Source: Serratia marcescens
GTDB lineage: Bacteria; Pseudomonadota; Gammaproteobacteria; Enterobacterales; Enterobacteriaceae
Direction of reading: 5' to 3'
Assembly (NCBI RefSeq): GCF_001902635.1
Contig: NZ_MJAO01000015.1
Coordinates: forward strand, 62,001 to 126,000
Length of the DNA: 64,000 nucleotides
This document shows, in pieces, positions 1-64,000 of the stretch. Position 1 is the first letter of the stretch, and every line of letters begins with the position of its first letter. Below the pieces are notes generated by a model that had not been told where the DNA came from, made no database searches, and saw nothing but the letters and a program-made list of their open reading frames with translations. Position numbers and translations under genes: made by a program.

Positions 1-642
1 GGCCTGCCGACCGCCACCGAGTTCCTGGACATGGTGGTCGGCCAATACATTGCCGATCTGATCAGCTGGGGCGCTATCGGCGCACGCACCACCGAAAGCC
101 AGATCCACCGTGAAATGGCTTCGGCGCTCTCTTGCCCGGTCGGCTTCAAAAACGGCACCGACGGCAACACCCGCATCGCCATCGACGCCATTCGCGCGGC
201 GCGCGCCGGGCACATGTTCCTGTCGCCGGACAAAAACGGCCAGATGACCATCTACCAGACCAGCGGCAACCCGTACGGCCATGTCATCATGCGCGGCGGC
301 AAAACGCCGAATTACCACGCCACCGACATCGTCGCCGCCTGCGAAAGTCTGCGCGAGTTCGATTTGCCGGAACACCTGGTGATCGACTTCAGCCACGGCA
401 ACTGCCAAAAGCTGCACCGCCGTCAGTTGGAAGTGGCCGACAATGTCTGCCAGCAGATCCGCGCCGGCTCCACCGCCATCACCGGCGTGATGGCGGAAAG
501 TTTCCTGGTGGAAGGCACGCAGAAGATCGTCGCCGGCCAACCGCTGACCTATGGCCAGTCGATCACCGATCCTTGCCTGAGCTGGTCCGACAGCGAACAG
601 CTGCTGGCGATGTTGGCGGATGCGGTCGACAGCCGTTTCTGA
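1..642 (+). CDS. aroH: DAHP synthase, Trp-sensitive (C-terminal part)
   Basis: This is the last 213 residues of a class I 3-deoxy-D-arabino-heptulosonate-7-phosphate synthase, cut by the window edge. The enzyme condenses phosphoenolpyruvate and erythrose 4-phosphate in the first step of the shikimate pathway. The conserved stretches WGAIGARTTESQIHRE, CPVGFKNGTDG, IDFSHGNCQK and YGQSITDPC are visible; they carry substrate and metal ligands in this family. The readout QTSGNPYGH and SHGNCQKLHRRQ match AroH better than AroG or AroF. The 5' part, which holds the start and any TrpR operator, lies outside the window. A strong terminator follows directly. Confidence 0.92.
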   Translation, partial: GLPTATEFLDMVVGQYIADLISWGAIGARTTESQIHREMASALSCPVGFKNGTDGNTRIAIDAIRAARAGHMFLSPDKNGQMTIYQTSGNPYGHVIMRGGKTPNYHATDIVAACESLREFDLPEHLVIDFSHGNCQKLHRRQLEVADNVCQQIRAGSTAITGVMAESFLVEGTQKIVAGQPLTYGQSITDPCLSWSDSEQLLAMLADAVDSRF

Positions 643-650
643 CGCTCCAC

Positions 651-675
651 AAGCCGGGGTTTCGCCCCGGCTTTA
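651..675 (+). terminator. Rho-independent terminator of aroH
   Basis: A 9-bp perfect stem (AAGCCGGGG / CCCCGGCTT) with a 5-base loop lies 8 bases after the aroH stop and is followed by a short T-rich stretch. Confidence 0.8.
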
Positions 676-747
676 TCCATCCTGTCCAGCTCATCTATAC
701 TGATCGCAACGCTTTAGCACCCGCCGAACCGCATTGGGAGCCCCGGC

Positions 748-1233
748 ATGATTCACTCTCTGTTATCCATCCCCTGCGTCACGCTGCAGGGCGAACAAAA
801 AACGCTGGGCGATTTTCCGGCGCGCGCCTACCTGGTGGTCAACACCGCCAGCAAGTGCGGCTTTACTCCGCAATACCGCGGGCTGGAAAACCTGTGGCAA
901 TACTATCGCGAGCGCGGCCTGATGGTGCTTGGCTTCCCCTGCAATCAGTTCGGTGCCCAGGAACCGGGCAGCCCACAGGAGATCGCCGACTTTTGCAGCC
1001 TCAACTATGGCGTCAGCTTTCCGCTGTTCAGCAAAATCGAGGTCAACGGCCCCGGCGCCCATCCGCTGTTCAACGAGCTGAAGCGTCTGGCGCCAGGCAT
1101 TCTGGGCAGCCGCCGCATCAAGTGGAACTTCACCAAGTTTCTGCTCACCGCCGATGGCCAGCGCGTAACGCGCTTTGCGCCGATCACCAAGCCCGAACGT
1201 CTGTTTGACCGCATCGAAACCCTGCTGAAATAA
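748..1233 (+). CDS. Glutathione peroxidase family protein
   Basis: A 161-residue thioredoxin-fold peroxidase of the Cys-type glutathione peroxidase family, which reduces H2O2 and organic hydroperoxides using thiols. The catalytic motif is NTASKCGFTPQY, with Cys at about residue 36 in place of selenocysteine. LGFPCNQFGAQEPG supplies the conserved Gln and KWNFTKFL the Trp-Asn pair. No signal peptide is seen, so it is probably cytoplasmic. It is shorter than BtuE and is a separate paralogue, since btuE itself lies at 21500-22051. It sits between the aroH terminator and the hemP promoter and appears to be its own transcription unit. The start is the ATG in GGCATGATTCAC. Confidence 0.85.
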   Translation: MIHSLLSIPCVTLQGEQKTLGDFPARAYLVVNTASKCGFTPQYRGLENLWQYYRERGLMVLGFPCNQFGAQEPGSPQEIADFCSLNYGVSFPLFSKIEVNGPGAHPLFNELKRLAPGILGSRRIKWNFTKFLLTADGQRVTRFAPITKPERLFDRIETLLK

Positions 1234-1317
1234 CCCTCTTCTGAATGGGCCGGGTTCGCCTGGCCCGTCGCAAGATGCCCGTTCGACAAAAAGGTTCCAT
1301 CGGTAAGAAAATTTTCC

Positions 1318-1346
1318 TTGATGTAACCTTTCCTTCACATGATAAT
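1318..1346 (+). promoter_or_regulatory. Sigma-70 promoter of the hem operon
   Basis: TTGATG at 1318-1323 and GATAAT at 1341-1346 are separated by exactly 17 bases and lie about 50 bases before hemP. The -10 element is also the left end of the Fur box, so repressor and polymerase would compete for it. Confidence 0.65.
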
Positions 1347-1359
1347 GATTATCAATTTG
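1341..1359 (+). promoter_or_regulatory. Fur box of the hem operon
   Basis: GATAATGATTATCAATTTG matches the 19-bp Fur consensus GATAATGATAATCATTATC at 15 positions. It overlaps the -10 element of the hemP promoter, the usual arrangement for iron repression of heme uptake genes. Confidence 0.8.
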
Positions 1360-1397
1360 ATATTGATTTCTATTTAATAGCCTGTTCTATAAGCACA

Positions 1398-1586
1398 ATG
1401 ATGATGGATACTGCCAACACGCCTACCCCCGCCGCCGCGGCCCCGACCAAGCACAGCGCAAACGCGCCGCCCAGTTACGACAGCGCGCAACTGCTCGGTG
1501 CCGACGGCATCGCGTTCATTACTCATCAGGGCCAGCGCTATCAGCTGCGGCAGACTAAGGCCGGGAAATTGATCCTGACCAAATAA
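1398..1586 (+). CDS. hemP: Hemin uptake protein HemP
   Basis: A 62-residue protein of the HemP/YdiE family, found as the first gene of many heme uptake operons and linked to expression or function of the receptor. The C-terminal half carries the family signature: LLGADGIAFITHQG, then YQLRQT and GKLILTK at the end. The N-terminal third is low-complexity Pro/Ala/Thr. Three ATG codons are tandem (1398, 1401, 1404) and none has a clear Shine-Dalgarno sequence, so the start is uncertain by a residue or two. An in-frame extension back to 1245 would cross the Fur box and promoter and is rejected. Confidence 0.88.
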   Translation: MMMDTANTPTPAAAAPTKHSANAPPSYDSAQLLGADGIAFITHQGQRYQLRQTKAGKLILTK

Positions 1587-1681
1587 CCACAGAACCCTCA
1601 AACGCCAGCCACCCCGATCGGTTTGATCCAGGCAGCCAGCAAATCTATTGATATGTTTTATTACATACGGAGAGTTGCCCC

Positions 1682-3763
1682 ATGCCTCTGACAGTTTCCA
1701 CCCGGCTGCGTTTTTCCGCTTTGAGTCTGGCGATTGCCTGCGCTCTGCCTACGGTGGCCTTGGCACAAAACACCAGCACAACATCCTCTTCCAACGCGAC
1801 GACGGCGAAAAAAGCCAACGCCGCCGACGAAACCATGACCGTGGTCGCCACCGGCAACCAGCGCAGCAGTTTTGAAGCGCCGATGATGGTGACGGTGATC
1901 GACGGCAACTCGCCGGAAAGCCAGACTGCCGGCACCGCCGCCGATATGCTGCGCCGCGTACCGGGCATCACCGTCAACGGCACCGGCCGCAGCAACGGTC
2001 AGAACGTGACGATGCGCGGCTACGGCAAAAACGGCGTGCTGACGCTGGTCGACGGCATCCGCCAGGGTACCGATACCGGCCACATCGGCGGCACCTTCCT
2101 CGATCCGGCGCTGGTGAAACGCATTGAAATCGTGCGCGGCCCCGCTGCGCTGCTGTACGGCAGCGGCGCGCTGGGTGGCGTGATCGCCTACGAGACCGTC
2201 GATGCCGCCGACCTGTTGCTGCCGGGCCGCGATAGCGGCTTCCGCGTCTACGGCACCGCCGGCACCGGCGATCACAGTTTGGGCATGGGCGCCAGCGCCT
2301 ACGGCAAGACCGATAATCTCGACGGCCTGCTGTCGTTCGGCACCCGCGACGTCGGCGATTTACGTCAGGGCAACGGCTTCGATGCGCCAAACGACGAAAC
2401 CATCAGCAACGTGCTGGCCAAAGGCACTTGGAAAATCGATGACAACCAGTCATTGAGCGGCGATCTGCGCTACTACAACAACAGCGCCCAGGAACCGAAA
2501 AACCCGCAGACGCCGGGCAGCTCGAGCGGCAACCCGATGACCCACCGCGCCACCATCCAGCGCGACGCCGCCCTAAGCTACAAACTGAAGCCGGTCGGCC
2601 AGGATTGGCTGGACGCCACCGCCAAGCTGTACACCTCGGAAGTCAAAATCAATGCGCACAACGCCGGTGCGACCGACGAATTCCGCAAGCAAACCACCAA
2701 CGGCGCCAAGCTGGAAAACCGTACGCGCCTGTTCGCCGACAGCTTCGCTTCACACCTGTTGACCTACGGCACCGAGGCCTACAAACAGGAACAAAAACCG
2801 GGCGGTGCCGCCGAAAGTTTCCCTCGCGCGAAAATCAACTTCGCCTCCGGCTGGCTGCAGGATGAAATCACGCTGCGCGATCTGCCCATCACGCTGCTCG
2901 CCGGCACCCGCTATGACAATTACAAAGGCTCAAGCGACGGCTATGCCGACGTCAATGCCGACAAGTGGTCGTCACGCGGTGCAGTCAGCATTACGCCAAC
3001 CGACTGGTTGATGCTGTTCGGCTCTTACTCACAGGCGTTCCGCGCGCCGACGATGGGCGAGATGTACAACGACTCCAAACATTTCTCGATACCCATGGGG
3101 CCCACCACCCTCACCAACTATTGGGTACCCAACCCCAATTTGAAACCGGAGACCAACGAAACCCAAGAGTACGGTTTTGGTCTGCGATTCGATGAAGTGC
3201 TGCTGGCTGATGATAGTTTGCAGTTCAAAGCCAGCTACTTCGATACCAAGGCTAAGGATTACATCACTCCCGATTACACCATGGAGATAGGGCGTGGGCC
3301 ACGCGGGCCTTACTGCATCAGCTGCACCACATTTTCAACCAACGTCGATCGCGCCAAGATCTGGGGATGGGACACGGCACTCAGTTATAAAACACCGTGG
3401 TTTGGCTGGGACTTGGTCTATAACCGCACCCGTGGCAAAAATGAAGCGACCGGCGATTGGCTGGCCGACATCAACCCGGACACCGTCACCAGCTCGCTGG
3501 ACGTGCCGCTGGGCGAAACCGGTCTGTCCGTCGGCTGGGTCGCCACCTTCGCCGAGCGCGCCAAGCGAGTGCCCGCCACCTACTCGGAACAAGGCGGTTA
3601 CGGCGTCAACGACTTCTATCTGAGCTATAAGGGCCGCGATCGTTTGCAGGGCGTGACCACCACCGTAGTGCTGGGCAACGCTTTCGACAAAGAATATTAC
3701 TCGCCGCCGGGCATCCCGCAGGATGGCCGCAACGCCAAACTGCTGGTCAGCTACCAGTGGTAA
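1682..3763 (+). CDS. hemR: TonB-dependent heme receptor
   Basis: A 693-residue outer membrane receptor that takes heme across the outer membrane using TonB energy. A signal peptide ends at about ALAQ (residues 26-29). A TonB box-like ETMTVVA lies near residue 50, followed by the plug domain (MRGYGKNGV, VDGIRQGTD, EIVRGPAALLYGSGALGG) and the beta-barrel, which ends in a C-terminal aromatic residue (SYQW). The heme-receptor motifs FRAP (453-456) and NPNL (484-487) are both present. A GGAGAG ribosome site precedes the ATG. It lies 95 bases after hemP and ahead of hemSTUV, the order known from Yersinia and Serratia. It is not HasR, which is larger and lies with hasA. Confidence 0.93.
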   Translation: MPLTVSTRLRFSALSLAIACALPTVALAQNTSTTSSSNATTAKKANAADETMTVVATGNQRSSFEAPMMVTVIDGNSPESQTAGTAADMLRRVPGITVNGTGRSNGQNVTMRGYGKNGVLTLVDGIRQGTDTGHIGGTFLDPALVKRIEIVRGPAALLYGSGALGGVIAYETVDAADLLLPGRDSGFRVYGTAGTGDHSLGMGASAYGKTDNLDGLLSFGTRDVGDLRQGNGFDAPNDETISNVLAKGTWKIDDNQSLSGDLRYYNNSAQEPKNPQTPGSSSGNPMTHRATIQRDAALSYKLKPVGQDWLDATAKLYTSEVKINAHNAGATDEFRKQTTNGAKLENRTRLFADSFASHLLTYGTEAYKQEQKPGGAAESFPRAKINFASGWLQDEITLRDLPITLLAGTRYDNYKGSSDGYADVNADKWSSRGAVSITPTDWLMLFGSYSQAFRAPTMGEMYNDSKHFSIPMGPTTLTNYWVPNPNLKPETNETQEYGFGLRFDEVLLADDSLQFKASYFDTKAKDYITPDYTMEIGRGPRGPYCISCTTFSTNVDRAKIWGWDTALSYKTPWFGWDLVYNRTRGKNEATGDWLADINPDTVTSSLDVPLGETGLSVGWVATFAERAKRVPATYSEQGGYGVNDFYLSYKGRDRLQGVTTTVVLGNAFDKEYYSPPGIPQDGRNAKLLVSYQW

Positions 3764-3777
3764 TCATTTGACTATCT

Positions 3778-3800
3778 GGCGGACACCCGGGGTGTCCGCC
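3778..3800 (+). other. hemR-hemS intercistronic hairpin
   Basis: A 10-bp perfect stem (GGCGGACACC / GGTGTCCGCC) with a 3-base loop lies 14 bases after the hemR stop. No T-run follows, so it is more likely an mRNA-stabilising or attenuating hairpin than a terminator. It could raise the level of receptor mRNA relative to the downstream transporter genes. Confidence 0.6.
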
Positions 3801-3829
3801 GTTCGCATCACAGCGCAGGAGAATCCCGC

Positions 3830-4867
3830 ATGAGCAACACCCTATACGAACGCTACCAACAGGCTAAAATCGATCACCCCGGCAAATACGCCCGCGATCT
3901 GGCGGCGATCCTCGGCGTCAGCGAAGCGGAGCTGACGCACGCCCGCGTCGGCCACGACGCCCACCGCCTGCAGGCCGACGCCCGCACCCTGCTGACCGAG
4001 CTCGACCAAGTGGGCGTCACCAAGTCCATCACCCGCAACAGCTATGCGGTGCATGAGCAAATGGGCCGCTACCGCAACCAGCACCTCAACGGCCACGCCG
4101 GGTTGATCCTCAACCCGCGCGAGCTGGATCTGCGTCTGTTCCTCAACCACTGGACCAGCGCTTTCGCCATGAGCGAAACCAATAAGCGCGGCGTGCGCCA
4201 CAGCATTCAGTTCTTCGATCAACAGGGCGATGCGCTGCACAAGGTCTATACCACCGAGGAAACCGATCTGCCGGCCTGGATGGCGCTGGTGGAACGCCAC
4301 CTGAGCGAAGCAAATCCGGCGCTGGCGCTGCAACCCGCCGAGGCGAGCAGCGCCGATGAAACGACGCAGGATAATGCCAAAATCGACGGTGAATGGCGCG
4401 CGATGACCGACGTTCACCAGTTTTTCCAGCTGCTGAGCCGCAACAAACTGACGCGCCAGCAGGCGTTCCGCGCCGTCGGCGACGATCTGGCCTATCGGGT
4501 GGATAACCGCGCGCTGTCGCAGCTGCTGGAAGCCGCGCAGCAGCAACAAAACGAGATCATGATCTTCGTCGGCAACCGTGGCTGCGTGCAGATCTTTACC
4601 GGCCAGATAGAACGCTTGATGCCGCAGGAAGGCTGGATCAATGTGTTCAACCGCCGCTTCACCCTGCACCTGATCGAAGACGCCATCGCCGAAAGCTGGA
4701 TCACTCGCAAACCGACCAAGGACGGCGTCGTCACCAGCCTGGAACTGTTCGCCGCAGACGGTACGCAGATCGCGCAGCTGTACGGCCAGCGCACCGAAGG
4801 CCACCCTGAGCAAACCCAGTGGCGCGAACAGGTCGCCGCGATCGCCGCCAAGGACATCGCCGCATGA
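3830..4867 (+). CDS. hemS: Heme-handling protein HemS
   Basis: A 345-residue cytoplasmic protein of the HemS/HmuS/ChuS family. These proteins bind heme after import and in several species degrade it or pass it on. The family's two tandem similar halves are recognisable, for example [15 protein letters not shown] in the first half and [18 protein letters not shown] in the second. GCAGGAGAATCCC is the ribosome site before ATG. The stop overlaps the hemT start by four bases (ATGA), consistent with translational coupling. Confidence 0.92.
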
Positions 4868-5694
4868 AATCATCCTTGATCCGCCGCCTGGCGCTGATGA
4901 TGACGCTGGCGCTGCCGCTCACCGCCGCGGCGGCGCAGCGCATCGTCTCGATCGGTGGCGACGTGACGGAGATCGCCTTCGCGCTCGGTGCCGGAGAAGA
5001 CGTGATCGCTCGCGACAGCACCAGCCTGCATCCGGAAGCGGTGACCAAGCTGCCGGACGTCGGCTATATGCGCCAGCTGAACGCCGAAGGCATTCTGGCG
5101 CTGAAACCGACGCTGGTGCTGGTCACCGAACTGGCGCAACCGGCGCTGGTGCTCAAACAGTTGGCGGACAGCGGCGTCAAGGTGGTCAGCGTGCCGGGTG
5201 ACACCACCCTGCAGGCGGTGCCGCAGAAAATCGCCGCGATCGCCGCCGCGCTGCAGCGCGTGGAGCAAGGTAAACAGTTGAGCGAACGCTATCAACAACA
5301 GTTGGCGGCGGTCGATACCACCCCGCTGCCGGTCAAGGTGCTGTTCGTGATGAGCCACGGCGGCATCACGCCAATGGCCGCCGGGCAGCACACCGCCGCC
5401 GACGCGGTGATCGCCGCCGCCGGATTGAAAAACGCCATGCAGGGCTTTGACCGCTACCGTCCGCTGTCGCAGGAAGGGGTGATCGCCAGCGCGCCGGATC
5501 TGCTGCTGGTCACCACCGACGGCGTACGCACCCTCGGCGGCGAACAGCGGCTCTGGACGCTGCCGGGCCTGGCGCTAACGCCGGCGGGCAAACAACGCCG
5601 CGTGCTGATCGTCGATGACATGGCGCTGCTGGGCTTCGGCCTGGAAACGCCGGCGGCGCTGGCCAAGCTGCGCCACGCGGCGGAGCAAAAGTAA
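4864..5694 (+). CDS. hemT: Periplasmic heme-binding protein HemT
   Basis: A 276-residue substrate-binding protein of the heme ABC transporter HemTUV. The signal peptide is [19 protein letters not shown] with cleavage near TAAAA. The mature part starts [18 protein letters not shown], the class III binding-protein fold used by siderophore, B12 and heme carriers. The ATG at 4864 overlaps the hemS stop. A longer reading from 4819 would place 15 basic residues ahead of the signal peptide and is rejected. The gene runs into hemU with a TAATG overlap. Confidence 0.92.
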
Positions 5695-6698
5695 TGCGTT
5701 GTCGTACCTCGCCGCAGCTGGCCATCGTCGGTTTGCTGGTGTTGCTGACGCTGCTGGCACTGATCGCCGCCAACCTGGGCGCGCTGACGCTGTCGTTTGG
5801 CACCCTGTGGCGCGAACCTTTCAGCGACGCCACCTGGCACATCTGGCTGAACATCCGTCTGCCGCGCGTGCTGCTGGCGGTGGTGGTCGGTTGCGCGCTG
5901 GCGGTGTCCGGCGCGGTCATGCAGGGGTTGTTCCGCAACCCGCTGGCGGATCCGAGCCTGCTGGGCATCAGCAGCGGCGGCGCGCTGTTTGTCGCGCTGT
6001 TCATCGTCATGCCGCTGGCGTTGCCGGTGACGATCGCGCTGTACGGCCATATGCTGGCGGCGTTCCTCGGCAGCCTGCTGGTGTCGTTATTGATCTACGG
6101 TATCAGCCGCAGCGGGCACGGCAATCTGTCGCGGCTGCTGCTGGCGGGCATCGCCATCAACGCCCTGTGCATGGCGGCCATCGGTGTGCTCTCTTACGTC
6201 AGCAGCGATCAACAGCTGCGTCAGTTCTCACTGTGGATGATGGGCAGCCTCAGCCAGTCACAGTGGCCGACGCTGACCGTTTCCGCTTCGCTGATCCTGC
6301 CTGCGGCGCTGTTGACGTTGTTGCAGGCGCGCCGGCTGAACCTGCTGCAGCTGGGGGACGAAGAGGCCCACTACCTCGGGGTGAACGTTCAGCGCGCCAA
6401 ACTGCAACTGCTGTTGCTGAGCGCCCTGCTGATCGGCGCCGCGGTGGCGATCAGCGGCGTGATCGGCTTCGTCGGTCTGGTCGTGCCGCACCTGGTGCGC
6501 ATGCGCCTCGGCGGCGATCACCGCTGGCTGTTGCCCTGCTCCGCACTGGGCGGCGCCTGCCTACTGTTGGTCAGCGACACGCTGGCGCGCACCCTGGTGG
6601 CGCCGGCCGAAATGCCGGTCGGGTTGATGACCAGCCTGATCGGCGGCCCTTACTTCTTATGGCTGGTGATACGCCAGCGGGAGCGAACCGGTGGATAA
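5694..6698 (+). CDS. hemU: Heme ABC transporter permease HemU
   Basis: A 334-residue inner membrane permease of the FecCD/BtuC family, with about ten hydrophobic segments. Family motifs seen are [23 protein letters not shown], which starts the conserved gate region, and [16 protein letters not shown], which carries the glycine-rich loop contacting the ATPase. It would form the membrane channel for heme delivered by HemT. It overlaps hemT by one base and hemV by eight, so the three are translationally coupled. Confidence 0.92.
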
Positions 6699-7476
6699 CG
6701 CCGCCTGCCTGACGGCCCATGCGCTGCGCTACAGCCTCGGCGCGCGCCGCTTGATCAACGACATTTCGCTCAGCCTCGCCGGCGGCGAAATGGTGGCGAT
6801 TATCGGCCCCAACGGCGCCGGTAAATCGACACTGCTGCGCTTGCTGACCGGCTATTTGACGCCGGACTGCGGCGAGTGTCGGCTGCTTGAGCGCCCGCTG
6901 GAACACTGGGCGCCGCAGCAACTGGCCAAAGTCCGGGCCGTGATGCGCCAATACAGCGATCTGGCCTTCCCGTTCAGCGTGGAAGAAGTGGTCAGTATGG
7001 GGCGGGCGCCGCACGGCAAACGCGACGAACGCCAGGCGATCCAACAGGTGATGGCGCAGACCGATTGCCTGGCGCTGGCGCAGCGCGACTATCGCCAGCT
7101 TTCCGGCGGTGAGCAGCAGCGGGTGCAGCTGGCGCGGGTGTTGGCGCAGCTGTGGCAACCGCAACCGTCCCCCGCCTGGCTGTTCCTCGACGAGCCGACC
7201 TCGGCGCTGGATCTTTACCACCAGCAACAGACCCTGCGCCTGCTGCGTTCGCTGACGCGGCAACAACCGCTGGGCGTCTGCTGCGTGCTGCACGATCTCA
7301 ATCTGGCCGCGCTGTACGCCGATCGCATCCTGCTGTTACATCAGGGGCGACTGGTGGCGAGCGGCACGCCGCAGGAGGTGCTGCAAACGGAGATCCTCAC
7401 CCGCTGGTATCAGGCCGATCTCGGCGTGGTGCATCATCCCGAAGTGTCGCTGCCGCAGGTCTACCTGCGTCAATAA
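6691..7476 (+). CDS. hemV: Heme ABC transporter ATPase HemV
   Basis: A 261-residue ATPase for HemTUV. Walker A is GPNGAGKST (about residues 39-47), the signature is [17 protein letters not shown], Walker B is [12 protein letters not shown], and the switch His is in [10 protein letters not shown]. Translation begins with GTG (GTGGATAACGCC) inside the end of hemU, where the codons still match the family N-terminus. It is the last gene of the operon. Its terminator has been split by the mobile element that begins 22 bases downstream. Confidence 0.92.
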
Positions 7477-7480
7477 CGTC

Positions 7481-7497
7481 AAGGGCGCCATTAAGCG
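7481..7497 (+). other. Left half of split hemV/selO terminator
   Basis: AAGGGCGC CATTAA GCG is the 5' arm, loop and first bases of the 3' arm of a terminator whose remaining part (GCGCCC plus T-run) lies at 8272-8283. Removing the intervening 765 bp and one 12-bp repeat restores AAGGGCGC / GCGCCCTT with loop CATTAA and a run of T. Confidence 0.75.
7486..7497. repeat. Target site duplication, left copy
   Basis: CGCCATTAAGCG lies directly against the left end of the mobile element and recurs without change at 8263-8274. Confidence 0.85.
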
Positions 7498-7513
7498 TAA
7501 TGCTTGTCAGTTA
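7498..7513 (+). repeat. Terminal inverted repeat, left
   Basis: TAATGCTTGTCAGTTA, identical to the reverse complement of 8247-8262. Similarity ends after 16 bases. Confidence 0.85.
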
Positions 7514-8246
7514 ATCCTGACTGGCTTTTTTTTATCCAGTCTCTGTACGTGACATGCAGGATGAATTGCCGTAAAAACCCCGAATTTCTCTGTTACTGCA
7601 ATGAACGGCAATTGAAGAGGCCGAAGGCGCGGCCCCTTCACCCGCGCCTTCGCTTAACACCGTCTGTCCGCTGTGCGGATACCCTCGCCGCGTCTGCATT
7701 GTCGGGCGGGTCGGCTACGACAAACGTCCCTGTTAGTCTCGCCTCAACCGGCCTTCCCTGGCCGGTTGCCCCTGACAACGCTGTCTTGCTCGGCAGCCGG
7801 AGATGCGCGCCAAAGGTCAACACCCGCGCTGGCGGCTACCGGGCAACCTGTCGCTTATGAGGTTACGGTAGATAAGTTGGAGATGAGCGCGATGTTGGGC
7901 GCCCTTGAAGACGCCGAACACAGGCATAGCGCATTAGGCGAAACCGCCATGGACGGCGGTTTCAGGTAAGACAGGCAGGGACGCCTGTCGCAACCGGCCT
8001 CAATGCGGTATGGCGGAGGGAGGAAAAATCTGCCAGGAGCAGATTTGAACGCTGCTTGCAGCGGCCCCGAAGGGGCGAGGCCCAGGGATGGGCCGAGTAA
8101 CGTTGGCAAAGCCAACCGTCTGATAGGCCGAAGGCGCGGGTTGCCAGGGGCCGCGCCTCGGCCCCTGGCTCGGTCGAGGTGCGTGAGCCACATGTGGCAT
8201 CTCGCTTTTATCGACCGAAAACGTCACGAGTACTTCAAAAACACGC

Positions 8247-8262
8247 TAACTGACAAGCATTA
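8247..8262 (-). repeat. Terminal inverted repeat, right
   Basis: TAACTGACAAGCATTA, the exact inverse of the left end. It is followed immediately by the right target duplication. Confidence 0.85.
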
Positions 8263-8274
8263 CGCCATTAAGCG
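8263..8274. repeat. Target site duplication, right copy
   Basis: CGCCATTAAGCG, identical to 7486-7497. It merges with the surviving 3' arm and T-run of the old terminator (to 8283). Confidence 0.85.
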
Positions 8275-8287
8275 CCCTTTTTTCATC

Positions 8288-9730
8288 TCAGCTGGAGCAG
8301 GAAATCTCCAGATGTTTGCCCCAGTCCGGCGGCAGCGCGGCGAGATCGTCATACTCCGGCGCATCGTCGAACGGCCGCAGCAAGGCCTGATGCAACCGCT
8401 GCAAACGGCCGACGTCGTCTTTCTCCGCATCTTCAATCGCCTGCTGCGCCAGATAATTGCGCAGAACCAGGCGCGGGTTCACTGCCTTCATCGCCCGTTG
8501 CCGCTCCGCATCGCTCACCTGCTCCTGCTGCAAACGCTGACGATACTGCTGATACCAGGCATCAAACGCCGCGCGATCGATAAACTCGTCCCGCAGCGGC
8601 GACTGCGCCTGTTGCTGCTCGGTTGCGCTCAACAGGCGGAACGTACGGGTGTAATCCCGCCCTTCCTGTGCCATCAGGCGCAACAGACCGGTGAGCAGGT
8701 CATTATCCTGCGCCGTCGGCGTGAAGAAGCCGAGTTTGGCGCGCATCTGTTCGCCGTAGGCGCGCATCAGCGCCGGTTCATACGCCGCCAGCGCCTGCTG
8801 CAACTGTTCGGTGGTCATCAACCCCGACAGGGTTTGCGCCAGACGATGCAGGTTCCACAACGCCACCGCCGGCTGATTGTCGAAGGCGTAACGCCCCTGA
8901 TGATCGGAGTGATTGCAGATATAGCCGGGTTGGTAGTCGTCAAGGAAACCGTAGGGGCCGTAATCGATGGTGATGCCGAGGATCGACATGTTGTCGGTGT
9001 TCATCACGCCGTGGGCGAAACCGACGGTTTGCCAACGGGCGATCAGACGCGCCGTGCGTTCGACCACGTCGGTGAACCACAAAACATAGCGCTCAGCCTG
9101 ATCGTCTAACTGCGGCCAGTGGCGGGCGATGACGAAATCCGCCAGCTGCCGCACCTGTTCCTGCTGTTGGCGATAGTAAAAGTGTTCGAAGTGGCCGAAG
9201 CGTACATGGCTTTCCGCCACCCGCAGCAGCATCGCGCCGCGCTCCGGCTGTTCGCGGAAGACCGGCTGCCGGCTGGTGACAATAGTCAGCGCCCGGGTGG
9301 TGGGGATCCCCAAATGGTGCATCGCTTCAGAGGCCAGAAACTCGCGGATCACCGAACGCAGCACCGCGCGGCCATCCCCCATGCGCGAATACGGCGTCAG
9401 CCCGGCGCCCTTCAGGTGCCAGTCGCGATGGCTGCCGTCCGCCAGGACCTGCTCGCCGAGCAGAATACCACGGCCATCGCCTAGCTGCCCGGCCCAAACG
9501 CCGAACTGGTGGCCGCTGTACACCTGCGCCAGCGGCTGCATGCCCGGCAGCAGCGTTTCTCCCGCCCAAATCGGGGTTTTATCCTGCGTAAACCAGCTTT
9601 CATCCAGCCCCAGCTCACGCGCCAGCGGCTCGCTGTGATACAGCAGGCGCGCATCCTTGAGCGGCGTCGGGTTCAAGGCGGTGTAGAAACCGGGTAACTG
9701 TTGGTAGTAAGCGTTATCGAACTGCGGCAT
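8288..9730 (-). CDS. selO: Protein adenylyltransferase SelO (YdiU)
   Basis: A 480-residue SelO-family pseudokinase. Members transfer AMP from ATP to Ser, Thr or Tyr of target proteins and take part in oxidative stress responses. Family stretches seen are [18 protein letters not shown] near residue 70, [21 protein letters not shown] near 110, and [25 protein letters not shown] near 245, which supplies metal and nucleotide contacts. The C-terminus is SCSS; eukaryotic forms have selenocysteine near here and bacterial forms a cysteine. The length matches E. coli YdiU. It converges with hemV, and the mobile element now separates them. Confidence 0.93.
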
Positions 9731-9988
9731 AGGCCCTCCGTTTCAGCGTAGTGTAGAGCCTGTGCGGACGGATTAACACCGAAGGAATGCAGGGAGAACG
9801 CATCCGCCTGTCGCCAGGACGGATGCGGGAGGTATCGCGTTTTCGTCATGCGGGGTAAACGCGGTTTCATGCGGGCCGATAAACATTTTTATCAGCGAGA
9901 AACGACGGTGAATAACGGTAACGGAATCACGGCAAACATCACCCCGTCCATTATTTACCCCATTGTGTGTAGTTTTTTATATCACTTC

Positions 9989-10720
9989 TTAATTATTGAA
10001 CTCGCTGGGCGTTGCCAGCAAACTTTGCAGATTATCCACACCAACGCTGGGCCATAAAAAACCTTGCAGGCCTAAAACACCGGCGTATCTGAGTTTATTA
10101 AAATACTCTTTTTTCTCTATTCCTCCGACGATCACGCCTTTACACAACAGGTTGATATTCTTTAACAACGAGTCGATGACTACGTCATACCCCTGATGGG
10201 TAAACAACTGCCAGTAAAAACGCTTGTCTATCTTTACATAGTCGAACAAACCATCATACAACGCGGTCAGCGTCGCTTTACCTGACCCGAAATCATCGAG
10301 CCACAGCGTAAACATTTCGCTTAATCGACGCACGCTCGGGTTGTTCTTCCCGGCCGAAAGATTCGGAAAACTCTCACTCATTTCAAATGCAATAAAAGGA
10401 TATTGCCTGATCCATTCACACAGTGCCGGATCGGAAAGAATAAGCTCGACGATGGTTTCTTCAATATTGATGGTCAACTGCACACTGTTACCGGTAAACC
10501 AGGCCGCGTGCCGCTCCGCAAGTTTCAATTGCTCATTAAATAACTCAATCCTTTGTTCGGGGGCCAATAAATTAATCCCAATTTCGGCCGGCATGACCAA
10601 ATCACCGTCAAGACTGTTGAAACGGCTCAACATCTCCACCGCCAACAGCCCACCCTCCATTGAGTAAACAGGTTGAAAAACATAGCTACTAATAAAGTCA
10701 GCTTCGAGTTGGATGTTCAT
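9989..10720 (-). CDS. EAL-domain protein, YdiV-like
   Basis: A 243-residue single-domain EAL protein in the chromosomal place of E. coli ydiV (rflP), between ydiU and nlpC. YdiV binds FlhD and represses flagellar genes without degrading c-di-GMP. Here the signature triplet is E-M-L (residues 29-31) instead of E-A-L. Yet many positions used for metal and catalysis in active enzymes appear kept: INIE, EMSES, DDFGSG, VKIDK and GLQGF. It has no membrane segment and no GGDEF partner. Whether it is an active phosphodiesterase or only an anti-FlhDC factor cannot be told from sequence. The upstream DNA is AT-rich. Confidence 0.75.
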   Translation of the reverse strand: MNIQLEADFISSYVFQPVYSMEGGLLAVEMLSRFNSLDGDLVMPAEIGINLLAPEQRIELFNEQLKLAERHAAWFTGNSVQLTINIEETIVELILSDPALCEWIRQYPFIAFEMSESFPNLSAGKNNPSVRRLSEMFTLWLDDFGSGKATLTALYDGLFDYVKIDKRFYWQLFTHQGYDVVIDSLLKNINLLCKGVIVGGIEKKEYFNKLRYAGVLGLQGFLWPSVGVDNLQSLLATPSEFNN

Positions 10721-11183
10721 TTTAATGCCACAGGATGAATGGCTAGCGTATCATCGTATATCAATATATTTTATCGATCAATCCTTCTGGGATTAATCGG
10801 AAATATCAATGTAAATGCCCATGAAATATCATTTAATTGATAGATTAAAGCTATACGACAATCGCGAAAGGCGCAAAGAAAAGCAGCCGAACTTATGCCA
10901 GATTTCTCGGCCAACGCGTTTTGGAAAAAGATATTTGGCTTAAGTGGAATGGATGAGGGCGTAAATTTGACTTATCTCCTTTGTTTTAATTAAGAAAAAT
11001 CTTAAATAAAGTAAAATAATCTTTCCGTCGTAACGCCGATTTTTCCTACCGTTAACGATGACTGATTAAATTTAATAACGCATCAATTCACCCCGCTATT
11101 CGCGGCATTGAAAATGTAAAAAAGTGCCCAGCTTGATTTTCAGGAAATCTGCGCTACGCGCCTTTCAACGGGGCTTTAGGCAT
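10721..11183. other. AT-rich intergenic region
   Basis: About 460 bases between the EAL gene start and the lplA terminator, much richer in A and T than the genes around it. It must hold the promoter of the EAL gene (reading left). One 32-codon frame (10895-10993, plus strand) has no convincing ribosome site and is not called. No repeat or RNA gene was recognised. Confidence 0.5.
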
Positions 11184-11208
11184 AAAAAGGGATGAGCGCG
11201 CTCATCCC
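11184..11208 (-). terminator. Terminator of lplA
   Basis: A perfect 20-bp palindrome (GGGATGAGCG / CGCTCATCCC) lies 17 bases after the lplA stop. On the minus strand it is followed by five T. Confidence 0.75.
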
Positions 11209-11225
11209 TCCACCGCGGCGGCCGG

Positions 11226-12239
11226 CTAGCGGATCGTTTCGCTCAGCCATTGCCGCAGCTCGGTCAACTCGGCCATTTGTTGCGGATAGTCCGCCATCAG
11301 ACGGTCGCAGCAGGCGGCAACGGTCTCGCTGCGGTAGGCGCAGCCCGCCAGCACTTCTGCCAACCGCTGCAACGGGGCGGGATTCAGACTGTCGGTAAAC
11401 ACCTGCGCGCGAACAATCGTTCCTTTCTCCACATCGAAGAACAGGTCCACGCCGCCCCAGGCGAAACGTTCGTTAAGCAGATGGCTGAACGCCGGCGCCT
11501 TGCCGAAATTCCATTCCCAGCTGCTCTGCTTGGCAAACTGCGCGGCAAAATCGGGCAGATCGGGAAACACGTCCGGCGATATGATCTCCGGTTCGGCCGT
11601 CTCGCCATAGTGAGCGAAGAAGGCCTGTACAATCGCCTCGCACACCTGTTCATGGCTGATGCCCGGCAGAAACTCCGCCAGATTGGCGACGCGCGAACGT
11701 ACCGAAGTAATGCCCTTGGCCTGCAGTTTTTTAGGATCCGGGTTGAGATAGTCCGCCAGCCGCTCCAAATTGGCGTTCAGCAGCAGCGTGCCGTGATGAA
11801 AACCGCGATCCTGCGTTTCGCGATAGGCTGAACCGGATATTTTGCGCAATCCGTCGGCGGTTTCCATCACCAGATCGTTGCGCCCCGAGGCACCGGCCGT
11901 CACGCCCAACTGCCGCAGCGCCTGTAGAATGATGTCGGTCGAGACGGTTTTGTCGTAACCCGGTTTGCCGGCCATAAAGGTGAAACAGGTATTGCCCAGG
12001 TCGTGAAACACCGCCCCGCCGCCGCTGCTGCGCCGCGCCAGCCGAATGCCATCCAGCTCCATGCGCCGGGTATTGCACTCTTTCCAGGGGTTCTGCGACT
12101 GGCCAATGACCACCGTTTCGGCATTACGCCACAGGAAAAGGATTTTTTGCGTGGTCATTTCACGGAAGATGCACTCTTCCACCGCGAGATTGAACCAGGG
12201 GTCGTAGGAGTCGGAGATAAGTAAACGCAGGCTGTTCAT
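11226..12239 (-). CDS. lplA: Lipoate-protein ligase A
   Basis: A 337-residue cytoplasmic enzyme that activates free lipoate with ATP and attaches it to lipoyl domains of 2-oxoacid dehydrogenases and the glycine cleavage H protein. Hallmark stretches are [20 protein letters not shown] (lipoate loop), [15 protein letters not shown] with the catalytic Lys, and [10 protein letters not shown]. The large N-terminal domain is followed by the small C-terminal domain (from about residue 245). The start chosen is the ATG giving [19 protein letters not shown], which matches E. coli LplA. An ATG seven codons upstream would add an unmatched tail. It lies between the EAL gene and nlpC, unlike in E. coli. 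Confidence 0.93.
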
Positions 12240-12299
12240 GGCAGACACCGTTTTAAACACGTGATGCCGCCATGATACACCAAATTCAACGGGTTAAGA

Positions 12300-12758
12300 C
12301 TAAATGCGCCGCGCCTGCCAGTACACCCGTTTCCAATAGACGTTATCGAGCGAGGAGCGGATCACCCCTCGGCTGGTCGATGCGTGGATAAATTGGTCGT
12401 TGGTATCGTAAATGCCGACGTGCAGACCGTTCTCACCGCCGCCGGTTTTGAAAAATACCAGATCGCCCGGCATCAGCTCATCGCGTGATACCTTGGTACC
12501 CAGCGAAGTTTGTTCTTCGGTCGAGCGCGGCAGCTGCATGTCGAAGCGGTCGCGGAACGTGCGGTAGACAAAGCCGGAGCAATCTACACCGCCGCGATCC
12601 AGGCCGCCGTAGCGGTATGGCGTGCCGTACCACTGGCGCAGTTGCTCATTGAGCTGGGCCACCACCACGATCGAATCCGCCAGACGGCCGCTGGGCGGCG
12701 GCGCATGGCTGCTGCAACCGGCGAGGATCAAACTGGCTAATAAAAACCATACACGCAT
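12300..12758 (-). CDS. nlpC: NlpC/P60 family lipoprotein
   Basis: A 152-residue outer envelope lipoprotein with a cysteine peptidase domain of the NlpC/P60 type, which cuts gamma-D-Glu-diaminopimelate bonds in peptidoglycan. The lipobox LILAGC places the lipidated Cys at residue 15. The catalytic triad is visible as VDCSGF (Cys), GLHVGIY (His) and FIHAST (His). It sits between lplA and the arn operon; in E. coli it directly precedes btuD, so the arn operon has been inserted (or lost) at this point. Confidence 0.92.
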   Translation of the reverse strand: MRVWFLLASLILAGCSSHAPPPSGRLADSIVVVAQLNEQLRQWYGTPYRYGGLDRGGVDCSGFVYRTFRDRFDMQLPRSTEEQTSLGTKVSRDELMPGDLVFFKTGGGENGLHVGIYDTNDQFIHASTSRGVIRSSLDNVYWKRVYWQARRI

Positions 12759-12872
12759 CCGTATAATATCCCTTCATTGAACACGTTGCCGTATCATGCC
12801 GTCCGGTACGCCACAACACCGCCTGCGAGGTAAAGCCGGCACCGTGTAAGGAGAGCGCTATTTGGCGTTAAT

Positions 12873-12917
12873 TTATCTCCCGCATGGGGAAAAAGGCAAG
12901 CGCCATGAGGGAGATAA
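12873..12917. other. Hairpin between nlpC and arnF
   Basis: The outer arms TTATCTCCC (12873-12881) and GGGAGATAA (12909-12917) pair perfectly, and GCATGG/CCATGA extends the stem inward. It lies just after the arnF stop on the minus strand. It could end or stabilise the arn transcript, but no long T-run follows. Confidence 0.4.
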
Positions 12918-12940
12918 TAGCAGGAGCGCCGGTTTTGACC

Positions 12941-13333
12941 CTATTCCGGCGATTTTGTGTCGGATTTGCTGTTAATCAGCCAGACGCCGAACAGAATAAA
13001 CAACGTGCCCAATGTTTTCAGCAGCGTAGCGGATTCGTTGAACCACGGCAGTATCACCGCCGCTAAATAGACCAGCGCATAGCTGACGCTGAGCAGAGGA
13101 TAAGCGCGATTTAACGGTAGGTGGCGCAGCGCGAAGAACCAACACAGCATCGACAGCGCATAGCCGAAGATGCCGCAGCCCACCGCCAGCAGCGGTAGCC
13201 AGTAATCGGCGATCAGTGCCAACGAGACATCGGCGAACGACATCAGTGGGATTTGCACCATGCCCCACTTCATCAGCAACTGCGCCAGCGTCACCAACAG
13301 TACGCTGGCGGCGCCCCAGGCATAGCCCCTCAT
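12941..13333 (-). CDS. arnF: Ara4N-phosphoundecaprenol flippase subunit ArnF
   Basis: A 130-residue inner membrane protein of the small multidrug resistance-like fold with four hydrophobic helices. With ArnE it moves 4-amino-4-deoxy-L-arabinose-phosphoundecaprenol to the periplasmic face. Recognisable segments are [10 protein letters not shown] in helix 1 and [22 protein letters not shown]. It is the last gene of arnBCADTEF. The start [10 protein letters not shown] overlaps the arnE stop by four bases. The longer frame from 13387 would run well into arnE. Confidence 0.9.
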
Positions 13334-13674
13334 GAATGCACGCTCATCAGCAGGATCCCCAACATAATCGACGCCACGCCGCACCAATGGCGAGCGGTCG
13401 TCGGTTCATGAAACACCCAGCGCGCAGCCAGCGTCACCATCACGAAGTTCAGACTGAGCATCGGATAGGCCAGGCTGAGCGGCAAGCGCTGCAGCACATA
13501 GAGCCACACCGCCATGCCCAGCCCCAACAGCAGCACCGCCAACCCCAGCCAACGCAGCGTCTTCTTCAACCGCGCCTCGTCCGACCGTTCCCAACAATGC
13601 GCCGCCTGTTTTTGGCACAGCTGCCCACCACAGGTGAGCAGACTGACCACAATCACCAACAGAAAACCGATCAT
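13330..13674 (-). CDS. arnE: Ara4N-phosphoundecaprenol flippase subunit ArnE
   Basis: A 114-residue four-helix membrane protein and partner of ArnF in the Ara4N flippase. The family features [13 protein letters not shown] in helix 1 and [18 protein letters not shown] in the third segment parallel the matching region of ArnF, showing the two are paralogues. Its start overlaps the arnT stop (ATGA type) and its end overlaps arnF, so arnT-E-F are translationally coupled. Confidence 0.9.
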
Positions 13675-15335
13675 GGCTGCTGTTTATACCACATCAGCAC
13701 CAGACGGTTCATGCGCTCTACCTTGTCCGCGGCAGGCAACTCCTGCGGCAGCGCTTCGCCACGGGACAGCTGCAACACCAGCGACACATTCCCCTGCTTG
13801 CGCGCCTGAGCCAGCCACTGCGGGAAGTCAGCGTCGCTGATCAAATGCCCCTTGGCATCCGGATACTCCAGACCATAGGCAACTTCGCCTTTCTGGCTGA
13901 ACATCAGCACATCACTGCGCTTCAGCTCCCAGGCCAGGCCGGCCGCCACCCCGACGCTGTCGGTCAGCACGTAACGGCTGTCGCCCAGTTCGGCCATATT
14001 CACACGCGCGAAGTTCTGCGGCAGTTTGGAATCCGTCACCTGTTGCGGGATGGCGTAACCGATCACCAGGCACAGCAGCACCGGACAAGCCGCCGCCCAG
14101 CGCCACTGGCGGCCGTTATCGCGGGCGGAGACCAGTGCGAACAGCAGCCAGCCGCCGAAGGCGACCAGGCCGAGCACCACCTTCGGCCACTCCTGCGCGG
14201 TAAACAGATGCGCTTTCGGCAGCAGACCGGAGCTCAATACCACCAGCGCCACGATGCCGATCAGCCCGAACAGGCCGTTCAGCCAGGCGTTGGCCTTGAA
14301 CAGTTTGGCGCGCAGCGTGGCGGCGTAGTCTTCCGCATAGGCGGTCATCAGCAACGCCAGCGGCGCCATGCACGGCAGAATATAGGTCGGCAGCTTGCCT
14401 TTGGCGATGCTGAAGAAGATCAACGGCATCATCGCCCAGCTCAACAGGAAGAACAGCTCCGGGCGTTGCACGCGTTCACGCCAACCTTTGAGCAGCGCGC
14501 CGGGCAGCAGCGCCAGCCACGGCAGCACCGCCCCCAACAGAATCGGCAGGTAATACCAGAACGGCGCCTTGTGCTGGGCGTTATCTTCGGCAAATCGCTG
14601 AATATGCTCGACCCAGAAGAAGTAATTCCAGTAGTCGGGTTCGCGTTGCGCGATCGCCAGCGCCCACGGCAGGCTGAGCAGCGTGGCGGTCACAATCGCC
14701 ACCGGGCCGTAGAACAGCAAATCCTTGATCCGACGTTGTTGGATGGCGATCGGGAGCACCGCAATCACCGGCACCGCCAGCGCCAGAAAACCTTTGGTCA
14801 TAAAGCCCATGCCGCAGGCCAGTCCCAGCAGCGCGTAAGCACCCAGTTTGCCTTTGACCGAGGAGGCTTTTAGCGTCAGGTAATAGCTGACCATCGCCGC
14901 CGCCAGCCACAGCGAGATCATCGGATCGAGCACGCTGTAAGTACCGATGCTGAACACCAATACCATCGACAGGAACATCAGCGTCGCCAGGCTGGCGCGG
15001 CGCGCATTGCGCCACATCAACATCGCCAGCGCGAACACCAGCAGTGCGGTCATACCGGTGCTGAACACCGAGCCGAAACGCACTGCGAAGTTATTTTCGC
15101 CGAACAGCCATTGGCTGATGTTATTGAACCAGTAGCCCGCCACCGGCTTTTCGAAGTAGCGCAGCCCCAGCAGGTGCGGCACGACCCAATCGCCGCGTTG
15201 CAGCATTTCACGGCTAATCTCGGCATAACGCGTCTCATCCGGCTGCCACAGCAGGCGACCGTTAAGCGGGATCAGGTAAACCAGAGCAAAAAAAATGGCC
15301 AGCAGAATGGCCCAGGATCCTTTTAGCGCCTTCAT
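13671..15335 (-). CDS. arnT: Lipid A Ara4N transferase ArnT
   Basis: A 554-residue GT-C glycosyltransferase of the inner membrane that moves Ara4N from undecaprenyl phosphate to lipid A phosphates, lowering polymyxin binding. It has a dozen hydrophobic segments and a soluble periplasmic C-terminal part. [16 protein letters not shown] carries the Asp-Glu motif of the first periplasmic loop, and [10 protein letters not shown] and [11 protein letters not shown] are family landmarks. The ATG giving [13 protein letters not shown] overlaps the arnD stop. Twelve upstream codons in frame lie inside arnD and are excluded. Confidence 0.93.
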
Positions 15336-16237
15336 GTAACGTCCTTCACATCGGTTTGACAGCCCAGCCAACCTTCGCGGCCAGGGAAAGGAGCACGCTT
15401 GATGCGGCCCAACGGCAGTGACGCCAAATCTTGCGGTAACAGCGCGCTCAACGGGCAGAATTCGATGCCCTGCTGTTGCGCGCGTTGTAATAACTGTTCA
15501 AACATCGCCGCCTGCGACATACCTTCCACTTCGGTGTGAATGGTATACACCGGTACGCCGCGATCGTTCTCGATGGCGCGCAGAATATAGTCGTTGAAAT
15601 CGGCCATGCTGACTTCGCTGCCGATCACTTCGTCGAAGGTGGGCAGCGTCACCGGGATCTGCACCGTGCCATGACGCCCGTCGCTCAGCACCGGCCGGAA
15701 CGGATGGGTGCCGCGGCAATCGCTGTTGTAATGGAAACCGAAGCGCTGCTTGACTTCCAGCACGCGCGTATCAGCGCGCCAGCCCGCCACGGCGGAACAT
15801 TTGACCGGCTGCCCGGTGCAGGCGCTCAGGGCATCGACGCCCAGCTGCACCTGTTCGGTCAGTTGCGCCTCGCTCCACTTGCCGACCTTGGCCTGCCACC
15901 CCTGGTGATCCCAGGCGTGCAGCCCGACTTCATGGCCGGCTTCGGCGGTGCGCTTCATCAACGGCCCCAAGGCGCGCGAGATGTTGCGCCCCGGCCAGGC
16001 GGTGCCGGCCAGCAGAATGTCCATGCCGTACAGCGAAGCGGCGTTCGAGCGCAGCATTTTCCACAGAAATTTCGGACGCAAAAGGCGCCAAAGATGGCGC
16101 CCCATGTTGTCCGGTCCCACGCTGAAGAAGAAGCTGGCCTGAATGTCGTACTTTTCAAACAGGTCCAGCAACTGCGGCACCCCTTCACGGGTGCCGCTGA
16201 AGGTATCTACATCAACCCGCAGACCGACTTTCTTCAT
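15332..16237 (-). CDS. arnD: Ara4FN-undecaprenol-phosphate deformylase ArnD
   Basis: A 301-residue polysaccharide-deacetylase-type enzyme that removes the formyl group from Ara4FN-phosphoundecaprenol, making the pathway irreversible. The N-terminus [14 protein letters not shown] supplies the Asp pair of the NodB domain. [15 protein letters not shown] gives the metal-binding His-x-x-x-His, and YTIHTEVEG lies in the last motif. It overlaps arnA at the start and arnT at the stop. Confidence 0.92.
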
Positions 16238-18216
16238 GCATCGTTCCCTTCCTGAACGGTAGTGCGCAGGAAGTAGTCCAGCGTATCGGCGACGGTTTGC
16301 TTCATCTCGATGGTCGGCTGCCAGCCCAGCAGGCGGTGAGCGTTTTTGATGCTCGGCGTGCGGTGCTCAACGTCCTGGTAGCCTTTACCGTAGTAGCTGC
16401 TGCTCTCCACATCCTTGAAGCCGGCAAACGGCGGGAAGCGATCGCGCAGCGGGTGGTTGTTGAAGCTTTCCAGCAGCATTTCCGCCAGCTCGCGAATGCT
16501 CGCTTCGTTGGTCGGGTTACCGATGTTGACGATCTGGCCGTCGCACAGGCCGTCGCGGTTTTCGATGATGCGGAACAGCGCTTCGATACCGTCATTGATG
16601 TCGGTGAAGCAACGTTTCTGCGCGCCGCCGTCCATCAGTTTGATCGGCGAACCTTCCACCAGGTTGAGGATCAGCTGAGTGATGGCACGGGAAGAACCGA
16701 TGCGCGCGGCGTCCAGATTGTCCAGGCGTGGCCCCATCCAGTTGAACGGACGGAACAGCGTGAACTTCAGGCCTTCTTTAGCGCCGTAAGCCCAGATCAC
16801 CCGATCCAGCAGCTGTTTGGATACCGAGTAGATCCAACGCTGTTTGTTGATCGGCCCGACGATCAGACGCGAATGGTCTTCGTCGAACTCTTTGTCGTCG
16901 CACATGCCGTACACTTCAGAGGTGGACGGGAAGATGATGCGCTTGTTGTATTTCACGCAGTCGCGAACGATCTTCAGGTTCTCTTCGAAATCCAGCTCGA
17001 ACACGCGCAGCGGGTTACGGGTGTATTCGATCGGCGTCGCGATCGCCACCAGCGGCAGCACCACGTCGCATTTCTTGATGTGATACTCGATCCACTCGGA
17101 GTGGATGCTGATGTCGCCTTCCACGAAGTGGAAACGCGGGTTGTCGAGGAAGCGGCTGATGGCGTCAGAACCGATGTCCAGACCGTAAATGTCGTAGCGA
17201 TCGTCGCGCAGCAGGCGCTCGGTCAGGTGGTTACCGATGAAACCGTTGACCCCGAGGATCAGCACGCGGGTACGGCGCTTCATCACGGCGTTCGGCTTGG
17301 CGGCCAGACGCACGTCGGTGACGATGCCCATTTCCTGCGCCAGGCGGCTGCCCTGCACGTACAGACCGTTGTCGTTCTGACCGGCGACGATCTCCAGCGC
17401 GCCTTCACCGCAGGCGATGACCAGCGGCGCAGTGCTCAGCACGGTGCCCGGCTGCTTGTCGTGTTGGGTATCCACCACGCGAGAACGCCAGACGATCAGC
17501 TTGCGCTGGCCGAGGTAGCTGAACGCACCCGGGTACGGCTCGGTGACGGCGCGCACCAGGTTGTTGATCTCTTTAGCGGATTTGTGCCACAGGATCTCAC
17601 CATCCGCCGCGGTGCGGCGGCCGAAGTAGCTAGCCTGGGACTCATCCTGCTTAGTGAAGGTGGCAGTGCCGTTCTTCAGCTTTGGCAGTTGCTCTTTCAA
17701 TACCGCCTGCGCGGCTTCCAGCACTTTTTTGTGCAGCGTCAGCGCGGTGTCATTGTCGGCGATGGTCACTTTCTGCTGACCGACGATGTCGCCGGCGTCC
17801 GGGCGTTTCACCATCTTGTGCAGCGTGGCGCCGGTTTCGGTTTCGCCATTCACCAGCGCCCAATTCACCGGCGCGCGGCCACGGTAACGCGGCAGCAGAG
17901 AGCCGTGCAGGTTGAAACCGCCCTGCGGCGCCAGCGACAGGATCTCGTCGCTCAGCATGTGGCGGTAGTAGAACGAGAAGATCACGTCCGGCTGCAGTTC
18001 GCGAATGCGGTCAACCCACAGCGGGTGGTTCACGTCTTCCGGTGCGTAGACCGGCAGATCCAATTCGGCGCCCAAACGGGCCACGGAGGAGAAGAAGTTG
18101 TTCTCACCAGGGTCGTCGGTGTGCGTGAATACGGCTTGCACATCATAACCCGCCTCAGTCAGCGCTTTCAGACCTGCGCAGCCAATATCATGGTAAGCAA
18201 ATACAATAGCTTTCAT
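16234..18216 (-). CDS. arnA: Bifunctional UDP-GlcA decarboxylase / UDP-Ara4N formyltransferase ArnA
   Basis: A 660-residue two-domain enzyme. The C-terminal dehydrogenase domain, from about residue 314 ([15 protein letters not shown], an NAD-binding GxxGxxG), oxidises and decarboxylates UDP-glucuronate. It carries STSEVYG and the Tyr-x-x-x-Lys pair as YSVSKQ. The N-terminal domain (1-300) formylates UDP-Ara4[18 protein letters not shown] holds the catalytic His and PDAGD the Asp. Two adjacent in-frame ATGs exist; the second (18216, [10 protein letters not shown]) matches the family, while the first (18219) would overlap the arnC stop by four bases. It overlaps arnD downstream. Confidence 0.94.
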
Positions 18217-19196
18217 CATTCTTCTTCCTGAGTATTGTGGTCCTGCTGTACGCCGACCACTTTCTGAACAAAATAGCGAGGACGCGCACGCACGTCGGTA
18301 TAGATGCGGCCGATGTATTCACCCAGCAACCCCATGCCAACAAACTGGGCGCCGATAAAGGTGAACAGTACGGCGAATAGGGTGAACACGCCGCCGGCGG
18401 CCCATTCAGGCCCCAGCAGCAGACGCAGCGCAATCAGCACCAGCGCCAGCACAAATCCGGACAGCGCCACGATGCTGCCGACCACGCTGAGCAAACGCAG
18501 CGGCGTGGTGGTCAGGCAGGTGATCAGGTCGTACATCAGGTTGATCAGCTTCATCAAGCTGTACTTGGAGTCGCCAAACTCGCGTTCTGCGTGACGAACT
18601 TCGATTTCGGTCGTGCGCCGAGCGAAGGTGTTCGCCAGAATCGGAATAAAGGTGCTGCGCTCATGGCAGTGCAGCATCGCTTCGACGATATGGCGACGGT
18701 AGGCGCGCAGCATGCAACCGTAGTCCCCCATCGACTTGCCGGTGGCGCGTTGAATCATCATGTTAATCACGCGTGAGGCGCTTTTGCGGAACCAGGAATC
18801 CTGACGGTTGGCGCGCACGGTGCCCACTACGTCGTAGCCTTCTTCCGCTACGCTGACCAGCCGAGGGATCTCCTCCGGCGGGTTCTGCAGATCGGCGTCC
18901 AGCGTAATCACCAGATCGCCGGTCACCTGGTTGAAACCGGCCATGATCGCCGAGTGCTGGCCATAGTTGCGGTTCAACAAGACGGCAATCACATGGCTGT
19001 CCGGCTTTTCCGCCGCGGCGGTCAGCATTTCAGCGGAGTTGTCGCTGCTGCCATCATCGACAAGGATGATTTCATAAGGTTGAGATAACTGCTTACAAGC
19101 GGCGGTAGTGCGCTCCAGCAACGCAGGCAGGCTTTCCTGCTCGTTGTATACCGGGATCACTACCGATACTTTTTTGATCGGTTCAACGCGAGACAC
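18216..19196 (-). CDS. arnC: Undecaprenyl-phosphate Ara4FN transferase ArnC
   Basis: A 326-residue GT2 glycosyltransferase that loads Ara4FN onto undecaprenyl phosphate at the cytoplasmic membrane face. The catalytic domain has [22 protein letters not shown] and [11 protein letters not shown]. Two C-terminal hydrophobic helices (about 235-300) end with [17 protein letters not shown]. The best start is a GTG (19196) giving (M)[12 protein letters not shown], which fits the family. It overlaps the end of arnB by 14 bases. A longer frame from 19244 lies inside arnB. Confidence 0.92.
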
Positions 19197-20337
19197 GTAA
19201 AGACTCCACAACAGAAGACAAGGCATTGACCACGCGATCGACATCGGCGTCGGTCATGTCAGGGAATAGCGGTAAGGTGCACAGCCGCGCCGAGTTCCAT
19301 TCGGTATTCGGCAGCGACAGCTGCGGGTAACGCTCACGGTAGAATTTCTGGGTATGCGCGGCGCGGAAATGCAGCCCGGTACCGACGCCCACCTCTTTCA
19401 AACGTTCCATCAGCTGGTCGCGATCGATGCCGCAACGTTCTGGATCAACACGCACCATAAACAGGTGCCAGGCGTGATCGTGCGGATAATCCGGCAACCC
19501 CAACGGCTGGAACGGTGAGCCTTCGAGGGCACTCAAATAGCGCTGCGCCAGCGCTTTACGGCGCGCGTTCAGCTCGGTGAAGCGCGACAGTTGCACCACG
19601 GCGATCGCCGCATGAATGTCGGAAAGGTTGTATTTGTAACCCGGCTCCACCACTTCGGCCTGCGGCTTGCGGCCGAGCTGCTGGCGGTCGAAGGCATCGA
19701 CGGCCAGGCCGTGGAACTTCAGGCAACGCAGGCGATCCGCCAGCGCATCGTCGTCGGTGGCGATCAGGCCACCTTCGGCGCAGGTCACGTTTTTAATCGC
19801 GTGGAAAGAGAAGATCGCCGTGCCGCGCGCGCCGACCCACTCACCGTTGTAACGCGTGCCGACCGCATGGGCGGCGTCTTCGATCAACGGCAGGCGGTGG
19901 CGTTCGGCCACGGCGCGCAGCGCATCCATCTGCAACGGGGCACCGGCGTAATGCACCGGAACAATCGCTTTGGTTTTCGGGGTGATGGCGGCCTCGACAT
20001 CGGCGGCGCTGACCATCAACGTATCACGATCAACGTCGATCATCACCGGCGTGGCGCCCAGCAGCTCGATCATGTTGAGGGTGGAAACCCAGGTTTGCGA
20101 AGGGGTGATGACTTCATCGCCGGGACCGATGCCCAGCGCCATCAGAGTGATGTGCATGCCCGCGGTCGCGGAACAGACGGCAATGGCGTGCTTACAGCCG
20201 AAGGTGGAACAGAAGTCGCTTTCCAGTTGCTGATTTTGCGGCCCGGTGGTGATCCAGCCGGAACGCAACACCTTCTCTACCGCGGCGATTTCTTCATCGC
20301 CAATGGCCGGACGAGAGAAAGGTAAAAATTGATCCAT
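19183..20337 (-). CDS. arnB: UDP-Ara4O aminotransferase ArnB
   Basis: A 384-residue PLP-dependent aminotransferase of the DegT/DnrJ/EryC1 family and first gene of the arn operon. It makes UDP-Ara4N from the 4-keto sugar with glutamate. Landmarks are [22 protein letters not shown] for the phosphate site, IEDAAHAVG with the PLP Asp, and [14 protein letters not shown] with the Schiff-base Lys. The start is the ATG giving [13 protein letters not shown], preceded by TGGGGT. PhoP- and PmrA-like boxes lie 55-140 bases upstream. Confidence 0.94.
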
Positions 20338-20373
20338 AGTTAACCCCAAACGTATCGAACTGCTTTTGATGAC

Positions 20374-20379
20374 ACTGTA
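20374..20379 (-). promoter_or_regulatory. Likely -10 element of arnB
   Basis: TACAGT on the minus strand lies 12 bases downstream of the PhoP-like box, which is the usual spacing for PhoP-activated promoters that lack a good -35. Confidence 0.45.
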
Positions 20380-20391
20380 AATCCCTTTCGT

Positions 20392-20408
20392 TTAACGAAT
20401 ATTAAACG
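20392..20408 (-). promoter_or_regulatory. PhoP box-like repeat upstream of arnB
   Basis: On the minus strand CGTTTA-N5-CGTTAA resembles the PhoP direct repeat (T/G)GTTTA-N5-(T/G)GTTTA, and it covers the -35 position. PhoP control of arn genes is known in Enterobacterales. Confidence 0.5.
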
Positions 20409-20457
20409 CCAGAGAAGAATCGTTTCCGTGGATTAACTGCCAATGTAAGGCCGCAAG

Positions 20458-20474
20458 CTTAACTAAACCTTAAG
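20458..20474. promoter_or_regulatory. PmrA box-like repeat upstream of arnB
   Basis: CTTAAC-N5-CTTAAG on the plus strand (CTTAAG-N5-GTTAAG on the other) matches the PmrA direct repeat (C/T)TTAA(T/G)-N5-(C/T)TTAA(T/G) except at one or two bases. It lies about 120 bases before the arnB start. Confidence 0.5.
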
Positions 20475-20738
20475 ACGAGACTTGTCATCAGTGGGTGAAC
20501 TGATTGGTGGGTGCCGTCATCATCGATTAAAATTTTTTATGAAAATCAATGTATTATATTTATTAATAATTATTAACATGTTTTATTTTTGCCGAATCAA
20601 GCGTAGCACGTCGTCGACGTTTTTCAAGGAAATCGGTAAGAAAATGAGAGGCAGCACAATATTAGCCGATGATTACCCGGCTATTTATATTCACTGCGTT
20701 TAGTTTTCGTTTACCTTGTAAAACGCCAACGGAGAAAC
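20475..20738. other. Intergenic region between arnB and btuD
   Basis: AT-rich DNA, with arnB control sites at its left edge and the end of btuD at its right. A 73-codon plus-strand frame here is not supported by any family resemblance. No terminator with a clear T-run was recognised for btuD. Confidence 0.4.
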
Positions 20739-21500
20739 TTAAGCCGTGCGGGTCATGATCCAACGTTGGTCCCCTACCCATTGCAGGTGGAAATCCACTT
20801 CATAGATCTGCGACAGCAACGCAGGCGCCATCACCTCACGCGTGACGCCCTGCGCCACCAACCGCCCGGCATGCAGCAACCACACCCGATCGGCCTGCTG
20901 TAGGGTGTGGTTCAGGTCGTGCGCACACACCAGGGCGCTGCGCCCACTTTGACAAAACTCGCGCAGCAAGCGGTCCAACGCCACCTTCTGCGCCACGTCC
21001 AAACTGTTGGTCGGCTCATCCAGCAGCAGCAGCCGGCTGTATGGGTTGACGCTGGGCCAGACCTGCAGCAATACCGCTGCCAACCGCACTCGCTGCCATT
21101 CACCGCCGGAGAGCTGCGTCAACATGCGCGGCAGCTTATCCACCAGCTTCAGACGCTGGCACAGATAGAGGATGGCGTGCTCCACGTCAGCTTCCGCCGC
21201 CCCGGCGGGCCGGTGCAATGCCAAATACTGAAACACCGGCATCAGCGATACCGGCGGCTGCTGCTGGCTGAGATAAGCGCGCCGGCGCGCCAGCTCGCTC
21301 CCCGGATAATCGGACAGCGCACGCCCGGCCAGGCTGACTTCGCCCAGCCCCGGCAGCATACCCGCCACCCGCGCCAGCAGGGTGCTCTTCCCTGCGCCGT
21401 TTGGGCCGATCAGATGAACCTGCAACCCGCCGTCAATCTGTGTCGAAAAAGGCGCCAGGCGCCCCGCCACCCCAACCTCAACGAGTTGCAGCATCCGCAT
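20739..21500 (-). CDS. btuD: Vitamin B12 import ATPase BtuD
   Basis: A 253-residue ATPase of the BtuCDF cobalamin importer. Walker A is [11 protein letters not shown] (about 34-44), with AYLSQQQPP as the Q-loop, LSGGEWQRVRLAAVLLQ as the signature, LLLLDEPTNSLD as Walker B and CAHDLNHTL with the switch His. Its ATG overlaps the btuE stop by one base. BtuF and the outer membrane receptor BtuB are not in this window. Confidence 0.92.
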   Translation of the reverse strand: MRMLQLVEVGVAGRLAPFSTQIDGGLQVHLIGPNGAGKSTLLARVAGMLPGLGEVSLAGRALSDYPGSELARRRAYLSQQQPPVSLMPVFQYLALHRPAGAAEADVEHAILYLCQRLKLVDKLPRMLTQLSGGEWQRVRLAAVLLQVWPSVNPYSRLLLLDEPTNSLDVAQKVALDRLLREFCQSGRSALVCAHDLNHTLQQADRVWLLHAGRLVAQGVTREVMAPALLSQIYEVDFHLQWVGDQRWIMTRTA

Positions 21501-22051
21501 TATCCTGCCAGCGCTTGTTTAACCGCCGCTACCAGCGCCGGATCTTCCGGCGTGGTATCCGGCGAGAAGCGCTGGATCACCGTGCCGTCGCGCGCGATGA
21601 GAAACTTCTCGAAGTTCCACAGAATATCGCCGGCGTGCTTTGGCCCACGCCCTTTGCCGGTCATGCGCGCCAGAAACTCGCTGCCCTCCGGCGCGACGGC
21701 GTTCGGCTGTGCGGCGATCAGCGCCTGGTACAGCGGGTGACGATGCTCACCGTTCACCTCAATTTTGGCGAACATCGGGAATTGCACGCCGAAGGTGCCG
21801 CGGCAAAACGCCAGGATCTCTTCATTGCTGCCCGGCTCCTGGCCCAGGAATTCATTGGATGGGAACCCCAAGACGTCCAGCCCCTGTGCGCGATAGGCCT
21901 CGTACAGCGCTTCCAGGCCTTCGTACTGCTTGGTCAGGCCGCATTCCGACGCCACGTTGACCACCAGCAACACCTTGCCCCGATGGGCACCCAGCGTGGT
22001 GGCCTGATCTTCGATGGTTTGCAACGGCAGGTTGTAAATTGGCTTGCTCAT
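21500..22051 (-). CDS. btuE: Thioredoxin/glutathione peroxidase BtuE
   Basis: A 183-residue Cys-type peroxidase of the glutathione peroxidase family. VVNVASECGLTKQYEGL holds the catalytic Cys (about 37), GFPSNEFLGQEPGS the Gln, and ILWNFEKFLIARDG the Trp-Asn. E. coli BtuE reduces hydroperoxides, prefers thioredoxin and is not needed for B12 uptake, despite lying between btuC and btuD. The arrangement btuC-btuE-btuD is kept here. Confidence 0.92.
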   Translation of the reverse strand: MSKPIYNLPLQTIEDQATTLGAHRGKVLLVVNVASECGLTKQYEGLEALYEAYRAQGLDVLGFPSNEFLGQEPGSNEEILAFCRGTFGVQFPMFAKIEVNGEHRHPLYQALIAAQPNAVAPEGSEFLARMTGKGRGPKHAGDILWNFEKFLIARDGTVIQRFSPDTTPEDPALVAAVKQALAG

Positions 22052-22093
22052 CGGTTGTTATCCTTTGGTTTGAGTGGCAGGTGAATGAGAAAA

Positions 22094-23101
22094 CTACCTT
22101 ACGCCTTTTGCTCGGGTCAGTAACCAGATAAATAGCGGCGCCCCCAGCGTGGCGGTCACGACACCGATCGGCAGCTCCGCCGCCAGCAGCGCAACGCGAG
22201 CGACCACGTCGGCCACCAGCAATACGCCGGCGCCGGCCAACGCGCAGGCCGGCAGTAGATAGCGTTGGTCGGTCAAGCCGGTGAGACGCAAAATATGCGG
22301 GATCACCAGCCCGATGAAGCCGATCACGCCGGCCAGCGCCACGCTGACGCCGACCAGCCAGCCTATCGCCAACACCAGCAAGTTGCGCCACAGGTGCAGC
22401 GACAGCCCAAGCTGCCGCGCCTGGACCTCGCCCAACGCCATCAGGTTGAGCGTTCGGCCCTGGCCGCACAGCCACAGCAGTACCGGCAACAGAGCCAACA
22501 CCAGCCACTTCTGGCGCCAGTCAACGCCGCCGAATCCGCCCATCATCCAGTACATCAGCTGCCGCAGATCGAGGCTGGTGCTGAAATAGACCGCCCAGGT
22601 CATCAGCGCGCTGCACACGATGCCCAGCGCGACGCCGACCAGCAACAGCCGCGCATTGGTCAACCGCCGACGGCGAGCGAAGCCCAGCAACAAAAAGGTC
22701 ATCGCCAGCGCGCCGGCTATCGCGGCAGCGCTCATCAGCGCCACCGGCAACAGACCGTGCCCCAACAACACCGTCAGCACCAGCGCTACGCCGGCGCCGT
22801 TTGCCACGCCCAACAGGCCGGGCTCCGCCAGCGGATTTTCAAACAGCGCCTGCATCACCGCGCCCGCCACCGCCAGACTGGCGCCGACCAGCATCACCGC
22901 CAGCGCGCGCGGCAAACGCAGTTGCCAGACGAACAGCTGCGCCCGATCGCTGAACCACTCTGATGGCCATATCCATTGATCGCCGGCGCAGAGGCTGAAC
23001 AGCAATGCCACCGCCACGCCCAACGCCAATAGAGTGACGTGGCGTTTATCGCGGTGACGCTGATGTTGCAGCAGTAAGGTGAAGGTGCGGCTGGTTGGCA
23101 T
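22094..23101 (-). CDS. btuC: Vitamin B12 import permease BtuC
   Basis: A 335-residue inner membrane permease of the FecCD family and channel of the B12 importer, with about ten transmembrane helices. [25 protein letters not shown] and [16 protein letters not shown] are the two conserved regions; the second contacts BtuD. It is the first gene of the btuCED unit. The 178 bases upstream were inspected for a cobalamin riboswitch and none was recognised. Confidence 0.92.
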
Positions 23102-23279
23102 GGCGCGGCGGTTCCCTGCCGGCCGCTTTCGTGGCCGGATAATTGACGTCTGAGTCGAATATTAGGGGGTTAACGCCACAAGGGGAAGCCTTGCGTATGC
23201 GATGGAGCAGGAAAGCAGCGGCTGGCCCTGCCCGTCATCGCACGATGATGGCAAAACCAGCCGCCGGTAAACTCAGGGG

Positions 23280-23723
23280 TTAACGATGCGGGCCCGCATT
23301 ATCTTGTGGGTAAGGCTGACCGCGACCGTCGTCACGACGGCCATTGTCGCCACGATCGTCACGACGGCCATCGTCGCCGCGATCGTCATGGCGGCGCTCG
23401 TGGTCGCGATTATCACGATCGCCATGGAACGGATTGCCGTTGCGTTCCGGCTCACGATGCTCATAACCTCGCGGCGGTGCAGGTTGCCAGCGCCCGCCGT
23501 CCCAGTACATGCCGCGCGCATTGCGCTCACCCAGGCCACGGCCTTGATGCGCGTGCCACCACTGCGGCGGACGCCAGTCATAACCATCCCAGTAATAGCC
23601 GCGCCGATCCTGATCCCCCAGATGCAGGGAAACACCCGGCACGTTGATATCGACGGACACATCGGCCTGCGCCGCCAGCGGCAGCAGCAGCGGTAAACAC
23701 ACCAGCAACAGGATCTTTTTCAT
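23280..23723 (-). CDS. DUF2502-like secreted protein with Asp/Arg/Gly repeats
   Basis: A 147-residue protein with a clear signal peptide (MKKILLLVCLPLLLPLAAQA). The mature N-terminal part, VSVDINVPGVSLHLGDQDRRGYYWDG with later WWH and MYWDGGRW, recalls the YpeC/DUF2502 periplasmic family. The C-terminal 60 residues are low complexity, built from RGDNGRRDD-type units, and the DNA there shows 27-bp tandem repeats (23331-23384, with a weaker third copy). It is rich in charged residues, Trp and Tyr. Function is unknown and the family assignment rests on memory of YpeC. Confidence 0.65.
   Translation of the reverse strand: MKKILLLVCLPLLLPLAAQADVSVDINVPGVSLHLGDQDRRGYYWDGYDWRPPQWWHAHQGRGLGERNARGMYWDGGRWQPAPPRGYEHREPERNGNPFHGDRDNRDHERRHDDRGDDGRRDDRGDNGRRDDGRGQPYPQDNAGPHR
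23331..23411. repeat. 27-bp in-frame tandem repeat
   Basis: Two close copies (23331-23357 and 23358-23384, differing at two bases) and one degenerate copy (23385-23411). Each encodes nine residues of the type DRGDNGRRD on the minus strand. Confidence 0.75.
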
Positions 23724-23953
23724 TTCGCCTTCTCGCTCTCTATTTTCTTGCTGTAGTGGTTATATCAGCACGCTTATTTATCGACTATCTCACCGGTGCC
23801 TATTTTCAGATCGTTTTCGGCCCCCTTACACAATCCCGACACGGTTTGCCGACGCCTTTAATAATCATAGCCGCTGACAAGGCTTAACGAATAACTGACG
23901 CACCACAGGCGGCGCAGCAATTATAATTAATCTGATTCCCACTGGAGGATAAT

Positions 23954-24088
23954 ATGATGATCAAACGCATTGGAATGTTGCTGGCCGTTGTGGCGCTGGC
24001 CTCGACGCTCAGCGCCTGTTGCTGGGGCCCGCACTGGGACGGCGGTCACCGGGGCGGCGGCCCGGGCCATTATTACAACCGTTATTGA
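23954..24088 (+). CDS. Small Gly/His-rich lipoprotein
   Basis: A 44-residue product missed by length cut-offs. A strong ribosome site, GGAGG, lies 6 bases before the start (two tandem ATGs, 23954 and 23957). The N-terminus is a lipoprotein signal ending LSACC, with the first Cys at residue 22 as the likely lipidated one. The mature 23 residues are CCWGPHWDGGHRGG and then GPGHYYNRY: Gly, His, Trp and Tyr only, apart from a few others. It is divergent from the DUF2502-like gene. Function is unknown; the His and Cys content suggests metal or surface binding, but this is a guess. Confidence 0.65.
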   Translation: MMIKRIGMLLAVVALASTLSACCWGPHWDGGHRGGGPGHYYNRY

Positions 24089-24235
24089 GGCAATAAAAGA
24101 CGAGTGGAATATATCAAATAAGATATAAGAATATTCCGCAATTAAGATTAAAATAAATTAACACCGTGCCGCTTTATGAAAAAATTTAATCTCAACATTA
24201 TCGCTTAGGAATAAACTGAATTTTACGCCAGAAAA

Positions 24236-24263
24236 GAAAAAGGCCGCGCAAGCGGCCTTTTTT
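24236..24263. terminator. Bidirectional terminator between lipoprotein gene and ihfA
   Basis: AAAAAGGCCGC, a GCAA loop and GCGGCCTTTTTT form a strong stem with T-runs in both directions. It lies just after the ihfA stop on the minus strand. Confidence 0.85.
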
Positions 24264-24276
24264 GATGTCACGTCAC

Positions 24277-24573
24277 TCACCCTTTCGGGCTGGCGTTTTC
24301 TACCCGGCTTTTCAGCTTCTGCCCCGGACGGAAGGTCACCACGCGGCGCGCCGTAATCGGAATGTCTTCGCCGGTCTTCGGGTTGCGCCCCGGACGTTGG
24401 TTCTTGTCACGCAGATCAAAGTTGCCAAAACCCGACAGTTTTACCTGTTCACCATTCTCAAGGGCCCGACGGACCTCTTCAAAGAACAGTTCCACCAGGT
24501 CTTTGGCGTCCCGTTTGCTAAGCCCAAGCTTCTCAAACAGGTGTTCTGACATTTCAGCTTTAGTAAGCGCCAT
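24277..24573 (-). CDS. ihfA: Integration host factor alpha subunit
   Basis: A 98-residue DNA-bending protein of the HU/IHF family. The order [39 protein letters not shown] and [14 protein letters not shown] is that of IHF-alpha, with the last holding the beta-arm and the minor-groove Pro. It forms a heterodimer with IhfB in recombination, replication and transcription. It follows pheT by only four bases, as in E. coli, and is co-transcribed with it. Confidence 0.95.
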
Positions 24574-24577
24574 AGGT

Positions 24578-26965
24578 TCAATCCCTCAAGGATGCTTGGA
24601 ATCGCTGTTTTAGAGCCTCTACGCATTTTGCAACGGTAGCGGCTATCTCCTCTTCTTCCAGTGTACGAGCGGTATCCTGCAATACCAGACTGATAGCCAG
24701 GCTCTTGTCACCTTCTGCCACGCCCTTGCCACGGTACACGTCAAACAAGTTTACGCCAACTACCTGATTTGCGCCAACTTTCTTACACTCGGCCAAAATA
24801 TCTTCTGCGGGGACGTTTTCAGCCACCACAACGGCGATATCACGGCGGTTTGCCGGGAAGCGCGAAATCTCCCGCGCCTGAGGCACGGCGCGGCTCGCAA
24901 GCTTGTTCCACTCAAGTTCAAACACCACGGTGCGGCCGTTAAGATCCAGTTTACGCTCAAGTTCCGGGTGAACCACACCGATGAAACCTACGCGTTCACC
25001 GTGCAAATAAATCGCCGCACTTTGCCCTGGATGCAGGGCCGGATTGGCCTCCGCCCGGAACTGAATTTCGGACAATTTACCGGTCAGCTCGAGGACAGAC
25101 TCCAGATCCCCTTTTAAATCATAGAAGTCGACGGGCTTGCGCGCCAGATCCCAATGTTCATCGTGCGTATGGCCGGCGATCACGCCTGCCAGCATGACGT
25201 CCTGACGGATACCCAGATCTGCCGCACTATCAGGCACAAAGCGCAGGCCGCTTTCGAACAGGCGCAGACGCGTCTGCTGGCGATTCTGGTTATACACCAC
25301 CGCAGACAGCAGGCCGGTCCACAGCGACAGACGCATCGCCGACATTTCTACCGAAATCGGGCTTGGCAGGATCAGCGCTTCTTCATTAGGATGCAGCAGC
25401 GCCTGCACTTTCGGATCGACGAAGCTGTAGGTAATCGCTTCCTGGTAACCGTGATCGACCAGCATGGTCTTCACGCGTTTCAGCGTCAGATCGGCTTCGC
25501 GATGCTGGGTCATCACCAGATCGGCGCGAACCGGCACATCCGGGATATTGTCGTAGCCGTAAACGCGCGCCACTTCTTCCACCAGATCCTCTTCGATCTC
25601 CATATCGAAACGCCAGCTCGGCGCGACCGCTTGCCAGCTGTCGCCCTGCTCGGTCACCTGGCAACCCAGGCGACGCAGAATGTCGCTAACCTGCTCGCTC
25701 GGCACCACGTGGCCGATCAGGCGATCCAGCTTCTCGCGGCGCAGCGTGATGGTAGCGCGCTTCGGCAGTTCGTTTTCATCGGTCACGTCGATAACCGGGC
25801 CGGCCTGGCCGCCGCAGATGTCGAGCAGCAGGCGCGTAGCGCGTTCCATCGCTTTATACTGCAGCGCCGGATCGACACCGCGCTCATAGCGGTGAGAGGC
25901 ATCGGTGTGCAGGCCCTGACGACGCGCGCGCCCGGTGATCGACAGCGGGCTGAAGAAGGCGCACTCCAGCAGCACGTCCTGAGTTTCCCCATTGACGCCG
26001 GAATGCTCGCCGCCGAAGATACCCCCCATCGCCAACGCTTTTTGATGATCGGCGATCACTAAGGTGTCGGCGTTCAGTTTGGCTTCGTTGCCGTCCAGCA
26101 GCGTCAGGGTTTCCCCTTCTTCCGCCATGCGCACCACGATGCCACCGTCGATGCGGCTCAGATCGAAGGCGTGCATCGGCTGGCCAAGTTCCAGCAGCAC
26201 ATAGTTGGTGACGTCCACCACCGCATCGATAGAGCGGATGCCGCAGCGACGCAGTTTTTCACGCATCCACAGCGGGGTTGGCGCTTTGACGTCGATGCCT
26301 TTCACCACGCGGCCCAGATAGCGCGGGCACGCCTGCGGCGCGTCAACGCGGATCGGCAGCGTGGCGTCGATGGTGGCGGCCACCGGGCTCATGTCCGGCT
26401 CGGTCAGCGCAACCTGGTTCAATACGCCCACGTCGCGCGCGACGCCGATGATGCCCAGGCAGTCGGCGCGGTTCGGCGTGACGCTGATCTCGATGGTATT
26501 GTCGTTCAGTTTCAGATAGTCACGGATATCGGTGCCGATCGGCGCATCCAGCGGCAGCTCAATGATGCCGTCATGATCGTCTGAAATACCCAGCTCGGAG
26601 AACGAGCACAGCATGCCTTCAGAAGGTTCGCCACGCAGCTTGGCGGCCTTGATTTTGAAGTCGCCCGGCAGCACCGCGCCCACGGTGGCGACCGCCACTT
26701 TCAGGCCGGTGCGGCAGTTCGGCGCGCCACAGACGATGTCCAACAGGCGATCGCCGCCCACATTGACCTTGGTGACGCGCAGCTTGTCGGCGTTCGGGTG
26801 CTGACCGCACTCGACCACTTCGCCCACCACTACGCCGTTAAAAGCACCGGCAACCGGATCCACACCGTCCACTTCCAGGCCGGCCATGGTGATTTGATCG
26901 GATAATGCTTCGCTGCTGATGGCCGGGTTTACCCACTCGCGCAACCAGAGTTCACTGAATTTCAT
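24578..26965 (-). CDS. pheT: Phenylalanyl-tRNA synthetase beta subunit
   Basis: A 795-residue subunit of the (alpha-beta)2 PheRS. N-terminal region: [21 protein letters not shown], then the tRNA-binding (EMAP-like) domain with [18 protein letters not shown] near residue 55. Middle: the B3/B4 editing domain that clears Tyr-tRNA(Phe). The end carries the anticodon-binding FDX domain ([17 protein letters not shown]). It lies 14 bases after pheS and ahead of ihfA. Length equals that of E. coli PheT. Confidence 0.96.
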
Positions 26966-26979
26966 GTGATATTCCCGCC

Positions 26980-27993
<1,014 letters not shown>

Positions 27994-28132
27994 CTAAGTA
28001 ATTGTTATCTATTATTCGAACACGCCTTTGACCGATCTTCAAAGACTTTCAATACGTTGCCGAATGGACGACTCGGCTGCGCCTGCCGCCCATACCGCGA
28101 TGGTTTGCAAGGCGAAGAAGACGACCAAAAAC

Positions 28133-28157
28133 AAAAAAGCCTCCACGAGGGAGGCTT
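28133..28157 (-). terminator. pheST attenuator terminator
   Basis: On the minus strand AAGCCTCC, a CTCGT loop and GGAGGC are followed by six T. The arm GGAGGC recurs at about 28190-28196 (minus strand), so an alternative antiterminator pairing is available. This is the phenylalanine-dependent attenuator known from E. coli pheST. Confidence 0.85.
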
Positions 28158-28203
28158 AGGCGCTACTTTTCGTTTCTTTTCTTACGCGCAAAGCCTCCTG
28201 AAA

Positions 28204-28248
28204 TCAGGCGCTAAAGTAAAAAAAGAAACGAAAAATAGCTGCGTGCAT
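28204..28248 (-). CDS. pheM: pheST leader peptide PheM
   Basis: A 14-residue peptide, MHAAIFRFFFYFSA, with five Phe codons, almost identical to the E. coli leader. Ribosome stalling on the Phe run when Phe-tRNA is scarce would free the antiterminator and let transcription enter pheS. The leader RNA around the Phe codons can also pair with a complementary A/G-rich stretch at about 28161-28180. Confidence 0.93.
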   Translation of the reverse strand: MHAAIFRFFFYFSA

Positions 28249-28333
28249 GATTGCGGTACCTTGTCGATGATTGTCCACCAGTGATATAGCGGCGGCCAAT
28301 AAAAGTCAATATTTGTCGCTGAAAACAAAGATT

Positions 28334-28357
28334 AAAAGAGGGAGCAAGCTCCCTCTT
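28334..28357 (-). terminator. Terminator after rplT
   Basis: A 10-bp perfect stem (AAGAGGGAGC / GCTCCCTCTT) with a two-base loop, followed on the minus strand by TTTTAATC. It lies just after the rplT stop and separates the thrS-infC-rpmI-rplT unit from the pheM promoter. Confidence 0.8.
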
Positions 28358-28365
28358 CTACTGAC

Positions 28366-28740
<375 letters not shown>

Positions 28741-28766
28741 TTATTCTAAATTCAAAAAAAAATGGC

Positions 28767-28988
<222 letters not shown>

Positions 28989-29062
28989 TTAAACAACGAA
29001 TCAGTTGGGCGAATAAAACCCACACAGCGCAAGCGCTGCGCGGGTTCGATTACTTGGAAGCC

Positions 29063-29617
<555 letters not shown>

Positions 29618-31546
29618 TTATTCCTCCAGTTGATGAAGACTACGGCTGCGAATCTCTTTCAGCAGCTTGTCTACGACTTCATTTACGTCCAGGCTTCCCA
29701 GGTCTTTACCACGGCGGGTACGAACGGCAACTTTGCCTGCTTCGACCTCTTTGTCGCCGCACACCAACATGTAAGGGACTCGACGTAAAGTATGTTCGCG
29801 AATTTTAAAGCCAATCTTCTCATTTCTCAAGTCCGCTTTAACGCGAATACCTGCATCCTGCAGTTTTTTGGTCAATTGCTGGACGTAATCAGACTGGCTG
29901 TCGGTGATATTCATCACCACCACCTGCACCGGAGCGATCCAGGTCGGGTAGAACCCGGCGTATTCTTCGGTAAGGATACCGATGAAACGTTCCATGGAGC
30001 CCAAAATGGCGCGGTGAATCATTACCGGCACGACGCGATCGTTGTTTTCGCCAACGTACGAGGCGCCCAAACGGCCCGGCAAGAAGAAATCGAGCTGCAC
30101 GGTACCACATTGCCATGCGCGATCCAAACAATCATGCAGGGTAAATTCAATTTTCGGTCCGTAGAAGGCGCCCTCACCCGGCTGATATTCAAACGGAATG
30201 CCGTTCTCGGTCAGCGCGGCGGCCAGGTCTTCTTCCGCTCGGGTCCACATGTCGTCGGTGCCGATGCGTTTTTCCGGGCGAGTGGACAGCTTGACGGCGA
30301 TCTTGTCGAAGCCGAAAGTGCCGTACACATCATAGACCATGCGAATGCATTCGTTCACTTCGGCACGCACCTGCTCTTCGGTACAGAAGATGTGGGCATC
30401 GTCCTGAGTGAAGCCGCGCACGCGCATCAGGCCGTGCAGGGAACCCGACGGCTCGTTGCGGTGGCAACTGCCGAACTCACCCATGCGCAGCGGCAAATCG
30501 CGGTACGATTTCAGGCCCTGGTTGAAGATCTGCACGTGACCCGGGCAGTTCATCGGCTTGATGCAGTATTCGCGGTTTTCCGACGCGGTGGTGAACATCG
30601 CGTCTTTGTAGTTTTCCCAGTGGCCGGTTTTTTCCCACAGCACACGGTCCATCATAAACGGACCTTTCACTTCCTGGTACTGGTACTCTTTGAGCTTCAT
30701 GCGCACGAAGGCTTCCAGCTCGCGGAAGATAGTCCAGCCGTCGTTGTGCCAGAACACCATGCCCGGCGCTTCTTCCTGCATGTGATACAGGTCGAGCTGC
30801 TTGCCGATCTTGCGGTGATCGCGCTTGGCCGCTTCTTCCAGACGCTGCAGGTAGGCGTTCAGCTGCTTCTTGTCTGCCCAGGCGGTACCGTAGATACGCT
30901 GCAGCATTTTGTTCTTGCTGTCGCCGCGCCAGTAGGCGCCGGAGGTTTTCTGCAGTTTGAAATGGTGGCAGAAACGCATGTTCGGCACGTGCGGGCCGCG
31001 GCACATGTCGATGTATTCTTCGTGGTGATACAGGCCAGGACGATCGTCATGGCTGATGTTCTCATCCAGGATCGCCACTTTGTAGATTTCGCCGCGCTCA
31101 GCGAAGGCGTCGCGGGCTTCTTGCCAGCTGACCTTCTTCTTGATGACGTCGTAATCCTTATCGGCCAACTCGTGCATCCGCTTTTCCAGCAGATCCAGGT
31201 CTTCCTGCGTCAGGGTACGGTCGATATCCACGTCATAATAGAAACCGTTGTCGATCACTGGACCGATCGCCATTTTGGTATCCGGCCACAGCTGCTTGAT
31301 CGCATGACCCAGCAGGTGCGCGCAGGAGTGGCGCATGATTTCCAGACCGTCTTCATCTTTGATGGTGATGATGGCCAGCTGCGCATCTGATTCGATCAGA
31401 TCGCCGGCGTCAACCAGCTCGCCGTTGACGCGGCCGGCAATACAGGCTTTCGCCAGGCCAGGGCCGATATCGCGCGCGACATCCATCGGGGAAACGGGGT
31501 GGTCGAAATGACGCTGACTACCGTCAGGAAGAGTAATAACAGGCAT
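29618..31546 (-). CDS. thrS: Threonyl-tRNA synthetase
   Basis: A 642-residue class II synthetase, the same length as in E. coli. Domains in order: N1 TGS-like (1-62), the N2 editing domain with [10 protein letters not shown] near 73 and the second-site CRGPH near 182, the catalytic core with [10 protein letters not shown] near 333 and motif 2 [18 protein letters not shown], and the C-terminal anticodon domain (from about 535). The ATG giving MPVITLPDG is preceded by AAGGA. Only three bases separate its stop from the infC AUU. It represses its own translation through the operator upstream. Confidence 0.96.
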
Positions 31547-31568
31547 TAATAATTCCTTATCTACAGTG

Positions 31569-31589
31569 GTGACCCACACGACAGATCAC
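31569..31589 (-). promoter_or_regulatory. thrS translational operator (tRNA-Thr anticodon mimic)
   Basis: On the minus strand GTGATC pairs with GGTCAC. After a T-G closing pair this leaves a 7-base loop GTCGTGT with CGU at loop positions 3-5 and U at position 2, as in a tRNA-Thr anticodon loop. CGU lies at -34 to -32 from the thrS ATG. The E. coli operator of thrS is known to mimic the anticodon arm here. Confidence 0.65.
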
Positions 31590-31764
31590 ATGCAGTACGA
31601 AAATTGGGTTTTGGGTTTGGTCAGCCAGGTTTCAGATCTCGCCCACAATTGCCAGATTGAAACCTCACTGGGTACACAGAATGGAACGCATACCTTCTCA
31701 GCCGCATTCGGCTAAGCGAATAGTATCACTAAAATTGTTCCGGATAAATAAAGCGCCGCCGCCC

Positions 31765-32388
31765 TCACGCTTTCGCCCCATCCGGCGCAAAAACGGTTTT
31801 CATGTAGCTGGCGGTGGCCAGCAAACACAGGCCGTAGCCCAGCAGTTCGCAGCCCTCTTCCACCATGTTTTTCACCACCCGGTTGTAACCGTCCAGCATC
31901 AGCGTTTGCCACAGCGCACTCATGCCGAACAGGCGTGAAAACACCAGAATACACAACAGGCCGGCGCACATCATGCCGTAACCGGGATGCGTCACGACAT
32001 AGGCCAGGCCGCGCACCGTCGCCGCGATGTGCCTTGCTGCCTGCCACAGGCAAGCCAAGGCGACCGACAGCGCGAACCACACCCAGGCGCCGTGCCACAG
32101 CGCATCGAAGGCGAAGTCCATCTCGCGGATCAGCATGCAGAGAAAGAAGCCGCCTACCAGCATCCAGGCGTAGCGGCGTTCAGCCTGTCGCCGGGCCGCG
32201 GCGAAAAAACCGCCGGCGATGGCGACCAGCAACAGCGCCTGCGTCGTTTCGGTCAGCGAGGTTTCATGCACGAAGTTATGCAGCCAGTGTACGTCGAAAA
32301 ACACCAGGCCGACCAACGCCGCCAAAAAAGCACCGGAAAGCGCGAACGCGCCAATTTTCCCCAGTAAAAGTTTCAGTTCGTCTTGCAT
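31765..32388 (-). CDS. Inner membrane protein, function unknown
   Basis: A 207-residue protein with about six hydrophobic segments, at roughly residues 10-32, 49-65, 75-90, 101-120, 133-155 and 183-200. Between them are FDVHWLHNFVHETSLTETTQ and MLIREMDFAFDALWHG, acidic loops with conserved-looking His and Glu. I do not recognise the family. The ATG at 32388 is preferred because GAGA lies six bases upstream; a second in-frame ATG at 32400 has no ribosome site. It stands alone between the thrS leader and a short plus-strand gene. Confidence 0.75.
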   Translation of the reverse strand: MQDELKLLLGKIGAFALSGAFLAALVGLVFFDVHWLHNFVHETSLTETTQALLLVAIAGGFFAAARRQAERRYAWMLVGGFFLCMLIREMDFAFDALWHGAWVWFALSVALACLWQAARHIAATVRGLAYVVTHPGYGMMCAGLLCILVFSRLFGMSALWQTLMLDGYNRVVKNMVEEGCELLGYGLCLLATASYMKTVFAPDGAKA

Positions 32389-32646
32389 AATCAATCTCAT
32401 TATCGTTTTAAAGCGCGCCTATGGTAGGCAGCTGAGCCTGCGGGGTGTAGCAATTGGTGCGAAACGTCGGCCTTTGCCGGACAACTGCGGCGAAAAAGGC
32501 CATAAAACACAAAATTTGTACGCCACATCTCAAGCGCGGCCCCTTTTGCCACCACCGTTCGGCGATGTGCCCGCGCTATTTGGCGATCTCCGGCGGCAAC
32601 CGCTATCCTGAAACCAGTCATGACCCAACCGAGACTTATTCAGAAG

Positions 32647-32874
32647 ATGAACCGGTTACTCGCTGTCCTCGTTGTTCTGTGCGCGGTGTTAGCGACGTTG
32701 TATGGGCTGGTGCACTTTGGCGCGCGTTCGGTGCCGCGGGCGATTGCGGTCACCGAAATGCAATTGGGATGTGAAGATGAACCTGAACTCGCCAACGATT
32801 GCAGCGGCGAAGACGACGCTCCCGCCGACGAGTTTCGCCAGTCTGGCGCGCTGAACGCGCAAGCCGACGGCTAG
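32647..32874 (+). CDS. Possible small single-pass membrane protein
   Basis: A 75-residue frame with an N-terminal hydrophobic helix (MNRLLAVLVVLCAVLATLYG) followed by an acidic tail containing two Cys (LGCEDEPELANDCSGEDD). The hydrophobic-then-acidic pattern and codon use look like those of a real gene, but the ribosome site is poor and no family is recognised. An in-frame ATG at 32620 is an alternative start. It lies 102 bases ahead of marC on the same strand. Confidence 0.4.
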   Translation: MNRLLAVLVVLCAVLATLYGLVHFGARSVPRAIAVTEMQLGCEDEPELANDCSGEDDAPADEFRQSGALNAQADG

Positions 32875-32930
32875 CCTTACGGTTGCTTCCCATTGCCGCC
32901 AGGCACGCGGCGGGCTAGGCTGTTCACTCA

Positions 32931-32951
32931 TTGGCCGCCGTTTGGCGGCTT
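32931..32951 (+). other. Hairpin in marC leader
   Basis: GGCCGCC, a GTTT loop and GGCGGCT form a short GC-rich stem between the small ORF and marC. It could end the upstream transcript, but there is no T-run. Confidence 0.4.
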
Positions 32952-32976
32952 AAACGTTGCACAGGGAGTCTATTTT

Positions 32977-33666
32977 ATGACGGGTATTTTGCAGTTATTC
33001 CAGGCCATCGGACTGGGTTTGGTGCTGCTGTTGCCGCTGGCCAACCCGCTGACCACGGTGGCGCTGCTGCTCGGGTTGTCCGGCAATATGACGCGCGAAG
33101 AGCGCAATCAGCAATCGCTGATGGCCTCGGTTTATGTGTTCTGCATCATGACAGTGGCGTTTTACGCCGGGCAAGTGGTGATGAACACCTTCGGTATTTC
33201 GATCCCCGGCCTGCGCATCGCCGGCGGCCTGATCGTCGCCTTCATCGGTTTCCGCATGCTGTTCCCGCAGCAAAGCGCCGAAGAGGCGCCGGAAGTGGAA
33301 ACCAAGTCGCACGAGCTGCGCCATAAAACCTCGGCCAACATCGCCTTCGTGCCGCTGGCGATGCCGAGCACCGCCGGGCCGGGTACCATCGCGATGATCA
33401 TCAGCTCGGCGTCGAGCATCAAAGACAACACGCTGGGTTTCGAACCTTGGGTGCTGGCCGTGGCGCCGGTCGCCATCTTCCTGACGGTAGCGGTGATCCT
33501 GTGGGGCTGCCTGCTCAGTTCCGGTGCCATCATGCGCTTGGTGGGGAAAAGCGGCATCGAGGCGATCTCGCGCCTGATGGGCTTCCTGCTGGTGTGTATG
33601 GGCGTGCAGTTCATCATCAACGGCGTGCTGGAGATCATCTCCACTTATACGCCGCACGCCGCCTGA
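32977..33666 (+). CDS. marC: MarC family inner membrane protein
   Basis: A 229-residue protein with six predicted transmembrane helices. It is nearly colinear with E. coli Mar[21 protein letters not shown] near the start, [40 protein letters not shown] and [20 protein letters not shown]. MarC was once linked to multiple antibiotic resistance, but its biochemical role is unknown. The start is the ATG at 32977 after ACAGGGAG. There is no marRAB next to it. Confidence 0.88.
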
Positions 33667-33703
33667 CCGTTAAACATGGGCGCGATGACCGCGCCCGTTG
33701 CCG

Positions 33704-34837
33704 TTATTTCCCCGCCGGCGCCTGCGCGCCCAAAATGCCCTTGCCTTCCGGCACTTCGGTAAAGCGGTTGAGGATCTCGCTATAGGTCTTGGCCGGGTCC
33801 AGATCCGGGAACTGCGACGGATAGATAAATTTCGCCAAATACTCCAGCCCGACAATGTTGTACGGGTGGTTGTAGAAGTTATGGTAGATGCCGTAGAACC
33901 GCCCTTCCTTCACCGCCGACACCTGCGCGAACCCCGGGCGCTGCTTCATGCGGTTGAAAGCCTCATCCACCTGCTGCTGCGTCACGCCATAGCCAAACGG
34001 CACCGCGGCGTTGGTCTTGCTGGCCCACTGCGAGCCGGAGACGATGTAGGCGTCCGGTTTCAGGCTGATCACTTTTTCCAGCGCCACGTCGCCGGTCGCG
34101 CCCGGCAGCAGCGCAGAGCCGATGTTGCGCGCGCCGACCGCTTCCACCAACGCACCCCAGCCGACGTGAGAGTGGGTATAGCAGCAGGACTCCAGTCCGT
34201 TCAGGCCGGCCTTGGCTTCAAAGAACACCAGCGGTTTGGGTTCCACCGCCTGCGTCTTGGCCAGAATGGCCTGGTAGTGCTGCTGATAATAATCGGTATA
34301 TTGCTTGGCCTCGCTTTCGCGGTTGAGGGTTTCCCCCAGCAGCGTCACGCTTTTCGGCGTGTTTTCCACCGGCTTGAGCATGGTGTCGATAAACAGCACC
34401 GGCACGTTCAGCGCCTTCAGCTTATCCAGCACACCGGTTTGGCTCAGCGAAGGTTTGGAACGCAGCTGGGCGATCATCAGATCTGGCCGCTTGGCGATCA
34501 CGCTCTCCAGGTTGACTTCGCCCTTGTCGCTGAACCCCATATCGATAATGTTTTTCGCTGCCGGCCATTTGCTTTGCAAGATGTCCCAGGTCGCCGCGTC
34601 GCTTTTCTTCAGCAGGTTGTTCCAGGCCACCAGCCGATCGAACGGGTTGGCGCGATCCAGCAGCGCCAGCGTGAGAATGTCGCGCCCGTCCTGCACCACG
34701 ATGCGTTTTGGCTCTTGCTGGAGGGTAAGCGTCTGGCCGGAGGTGTCGGTCAGGGTCAGCGGATAGGTGGTAGCCATCGCCGGGGCGGAAAGCGCGGCGG
34801 CGCAAACCAGCGCCGACAGAGTGATTCGACGGTGCAC
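33704..34837 (-). CDS. Fur-regulated iron-complex binding protein, orphan
   Basis: A 377-residue periplasmic binding protein with a signal peptide (MHRRITLSALVCAAALSAPAMA). The class III fold is evident: KRIVVQDGRDILTLAL near the start, RPDLMIAQLRSKPS, PVLFIDTMLKP, and VISLKPDAYIVSGSQWA. CCYTHSHVGWGAL contains two adjacent Cys. Related proteins carry ferric siderophores or heme-type ligands. No permease or ATPase gene is beside it, so it must feed a transporter elsewhere. A Fur box and promoter lie about 40-60 bases before the GTG/ATG region. The ribosome site is AAGGAG. Confidence 0.8.
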   Translation of the reverse strand: MHRRITLSALVCAAALSAPAMATTYPLTLTDTSGQTLTLQQEPKRIVVQDGRDILTLALLDRANPFDRLVAWNNLLKKSDAATWDILQSKWPAAKNIIDMGFSDKGEVNLESVIAKRPDLMIAQLRSKPSLSQTGVLDKLKALNVPVLFIDTMLKPVENTPKSVTLLGETLNRESEAKQYTDYYQQHYQAILAKTQAVEPKPLVFFEAKAGLNGLESCCYTHSHVGWGALVEAVGARNIGSALLPGATGDVALEKVISLKPDAYIVSGSQWASKTNAAVPFGYGVTQQQVDEAFNRMKQRPGFAQVSAVKEGRFYGIYHNFYNHPYNIVGLEYLAKFIYPSQFPDLDPAKTYSEILNRFTEVPEGKGILGAQAPAGK

Positions 34838-34870
34838 GAAAAGCTCCTTGGTAAATAATTCAATCCGGGA

Positions 34871-34899
34871 ATAGTAATGAGAATGGCTAGCATTATCAA
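34871..34899 (-). promoter_or_regulatory. Promoter of the iron-binding-protein gene
   Basis: On the minus strand TTGATA (34899-34894), 17 bases and TACTAT (34876-34871). The Fur box fills the spacer. Confidence 0.6.
34879..34897 (-). promoter_or_regulatory. Fur box
   Basis: GATAATGCTAGCCATTCTC on the minus strand matches the 19-bp Fur consensus at 15 positions and lies between the -35 and -10 elements. Confidence 0.75.
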
Positions 34900-34958
34900 A
34901 GATAACGCCGCATCACCCGGCGATTAATTGCAAAGGGATGTGTAAAACGACGTTAAGA

Positions 34959-34980
34959 GGCGCGCCGGAAACGGCGCGCC
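34959..34980 (-). terminator. Hairpin after the amino acid permease gene
   Basis: GGCGCGCCG, a four-base loop and CGGCGCGCC lie 7 bases after the permease stop. The downstream bases are only moderately T-rich. Confidence 0.55.
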
Positions 34981-34987
34981 CAGAGGA

Positions 34988-36271
34988 TCACACCAGGCCG
35001 TAGATCAGCGCCGACAGCGCGATCAACCCCATCACCAGCACGAATACGTTGCTTGCCGCACGGTATTTGCGCATCGCCGGCACCGCGCGCACGGCGTACA
35101 TCGGCAGGATGAACAGGATCGCCGCAATCAGCGGGCCACTGATGGTTTCGATGATGTGCAGCGCGCTCGGGTTCCACACCGTCGCCGCCCAGGTGAGCAG
35201 GAACAGCGACACCGCCGAGATGCGGTGCGTCATGCGCGAACTGAGCGGCTTGCCGACCGCGCGCGTAACGCCGTCGATCAGGCTGGTCGCCCCTTCCGTC
35301 ACGCCCAGCGAGGTGCCGAGATAGGATTTGGCCATCGCCAGCATCGCCATCACCGGGCCGAGATAGGCGATCAGCGGGTTGGAGAACTTGTTGGCCAACG
35401 TGGTCAACACCGTGATGTTCTGTTCTTTCGCCTGCAGCATGTCTTCATGCGACAGGCTCAGCACGCAGCTGAACACGAAGAACAACACGGTGACGCAGAT
35501 CAGCACGTAGCTGTAGCGCATGATGCGCGCGCAGCGGCGTTCCGCTTTGTCACCGTACAGGCTTTTTTGGGTCGAAGCGAAAGAAGAGATGATCGGCGCA
35601 TGGCTAAAGGAGAACACCATCACCGGCACCGCCAACCACAGCGAATGCCACAGCCCCGGCGTGTCAAAGCGCGTAGCGGCCAGACCGTGAACGAAGTTGG
35701 CGGTATTCCAGGTCGGCATCAGATACAGCGAAATGCCCATCAGGAACACCAACAGCGGGAACACCAGCATGCCCATCGCCGCCACGATGCTGTCTTTGCC
35801 GCGCAGCAGCACCAGATTGAGCACCACCACCACCGCCAGGCTCAGCCAGACGCGCGGCAACGGCGCCACGTGGAACTGATGGATCAGGAAACTGTCCAGC
35901 GCGTTGGTGATCGAAATGCTGTACACCAGCACGATCGGGAAGAACGCCATCAGGTACAGCATCATGATGATTTTGCCGGCCAACACGCCGAAGTGTTCCA
36001 CCACCACATCGTGAATGTTGCCGTCGCGGCTGGAGCCGGAAAGCACGAAGCGGCTGAGCGCACGGTGCGGCAAATAGGTCAGCGGGAAAGCGAACAGCGC
36101 CATCAACAGCAGCACCAGGGGGCCGTTCAGCCCGGCATTGATCGGCAAGAACAACGTGCCGGCACCCACCGCAGTGGCATAGAGACCGAACATCCAGACG
36201 GTGTCGGTTTTGTTCCATTTGGCAGGCTGAGCGGCCGTCAGCGTGCCTGAATCGGGAGAAATCGTACTCAT
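34988..36271 (-). CDS. HAAAP family amino acid permease (SdaC/TdcC-like)
   Basis: A 427-residue inner membrane transporter with eleven or so helices, of the hydroxy/aromatic amino acid permease family. Family features are DTVWMFGLYATAVGAGTLFLPINAG in helix 1, FPLTYLPHRALSRFVLS, MVFSFSHAPIISSFA and KSYLGTSLGVTEGA. The nearest known members carry serine or threonine with protons. The exact substrate cannot be read from sequence and no catabolic gene such as sdaB is adjacent. Transcription unit of one gene. Confidence 0.8.
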   Translation of the reverse strand: MSTISPDSGTLTAAQPAKWNKTDTVWMFGLYATAVGAGTLFLPINAGLNGPLVLLLMALFAFPLTYLPHRALSRFVLSGSSRDGNIHDVVVEHFGVLAGKIIMMLYLMAFFPIVLVYSISITNALDSFLIHQFHVAPLPRVWLSLAVVVVLNLVLLRGKDSIVAAMGMLVFPLLVFLMGISLYLMPTWNTANFVHGLAATRFDTPGLWHSLWLAVPVMVFSFSHAPIISSFASTQKSLYGDKAERRCARIMRYSYVLICVTVLFFVFSCVLSLSHEDMLQAKEQNITVLTTLANKFSNPLIAYLGPVMAMLAMAKSYLGTSLGVTEGATSLIDGVTRAVGKPLSSRMTHRISAVSLFLLTWAATVWNPSALHIIETISGPLIAAILFILPMYAVRAVPAMRKYRAASNVFVLVMGLIALSALIYGLV

Positions 36272-36527
36272 GAGACAGTCTACCTTAATCTGCGGCGCTA
36301 ACGATTGCGCCTAACGGGATATCCTTCTCCGCGAATTTTTAATAGTAATCAGTAAATTAAAGCGATATTTCATACTTGCGCCTGATGAAAGGACGGCAAA
36401 GGATAATGAAAAATCCCCTGCGGGTCTATGTTTTATCGGCCGAGCGGGCGATTTGTGACCGGATAATGCTGAAAAAATCGGCGCGCGCAGGAAAAACGAA
36501 GGGCCCCCTGCGGAGCCCTTAAGCGGT

Positions 36528-37865
36528 TTACTTCTTCGCGTCCGGATGGTCCGGCACCTCGGCGCTGCCCATCTCCTTCTCGTCACGGATCATCGAGCGG
36601 TCTTTACGCACGCTGGCCACGTCGGAGGCGCTCACCGGTTTGGCGCTGTTGCCCCAGCTGGAGCGGATGAAGTTCACCACGTCCGCCACCTGCTGATCGT
36701 TCAGACGCCAGCCGAACGGCGGCATGGTGATGTTGGATACCGCCCCCTGCACCGCCGGCGTGGTGTTGCCGGTCAGCACGATGTGGATCAGCGAGGTCGC
36801 ATCCTCGGTTTGCACCACCGGGTTGCCCTTCAGCGACGGGAAGGCGCGCTTGTAGCCCACGCCGTCGGTGCGGTGGCAGGCCGCGCAGTTATCGACATAG
36901 AGCGCCGCGCCGGGCTTGCTGTCGTCGCCGCGCCACAGATCCTTGGCCACGCTGTCTTCGACCGGCGCCGTCTGTTGCTTGCCGTCTTTCGGCGGCAGCG
37001 ATTTCAGGTAGCGCGCGATGGCGGTCAGATCGTCGTCACTCAGGTATTGCAGGCTGTGTTCCACCACATCGCTCATGCCGCCAAACACGATCGCCTTGTC
37101 ATTGCGGCCGGTTTTCAGGAACTCGGTCAGCTCCGCTTCGCTCCAGCTGCCCAGGCCGTCTTTACGATCGCCGCGCAGGCTGGACGCGACCCAGCCGTCG
37201 ATCGGCGCGTTGCTGCCGGACAGGTAGTCGTTGCTTTCGCTGTCGCTCAGCGCTTTTTCCTGCATGGTGATGCTGCGCGGGGTATGGCAAGCGCCGCAGT
37301 GGCCCAGGCCTTCCACCAGGTAGCGGCCGCGTTCAATCACCGGATCGGCCTTGGCGTCAGCCACGAAGTCCGCCGGCGTCGGCGCGAACATGCCGCGCCA
37401 GATGCTCAGCGGCCAGCGCATCGACAGCGGCCACGGGATGTCGGAGTCCTTGTTGGCCTGCTCCACCGGCTGCACGCCGTGCATGAAATAGGCGTACATG
37501 GCGCGCATGTCGTCCTCTTTCACCAGCGCGAACGACGGGTACGGCATCGCCGGGTACAGGGTGCTGCCGTTTTTGGCTACGCCCTTACGCACCGCGTTGT
37601 CGAAATCCTCGAAGCTGTAATCGCCGATGCCGGTTTTCTTGTCCGGCGTGATGTTGGTGGAGTAGATGGTGCCGATCGGCGTCTCCATCGCCAGGCCGCC
37701 GGCGAAGGTTTTGCCGTTCTTGCCGTCGGTGTGGCAGGCCACGCAATCGCCGGCGCGCGCCAGGTATTCACCGCGCTTGATCAGCTCGCTGCTGACGGTG
37801 GCGTCCTGCGCCCAAACGGAGAAACTCACTGCACTGAGAACCAGTGCCGGTACAAATGCTTTCAT
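36528..37865 (-). CDS. Gluconate 2-dehydrogenase, triheme cytochrome c subunit
   Basis: A 445-residue periplasmic membrane-anchored cytochrome with a signal peptide (MKAFVPALVLSAVSFSVWAQ) and three heme c sites: CVACH (41-45), CGACH (190-194) and CAACH (327-331). It takes electrons from the flavoprotein subunit and passes them to ubiquinone. It ends in a charged, possibly processed tail. It is the last gene of a three-gene operon with the small and flavin subunits, the arrangement of membrane-bound gluconate, 2-ketogluconate and sorbitol dehydrogenases. Confidence 0.88.
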   Translation of the reverse strand: MKAFVPALVLSAVSFSVWAQDATVSSELIKRGEYLARAGDCVACHTDGKNGKTFAGGLAMETPIGTIYSTNITPDKKTGIGDYSFEDFDNAVRKGVAKNGSTLYPAMPYPSFALVKEDDMRAMYAYFMHGVQPVEQANKDSDIPWPLSMRWPLSIWRGMFAPTPADFVADAKADPVIERGRYLVEGLGHCGACHTPRSITMQEKALSDSESNDYLSGSNAPIDGWVASSLRGDRKDGLGSWSEAELTEFLKTGRNDKAIVFGGMSDVVEHSLQYLSDDDLTAIARYLKSLPPKDGKQQTAPVEDSVAKDLWRGDDSKPGAALYVDNCAACHRTDGVGYKRAFPSLKGNPVVQTEDATSLIHIVLTGNTTPAVQGAVSNITMPPFGWRLNDQQVADVVNFIRSSWGNSAKPVSASDVASVRKDRSMIRDEKEMGSAEVPDHPDAKK

Positions 37866-37877
37866 CGTTCGCCGTCC

Positions 37878-39659
37878 TTATGCCTGCACCAATGGGCCTG
37901 GGTTTTTCAGATACTGCTCGCGAATGGCGCGGGCAGACCAGTAAGCCAGCGCCGCCACGGTGCCGGTCGGGTTGTAGCCCAGCCCCTGCGGGAAGGCCGA
38001 TGCGCCGATCGAGAACACGTTGTGCACATCCCAGCTCTGCAGATAGCGGTTGACCGCGCTGGTATTCGGATCTTCCCCCATCACCGCGCCGCCGTTCATA
38101 TGGGTGGTCTGGTAGTTGGTGGTATCGAAGTGGCTGTTGGCGTTTTTCGGGCTGCCGGCGATCAGTTTCGGGTTCATCGCCTTGGCGATCGGCGCCATCT
38201 TGTCGTACATGAACTGCGCCATCTTGATGTCGTTTTCCTGCCAGTCGAACGTCATGCGCAGCAACGGCTGGCCGAACACGTTCTTGTAGTTGGGATCGAG
38301 ATCCAGATAGTTGTTGCGGTACGACTGGTGCGCGCCGTGGGCGTCCATCGACACATGGTGGGTATAGGCATCCGCCACCGCCGCTTTCCACTTGCTGCCC
38401 CAGGCCGGGGTGCCCGGCGGGGTCGGCAGGCCGGAGATCGGCTTGGTGCCCGCCTGGTTGACCCAGAACGGCGAACCGCCGACGAAGCCTTCTTTGGCAT
38501 GGTCGAAGTTATCGGCGTTGAAATCGTCCACGCCCACGCCGTTGCCGCCGGCGCCGATGAACGGGTTGGTGAACACGTCTTTATCGAAGAACGCCTTGAT
38601 GGTGGTCATGTTCTGGTAAGCGAAGTTGCGCCCAACCACGCCTTCGCCGGTCACCGGATCGTAAGGCTTGCCGATGCCGGACAGCAGCATCAGGTGCACA
38701 TTGTGGAACTGGAACGCGCCCAGGATCACCAGATCGGCCGGCTGTTCAATCTCGCGGCCCTGCGCATCGACGTAGTTCACGCCGGTGGCGCGGGACTTGT
38801 CGTCGGTCAGGTTGACCTTCAGCACGTTGGCGTTGGTGCGCAGCTCAAAGCGTTTTTCCATGCGCAGCGCCGGCAAGATGTTGACGTTCGGCGAGGCTTT
38901 GGAATACATGTAGCAGGCGTAGCCGCTGCAGAAACCGCAGAAGTTGCACGGGCCCATCTGCGCGCCATACGGGTTGGTGTAAGAGTCCGAGGTGTTGGCG
39001 GACGGCAGGTTGTAAGGGTGGTAGCCCACCTCCAGCGCCGCTTTCTCGAACAGCTGGGCGGAGTAGGTGTTTTTCTGCGCCGGCAGCGGGAAGTCGTCGG
39101 AGCGATCCGGCGCAAAGCGGTTGCCGCCCTTCTGCGCCACTTTCTGCCCCTTGATGGTCCAGGCGGTGCCGGAGGTACCGAACACTTTCTCCGCCTTGTC
39201 AAAGAACGGCTCCAGCTCGTCGTAGGTCACGCCGAAGTCCTGGATGGTCATGTCCTTCGGAATGAAGTTTTTGCCGTAGCGCTCTTCATAGTGGCTGCGC
39301 ATGCGCAGTTCGATCGGATCGACGCGGAAATGCACCCCCGACCAGTGCAGACCGGCGCCGCCAACGCCGGTACCCGGCAGAAACGCCGCCAGCTGGCGGT
39401 AAGGCACCGCGGTCTGGCTGCTGTTGTGGCGAATGGTGACGGTGCTTTTAGACAGATCCTGGAACAGCTTGCGGCGGATGTTATAGGTCAGCTCGTCGAT
39501 CACCTGCGGATAAGAACCGTCCGGGTAGGTGTCGCGCATCGGGCCACGCTCCAGCGCCACCACGTTGAGGCCGGCCTCGGTCAGCTCTTTGGCCATGATC
39601 GCGCCCACCCAGCCGAAGCCGACGATCACCGCGTCTACTTTTTTCATTACCGTTGCCAT
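37878..39659 (-). CDS. Gluconate 2-dehydrogenase, flavoprotein subunit
   Basis: A 593-residue GMC oxidoreductase. The FAD-binding VIVGFGWVGAIMAKELTEAG is at the N-terminus, LPGTGVGGAGLHWSGV follows near 115, and the C-terminal GYNPTGTVAALAYWSARAI closes the flavin site. The His-Asn type active site is likely in THMNGGAVMGED. Cys 238, 241, 244 and 249 form CNFCGFC-SGYAC, a cluster suggestive of an iron-sulfur centre. There is no signal peptide of its own; export probably rides on the Tat signal of the small subunit. Gluconate is the likeliest substrate but 2-ketogluconate or a polyol is possible. Confidence 0.87.
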   Translation of the reverse strand: MATVMKKVDAVIVGFGWVGAIMAKELTEAGLNVVALERGPMRDTYPDGSYPQVIDELTYNIRRKLFQDLSKSTVTIRHNSSQTAVPYRQLAAFLPGTGVGGAGLHWSGVHFRVDPIELRMRSHYEERYGKNFIPKDMTIQDFGVTYDELEPFFDKAEKVFGTSGTAWTIKGQKVAQKGGNRFAPDRSDDFPLPAQKNTYSAQLFEKAALEVGYHPYNLPSANTSDSYTNPYGAQMGPCNFCGFCSGYACYMYSKASPNVNILPALRMEKRFELRTNANVLKVNLTDDKSRATGVNYVDAQGREIEQPADLVILGAFQFHNVHLMLLSGIGKPYDPVTGEGVVGRNFAYQNMTTIKAFFDKDVFTNPFIGAGGNGVGVDDFNADNFDHAKEGFVGGSPFWVNQAGTKPISGLPTPPGTPAWGSKWKAAVADAYTHHVSMDAHGAHQSYRNNYLDLDPNYKNVFGQPLLRMTFDWQENDIKMAQFMYDKMAPIAKAMNPKLIAGSPKNANSHFDTTNYQTTHMNGGAVMGEDPNTSAVNRYLQSWDVHNVFSIGASAFPQGLGYNPTGTVAALAYWSARAIREQYLKNPGPLVQA

Positions 39660-39661
39660 GA

Positions 39662-40387
39662 TTAGCCCCTCTCCCCTCGAATCGATACCGGCGGGAAGGG
39701 ATAACGCTCCCCTCGCTCAACCCAGTCCATAAAATCGGCGCGCGCGCCCGGAAAATTAATCAGCTTCCAACCGACCATGTCTTTGTTACCGCCATGGATC
39801 GGATCGCTGAAGAAACCTTCACGGGTGTTTTGCAGCAGATAGGAGAAGAACAGTTTCGATGGCAGTTGCTGGAACTCGGCCTCGCCGGACTCGAATTTTT
39901 GCAGCATGGCGTCTTGCTGGGCGCCATCCAATTCGGCGAAAGGCTTGCCGGCGGTTTTCTTGCTGTAGGCGTCGGCGTCACTGATGCCGAGGTTGTAGAT
40001 CTGCTTGGGCACCAGCGGCAGCTGATAGCCCATTTCCTTCGGCACATCGGGATTGAACGGCCCCTGCATGTACCAGATGGAGCCGGTCGCGTAAGGCGTG
40101 TTCATCTGACGATCGATAAACTCCGGCACGCCGGCTTCCAATGCGCCGGGGCCGCGTTCGTCGGCCGGGATCAGGCGCGCGACGGCGGCCTTGACGAAGG
40201 CCCACTCTTCCGGGGTGAAAAAGGTCGGTTGGTAATCGTTCTGCGTTGAGGTGTTCGTGGCAGCGACCGCCGGTGTCGGTGCCGTCAGCGCGCCAACGCC
40301 GCTGCCACCAATCACCGCCGCAGGAATTAAGGTCATCGATTTCAATAAGAAATCGCGCCGCGAATTGTTGGTTTTATGATTCGACAT
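39662..40387 (-). CDS. Gluconate 2-dehydrogenase, subunit 3 (Tat signal)
   Basis: A 241-residue small subunit. It begins with a twin-arginine signal: SRRDFLLKS, then a hydrophobic stretch and cleavage near AVA-AT. The mature part ([39 protein letters not shown]) is the gluconate dehydrogenase subunit 3 family. The Tat signal likely carries the folded flavin subunit across the membrane with it. The ATG at 40387 gives [13 protein letters not shown]; in-frame ATGs at 40399 and upstream are alternatives. First gene of the operon. Confidence 0.86.
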
Positions 40388-40652
40388 GTCACATTCCATC
40401 CAAAGATAGTCACAACTATTTAACCGCAACCTTTCGTTCGATACGGGTTTTTAAAATAATTTGTTACTTATTTGTATGTTTATTGAAGGTCAAGATGCGA
40501 GCAAACGCAAAGATGTTACCGGTAACTTATTGAATGAACGTAAAGATTTATCTGCTAACGTAAATTTAACTTTTTGTGCGGTTTTTTCAGTAATCGGAAG
40601 GGAAATAACGAAAAATGAGAGGCCGGTCGCGATCTGAACCCGCACCGGAAAC
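40388..40652. other. AT-rich promoter region of the dehydrogenase operon
   Basis: About 265 bases between the operon start and the emtA terminator. It is clearly AT-rich, and the promoter of the dehydrogenase genes must lie here. No operator was recognised. Confidence 0.4.
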
Positions 40653-40680
40653 AAAATCGGCCGCGTTTAGCGGCCGATTT
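40653..40680 (-). terminator. Terminator of emtA
   Basis: AAATCGGCCGC, a five-base loop and GCGGCCGATTT, followed on the minus strand by TGTTT. It lies 14 bases after the emtA stop. Confidence 0.75.
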
Positions 40681-40694
40681 GACAGGATTGAGGG

Positions 40695-41360
40695 TTACTG
40701 CGACATCGCCTGATAGGCGGTGGTCACCTTCCACAAGTAGCGCGGTGCCTGCGGCGCCGGGTGCTTTTTCTGGATGTGCTGATAAAACTCATCCGGGCTC
40801 ATCTGATTGATGCGATTGACCGCCACGCGCTTGTCCGAGGAGAAGGTGCGCAACATGGCACCCGCCCCGTTCACGTATGAAACGATGGTGGCGTAACGCA
40901 AAGTCTGTGGGTTGTTGATCCCGGCTAGCTGCTGGCTTTGAAGAATATTGATATAGGCCGTTCCCAGATCAATATTGACCGCCGGATCCTTCAGCTCACG
41001 CGAGCTGGGCTGCCCGCTTCGTCCTTTCATGCGATAGGCGTCGCGGCCGGCGGTAGAAGCCTTAAGCTGCATCAATCCCACTGCGTTCGAGGTGCTGACC
41101 ACGTTCGGGTTAAACCCGGACTCCACCTGAATAATCGCTTTAATCAGCGTTTCGTCAACGCCATAGTTGCTGGCGGCCTGACGAATGTAATCGTTGTAGA
41201 CAACCGGAGTGCCTGTGCGGTTTACCGGTGCCTGCGGAGGGGGTTTTAACCAACCGCCGCGCGTTGTGCCACTGCCTGAAATATTGCTTGCCGTTTGCGG
41301 ATCTTTGGCGCATCCCGACAAAAGCAAAATTGCCGTAAGGCAACCTATTTTTGTTTTCAC
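40695..41360 (-). CDS. emtA: Membrane-bound lytic murein transglycosylase EmtA
   Basis: A 221-residue lipoprotein of the SLT family that cleaves glycan strands of peptidoglycan. The catalytic Glu is in IIQVESGFNPN, with SNAVGLMQLKAST and VSYVNGAGAMLRTFSSDKR as the other SLT motifs; HPAPQAPRYLWK ends the domain. The start proposed is GTG at 41360, giving (M)KTKIGCLTAILLLSGC with a lipobox at residue 17, because GAGGG lies just upstream. An ATG at 41402 would put 14 extra residues before the signal peptide. Confidence 0.88.
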   Translation of the reverse strand: MKTKIGCLTAILLLSGCAKDPQTASNISGSGTTRGGWLKPPPQAPVNRTGTPVVYNDYIRQAASNYGVDETLIKAIIQVESGFNPNVVSTSNAVGLMQLKASTAGRDAYRMKGRSGQPSSRELKDPAVNIDLGTAYINILQSQQLAGINNPQTLRYATIVSYVNGAGAMLRTFSSDKRVAVNRINQMSPDEFYQHIQKKHPAPQAPRYLWKVTTAYQAMSQ

Positions 41361-41469
41361 AGAATCCCTCACTCCTTTCAATGAGTTGCGTAGCATATAC
41401 AACTTGTAAGGACACCTGCAGTAATTTTTTGGGCTAATCTCAAGCTACCCATATACCAAGAGGTGATTT

Positions 41470-41769
41470 ATGAGTCAATCTGCAACAGGCTGCTTTGTGG
41501 TGACTTTTCGCTATCAGGAAGAGGGATTAACCGACCTGGCCAAGCTGACCGGACAATTGACGCGCGAGGGATTTGTCACGTCGGTGACAGACGAAAAGGG
41601 TGTACATCATGAGCTCGGCAGTAATAGTTTTGCCTTCATAACCACATTGGATCAAGGAGATGTACTGCAGCTGGCGCAGGGGTTCGGGCGGCTGGCGTTG
41701 GGAAAACAACCGGAGGTGGCGATCGACACCTGTAAGGACTATCTGCAGCGGTTACATACTGATACATAA
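41470..41769 (+). CDS. GhoS-like antitoxin (no toxin partner)
   Basis: A 99-residue protein whose core, CFVVTFRYQEEGLTDLAKL followed by GVHHELGSNSFAFITTL, resembles E. coli GhoS (YjdK). GhoS is the endoribonuclease antitoxin of the type V GhoT/GhoS system, with a ferredoxin-like fold related to CRISPR Cas2. The spacing of the conserved Phe, Tyr and NSFA segment fits. No GhoT-like short hydrophobic gene follows; the 130 bases downstream lead straight to the sit promoter. A good ribosome site (AGAGGTGA) precedes the ATG. The match is from memory and needs a profile search. Confidence 0.6.
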   Translation: MSQSATGCFVVTFRYQEEGLTDLAKLTGQLTREGFVTSVTDEKGVHHELGSNSFAFITTLDQGDVLQLAQGFGRLALGKQPEVAIDTCKDYLQRLHTDT

Positions 41770-41843
41770 AATGCTATAACTCTGCGGACGGTATTATTTT
41801 TTTCAGTTGGAGAAATAACCCGCCGGCGACGGACTGGTGACGC

Positions 41844-41872
41844 TTGACTTTGCTTCAATTGATATTGATAAT
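41844..41872 (+). promoter_or_regulatory. Promoter of the Mn/Fe transporter operon
   Basis: TTGACT (41844-41849), 17 bases and GATAAT (41867-41872). The -10 is embedded in the Fur box. Confidence 0.7.
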
Positions 41873-41879
41873 CATTTTC
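41861..41879 (+). promoter_or_regulatory. Fur box of the Mn/Fe transporter operon
   Basis: GATATTGATAATCATTTTC matches the 19-bp Fur consensus at 17 positions, the best of the three Fur boxes in this window. Confidence 0.85.
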
Positions 41880-41901
41880 ATTTGAGCCAGGAGACGTCAT
41901 C

Positions 41902-42846
41902 ATGCCATTGATAAATTGCGCTTTTCGCCGCGGTCGCCTTCCCCGCGCTGCCGCACTGTTACGCCCCGTCACCCTCTTTTGCCTGCTGCTCGGCGCCGTG
42001 CTGGTCAGCCAAAACGCGCTGGCGGAAAAGAAGCTGCGTGTGGTGACCACCTTCACCATCATTCAGGACATCGCCCAGAACGTGGCGGGTGACGCCGCCG
42101 TGGTGGAATCCATCACCAAGCCGGGTGCCGAGATCCACGACTATCAACCCACCCCGCGCGATATCGTCAAGGCGCAGCACGCCGACCTGATCCTGTGGAA
42201 CGGCATGAACCTGGAACGCTGGTTCCAGCGCTTCTTCGAGAACATCAAGCAGGTGCCGGCGGCGGTGGTGACCGAAGGCATCACCCCACTGCCGATCCGC
42301 GAAGGGCCGTATAACGGCAACCCGAACCCGCATGCCTGGATGTCGCCGAGCAACGCGCTGGTGTATATCGAGAACATCCGCAAAGCGCTGGTGGCGCACG
42401 ACCCGGCCAATGCGGAAACCTACAACCGCAACGCCAAAGCCTACGCCGAGAAAATCGGCGCGCTGGACGCCCCGCTGCGCGAACGCCTGGCCCGCATTCC
42501 GGCCGCGCAGCGCTGGCTGGTGACCAGTGAAGGCGCCTTCAGCTATCTGGCGCAAGACTACCAGCTGAAAGAGGTCTACCTGTGGCCGATCAACGCCGAT
42601 GAGCAAGGCTCACCGCAGCAGGTGCGCCGGGTGATCGACGCGGTGCGCGCCCAGCATATTCCGGTGGTGTTCAGCGAGAGCACTATTTCCGACAAGCCGG
42701 CCAAACAGGTGGCGAAAGAGACCGGCGCCAAATACGGCGGCGTACTGTATGTGGACTCCCTGTCCACTCGCGACGGCCCGGTGCCGACCTATATCGATTT
42801 ACTCAACACCACCGTACAAACCATCGCCAAAGGATTCGATCAATGA
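41902..42846 (+). CDS. sitA: Mn/Fe ABC transporter, periplasmic binding protein
   Basis: A 314-residue binding protein of the SitA/YfeA cluster (class III metal carriers). A long signal region ends near NALAE (residue 42). Metal ligands expected for the family are seen as His in EIHDYQP, His in NPHAWMS, Glu in TSEGAFSY and Asp in VDSLS. It carries Mn(II) and Fe(II) to the SitBCD transporter. The start is the ATG after AGGAGACGTC. It overlaps sitB by four bases. The operon could equally be named yfeABCD after Yersinia. Confidence 0.92.
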
Positions 42847-43733
42847 CCAACGAGCTGTTTGTCCGCCCTGAATTGAACGTGGACGATGTAACAGTGACCT
42901 ACAACAACGGCCATACCGCCATTCACAATGCCGGCTTCACGCTGAGCGGCGGGTCGATCTGTGCGCTGGTCGGCGTCAACGGCAGCGGCAAGTCGACGTT
43001 ATTCAAAAGCATCATGGGCCTGGTCAGGCCCACTGCCGGCCAGGTATCGCTGAACGACAAACCGGTGGCGGACGCGCTGAAAAAGAACCTGATCGCCTAT
43101 GTGCCCCAGACCGAGGACGTCGACTGGAACTTCCCGGTGCTGGTGGAAGACGTGGTGATGATGGGCCGCTACGGCAAGATGAACTTTCTGCGCATTCCGT
43201 CGCGCGAGGATCGGCTACGGGTCGACAAAGCGCTGGAGCGCGTCGGCCTGAGCGAACTGCGCGGGCGGCAGATCGGCGAGCTGTCCGGCGGCCAGAAGAA
43301 GCGCGTGTTTCTGGCGCGCGCGCTGGCACAACAGGGTACGGTGCTGCTGCTGGACGAACCGTTCACCGGCGTGGACGTGAAAACCGAAAACGCCATCATC
43401 GAGCTGCTGCGCGCGTTGCGCGACGAGGGGCACCTGATCCTGGTGTCCACCCACAACCTCGGCAGCGTGCCGGAGTTCTGCGATCGCGTGATCCTCATCA
43501 ACCGCACGGTGCTGGCCGCCGGCCCGACCGAAACCACCTTCACTCAGAGCAATCTGGAACTGGCGTTCGGCGGCGTGCTGCGCCATATCAACCTCTCCGG
43601 GCCGGATCTGCACGACGACAACGATCCGCGCACCGTCACGGTGTTGACCGATGATGAGCGCCCGGCGGTGTTCTACGGCCACACCAAGAGCGATCCGCCG
43701 GCCAACAGCCAGGCCAGGGAGAGACAATCCTGA
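42843..43733 (+). CDS. sitB: Mn/Fe ABC transporter, ATPase
   Basis: A 296-residue ATPase. Walker A is [14 protein letters not shown]-loop [11 protein letters not shown], signature [17 protein letters not shown], Walker [13 protein letters not shown], and the switch His is in [10 protein letters not shown]-terminal extension of about 50 residues after the ATPase core contains HDDNDPRTV, typical of this subfamily. It overlaps both neighbours, so the four genes are translationally coupled. Confidence 0.92.
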
Positions 43734-44593
43734 TGCTGGACCTTCTGTTGCAACCCTTCAGTTATAACTACATGGTGAAGGCCATCTGGGTCAGCGCCAT
43801 CGTCGGTGCCGCCTGCGCGTTCCTGTCCGCCTACCTGATGTTGAAGGGATGGTCGCTGATGGGCGACGCGCTGTCGCACTCGGTAGTGCCCGGCGTGGCC
43901 GGCGCCTACGCTCTCGGCCTACCCTACGCCGCCGGCGCCTTTTTCACCGGCATGCTGGCGGCGCTGGCGATGACGCTGGTGCGCCACATCACCCGACTGC
44001 GCGAAGACGCCATCATCGGCTTTATCTTCTCCACCTTCTTCGCCGTCGGCCTGCTGATCGTGTCGCTCAACCCCACTTCGGTCAACGTGCAGTCGATCAT
44101 CTTCGGCAATATCCTCGGCATCGCCGACGAAGACGTGTTGCAGGTGGAAATCATCATCGGCGTTTCGCTGCTGATCCTGTGCCTGGTGTGGAAAGACCTG
44201 CTGGCAGTGTTCTTCGACGAGAGCCACGCGGTGTCGATCGGCCTGTCGCCGCTGCGGTTGAAGATCCTGTTCTTCACCCTGCTCAGCGCCTGCACCGTCG
44301 CTGCGCTGCAAACCGTCGGCGCCATTCTGGTGATCGCCATGGTGATCACGCCGGGCGCCACCGCCTATCTGCTGACCGACCGCTTCAGCCGGCTGGTGAT
44401 CATCGCCATCATTATCGGCGCCCTGACCAGCGGCATCGGCGCCTACCTGAGCTTCTTCCTCGACGGCGCCACCGGCGGGGTGATCGTCACCTTGCAAACG
44501 CTGGTGTTCCTGGCCGCGTTCTTCTTCGCGCCGAAACACGGCCTGCTGGCGTCCAGGCGCCGCGTGGCGCATTCGCAAACCGGAGGCCGCTGA
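43733..44593 (+). CDS. sitC: Mn/Fe ABC transporter, permease 1
   Basis: A 286-residue ABC-3 family permease with about eight helices. KGWSLMGDALSHSVVPGVAGAY is the conserved first cytoplasmic region. TVGAILVIAMVITPGATAYLLTDRF is the ATPase-contact region. It pairs with SitD in a heterodimeric channel. Its first base overlaps the sitB stop and its last base the sitD start. Confidence 0.92.
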   Translation: MLDLLLQPFSYNYMVKAIWVSAIVGAACAFLSAYLMLKGWSLMGDALSHSVVPGVAGAYALGLPYAAGAFFTGMLAALAMTLVRHITRLREDAIIGFIFSTFFAVGLLIVSLNPTSVNVQSIIFGNILGIADEDVLQVEIIIGVSLLILCLVWKDLLAVFFDESHAVSIGLSPLRLKILFFTLLSACTVAALQTVGAILVIAMVITPGATAYLLTDRFSRLVIIAIIIGALTSGIGAYLSFFLDGATGGVIVTLQTLVFLAAFFFAPKHGLLASRRRVAHSQTGGR

Positions 44594-45447
44594 TGGACAC
44601 CCTGTATCAACTGCTCAGTGAACCGTTCGCCTACCCGTTCATGCAGCGGGCGATCGTCGCCGCCATCGTCACTGGCGTGGTATGTGCCGTACTTTCCTGC
44701 TATCTGGTGCTCAAAGGCTGGTCGCTGATGGGCGACGCCATCTCGCACGCGGTGCTGCCCGGCATCGTGGTGGCGTTCGTCGTCGGCATTCCGCTGGCGA
44801 TCGGCGCATTCCTGTCCGGCATCTTCTGCGCGGTCGCCACCGGCTACCTGAAAGAAAACAGTCGGGTAAAGGAAGATACGGTGATGGGCATCGTCTTTTC
44901 CGGCATGTTCGCCTTCGGCCTGGTGCTGTTCTCACGCATCGACACCGACCAGCACCTGAGCCACATTCTGTTCGGCAACATGCTGGGCATTACCGACGGC
45001 GAGCTGAAGCAAACCCTGCTGATCGCCGGCATCACCCTGGCGGTGGTGCTGCTCAAACGCAAAGACTTCATGCTGTACTGTTTCGATCCGCACCATGCGC
45101 GGGTGATCGGCCTGCCGGTCAAACTGCTGCACTATGGGCTGCTGTGCCTGCTGGCGATGACCATCGTCGCCTCGCTGCAGGCCGTGGGGGTGATATTGGT
45201 GATCGCCATGCTGATCGCCCCCGGCATCATCGCCTTTATGCTGTGCCGCCGCTTCGATCGCATGCTGATGGTGGCGACGCTGGTGTCGGTATTCTCCTGC
45301 GTACTCGGCACCCTGATCAGCTTTCACATCGACGGCGCCACCGGGCCCTGCATCGTCATCGTGCAGGCGGTGTTGTTCATCATCGCCTTGTTGTACAGCA
45401 AGTTACGTCCGTTACAGCGTAACCCATCCACGCTCACCAACGCTTAA
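44593..45447 (+). CDS. sitD: Mn/Fe ABC transporter, permease 2
   Basis: A 284-residue ABC-3 permease, paralogous to SitC. It has KGWSLMGDAISHAVLPGIVVAF and AVGVILVIAMLIAPGIIAFML in the same places. The ATG at 44593 overlaps the sitC stop and follows GGAGGCC. Much longer reading frames that begin inside sitC are shifted copies of sitC and are not used. A strong terminator follows. Confidence 0.92.
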   Translation: MDTLYQLLSEPFAYPFMQRAIVAAIVTGVVCAVLSCYLVLKGWSLMGDAISHAVLPGIVVAFVVGIPLAIGAFLSGIFCAVATGYLKENSRVKEDTVMGIVFSGMFAFGLVLFSRIDTDQHLSHILFGNMLGITDGELKQTLLIAGITLAVVLLKRKDFMLYCFDPHHARVIGLPVKLLHYGLLCLLAMTIVASLQAVGVILVIAMLIAPGIIAFMLCRRFDRMLMVATLVSVFSCVLGTLISFHIDGATGPCIVIVQAVLFIIALLYSKLRPLQRNPSTLTNA

Positions 45448-45455
45448 CCCCGCTG

Positions 45456-45489
45456 CCGATGCGGCGCGCCCCAGCGCCGCATCGGATTT
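45456..45489 (+). terminator. Terminator of sitABCD
   Basis: A 12-bp stem (CCGATGCGGCGC / GCGCCGCATCGG) with a six-base loop, followed by ATTTT, 9 bases after the sitD stop. Confidence 0.8.
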
Positions 45490-45686
45490 TCCGCCGTTCT
45501 CCCGTCCTTTGTCATCAAGTTGCAACCAGTATTGCGCTTAAATTAATCAATAGGGTATATACTTTGAGCTGGCGAGGTGCTGAAAAAATCGCAGCCTTTG
45601 ACGCCGGCTGTGCGCCGCGTCGTGTTTTCACCAAGGGAAAGACGCTAACCTAATGAATTATCAGGCAGCACAGAGGGGGAAATACC

Positions 45687-46556
45687 ATGTGGCAAGCCGT
45701 TAGCCGTCTGTTAAGTGAACATCTTGGCAGCGCAGAGATACGCGAAAGGACTGAACTGCCCGGGGGCGACATTCACCCGGCATGGCGCGTGAGTTACGGA
45801 GATAACGAGGTGTTCGTGAAATGCGACGCCCGTGAACAACTGCCGATATTCACCGCCGAGGCCGATCAGCTGGCGTTGCTGGCGCGCAGCAAGAGCGTGC
45901 GGGTACCGGAAGTGTACGGCGTCGGCAGCGATCGCGACTACAGCTTCCTGCTGCTGGAGTATCAGCAGCTGAAACCCCTCGACGCCCACGGCGCCTACTG
46001 CCTGGGCCAGCAGCTGGCGCATTTGCACCAGTGGAGCGAGCAACCGCAGTTCGGTCTCGACTTCGACAGCGATCTAACCACCACCCCGCAACCCAACGCC
46101 TGGCAGCGCCGCTGGTCGGAATTCTTCGCCGAGCAGCGTATCGGCTGGCAGCTGCAGCTGGCGGCGGAGAAAGGCATGACCTTCGGCGACATCGACGACA
46201 TTGTCGATCGGGTGTATCTGCGCTTGCAGCACCACCAGCCGCAGCCTTCCCTGCTGCACGGCAACCTGTGGCCAGGCAATTGCGCAATGACCGCCCACGG
46301 GCCGATCCTGTTCGACCCGGCCAGCTACTGGGGCGACCGAGAGTGCGATTTGGCGATGCTGCCGCTGTATCCCGAGCTGCCGCCGCAGATCTACGACGGC
46401 TATCAGAGCGTGTGGCCGCTGGAGGCAGGATTTATCGAACGCCAGCCGCTGTATCAGCTGTACTACCTGCTCAACCGCAGCAACCTGTTTGGCGGCCAGC
46501 ATCTGGTAGCCGCGCAACGCGCAGTGGAAGCGTTGTTGCAACGCGAAACGTCATAA
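45687..46556 (+). CDS. yniA: Fructosamine-kinase-like protein YniA
   Basis: A 289-residue member of the fructosamine kinase / ketosamine 3-kinase family, which resembles aminoglycoside phosphotransferases. FVKCDAREQLPIFTAEADQL holds the ATP-binding Lys and Glu. SLLHGNLWPGNC is the catalytic loop, with Asn where many kinases have Asp, as usual in YniA. LFDPASYWGDRECDLAM carries the metal-binding Asp. Members phosphorylate protein-bound or free ketosamines for deglycation. It starts the yniA-yniB-yniC block. Confidence 0.88.
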   Translation: MWQAVSRLLSEHLGSAEIRERTELPGGDIHPAWRVSYGDNEVFVKCDAREQLPIFTAEADQLALLARSKSVRVPEVYGVGSDRDYSFLLLEYQQLKPLDAHGAYCLGQQLAHLHQWSEQPQFGLDFDSDLTTTPQPNAWQRRWSEFFAEQRIGWQLQLAAEKGMTFGDIDDIVDRVYLRLQHHQPQPSLLHGNLWPGNCAMTAHGPILFDPASYWGDRECDLAMLPLYPELPPQIYDGYQSVWPLEAGFIERQPLYQLYYLLNRSNLFGGQHLVAAQRAVEALLQRETS

Positions 46557-46562
46557 CGTTGC

Positions 46563-46590
46563 GGGGCGCCCCTCGGCGCCCCGTTCATTT
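46563..46590. terminator. Bidirectional terminator between yniA and yniB
   Basis: GGGGCGCC, a CCTC loop and GGCGCCCC, with T-rich bases on the plus side. It serves the two convergent genes. Confidence 0.75.
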
Positions 46591-46592
46591 CA

Positions 46593-47153
46593 TCAAGCCG
46601 CGCCGGCCAACTGACCCAACAGACGGATCACAAACCAGGCGATCACCGCAATCACGATCGGCAAGACATACAGCGGGAAGTACTGCAGGAAGATGGTGTG
46701 GTGTGGCAACGTAATGCGCTCTTCCAGCTGCTGGCGCGTGTGCCCTTCGCTGCCCTTGGCCTGCTCCAGGATCATCTGGTCTTCCAACCCTTCGCGGATG
46801 AACTTGACCTGGCGCGACATGCGCGCGCCGGAGGCCTGCAGCGCCAGCCCGACGAAGATCAATATATAGATGATGATGAACATCAGATTGGCGCCGCTGA
46901 ACAGGCTTTTATCCACGTCAGGCACCGGTGAGTTGTACCAGAAGAGGTTCAAGAACGGCGTGTTGAAGCGCACCATATCCACCATCACGTGGACAAAATC
47001 CAGCATCACCGCGTTGATGCCCTTGGTTTTTTCACTGTGCTGATAGATAAAGCCCAGCACGGAAATCAGCGTCGACAGCAACGCCGGGATAAAAACCCCC
47101 CATCCGAGAATGCGTTTCAAAATGGCGATACGCCCGGCCTGTTGATACGTCAT
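46593..47153 (-). CDS. yniB: Inner membrane protein YniB
   Basis: A 186-residue membrane protein with three or four hydrophobic helices and the YniB start MTYQQAGRIAILKRILGWGVFIPAL. NTPFLNLFWYNSP and SGARMSRQVKFIREGLEDQ match the family. In the middle it is about eight residues longer than E. coli YniB. Function unknown. It runs opposite to yniA and hxpB. Confidence 0.88.
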   Translation of the reverse strand: MTYQQAGRIAILKRILGWGVFIPALLSTLISVLGFIYQHSEKTKGINAVMLDFVHVMVDMVRFNTPFLNLFWYNSPVPDVDKSLFSGANLMFIIIYILIFVGLALQASGARMSRQVKFIREGLEDQMILEQAKGSEGHTRQQLEERITLPHHTIFLQYFPLYVLPIVIAVIAWFVIRLLGQLAGAA

Positions 47154-47388
47154 GTGTTCCCCTTGTTAGCGACGTAACCGAATCGGCTAAGTCTACCTGC
47201 AGTTGGCGAAACTCGCCCACCGTTTTCTTCATTCCCGCTGTGCTACAAGCTTAGCCGAATTCGCCGAAATCAACAGTTTACCTGCTACCACGCGCCCTTC
47301 GCCGCTGCCCCCCATTTTGAAGCGGCCCGTCGGCAATGTTACAGTAGCGGGACATTCACCCACCCGCGCCGGCAGGAGTTACCCGCTA

Positions 47389-48054
47389 ATGGCTTATTCG
47401 CAACGCATTGAAACCGCAATTTTTGATATGGACGGCCTGTTGATCGACTCGGAACCGCTATGGCTGCAGGCCGAGCTGGATATCTTCGGCACGCTGGGCC
47501 TGGATCTGTCCGATCGTCACAAGCTGCCGGACACCCTGGGCTTGCGCATCGATCTGGTGGTGAAGATGTGGCATCAGGCAATGCCTTGGCACGGGGTTTC
47601 GCTCGATGAAGTGTCGGCGCGGATTATCGAGCGCGCCATCGAGCTGGTGCACGAGACGCGCCCGCTGCTGCCGGGCGTCCAGCAGGCGCTGGCGCTGTGC
47701 CGCAGCCAGGGGCTGAACATCGGCCTGGCCTCCGCCTCGCCGCTGCACATGCAGCAGCAGGTGCTGAAGATGTTCGATCTTGAGGGTTACTTCGATCAGC
47801 TGGTTTCCGCCGAGTATCTGCCATACAGCAAACCGCATCCTGAGGTCTACTTGATCGCCGCCGAGCGCCTGGGCAGCGATCCGTTGCGCTGCATCACGCT
47901 GGAGGACTCTTTTAACGGTATGATCGCCACCAAGGCCGCGCGTATGCGCTCCATCGTGATCCCGGCCGCCGAATATCGCCACGATCCGCGCTGGGCACTG
48001 GCGGACCATAAGTTGGACACCCTGGAACAGCTCACCCCCGCGCACTTGGCCTGA
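47389..48054 (+). CDS. hxpB: HAD-family sugar-phosphate phosphatase HxpB (YniC)
   Basis: A 221-residue haloacid dehalogenase-type phosphatase. FDMDGLLIDSEPLW gives the nucleophile Asp (motif I), LASASPLHM motif II, and KPHPEVYL plus LEDSFNGMIA motifs III and IV. The helical cap lies between motif I and II. E. coli YniC hydrolyses 2-deoxyglucose 6-phosphate and other hexose phosphates. The ATG at 47389 follows GGCAGGAG; the frame upstream to 47203 is open but lies in the yniB promoter area. Confidence 0.9.
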   Translation: MAYSQRIETAIFDMDGLLIDSEPLWLQAELDIFGTLGLDLSDRHKLPDTLGLRIDLVVKMWHQAMPWHGVSLDEVSARIIERAIELVHETRPLLPGVQQALALCRSQGLNIGLASASPLHMQQQVLKMFDLEGYFDQLVSAEYLPYSKPHPEVYLIAAERLGSDPLRCITLEDSFNGMIATKAARMRSIVIPAAEYRHDPRWALADHKLDTLEQLTPAHLA

Positions 48055-48437
48055 TCCTGCGGCGCCGGCCCCGGCGCCTCTGTTTCCCCTGACATCCGTG
48101 ATGAAAGGGAACCATGCGGCAAAGTAAGCGAAACGGTGCTTCATGATTATTGAGTTACCGTGCTGTTATCTTTATGCTGCGCGGCAGGGGAAACGACGGC
48201 CTGCGAGGCGCTGTCACTACCACGCAGCGCTCTTTGCGGCCGCCGCTGATGCCCGTCGTTAACCTGCGAAGAACCGCTATCGTATCTTTCCCCGACATGA
48301 CGAACTGCTCAATTTTTACCCCCGCCCCTCTAAACCGATGATTTGTTGCGCGCTGACGTAACAAGCCGTTGTAAAACAGGGAAAAATAAACAATTGGTTA
48401 CAGGGTAACTGCTTCCACTACTGGGAATTTTCCCATA
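48055..48437. other. Intergenic region between hxpB and ydjM
   Basis: A GC-rich hairpin (GGCGCCGG / CCGGCGCC at 48061-48078) directly after hxpB may end its transcript. The rest holds no convincing gene; short frames on both strands lack ribosome sites and family resemblance. Confidence 0.45.
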
Positions 48438-48457
48438 TACTGGATAAATTAACAGTT
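48438..48457 (+). promoter_or_regulatory. LexA box upstream of ydjM
   Basis: TACTGGATAAATTAACAGTT has the CTG-N10-CAG core of a LexA site with an AT-rich centre, 23 bases before the ydjM start. E. coli ydjM is a known SOS gene. Confidence 0.65.
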
Positions 48458-48479
48458 TACCAGCCGGAATCGCAACAGC

Positions 48480-49028
48480 ATGACCGCGGAAGGACACCTT
48501 ATATTCTCTGTCGCTTGCGCGATCTTCGCCAAGAAGGCGGAAGTCACGCCAGAGCTGGCTACCGGCGACTGGTGGCACATCATACCCGCCGCGCTGCTGA
48601 CCTCGCTGCTGCCAGACATCGACCATCCGAAGTCGGTGCTCGGTCAGCGCCTGCGCTGGATCGCCATTCCCATCGCCCGCGCCTTCGGCCACCGCGGCTT
48701 CACCCACAGCCTGCTGGCGATCGCCGGCGGCATGGCGCTGTTTCAGCTGGACGTGCCGCGCAGTTGGCCGATCCCGGCCGACGTACTGCACGCCATGATC
48801 ATCGGTTATTTCAGCCATCTGCTGGCCGACATGCTCACTCCCGCCGGCGTCCCGCTGCTGTGGCCGTGCCGCTGGCGTTTTCGCCTGCCGCTGCTCAATT
48901 CGCAAAAAGGCAATCAGCTGGAGCGCGTGCTGTGCCTCTGTCTGGTAGCGTTTGCCATCTGCTGGCAAGGTGATTTCACCCTCCCGGTGCAATCCTACGT
49001 AGAGCAAATCAGAAATATTAGACTCTGA
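48480..49028 (+). CDS. ydjM: SOS-regulated membrane metal-hydrolase-like protein YdjM
   Basis: A 182-residue protein of the YdjM/LexA-binding inner membrane-associated hydrolase family. MTAEGHLIFSVACAIF, LLPDIDHPKSVLGQR, GHRGFTHSLLA and GYFSHLLADMLTPAGVPLLWP hold the conserved His and Asp residues likely to bind metal. Several hydrophobic segments suggest membrane insertion. In E. coli it is induced by DNA damage. The LexA box upstream supports the same here. Confidence 0.9.
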   Translation: MTAEGHLIFSVACAIFAKKAEVTPELATGDWWHIIPAALLTSLLPDIDHPKSVLGQRLRWIAIPIARAFGHRGFTHSLLAIAGGMALFQLDVPRSWPIPADVLHAMIIGYFSHLLADMLTPAGVPLLWPCRWRFRLPLLNSQKGNQLERVLCLCLVAFAICWQGDFTLPVQSYVEQIRNIRL

Positions 49029-49212
49029 TCACACAAAGTCGCTCAACCAATCACCCTTATGTATATAAAACGAACGAATATACACAAAAAGCTATATCAA
49101 ATTCCATTTGGATATAAGTGAGCCGCTCGGCAAACTGTTACGATATTTACATCGCTACATATCGTGGTGCGTAGTCGTTTTAATATAAGAAAGATTATTG
49201 GAGACATTGGGG

Positions 49213-50604
49213 ATGAATCTTCCGCTCGTGATTAACGTGCTGGTGTTTGTCGCCCTCCTTTTGCTGTTGGCGCAAACCCGCCACAAGCAATGGAGCCTGG
49301 CGAAAAAAGTACTGGTCGGCCTGGTGGTCGGCGTGGTGTTCGGTTTGGGTCTGCAGTTGGTGTACGGCTCCGACAACCCGGTACTGAAAGAGTCCATCAG
49401 CTGGTTCAACATCGTCGGCAACGGCTATGTGCAACTGCTGCAAATGATCGTCATGCCGCTGGTGTTCGCCTCGATCCTGAGCGCGGTGGCCAAACTGCAT
49501 AACGCCTCTTCTCTGGGCAAAATCAGCGTCCTGACCATCGGCACGCTGCTGTTCACCACGCTGATCTCGGCGCTGGTGGGCGTGCTGGTCACCAACCTGT
49601 TCGGCCTGACCGCCGAAGGCCTGGTGCAAGGCGCGCAGGAAAGCGCGCGTCTGACGGCGATCCAAACCAACTACGTAGGTAAGCTGGCCGACCTGACCGT
49701 GCCGCAGATGGTACTGTCGTTCATCCCGAAAAACCCGTTCGCCGATCTGACCGGTGCCAGCCCGACCTCGATCATCAGCGTGGTGATTTTCGCCACCTTC
49801 CTCGGCGTGGCGTCGCTGCAGCTGCTGAAAGACGACAAGCCGAAAGGCGAGCGCGTGCTGGTGGCTATCGATACCCTGCAGGCCTGGGTGATGAAGCTGG
49901 TGCGTTTGGTCATGAAGCTGACGCCATACGGCGTGCTGGCGCTGATGACCAAAGTGGTCGCCGGTTCCAACATTCACGACATCGTCAAGCTCGGCGGCTT
50001 CGTGGTGGCCTCGTACATCGGTCTGGCCATCATGTTCGTGGTCCACGCTGTCCTGCTGGCCTTCACCGGCGTTAACCCGCTGAAGTTCTTCCGCAAGGTT
50101 TGGCCGGTAATCACCTTCGCCTTCACCAGCCGTTCCAGCGCCGCCAGCATTCCGCTGAACGTGGAAGCGCAGACCCGTCGTTTGGGCGTGCCGGAATCCA
50201 TCGCCAGCTTCTCGGCTTCGTTCGGCGCCACCATCGGCCAGAACGGCTGTGCGGGCCTCTACCCGGCGATGCTGGCGGTGATGGTTGCACCAACCGTCGG
50301 CATCAACCCGCTGGATCCGGTGTGGATCGCCACCCTGGTCGGCATCGTCACCATCAGCTCCGCCGGTGTGGCGGGCGTGGGCGGCGGCGCTACCTTCGCC
50401 GCGCTGATCGTGCTGCCGGCGATGGGCCTGCCGGTAACGCTGGTCGCGCTGCTGATCTCGGTCGAACCGCTGATCGACATGGGCCGTACCGCGCTGAACG
50501 TCAACGGCTCCATGGCGGCGGGCACCATCACCAGCCAGCTGATGAAGCAAACCGACAAAACCGTGATGGACAGCGAAGACGAAGTCGAATTGGCTCACCG
50601 TTAA
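49213..50604 (+). CDS. tcyP: L-cystine transporter TcyP (YdjN)
   Basis: A 463-residue sodium- or proton-coupled carrier of the dicarboxylate/amino acid:cation symporter family. [20 protein letters not shown] is the serine-rich re-entrant loop, and [20 protein letters not shown] and [17 protein letters not shown] are in the transport core. It imports cystine, and in E. coli it is under CysB control. The ATG at 49213 gives MNLPLVINV as in E. coli YdjN; an upstream in-frame start at 49198 adds five residues. Confidence 0.92.
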
Positions 50605-50620
50605 CGCCGTCTCAAAACGA

Positions 50621-50649
50621 AAAAACCGGGGATCCTCCCCGGTTTTTTT
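50621..50649. terminator. Bidirectional terminator between tcyP and phnX
   Basis: AAAAACCGGGG, an ATCCT loop and CCCCGGTTTTTTT, with A and T runs on either side, between convergent genes. Confidence 0.88.
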
Positions 50650-50667
50650 ATGCCCCGCGTTCGGTCG

Positions 50668-51483
50668 TTACGGCCGCTCGCCGTTCGCCAACCGCCGGTT
50701 GATGTCGGCGATCACCCCCGGCAATTGCGCCAACGTGTCTACCACATAATGTGCGCCCGCCGCATACAGCTTATCGGCGGCCGCCGTGCGGCGCTGCTCG
50801 ATCTCTCCCGCCGCCATCCGGCGGTACTCCGGCCAGGTCGCGCCGAACTCGTTGCCGGACAGCGCCAGCCCGACGCTCCACATCCCGGCGTTCAACCCTT
50901 CGGCAATGCCCGGCACCGCGTCATCGACCTTCACACAGTGCGCCACCGCATCGATGCCCAGCGCGATCGCGTTCTGCAACGCCATCCACGGTCCCGGCCG
51001 ACCACCGGCCGCGAGATCGTCAGTGGCGACCCAGTAGTCCGGTGCATAGCCACGCTCCGCAGCGGCAGGCACCAGCACTTCCATCACCGCACGTGGATAA
51101 CCGGAACAGGAACCGATTTTGATGCCCTGCTCGCGCAACCCGGCAATCACCTGCGGTACGCCCTCGATCGGATCGGCGAAGTCGATCACTTTGGCGATTT
51201 GCAGCGGCATAAATGCCTGATACAGCGCGTCGATGTCCTGGTGGCTCATCGAGCGGCCCAGCTTCTGCCGCCAGCGCGCGTCGACCGCCGGCAGCTTGCC
51301 TAGCGCCTCGATGTGCTGCCATTTACCCAGCCCCATCGGAATACGCGCTTCCGCCAGGCTGATGTCGATATCGAAGGTTTGTTTGAACGCCTCGACAAAA
51401 AGTTGCGTCGGTGCGAAGGAGCCGAAGTCCACCGTGGTGCCGGCCCAGTCGAGGATCACTGCGTTGATCTGTTTCATGGTCAA
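50668..51483 (-). CDS. phnX: Phosphonoacetaldehyde hydrolase
   Basis: A 271-residue HAD-family enzyme (phosphonatase) that splits phosphonoacetaldehyde into acetaldehyde and phosphate. [15 protein letters not shown] is motif I with the nucleophile Asp. [14 protein letters not shown] supplies the Schiff-base Lys of the cap, [14 protein letters not shown] is motif II, and [18 protein letters not shown] is motif III/IV. It acts after PhnW and lies three bases downstream of it in the same unit. Confidence 0.94.
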
Positions 51484-51486
51484 TCC

Positions 51487-52590
51487 TTATTGATTCCAGT
51501 ACATCGCCTGCCCGACTGCCGCCAGCAAACGTTCGATATCTTGCGGATAAATTTCCCCGATGTTGCCGATACGGAAACAGTCGCTCTGCGACACCTTGCC
51601 GGGATAGATCACAAACCCTTGCTGCTTCAGACGCTGATAAAACTCGGCGAAGCGGTAAGTGTCCGCCTTCGGCGAATAGAAGGCGGTGATGATCGGCGAA
51701 TGCAACGCATCATCGAGCAGGGTCTCAAAGCCCAGCTCGCGCATGCCCGCCACCAGCCGGTGCTGATTGGTCTGATAACGGCGGTGGCGCGCGGCGATAC
51801 CGCCCTCCTGTTCCAGCTCTTTCAGCGCCTGTGCGAAGGCCAGCACGGTGTGGGTCGGCGACGTAAAGCGCCATTTGCCGGCCTGGTCTTCCATACAGCG
51901 CCACTGGGCATACAGATCCAGCGACAGCGAGCGTGAACGGCCGGCGCATTTCTCCAGTTCGCTGCGCCGGGCGATGACGAAAGCGAAGCCCGGCACGCCC
52001 TGAATGCATTTGTTGGCGGAGCTGATGAGAAAATCGATACCCAGCGCGTCAACATCCAACGGGATGCCGCCGAAGCTGCTCATGGCGTCGACGATAAAGG
52101 TCTTGCCGTTGCGCGCCGCCAGGCCGGCGACCTTCTGCAGCGGGTTGAGCATGCCGGTGGTGGTTTCACAGTGCACCATAGCGATATGGCTGATGCGCGC
52201 GTCGCTTTTCAGCACCGCCTCCATTGCCGCCACGTCCGGCTCATTCACCTCACCGCAATCGAAAGCGTGGTGGTCGATATCCATCAGCCGCGCCATTTCG
52301 ATCATCCGCGCCCCGTAGGCGCCGTTGTTGACGATCAGCAGCTTGTTCTGCGGGCCGATGGCCGTGCCCAGCACGCCTTCCACCGCAAAACTGCCGCTGC
52401 CCTGCAGCAGCACCGAGGTGTAACCGGCGGACGGCGTCGCCAGCGCCACCAATTGTTGGCGGATGCGCTGCACCACGCCGAGGTTGTAATCTTCATCCCA
52501 GGTGCAGCTGTCGAACAGCATCGCCTCTTTTACCGTTTTCGACGTGGTCAACGGGCCGGGGGTCAACAGCAGGTAGTTACGATCGGACAT
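51487..52590 (-). CDS. phnW: 2-aminoethylphosphonate--pyruvate transaminase
   Basis: A 367-residue PLP enzyme that turns 2-aminoethylphosphonate and pyruvate into phosphonoacetaldehyde and alanine. [19 protein letters not shown] is the N-terminal hallmark, [14 protein letters not shown] carries the PLP Asp, and [17 protein letters not shown] the Schiff-base Lys. The ATG at 52590 is preferred because AGGTGA lies six bases upstream. A GTG three codons earlier lacks a site. It is divergent from phnR, with a likely PhnR operator between. Confidence 0.94.
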
Positions 52591-52603
52591 GTTATTCACC
52601 TAT

Positions 52604-52615
52604 TGGTCTATACCA
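52604..52615. promoter_or_regulatory. Putative PhnR operator 1 (phnW side)
   Basis: TGGTCTATACCA lies 14 bases before the phnW start. The same palindrome with one base changed occurs at 53595-53606 before phnS. Confidence 0.6.
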
Positions 52616-52744
52616 GATTGCAAGCATTGTGGCGGTAAATTCCTTCCCCGGTCAAACGACAAAGCGCGGTGAAACAAAAAATTCATCTGGCTATGTATAA
52701 TAAGCGCGTGCCGGAATGTCGGGCCGATGCCATAGCGAGATGAA

Positions 52745-53464
52745 ATGAAAGAACATCAGGGCGATATGCCCCACTACCTGCAGATCAAGGATCAGCTTCA
52801 GGCGCGCATCACCCGCGGCGCGCTGCAGGCAGGCGACAAGCTGCCTTCGGAGCGCGAGCTGTGTGCCATCTTCTCCACCACTCGCGTCACCATTCGCGAG
52901 AGCCTGGCGCAGTTGGAGGCCACCGGCGCCATCTACCGCGCCGATCGCCGCGGCTGGTTCGTCACGCCGGAGCGGCTGTGGCTGGATCCGACGCAGAACA
53001 CCAACTTCCACCGCCTCTGCCAGGAGCAAGGGCGCACGCCGCGCACCGCGCTGCTGTCCGGCGAAAAAACCACGGTGCCGCTCGACGTGATGCAGCCGCT
53101 GGCGCTCGAACCGTTCGATCAGGTGTATCTGCTGCGCCGCGTACGCTACGCCGACGGCCGCGCGATCTGCTACTGCGAAAACCACTGCCTGCCGCAACGG
53201 GTGCCGGAATTGCTCAGCCACGATCTCAACGGCAGCCTGACTGAGGTCTATCAGCAACATTACTCGCTGATTTACAGCAACATGCATCTGTCGTTCTACC
53301 CGACGGCCCTGCCTTACCGCGCCGCCAACGCACTCGGTGCCATGGTCGGTCTGCCCGCTTTGCTGCTACGCCGACTGAATTACGATCAGCACGGCCGGAT
53401 TCTCGATTTCGATATCGAATACTGGCGCCACGACAGCCTGCGCATCGAAGTCGATACGCTTTAA
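52745..53464 (+). CDS. phnR: GntR/HutC-family regulator PhnR
   Basis: A 239-residue transcription factor. The N-terminal winged helix ([42 protein letters not shown]) is of the GntR type, and the C-terminal part is the UTRA effector domain of the HutC subfamily ([28 protein letters not shown]). It is likely to sense an aminoethylphosphonate metabolite and control phnWX and phnSTUV. It lies between the two divergent halves of the locus, as in Salmonella. Confidence 0.92.
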
Positions 53465-53594
53465 CCCCACGCATGACGGGGGCTGCGCCCGCAGCCCCGC
53501 CTTCCTCTCCCACGCCCAATCCCCCGTTGCCAGCAAATATATTTTGCTGCTTTCATTTGTTTGTCACATTCGCCGATTAGCTTGGCCGCATATC

Positions 53595-53606
53595 TGGTGT
53601 ATACCA
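53595..53606. promoter_or_regulatory. Putative PhnR operator 2 (phnS side)
   Basis: TGGTGTATACCA, the core of the 14-bp perfect palindrome CTGGTGTATACCAG, lies 36 bases before phnS. It differs from operator 1 by one base (C/G at position 5). Confidence 0.65.
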
Positions 53607-53641
53607 GTTTCGCATTAACCCACAACAGTGAGGCTGAAGCT

Positions 53642-54658
53642 ATGAAACTTTCTCGTCTGGTCGTTATGACCGCCATCGCACTCGGTGCCGCGCCGGCCTG
53701 GGCCGCCGATGCGGTAGTGACCGTCTATTCCGCCGATGGGCTGCACGACGGCGATCACAGCTGGTATCAAACCCAGTTCGACGCCTTCACTCAGGCGACC
53801 GGCATCAAGGTGCAGTACGTCGAAGGCGGCTCCGGCGCCATCGTAGAGCGGCTGTCGAAAGAGCGCAGCAACCCGCAGGCCGACGTGCTGGTGACGCTGC
53901 CGCCGTTCATCCAGCGCGCCGCCGCGGAAAAGCTGCTGCAGGACTTCACCCCACAGGATGCGGCGCAGATCGCCGACGCCCAGCCGCAGTTCGTGCCGCT
54001 GGTGAACAACTACCTGAGCTTCATCTATAACGCCAAACTGTTGCCGCAGGCGCCCGCCAGCTATCAACAGCTGCTGGACGCGCAGTTCCGCAACAAGCTG
54101 CAGTACTCCACGCCAGGCCAGGCGGGTGACGGCACCGCGGTGATGCTGCAGGCGTTTCACAGCTTCGGCGGCAAAGACGCCGGTTTCGCCTACCTCGGCA
54201 AGCTGCAAAGCAACAACGTCGGCCCTTCCGCTTCCACCGGCAAGCTGACCGCGCTGGTCAATAAAGGCGAGCTGCTGGTGGCCAACGGCGATCTGCAGAT
54301 GAACCTGGCGCAGATGCGCAGCAACCCGAACGTGAAGGTGTTCTGGCCGGCCGGGCCGGACGGCAAGCGCAGCACGCTGGTGCTGCCTTACTACGTCGGC
54401 CTGGTGCAAGGTGCACCGCAAAGCGCCAACGGCAAAAAGCTGATCGACTTCCTGCTGAGCAAAGAAGCGCAGAGTAGCGTCAGCGCCATTTCCTACGGCA
54501 TGCCGGTGCGCAAGGACGTCACCCCGACCGACGATAACTTCAAGCAGTCGCAGGCGGCGCTGCAGGGCGTGGACATCTGGGCACCGGACTGGAATCAGGT
54601 GGTGAGCAGCCTGTCCGCCGACATCTCCCGCTGGCACAAGGTGACCGAAAGCGAATGA
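53642..54658 (+). CDS. phnS: 2-aminoethylphosphonate-binding protein PhnS
   Basis: A 338-residue periplasmic binding protein of the type 2 (iron/thiamine-like) fold. The signal peptide is [44 protein letters not shown] opens the mature protein, and [26 protein letters not shown] and [16 protein letters not shown] are ligand-site regions. The ATG at 53642 follows GTGAGG; an in-frame extension to 53561 crosses the operator and is rejected. It overlaps phnT by four bases. Confidence 0.92.
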
Positions 54659-55791
54659 CTCTGATTATGCCCTCGCCCCTCTCCTCCCGCGCCTCGGCGC
54701 GGGATAACAGCCTGGACATCGCCGGCCCGTCGGGCATTCAGCTCGACCGCGTCAGCGTGTCGTATCGCGGCACCGAAGTACTGAAACCTCTGACGCTTAC
54801 CATCGCCCCCGGCGAAGTGCTGGCACTGATCGGCCCCTCCGGTTCGGGCAAAACCACCGTGTTACGGGCGATTGCCGGCTTCGTGCAGCCCTCAGCCGGA
54901 CGCATCGCCATCGGTGACGCCGATGTCACCGACGTGCCGCCCTATGAACGCGGTCTGGGTATGGTCGTGCAGAACTACGCGCTGTTTCCGCATATGCGCG
55001 TCGAGGACAATGTGGCGTTCGGCCTGCGCGCGCAGGGCAAACCGCGCGGCCTTACCGCCGAGCGCGTCGAAGAGGCGTTGGCCATCGTCGGCATGTCCGC
55101 CTACGCCAAGCGTTATCCCAGCCAGCTCTCCGGCGGGCAGCAACAGCGGGTGGCGATCGCCCGCGCCATTGCGGTGCGCCCCAAAGTGCTGTTGCTGGAT
55201 GAACCATTGTCGGCACTGGACGCGCAAATCCGCCACAGCATGGTGGAAGAGATCGCCCGCCTGCACCGCGAGCTGCCGGAGCTGACCATTCTGTATGTCA
55301 CCCACGATCAGGGCGAAGCGCTGACGCTGGCGGACAAAATTGGCATCATGCGCGACGGCCGCCTGATCGCCCACGGCGAAACCCGTGCGCTGTACCACCA
55401 TCCGCCAAACCGTTTCGCCGCCGAGTTCCTCGGCCGCGCTAACCTGCTGCCGGCTACTGCCCTGGAGACCACCACCGGGCAAGGTATGACCACCGTCAGC
55501 TGTGCCGGCAAGGTCGTTGGCTGTTTCACCTACGGCGCGCAGCGCGGCTTCGACAAACTGCTGTGCATTCGGCCGCAGCATATCGCGCTCGATGCCGACG
55601 CCCAACGCAGCAACTGCATCATCGGCACGTTGCGCGATATTCACTGGCAGGGGGAGTTGACGCACCTGCAGTTCGATGCGGAAGGCCATCCGCTGCGTGT
55701 GGTTACCACCCATCGTAGCCAGATGCCACAGATCGGCGAGCGCGTGCCGCTCTATTTCGCCCCCGACGACGCGGTACTGATCGAGGACTGA
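54655..55791 (+). CDS. phnT: 2-aminoethylphosphonate ABC transporter ATPase PhnT
   Basis: A 378-residue ATPase of the PotA/FbpC type. Walker A is [13 protein letters not shown], the signature [19 protein letters not shown], Walker [13 protein letters not shown], and the switch His is in YVTHDQGEA. The last 110 residues are the TOBE-type regulatory domain. It starts inside the phnS stop and is followed by phnU after one base. Confidence 0.93.
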
Positions 55792-55792
55792 C

Positions 55793-56656
55793 ATGACCGA
55801 CTCTACGCTTATTCGCCCGGCCCTGCGGCTGCGCTTACCGCGCCGGCTGTGGATCCTGCTGCCGCTGCTGGTGCTGGCGACGCTGTTTTTCTATCCGCTG
55901 GCGCTGATCGTCAAACAGGCGTTTACCGACGATCAGGGGTTGTTCAGCGCCGCCGCGCTGCAACAGGTGTTCGAATCCCGACGCTTTATCGGCGCCCTGC
56001 TCAACACGCTGCAGATTGCGCTGCTGGCGACGCTGGGCTGCCTGGTGCTCGGCACCCTGCTGTCGCTGCTGCTGGTGTTTACGCCGTTCCCCGGCAGCCG
56101 GCTGATCGCCCGGGTAATCGACACCTTTATCGCCATGCCGACCTTCCTGATCACGCTGGCCTTCACCTTTATCTACGGCTCCGCCGGCCTGTTGAACGGC
56201 ACGCTGATGGCGACCTTCGGTTTCACCCTGCCGCCGGTGGACTTTCTTTACTCCATTTGGGGCGTGATCCTGGCGGAAATCACCGTGTTTACGCCGCTGG
56301 TGATGCGCCCGTTGATGGCGGCGCTGTCGCAGATCGATCGCAGCCAACTCGAGGCCGCCAGCATCCTCGGCGCCCGGCCGGGGCGCGTGGTGCGCCAGGT
56401 GATTTTGCCCGCCGCGCTGCCGGCGTTGCTGGCCGGTGGCAGCCTGTGCCTGCTGTTGACCACCAATGAATTCGGCATCGTACTGTTTATCGGCGCCAAG
56501 GGGGTCACTACGCTGCCGATGATGGTCTATTCCAAGGCGATTCTGGAATCGGATTACGCCGTCGCCTGCACGATCGCCGTGGTGAATATCGCGCTGTCGC
56601 TCGGGCTGTTCTCCCTTTATCGCTACGCCGCGGCGCGCGCCGGGCTGAGGAACTGA
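55793..56656 (+). CDS. phnU: 2-aminoethylphosphonate ABC transporter permease PhnU
   Basis: A 287-residue inner membrane permease with six helices. The EAA loop is seen as SQLEAASILGARPGRVVRQVILPAAL, the contact site for the ATPase. It lies between phnT and phnV with gaps of only one or two bases. Confidence 0.92.
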   Translation: MTDSTLIRPALRLRLPRRLWILLPLLVLATLFFYPLALIVKQAFTDDQGLFSAAALQQVFESRRFIGALLNTLQIALLATLGCLVLGTLLSLLLVFTPFPGSRLIARVIDTFIAMPTFLITLAFTFIYGSAGLLNGTLMATFGFTLPPVDFLYSIWGVILAEITVFTPLVMRPLMAALSQIDRSQLEAASILGARPGRVVRQVILPAALPALLAGGSLCLLLTTNEFGIVLFIGAKGVTTLPMMVYSKAILESDYAVACTIAVVNIALSLGLFSLYRYAAARAGLRN

Positions 56657-56658
56657 CG

Positions 56659-57462
56659 ATGTTGATTTGGTCTCGCACCGGCCGCACCCTGACCTGTACG
56701 CTGGCGGTCACCCTGTTCGCCCTGTTCTTCTGCCTGCCGCTGGCGGTGATCCTGATGTCCAGCCTGAGCGAACAGTGGAACGGCGTGCTGCCGAGCGGCT
56801 TCACCCTCGGCCATTTCCGCCAGGCCTTCAGCGGCGCCTCTTGGGACGCGCTGGTCGCCAGCCTGGCCATCGGCTTTACCGCCAGCCTGTTCGCACTGCT
56901 GTGCGGCACCTGGGCGGCGCTGGCGCTGCGCCACCATCAGGGGCGTGGCCAGCGGCTGCTGAGCACGCTGTTCTTCATTCCCAGCGCGGTGCCCTCGGTG
57001 TCGATCGGTCTGGGCATGCTGGTGGCATTCAGCCAGGGGCCGCTGCAGATGAACGGCACCTTCCTGATCGTGCCCGCCGCCCACTTCGCGCTGATTTCCG
57101 CCTTCACCTTCGGCAACGTGATGGCCGGGCTGACTCGGTTATCGAGCGACTACGAGAACGTCGCCGCCAGCCTGGGCGCTTCGCCGCTGTTCCGCCTGCG
57201 CCACGTCACCCTGCCGATGATCGCCCCCTACATGATCTCCGCCTTCGCCCTCAGCCTGTCGCTGTCGATGGGGGAGCTGGGCGCGACCATGATGATCTAC
57301 CCGCCGAGCTGGGCGACGCTGCCGGTCACCATCTTCAGCCTGACCGACCGCGGCAGCATCGCCAACGGCGCGACGCTGACCATGATCCTGGTGGCGGCCA
57401 CGCTGCTGCTGATGTTGGTGTTAGAGCGGATCTCGCAACGGCTGACGCCGGGCGTGAAATAG
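56659..57462 (+). CDS. phnV: 2-aminoethylphosphonate ABC transporter permease PhnV
   Basis: A 267-residue second permease of the same importer. The EAA loop is YENVAASLGASPLFRLRHVTLPMI. It has six hydrophobic helices and starts two bases after the phnU stop. It is the last gene of phnSTUV and is followed by a strong terminator. Confidence 0.92.
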   Translation: MLIWSRTGRTLTCTLAVTLFALFFCLPLAVILMSSLSEQWNGVLPSGFTLGHFRQAFSGASWDALVASLAIGFTASLFALLCGTWAALALRHHQGRGQRLLSTLFFIPSAVPSVSIGLGMLVAFSQGPLQMNGTFLIVPAAHFALISAFTFGNVMAGLTRLSSDYENVAASLGASPLFRLRHVTLPMIAPYMISAFALSLSLSMGELGATMMIYPPSWATLPVTIFSLTDRGSIANGATLTMILVAATLLLMLVLERISQRLTPGVK

Positions 57463-57463
57463 C

Positions 57464-57493
57464 AACAAGGCGCTGCCATTGCAGCGCCTTGTT
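57464..57493. terminator. Bidirectional terminator between phnV and kdgR
   Basis: A 13-bp perfect stem (AACAAGGCGCTGC / GCAGCGCCTTGTT) with a CATT loop lies one base after the phnV stop, followed by T-rich sequence. Confidence 0.85.
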
Positions 57494-57508
57494 CATTTTA
57501 GAGCAGGG

Positions 57509-58300
57509 TCAAAACGGATAGTCGTGATAGCCCTGCTGTTCGGAGATACGCCGAGCGGCGACGTGCAGCAACGCCACATACTCCTCCCGCGCCGCGTCGG
57601 AAAAGCGCAGCGTCGGGAATGAGATGCTCAGCCCGGCGAGCGCCACCCCGAACCGATCGAATACCGGCACCGCAATGCAGCGGATCCCCGCCTCCTGCTC
57701 CTCGGCATCTTCGCCGTATCCCTGCGCACGCACCCGATCCAGCACCGGCAACAGTTCGCTGGCGCTGGCCAGGGTATGTTCGGTGCTGCGGGTAAATTCA
57801 ATCTGCGACAGGATTTGCGCCACCTCATCCCGATCGCGCCAGGCCAGCAGCACTTTACCGATGGCGGTGCTGTGCAGCGGGTTGCGGCGGCCGATGCGCG
57901 AATACATGCGCAGGTTGTACATTGCGTCGATCTTGTGGATATAGACGATGCCGTCCTCGTCCAAGGCACCGAGGTGAATGGTTTCGCGGGTGCGGTTCGA
58001 CAGTTCGCGCATCTGCACGTCGGCGCTGCGGATCAGATCGACGTTCTGCAACGACTTGGCGCCCAGTTCGAACAGCTTGAGCGTCAGCGCGTATTTTTCC
58101 GTTTCGCCTTCCTGCGAGACGTAGCCCAGCGCTTTCATGGTCTGCAGAAAGCGGTAGACGGTGCTTTTAGACATCATCACCCGTTGGGACAGCTCGGTAA
58201 TGCCAATCTCGCGCTCATCGCCAAGCGCCTGCAAAATGCCGAACACTTTCATCACGGATGAGACGGCATCCGGTTGCTTGTCTGAATCTGCGTTAGCCAT
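57509..58300 (-). CDS. kdgR: IclR-family repressor KdgR
   Basis: A 263-residue repressor of pectin and 2-keto-3-deoxygluconate catabolism genes. The N-terminal winged helix is GITELSQRVMMSKSTVYRFLQTM, and the C-terminal IclR effector domain includes HLGALDEDGIVYIHKIDAMYNLRMYSRIGRRNPLHSTAIGKVLLA. It ends YHDYPF like the E. coli protein. The ATG giving MANADSDKQPDAVSSVMKVFG is chosen; the open frame up to 58378 adds 26 unmatched residues. It is divergent from yebQ. Confidence 0.94.
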   Translation of the reverse strand: MANADSDKQPDAVSSVMKVFGILQALGDEREIGITELSQRVMMSKSTVYRFLQTMKALGYVSQEGETEKYALTLKLFELGAKSLQNVDLIRSADVQMRELSNRTRETIHLGALDEDGIVYIHKIDAMYNLRMYSRIGRRNPLHSTAIGKVLLAWRDRDEVAQILSQIEFTRSTEHTLASASELLPVLDRVRAQGYGEDAEEQEAGIRCIAVPVFDRFGVALAGLSISFPTLRFSDAAREEYVALLHVAARRISEQQGYHDYPF

Positions 58301-58510
58301 GGTGAATACCCTACTTAACGGTTTTGTTTCAGGAAATTTAAACAAGGGTTTCAGTATAATCGGAACAGATCGCGACACGCAACGCAGCTTAGCGCTAACC
58401 GATTGAAGCTAAATGAATAACCGCCGGCCCGCTCACCGCCGCTTACAATTAAGCGGACAAGGCGCATGCAAACGCGACTGAATATGATTAGCATGATAAT
58501 ACTCCCCTGA

Positions 58511-59920
58511 ATGAATACCGCTGAGACCAACATGCGTCCTTGTTCCGACGGACTCCCCGTCCCGCAACGTTATGGCGCGATCTTCGCCATCGCCCTCGGC
58601 ATTACCGTATCCGTGCTCGACGGCGCGATCGCCAACGTGGCGCTGCCCACCATCGCGCGCGATCTCAACGCCAGCCCGGCCAGCTCCATCTGGGTGGTCA
58701 ACGCCTATCAGCTGGCGATCACCGTGTCCCTGCTGTCGCTGGCGTCGCTCGGCGATCTGGTCGGCTATCGCCGTATCTATCAGGCCGGGCTGTTGGTGTT
58801 CAGCGTCACCTCGCTGTTTTGCGCCCTGTCCGACTCGCTGCTCACCCTGACCATTGCCCGCGTGCTGCAAGGCTTTGGCGCCGCCGCCATCATGAGCGTC
58901 AACACCGCGCTGATCCGCATCATCTACCCGCAGCGTTTTCTCGGCCGCGGCATGGGCATCAACTCACTGATCGTCGCCTGCTCTTCGGCGGCCGGGCCGA
59001 CGGTGGCGGCGGCGATCCTGTCGGTCGCTTCCTGGCAGTGGCTGTTCGCCATCAACCTGCCGATCGGCATCGTCGCGCTGCTGCTGGGTATGAAATTCCT
59101 GCCTGCCAACGGCCAAAAAAGCGATAACCGCCGTTTCGATCCCACCAGCGCGGTGCTCAACGCGTTGACCTTCGGCCTGCTGATCACCGCCATCAGCGGC
59201 TTCGCCCAGGGCCAGAGCCTGACGTTGATCTTCAGCGAGATCGCCGCGTTGCTGGCGATTGGTGCAGTATTCGTGCGCCGCCAGCTGCGCCAGGAATTTC
59301 CGCTGCTGCCGGTCGATCTGCTGCGTATTCCGATTTTCGCCCTGTCGATGGGCACCTCAATCTGCTCGTTCGCCGCGCAAATGCTGGCAATGGTGTCGCT
59401 GCCGTTCTTCCTGCAAAGCGCACTGGGCCGCGACGAGGTGGCGACCGGATTGCTGCTGACGCCGTGGCCGCTGGCGATCGTAGTGATGGCGCCGATCGCC
59501 GGCCGGCTGGTGGAGCGCGTGCACGGCGGCCTGCTGGGCTGCATCGGGCTGGCGGTGTTCGCGCTCGGGCTGTTTTCGCTGGCGCTGCTGCCCACGAACC
59601 CGTCCAATTTAGACATCATCTGGCGCATGGTGCTGTGCGGCGCCGGCTTCGGTCTGTTCCAGTCGCCCAACAACCACACCATCATCTCCGCCGCGCCGCG
59701 CAACCGCAGCGGCGGCGCCAGCGGCATGCTGGGCACTGCTCGCCTGCTGGGGCAAACCTCGGGGGCCGCACTGGTGGCGCTGATGTTCAACCTGTTTCCC
59801 ACCTCCGGCACCCACGCTTCGCTGATCCTGGCCGGCGTGTTCGCCACCCTGGCGGCGGCGGTCAGCAGCCTGCGCATCAGCCAATCGACGTCACCGGCGG
59901 TGCAACCGAGCCGCGAGTGA
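58511..59920 (+). CDS. yebQ: MFS multidrug efflux-type transporter YebQ
   Basis: A 469-residue 14-helix major facilitator (DHA2/EmrB type). TVSVLDGAIANVALPTIARDL in helix 1 and GDLVGYRRIYQAGLLVF (the helix 2-3 motif A) are typical, as is ARVLQGFGAAAIMSVNTALIRIIYPQRFLGRGMG. Substrate unknown. The gene lies between kdgR and htpX as in E. coli. Starts at 58511 or at the ATG at 58532 are both possible; neither has a strong ribosome site. Confidence 0.88.
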   Translation: MNTAETNMRPCSDGLPVPQRYGAIFAIALGITVSVLDGAIANVALPTIARDLNASPASSIWVVNAYQLAITVSLLSLASLGDLVGYRRIYQAGLLVFSVTSLFCALSDSLLTLTIARVLQGFGAAAIMSVNTALIRIIYPQRFLGRGMGINSLIVACSSAAGPTVAAAILSVASWQWLFAINLPIGIVALLLGMKFLPANGQKSDNRRFDPTSAVLNALTFGLLITAISGFAQGQSLTLIFSEIAALLAIGAVFVRRQLRQEFPLLPVDLLRIPIFALSMGTSICSFAAQMLAMVSLPFFLQSALGRDEVATGLLLTPWPLAIVVMAPIAGRLVERVHGGLLGCIGLAVFALGLFSLALLPTNPSNLDIIWRMVLCGAGFGLFQSPNNHTIISAAPRNRSGGASGMLGTARLLGQTSGAALVALMFNLFPTSGTHASLILAGVFATLAAAVSSLRISQSTSPAVQPSRE

Positions 59921-59932
59921 TATGGCAGGCAT

Positions 59933-59960
59933 AAAAAAACCCCGGCGAGCCGGGGTTTTT
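59933..59960. terminator. Bidirectional terminator between yebQ and htpX
   Basis: AACCCCGG, a CGAG loop and CCGGGGTT with A-run before and T-run after, between convergent genes. Confidence 0.88.
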
Positions 59961-59976
59961 CATTTCATTCAGCCGA

Positions 59977-60861
59977 TTACTTCAGGTACTGGCCGGAACG
60001 CAGCGCTTCGATACGCTTGTCGAGCGGTGGGTGCGACATGAACAGTTCGCTGAACGACTTGGATTTGCCGTTGATGCAGAACGCCATCATGCTGCCCGCT
60101 TCCTGCGGTTCGTAGCTGGTTTTCAGGCGTTGCAAAGCGGCGATCATCTTCTCGCGGCCCACCAGTTTGGCGGAGCCGGCGTCAGCGTAGAACTCGCGGT
60201 GGCGCGAGAACCACATGGTGATAATGCTCGCCAGGATGCCGAACACCAGTTCCAGCACCATCGACACCGCGAAGTAAATCATCGGGTTGCCGTTGCCTTC
60301 CCCTTCGCCATCACCGTCGCGGTTGCCCAGGAAGCCGGCAGCGACCTGCGCGATCAGGCGCGAAATGAAGATCACGAAGGTGTTCACGATGCCCTGGATC
60401 AGGGTCATGGTCACCATATCGCCGTTGGCGACGTGGCTGATTTCGTGCGCGATGACCGCTTCCGCTTCGTCGCGGCTCATGCTTTGCAACAGGCCGGTGC
60501 TGACGGCGACCAGCGAGGCGTCGCGGCGTGCGCCGGTGGCGAAGGCGTTGATGTCCGGCGCGTGGTAGATAGCGACCTGCGGCATGGCGATGCCCGCCTG
60601 CTGCGACTGGCGGCGCACCGTTTCCAGCAGCCAGTTTTCGGTTTCGTTGCGCGGTTGTTCAATCACTTCCCCGCCGACGGAGCGCAGCGCCATCCACTTG
60701 GACATCAGCAACGACACGAAGGCGCCGCCGAAGCCGAACAGACCGGCCATGATCATCAGACCCTGAACACTACTGGATTGGATTCCTGTCAGGCTGAGCA
60801 CCAGCCCGAAAACCAACATCACCGCCAGGTTGGTGAGCAGGAACAGAGCTATACGCATCAT
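59977..60861 (-). CDS. htpX: Membrane zinc metalloprotease HtpX
   Basis: A 294-residue inner membrane protease of family M48 that helps clear misfolded membrane proteins together with FtsH. Two N-terminal helices (residues 4-55) precede the catalytic HEISH zinc site (in [16 protein letters not shown], about 137-152). Two more hydrophobic stretches follow, and the third ligand Glu is in [12 protein letters not shown]. It starts [16 protein letters not shown], as in E. coli. Confidence 0.94.
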
Positions 60862-61124
60862 AAAATGTTTACTTCCTCATAAATGTTAACAAAACGCTGT
60901 CTAAGATACCCTAGATCGTATGGGCATTTGTCACAGTTTCAAGAGTTGCGCGTCATTAACCTACTAAAAATACGAAACTTTACAAAAACGACGCGCAACC
61001 GGGATTTGGCAAATTGTAAACGATTGTTGCGCAAGGCGGAGGGTTTTTTACGATAAATCTGCCAGGTGATTCATCAGCATGCCCTCCATTCGCCTCTCAC
61101 AGAAACCGTGATTGATCGCAGCCA
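60862..61124. other. Intergenic region upstream of htpX
   Basis: It holds the htpX promoter. In E. coli this gene is under CpxR control; GTAAA-like half-sites occur (for example GTAAA-N5-GTATT on the minus strand near 60969-60983) but the match is poor. No gene was seen. Confidence 0.4.
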
Positions 61125-61125
61125 T

Positions 61126-61153
61126 AAAAAAACGCACCCGAGGGTGCGTTTTT
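61126..61153. terminator. Terminator of prc
   Basis: ACGCACC, a CGAG loop and GGTGCGT, with A and T runs on both sides, 19 bases after the prc stop on the minus strand. Confidence 0.82.
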
Positions 61154-61172
61154 CATACTGCGAGCCGCGACC

Positions 61173-63221
61173 TTATTTGGCCGGTGCCGGCTGCTGTGCA
61201 GGCTGATCCTTGTCCAGATGAGCCAGGTCCAGCGCGATATGCACGGTTTCATCCAGGTACGGATCCGGTTCCTGGTAATCCTTCGGCAGATCGTCGAGCG
61301 ATTTCAGCGGTTTCTTGCCGGCGCGCTCCAAACGCTCATTGATGCGTTTCAGACGGGTCGCGTCGTCATCGTGGTTCTCTTTCTCGCGCACCGCCAGATT
61401 GAGGGACACAATGTTGCGTTTATCCTTCAGCGCCTTGTAATGCGCGATATCCTGCGCGATGTACTGGAACTCCGGATTTTGCGCGATGCGCTGCTGATGA
61501 TCTTTCAGCAGTTCCGGCTCGAACGGCGTCAGATCGCCGGTCTTGCTGTAGGTTGCCGCATTGATGCTGTCCCACGGCATGGCGTTATCTTCAAACGCTT
61601 CGCCGGTTTCCGCCGGATCGACGCCGGTCGGCATCAGAATGTCCGGGGTCACCCCTTTACGCTGGGTGCTACCGCCGTTGACGCGATAGAACTTCTGAAT
61701 GGTGTACTGCACCGAACCGAGCGCCGGCCATTCAGGGCGCAACATCTGGTCGTAGATGCGGTTCAGCGAACGGTACTGCTGCACGGTGCCTTTACCGAAG
61801 GTCGGTTCGCCGACGATCAGCGCGCGGCCATAATCCTGCATCGCCGCCGCGAAAATCTCGGAGGCGGAGGCGCTGAAGCGATCGACCAGCACCACCAGCG
61901 GGCCTTTGTAGTAGGTCACGCCGTCGGTGTCGGCGTCTTCACGCACTTTGCCGTTGTTGTCGCGCACCTGCACCACCGGGCCGCTCGGAATGAACAGGCC
62001 GGACAGCGACACCGCTTCGGTCAGCGCGCCGCCGCCGTTGGTGCGCAGATCGATGATCACGCTCTTGACGTTCTGCTTGGCCATCTTCTGCAGCTGCACT
62101 TTCACGTCATCGGTCAGACCGACGTAGAAGCCGGGGATGTCGAACACCGCCACCTTCTCTTTGCCGACGGTCTTGATGGTCATTTTCACCGCGCGGTCTT
62201 CCAGGCGAATACGCTCGCGAGTCAAGGTGACCACGCGGGTTTTGGTGCCCTTGCCGGCAGGAAGGATATCCAGGCGCACTTTGCTGCCCTTCGGCCCTTT
62301 GATCAACGACACCACGTCGTCCAGACGCCAGCCGATCACGTCCACCATCGGTTTGCCGGCCTGGCCGACGCCGACGATGCGATCGCCCACGGTGATCGCC
62401 TTGCTCTTCGCCGCCGGGCCGCCCGGCACCATAGAGTTGATCAGGGTGTAGTCGTCATCCATCTGCAGCACCGCGCCGATGCCTTCCAGCGACAGGCTCA
62501 TCTCGGTGTTGAACTGCTCGGTGTTACGCGGAGACAGGTAGTTGGTGTGCGGATCGATTTCATGCGCAAAGGCGTTCATCGCCAGCTGGAAGACGTCTTC
62601 GCTGTTGCTTTGCGTCAGGCGCTTGATGGCGAACTGATAACGCTTGGTCAGCGTATCGCGGATTTCTTTGTCGGTTTTGCCGGTCAGCTTGAGGTTCAGC
62701 TCGTCATAGGTGACTTTCGCATCCCACAGGCTATCCAGCTCGGCCTTGTCTTTCGGCCACGGCGCTTTGCTGCGGTCGAGATCGATAGTGCCGTTGCCGG
62801 TAAAGTTCATTGGCTTTTCCAGCAGCGACAACGCATAGGTGTAACGCTCGAAACGGCGTTTCTGCGCCAGATTGAACAGCGCGTAGAAGGTGTCCAGCTT
62901 GCCGGTTTTCAGCTCTTCGCCGACCTGATTGCGTTTGCCGGCGAACTGCGCCACGTCGGAGGCCAACAGCACGTTATGGTTGTAGTCCAGCATATTCAGG
63001 TAGCGATCGAAGATCTTGCCTGAAAACTCCGCATCGAGGGCAAACTGGCGGTAATGAGAGCGAGTGAAGCGCGAAGTTACGCGCTCACTCACCGTAGCGT
63101 GCTGGGGTTCCTGTTGCAGTTGGGGCAGTTGACCGATGCGGATGTTGGCTGTTTCCGCGCCGTAACTGACACCCGCCCACAGCAGCCCTGCAATCGCTGT
63201 TAATCTGACGAATTTGTTCAT
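61173..63221 (-). CDS. prc: Tail-specific periplasmic protease Prc
   Basis: A 682-residue periplasmic serine protease of the C-terminal processing family, the same length as in E. coli. It degrades ssrA-tagged proteins, trims FtsI and, with NlpI, controls MepS. The signal peptide is MNKFVRLTAIAGLLWAGVSYG. A PDZ domain lies around 230-330 (SLEGIGAVLQMDD onward). The catalytic Ser is in VDRFSASASEIFAAAMQDYGRALIVG and the Lys in TFGKGTVQQ. The ATG at 63221 is chosen; 16 in-frame codons upstream have no match. It lies 19 bases after proQ. Confidence 0.95.
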   Translation of the reverse strand: MNKFVRLTAIAGLLWAGVSYGAETANIRIGQLPQLQQEPQHATVSERVTSRFTRSHYRQFALDAEFSGKIFDRYLNMLDYNHNVLLASDVAQFAGKRNQVGEELKTGKLDTFYALFNLAQKRRFERYTYALSLLEKPMNFTGNGTIDLDRSKAPWPKDKAELDSLWDAKVTYDELNLKLTGKTDKEIRDTLTKRYQFAIKRLTQSNSEDVFQLAMNAFAHEIDPHTNYLSPRNTEQFNTEMSLSLEGIGAVLQMDDDYTLINSMVPGGPAAKSKAITVGDRIVGVGQAGKPMVDVIGWRLDDVVSLIKGPKGSKVRLDILPAGKGTKTRVVTLTRERIRLEDRAVKMTIKTVGKEKVAVFDIPGFYVGLTDDVKVQLQKMAKQNVKSVIIDLRTNGGGALTEAVSLSGLFIPSGPVVQVRDNNGKVREDADTDGVTYYKGPLVVLVDRFSASASEIFAAAMQDYGRALIVGEPTFGKGTVQQYRSLNRIYDQMLRPEWPALGSVQYTIQKFYRVNGGSTQRKGVTPDILMPTGVDPAETGEAFEDNAMPWDSINAATYSKTGDLTPFEPELLKDHQQRIAQNPEFQYIAQDIAHYKALKDKRNIVSLNLAVREKENHDDDATRLKRINERLERAGKKPLKSLDDLPKDYQEPDPYLDETVHIALDLAHLDKDQPAQQPAPAK

Positions 63222-63240
63222 GCCTTGGTTGGCCTCCGTA

Positions 63241-63951
63241 TCAGAACTGCAAGTGTTCTGCGCGCACAATCATCGCCAGACCGGAAGAGAGCTGCACACG
63301 TACGCCATCTTTAGCGATTTCGAGTACGGTAGCATCCATCGCGCTCTTGCCTGCTCTGACTTTGATTTCCTGGCCAATTTGCAGTTTAGAGATATCCGTG
63401 ACTGGCGCATAACGCGGCTGGCTTTCCTCTTTTGCTGCACGAGGTTGACGAGCTGGCTGTGGGCGAGTTTGTGGGCGCGGCTTGCGGTTTTCCGGCGCGG
63501 CTCCGCCTTCGCGACGTGCAGCGGGCTTTTTACCGGCTGGACGCGGACGGCGTGGCGCAGCATCGGCGGATTCACCGGCGGCTTCACGTTTTTTGGCGTT
63601 TTGTTCGGCACGCTGTGCCTGAACGCGCGCTTTGGCTTCTTCAAGCTGCTGGCGAGCATGATCGACATGCTGCTGTTCCAGTTCACCGCACGGGTTACCG
63701 TCCAAATCGACGCGCTGCGCGCCAACTTTGACACCGTACAGGTAACGCCAGCTTGAGGTGTACAGGCGCAGGGCAGAACGCAACTGCGTTTTGCTGAGAC
63801 TCTCTTCCCCCTGCACGCGCTCTACCAAATCCTGAAAAATACCGATTTTCAGCGGACGAGCTTCGCCTTCGGCGCTAAAGCAGAGCGGAAAACGCTCGGC
63901 AAGAAAAGCAATGACTTCTTTACTAGAGTTCAACTTAGGTTGATTTTCCAT
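63241..63951 (-). CDS. proQ: RNA chaperone ProQ
   Basis: A 236-residue global RNA-binding protein. The N-terminal FinO/ProQ domain (1-120; [32 protein letters not shown] and [15 protein letters not shown]) binds structured 3' ends of sRNAs and mRNAs. A basic, disordered Pro/Arg/Lys linker covers about 125-180. The C-terminal Tudor-like domain has [21 protein letters not shown] and [13 protein letters not shown]. It is upstream of prc in one unit. The bases from 63952 to the window end are its leader. Confidence 0.95.
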
Positions 63952-64000
63952 GAAATTTCCTGATTACAACGGTATTGCCAACAAGCCACAGGCATGAACA

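Follow-up and report, generated by a model that had tools for sequence, protein, structure and literature searches.

A probable non-autonomous IS4-type element in the hemV-selO terminator of Serratia marcescens and the probable preference of its family for terminator-type targets

The analysed stretch of Serratia marcescens DNA (64,000 nucleotides; hereafter the window) contains two convergent genes, hemV and selO, whose shared terminator is interrupted by a 765-bp repeat element. The features of the locus are as follows, with the strand given where one applies and the basis of each assignment in brackets.

6691..7476, plus strand: hemV (hmuV), heme ABC transporter ATP-binding protein, upstream neighbour (NCBIfam NF010068, 384 bits, cut-off 261)
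7481..7488: left half of the interrupted hemV/selO terminator, AAGGGCGC (direct reading; intact in relatives G007 and G015)
7486..7497: left copy of the target duplication, CGCCATTAAGCG, apex of the terminator hairpin (direct reading and repeat search)
7498..8262: probable non-autonomous IS4-type element, 765 bp (multicopy, duplications, shared ends)
7498..7513, plus strand: left terminal inverted repeat, TAATGCTTGTCAGTTA (agrees by eye with the ends of the IS4 subgroup; consensus as in Table 1 of PMC2266710)
7498..7623: left part of the core form (~235 bp), element positions 1-126 (short copies)
7502..7533, plus strand: terminator-like left end, hairpin 7502-7525 and then T8 at 7526-7533 (folding, end-hairpin comparison, terminator scan)
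7624..8145: inner module, element positions about 127-648, missing from the shortest copies (copy comparison)
7745..7768, minus strand: hairpin with AGGGAA loop (hairpin count, copy comparison)
7940..7963, plus strand: hairpin with ATGGAC loop (hairpin count, copy comparison)
7970..7989, plus strand: hairpin with AGGGAC loop (hairpin count, copy comparison)
8023..8101, plus strand: four-hairpin cassette of ~75 bp, absent from the ~690-bp copies and also found inside ERIC-like repeats elsewhere (copy comparison)
8146..8262: right part of the core form, element positions 649-765 (short copies)
8247..8262, minus strand: right terminal inverted repeat, TAACTGACAAGCATTA (direct reading and repeat search)
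8263..8274: right copy of the target duplication, CGCCATTAAGCG (direct reading and repeat search)
8272..8283: right half of the host terminator, GCGCCCTT, and T-run (direct reading; intact in relatives)
8288..9730, minus strand: selO, protein adenylyltransferase, downstream and convergent (NCBIfam NF000658, YdiU family, 636 bits, cut-off 431)

The nearest named relatives of hemV are from S. marcescens, S. nevei, S. bockelmannii and S. ureilytica (95-97%), and the selO product scored 838 bits against the SelO model NF040880, below its cut-off of 900. An earlier, sequence-only reading of the locus had described perfect 16-bp inverted ends, a 12-bp duplication and the lack of a transposase, all of which were confirmed by direct reading, domain search and ORF check: TAATGCTTGTCAGTTA and TAACTGACAAGCATTA match in inverted orientation at 16/16 positions, the duplication copies (7486-7497 and 8263-8274) are identical at 12/12, the transposase domains PF13006 and PF01609 had no match anywhere in the genome of this strain, the element included, and no ORF lying wholly within the element exceeds 118 amino acids. 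The description of the element as hairpin-rich also agrees with the count of 22 perfect hairpins on both strands, compared with a mean of 6.3 and a maximum of 20 in 300 dinucleotide shuffles.

Removal of the element together with one duplication copy restores AAGGGCGC-CATTAA-GCGCCCTT followed by a T-run, a hairpin of -13.9 kcal/mol. This had been proposed to be the original bidirectional terminator, and the orthologous place in G007 and G015 reads AAGGGCGCCATTAAGCGCCCTTTTTT, exactly the predicted empty site. As had also been noted, insertion left only a 3-bp stem on either side; each duplication copy retains CGC/GCG, and the left junction folds into four pairs including a G-U. Other close relatives carry alleles of the hemV-selO terminator, and more distant relatives have a different sequence there. 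The terminator is filled in three species: besides the window, G022 carries a 691-bp copy with the duplication CGCCATGAGGCG, an allele that is empty in G003 and G005, and G013 carries a 235-bp copy in the opposite orientation, with duplication copies alike at 10/12 bases. Because the three filled states differ in duplication allele or orientation, they are best read as independent hits.

The genome of this strain gave 28 matches to the element, corresponding to about ten copies: two of 765 bp, one of 683 and one of 695 bp, one partial copy and five short copies of 235-319 bp. Multiple copies here and empty sites in relatives bear out the earlier view of a mobile element, which has the characters of a MITE (short, multicopy, with inverted ends and a duplication, and without a transposase). 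At least 25 of the 41 genomes searched contained a match, the family being multicopy in Serratia; among the matches listed, many genomes matched the inner ~75-bp cassette only. Copy lengths overall extend from the short forms (235-319 bp) to 845 bp. The family sample comprised 57 loci (55 fetched regions plus L001 and L002), 43 of which had an end pair by the set criteria and 29 of these a duplication of at least 75%; after removal of eight with similar flanks, including the window's own site, which is counted under L105, 21 distinct element sites were obtained. Scoring was thus confined to copies with both features, 14 end pairs having no recognisable duplication and 14 loci lacking an end pair. 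One site is common to L092, L098, L113, L117 and L124, from five genomes, with copies of 235, 765, 235, 691 and 768 bp, respectively; these lengths suggest that a resident copy can acquire or lose the inner module.

The ends of the element point to the IS4 family. A search with the Pfam domain Nterm_IS4 found it in 5 of 60 genomes, and 30 loci were fetched from these five, 24 of them with paired ends; dropping L079 (no duplication) as well as L065 and L069 (flanks like another's) gave 21 distinct IS4 sites. The transposases of the three IS4s checked (L062, L083 and L063) carry Nterm_IS4 and DDE_Tnp_1, lie above the NCBIfam cut-off as IS4 family and show the motif Y(2)R(3)E(6)K (YREK), which is given as an IS4-family motif in PMC2266710. 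Such a transposase, with DDE and YREK, is present in the end-sharing transposons of relatives, and none was found in the genome of this strain. The window end TAATGCTTGTCAGTTAA equals one end of the IS4s of G021 over 17 bp and fits, by eye, the IS4-subgroup consensus -AATR--------WTW, and the ends of a 235-bp copy match K-12 IS4 at 19/19 and the G021 IS4s at 16/16 positions. Furthermore, the 12-bp duplication falls within the 10-13 bp given for the IS4 subgroup (PMC2266710, Table 1). Since 16-19 bp at the ends agree without mismatch with IS4-type ends of relatives and of K-12, we classify the element as a non-autonomous IS4-family element. Beyond the end regions, no common sequence was found between five short copies and the 24 IS4s plus K-12 IS4; the longest match (35 bp, L091 with L083) still lies within the end region. 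No autonomous IS4-type partner was found in the genome of this strain, which gave no match to Nterm_IS4 or DDE_Tnp_1, and for the same reason the element looks stranded there.

To classify the target sites, a site was called terminator-like if the duplication lay at the centre of a stem with 7 or more pairs, one mismatch being tolerated, and an A- or T-rich tract was present as well. This held for 17 of the 21 distinct element sites and 18 of the 21 distinct sites of IS4-type transposons, compared with 45 of 20,000 random window positions. Within a search range of ±20 bp, with ties assigned to the centre, the centres of the best hairpin and of the duplication lay no more than 1.5 bp apart at all 21 element sites and no more than 1 bp apart at 19/21 IS4 sites, so that 40 of the 42 sites together share this register (≤1.5 bp). 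The element sites L121 and L134 have weak stems only (6 and 4 pairs), and the target duplications at the 21 distinct sites measure 10-14 bp (two of 14). The arms of the sites consist of an A-tract and G/C on the left and of G/C and a T-tract on the right. The sequence-only reading had suggested targeting of terminator-type palindromes from the precision of the single insertion; with these fractions and the exact register, insertion targeting of terminators is strongly supported at the sequence level. The family has many copies, and terminator palindromes flanked by duplications make up most of the scored sites, the opposite of ancestral single-copy DNA or of unrelated, non-palindromic flanks without repeats.

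With about even chances, the transposase reads a linear dyad and not the hairpin, that is, two arms (A-tract/GC and GC/T-tract) spaced by roughly one turn of the helix, in which case terminators would merely carry the motif. The arms are conserved over the 42 sites and most strongly in the 21 IS4 sites, where position -5 is A and position +5 is T in 21/21; three E. coli IS4 sites that are not terminators also keep partly A-rich/T-rich arms. The arm motif AAAASSSN{10,13}SSSTTTT has 91 occurrences in G000 (11 for the reversed control), and among the first 50 of these listed, 40 are hairpins. Since most listed arm-motif sites are hairpins, the 35/42 terminator-like insertions are roughly the share that recognition of the arms would produce by itself. 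The hairpin itself is favoured, however, by stems that often extend into the duplicated apex (up to 16 pairs), by L092, with weak A/T arms yet a clear hairpin, and by a looser motif for which only four of eight sites in the window, a small sample, are hairpins.

The E. coli IS4 sample, 14 loci hand-picked among 60 listed of 2739 matching records together with K-12, comprised 15 loci at 8 distinct sites. Five of the eight are terminator-like and adjoin glgP, bamD, a cold-shock gene, crr/pdxK and adhE; the remaining three (the K-12 nan-region site, yicI and an oxidoreductase gene) have A8/T8 values of 6/5, 4/4 and 6/4. Judged by these sites, the terminator preference of E. coli IS4 is looser than in the two sets above. 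The bamD and adhE terminators are occupied by IS4 in more than one E. coli strain (L178, L179, L180, L185 and L186), and the adhE terminator is hit in both orientations. An IS4 insertion in the pheST attenuator is reportedly described in the older literature.

Folding of the element's left end gives GCTTGTCAG-TTAATC-CTGACTGGC (-8.8 kcal/mol), followed by T8, which places a hairpin and T-run (7502-7533) 21-52 nt downstream of the start of the old terminator. A consensus terminator scan includes this end, with a regional yield of 2 that is not above shuffles (mean 1.5, s.d. 1.3); it listed no minus-strand terminator in the region, and no promoter was found in the scanned region. For the entire left junction, folding exceeds that of shuffles by only a modest margin (z -1.30), and the right junction folds the host A-tract with the element's T5 (z -2.35, suggestive only); the right end of the window copy has only a weak hairpin and T5. 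Across the family, all 29 scored copies carry an end hairpin with T-run, compared with 32 of 600 random 75-mers; 28 were scored at the left end and L108, in reversed orientation, at its other end. Eight of the 29 right ends pass the same test, one being the reversed L108, so that seven are true right ends. The end hairpin is carried by 48 of the 57 fetched loci in 30 sequence versions, the copies being related and the counts not independent events. Among these related versions, pair 9-24 occurs as GC, CG, AT and TG and pair 8-25 as GT, AT, GC and TG, each paired in 27/30, and pair 13-20 is paired in 21/30 and unpaired in 9/30.

Readthrough from the heme operon into the antisense of selO had been considered a possible consequence of the insertion. 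This was not supported and was rejected as the default, since the left end itself rebuilds a terminator-like hairpin with T8 (the scan yield not exceeding shuffles), and readthrough from that side is thus unlikely. As selO transcription enters the weak right end, any loss of termination would more likely fall on selO. It is also conceivable, though we are inclined to doubt it, that the end hairpin serves transposase binding or shields the element from host transcription instead of acting in host termination. The first end of K-12 IS4 has the same design, with an 11-bp stem (by eye) followed by TCTTTTT, and the inner half of the end hairpin may represent an additional site for transposase binding and not a terminator. 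The two roles are, however, compatible, and all 29 scored copies retain the T-run that immediately follows the stem.

The inner module carries further structure. The element contains five hairpins with GGA loops (four on the plus and one on the minus strand). In 300 shuffles such hairpins averaged 0.33 and never exceeded 2, and none of 82 same-length windows held more than 2. Loops and stems vary little among copies, so covariation supports neither side. Two inverted 59-nt arms (7709-7767, minus strand; 7941-7999, plus strand) are 71% complementary, and each is a two-hairpin unit with GGA loops, one per strand. The Rfam family TwoAYGGAY, for which CsrA binding has been put forward as a hypothesis (PMC4333381), matched on both strands with 32.1 and 30.8 bits; membership of this type of CsrA/RsmA-binding RNA was rejected, as the Rfam gathering score is 43. 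AaHKsRNA22 was another weak Rfam match. We treat the GGA-loop hairpins as a possible CsrA-type cargo, as a lead only. A bolder proposal, to which we would assign little probability, is that IS4-type elements form a terminator-directed class that swaps terminators and lands nearly harmlessly, and that the long form has picked up its paired GGA-loop hairpins, on both strands, which would act as mobile CsrA/RsmA-binding RNA whenever transcription entered across the side with weak termination.

The ~75-bp cassette (8023-8101) recurs within ERIC-like repeats in several Serratia genomes (L017, L018, L020, L038-L041, L043 and L044), whose flanks we take to be ERIC; its presence in both suggests one insert common to two unrelated repeat families. 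Identity of the whole element with ERIC/IRU was rejected, because its ends are IS4-type and only the inner cassette is common. Plasmid records matching the element numbered 175, of which 172 were from Salmonella, and among the 20 plasmid matches listed only the cassette part was matched. A group II intron was likewise rejected: no intron family occurred among Rfam matches up to E 1 (positions 5000-11000), and a 12-bp duplication is present instead.

Two further accounts of the target preference fare worse. Random insertion, with selection keeping only copies between convergent genes, where terminators lie, is very improbable; intragenic insertions would often be lost and the window site does lie between convergent genes, but survival alone does not predict the exact register of 40/42 sites. 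That the palindromic look is a product of the duplication itself, inverted ends being present in many duplications, or of chance in GC-rich intergenic DNA deserves practically no credence, since the stem runs beyond the duplication into the host arms and the intact palindrome in uninterrupted relatives refutes it at the window site.

We regard it as highly probable that the element is a MITE-like, non-autonomous member of the IS4 subgroup that was moved in trans, that the transposase prefers symmetric, terminator-type targets, and that the left end is a replacement terminator. In the past, an IS4-type DDE transposase would have moved the element in trans, preferring a symmetric target made of an A-tract, three G/C, 10-13 bp, three G/C and a T-tract; in the genomes studied, most such targets are bidirectional intrinsic terminators. 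The 10-13 bp that become duplicated would correspond to the hairpin apex, insertion would split the host hairpin in two, and the left end, predicted to fold as a terminator of its own, would still stop transcription from that side. The multicopy family, the empty sites, the recurrent hits, their register and the ends shared with IS4 are apparent from sequence comparison, as is the conservation of the end hairpin with changes on both sides of its stem. An element that inserts into a terminator and supplies another would be able to multiply at low cost. Operon 3' ends would accordingly be a predictable place to look for IS4 relatives, and for annotators a split terminator need not equal lost termination.

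In the literature covered on IS4 targets and MITEs, with subscription journals mostly outside its scope, terminators were nowhere described as a target of IS4 elements: the main text of PMC2266710 does not contain any word that starts with terminator, and no such description occurs in the portions covered of the papers on MITEAba12, BrickBuilt, small mobile sequences and IS1 or of a MITE review. BrickBuilt elements are described as terminator-flanked in 10/19 instances (BrickBuilt paper).

Among known systems, E. coli IS4 resembles the element in its ends (19/19 bp with the left end of a short copy), in the end hairpin with T-run and in its preference for terminators (5/8 distinct sites); it differs in being 1426 bp long and encoding a transposase, whereas the search gave no IS4 transposase within the window element or close to it. 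Tn7 and group IIC introns are mobile DNA that lands in or at terminators; unlike the element, they are guided by a target-site protein or the intron RNA and have no IS4 ends. Mobile insertion cassettes are moved in trans. Together with IS231 they carry extra or cargo DNA between IS4-family ends (PMC2266710), whereas they are mostly from the Bacillus cereus group and have different ends (CAT...). The YPAL/RU-2 repeats of Yersinia are, as described in PMC2229807, small repeats whose targets span or adjoin dyad symmetry; in contrast to the element, they have duplications of 3-26 bp and internal inverted repeats, and the account names no IS4 ends. Finally, ERIC/IRU elements have TA termini and other ends (PMC2229807, Table 1), yet have the ~75-bp four-hairpin cassette in common with the element.
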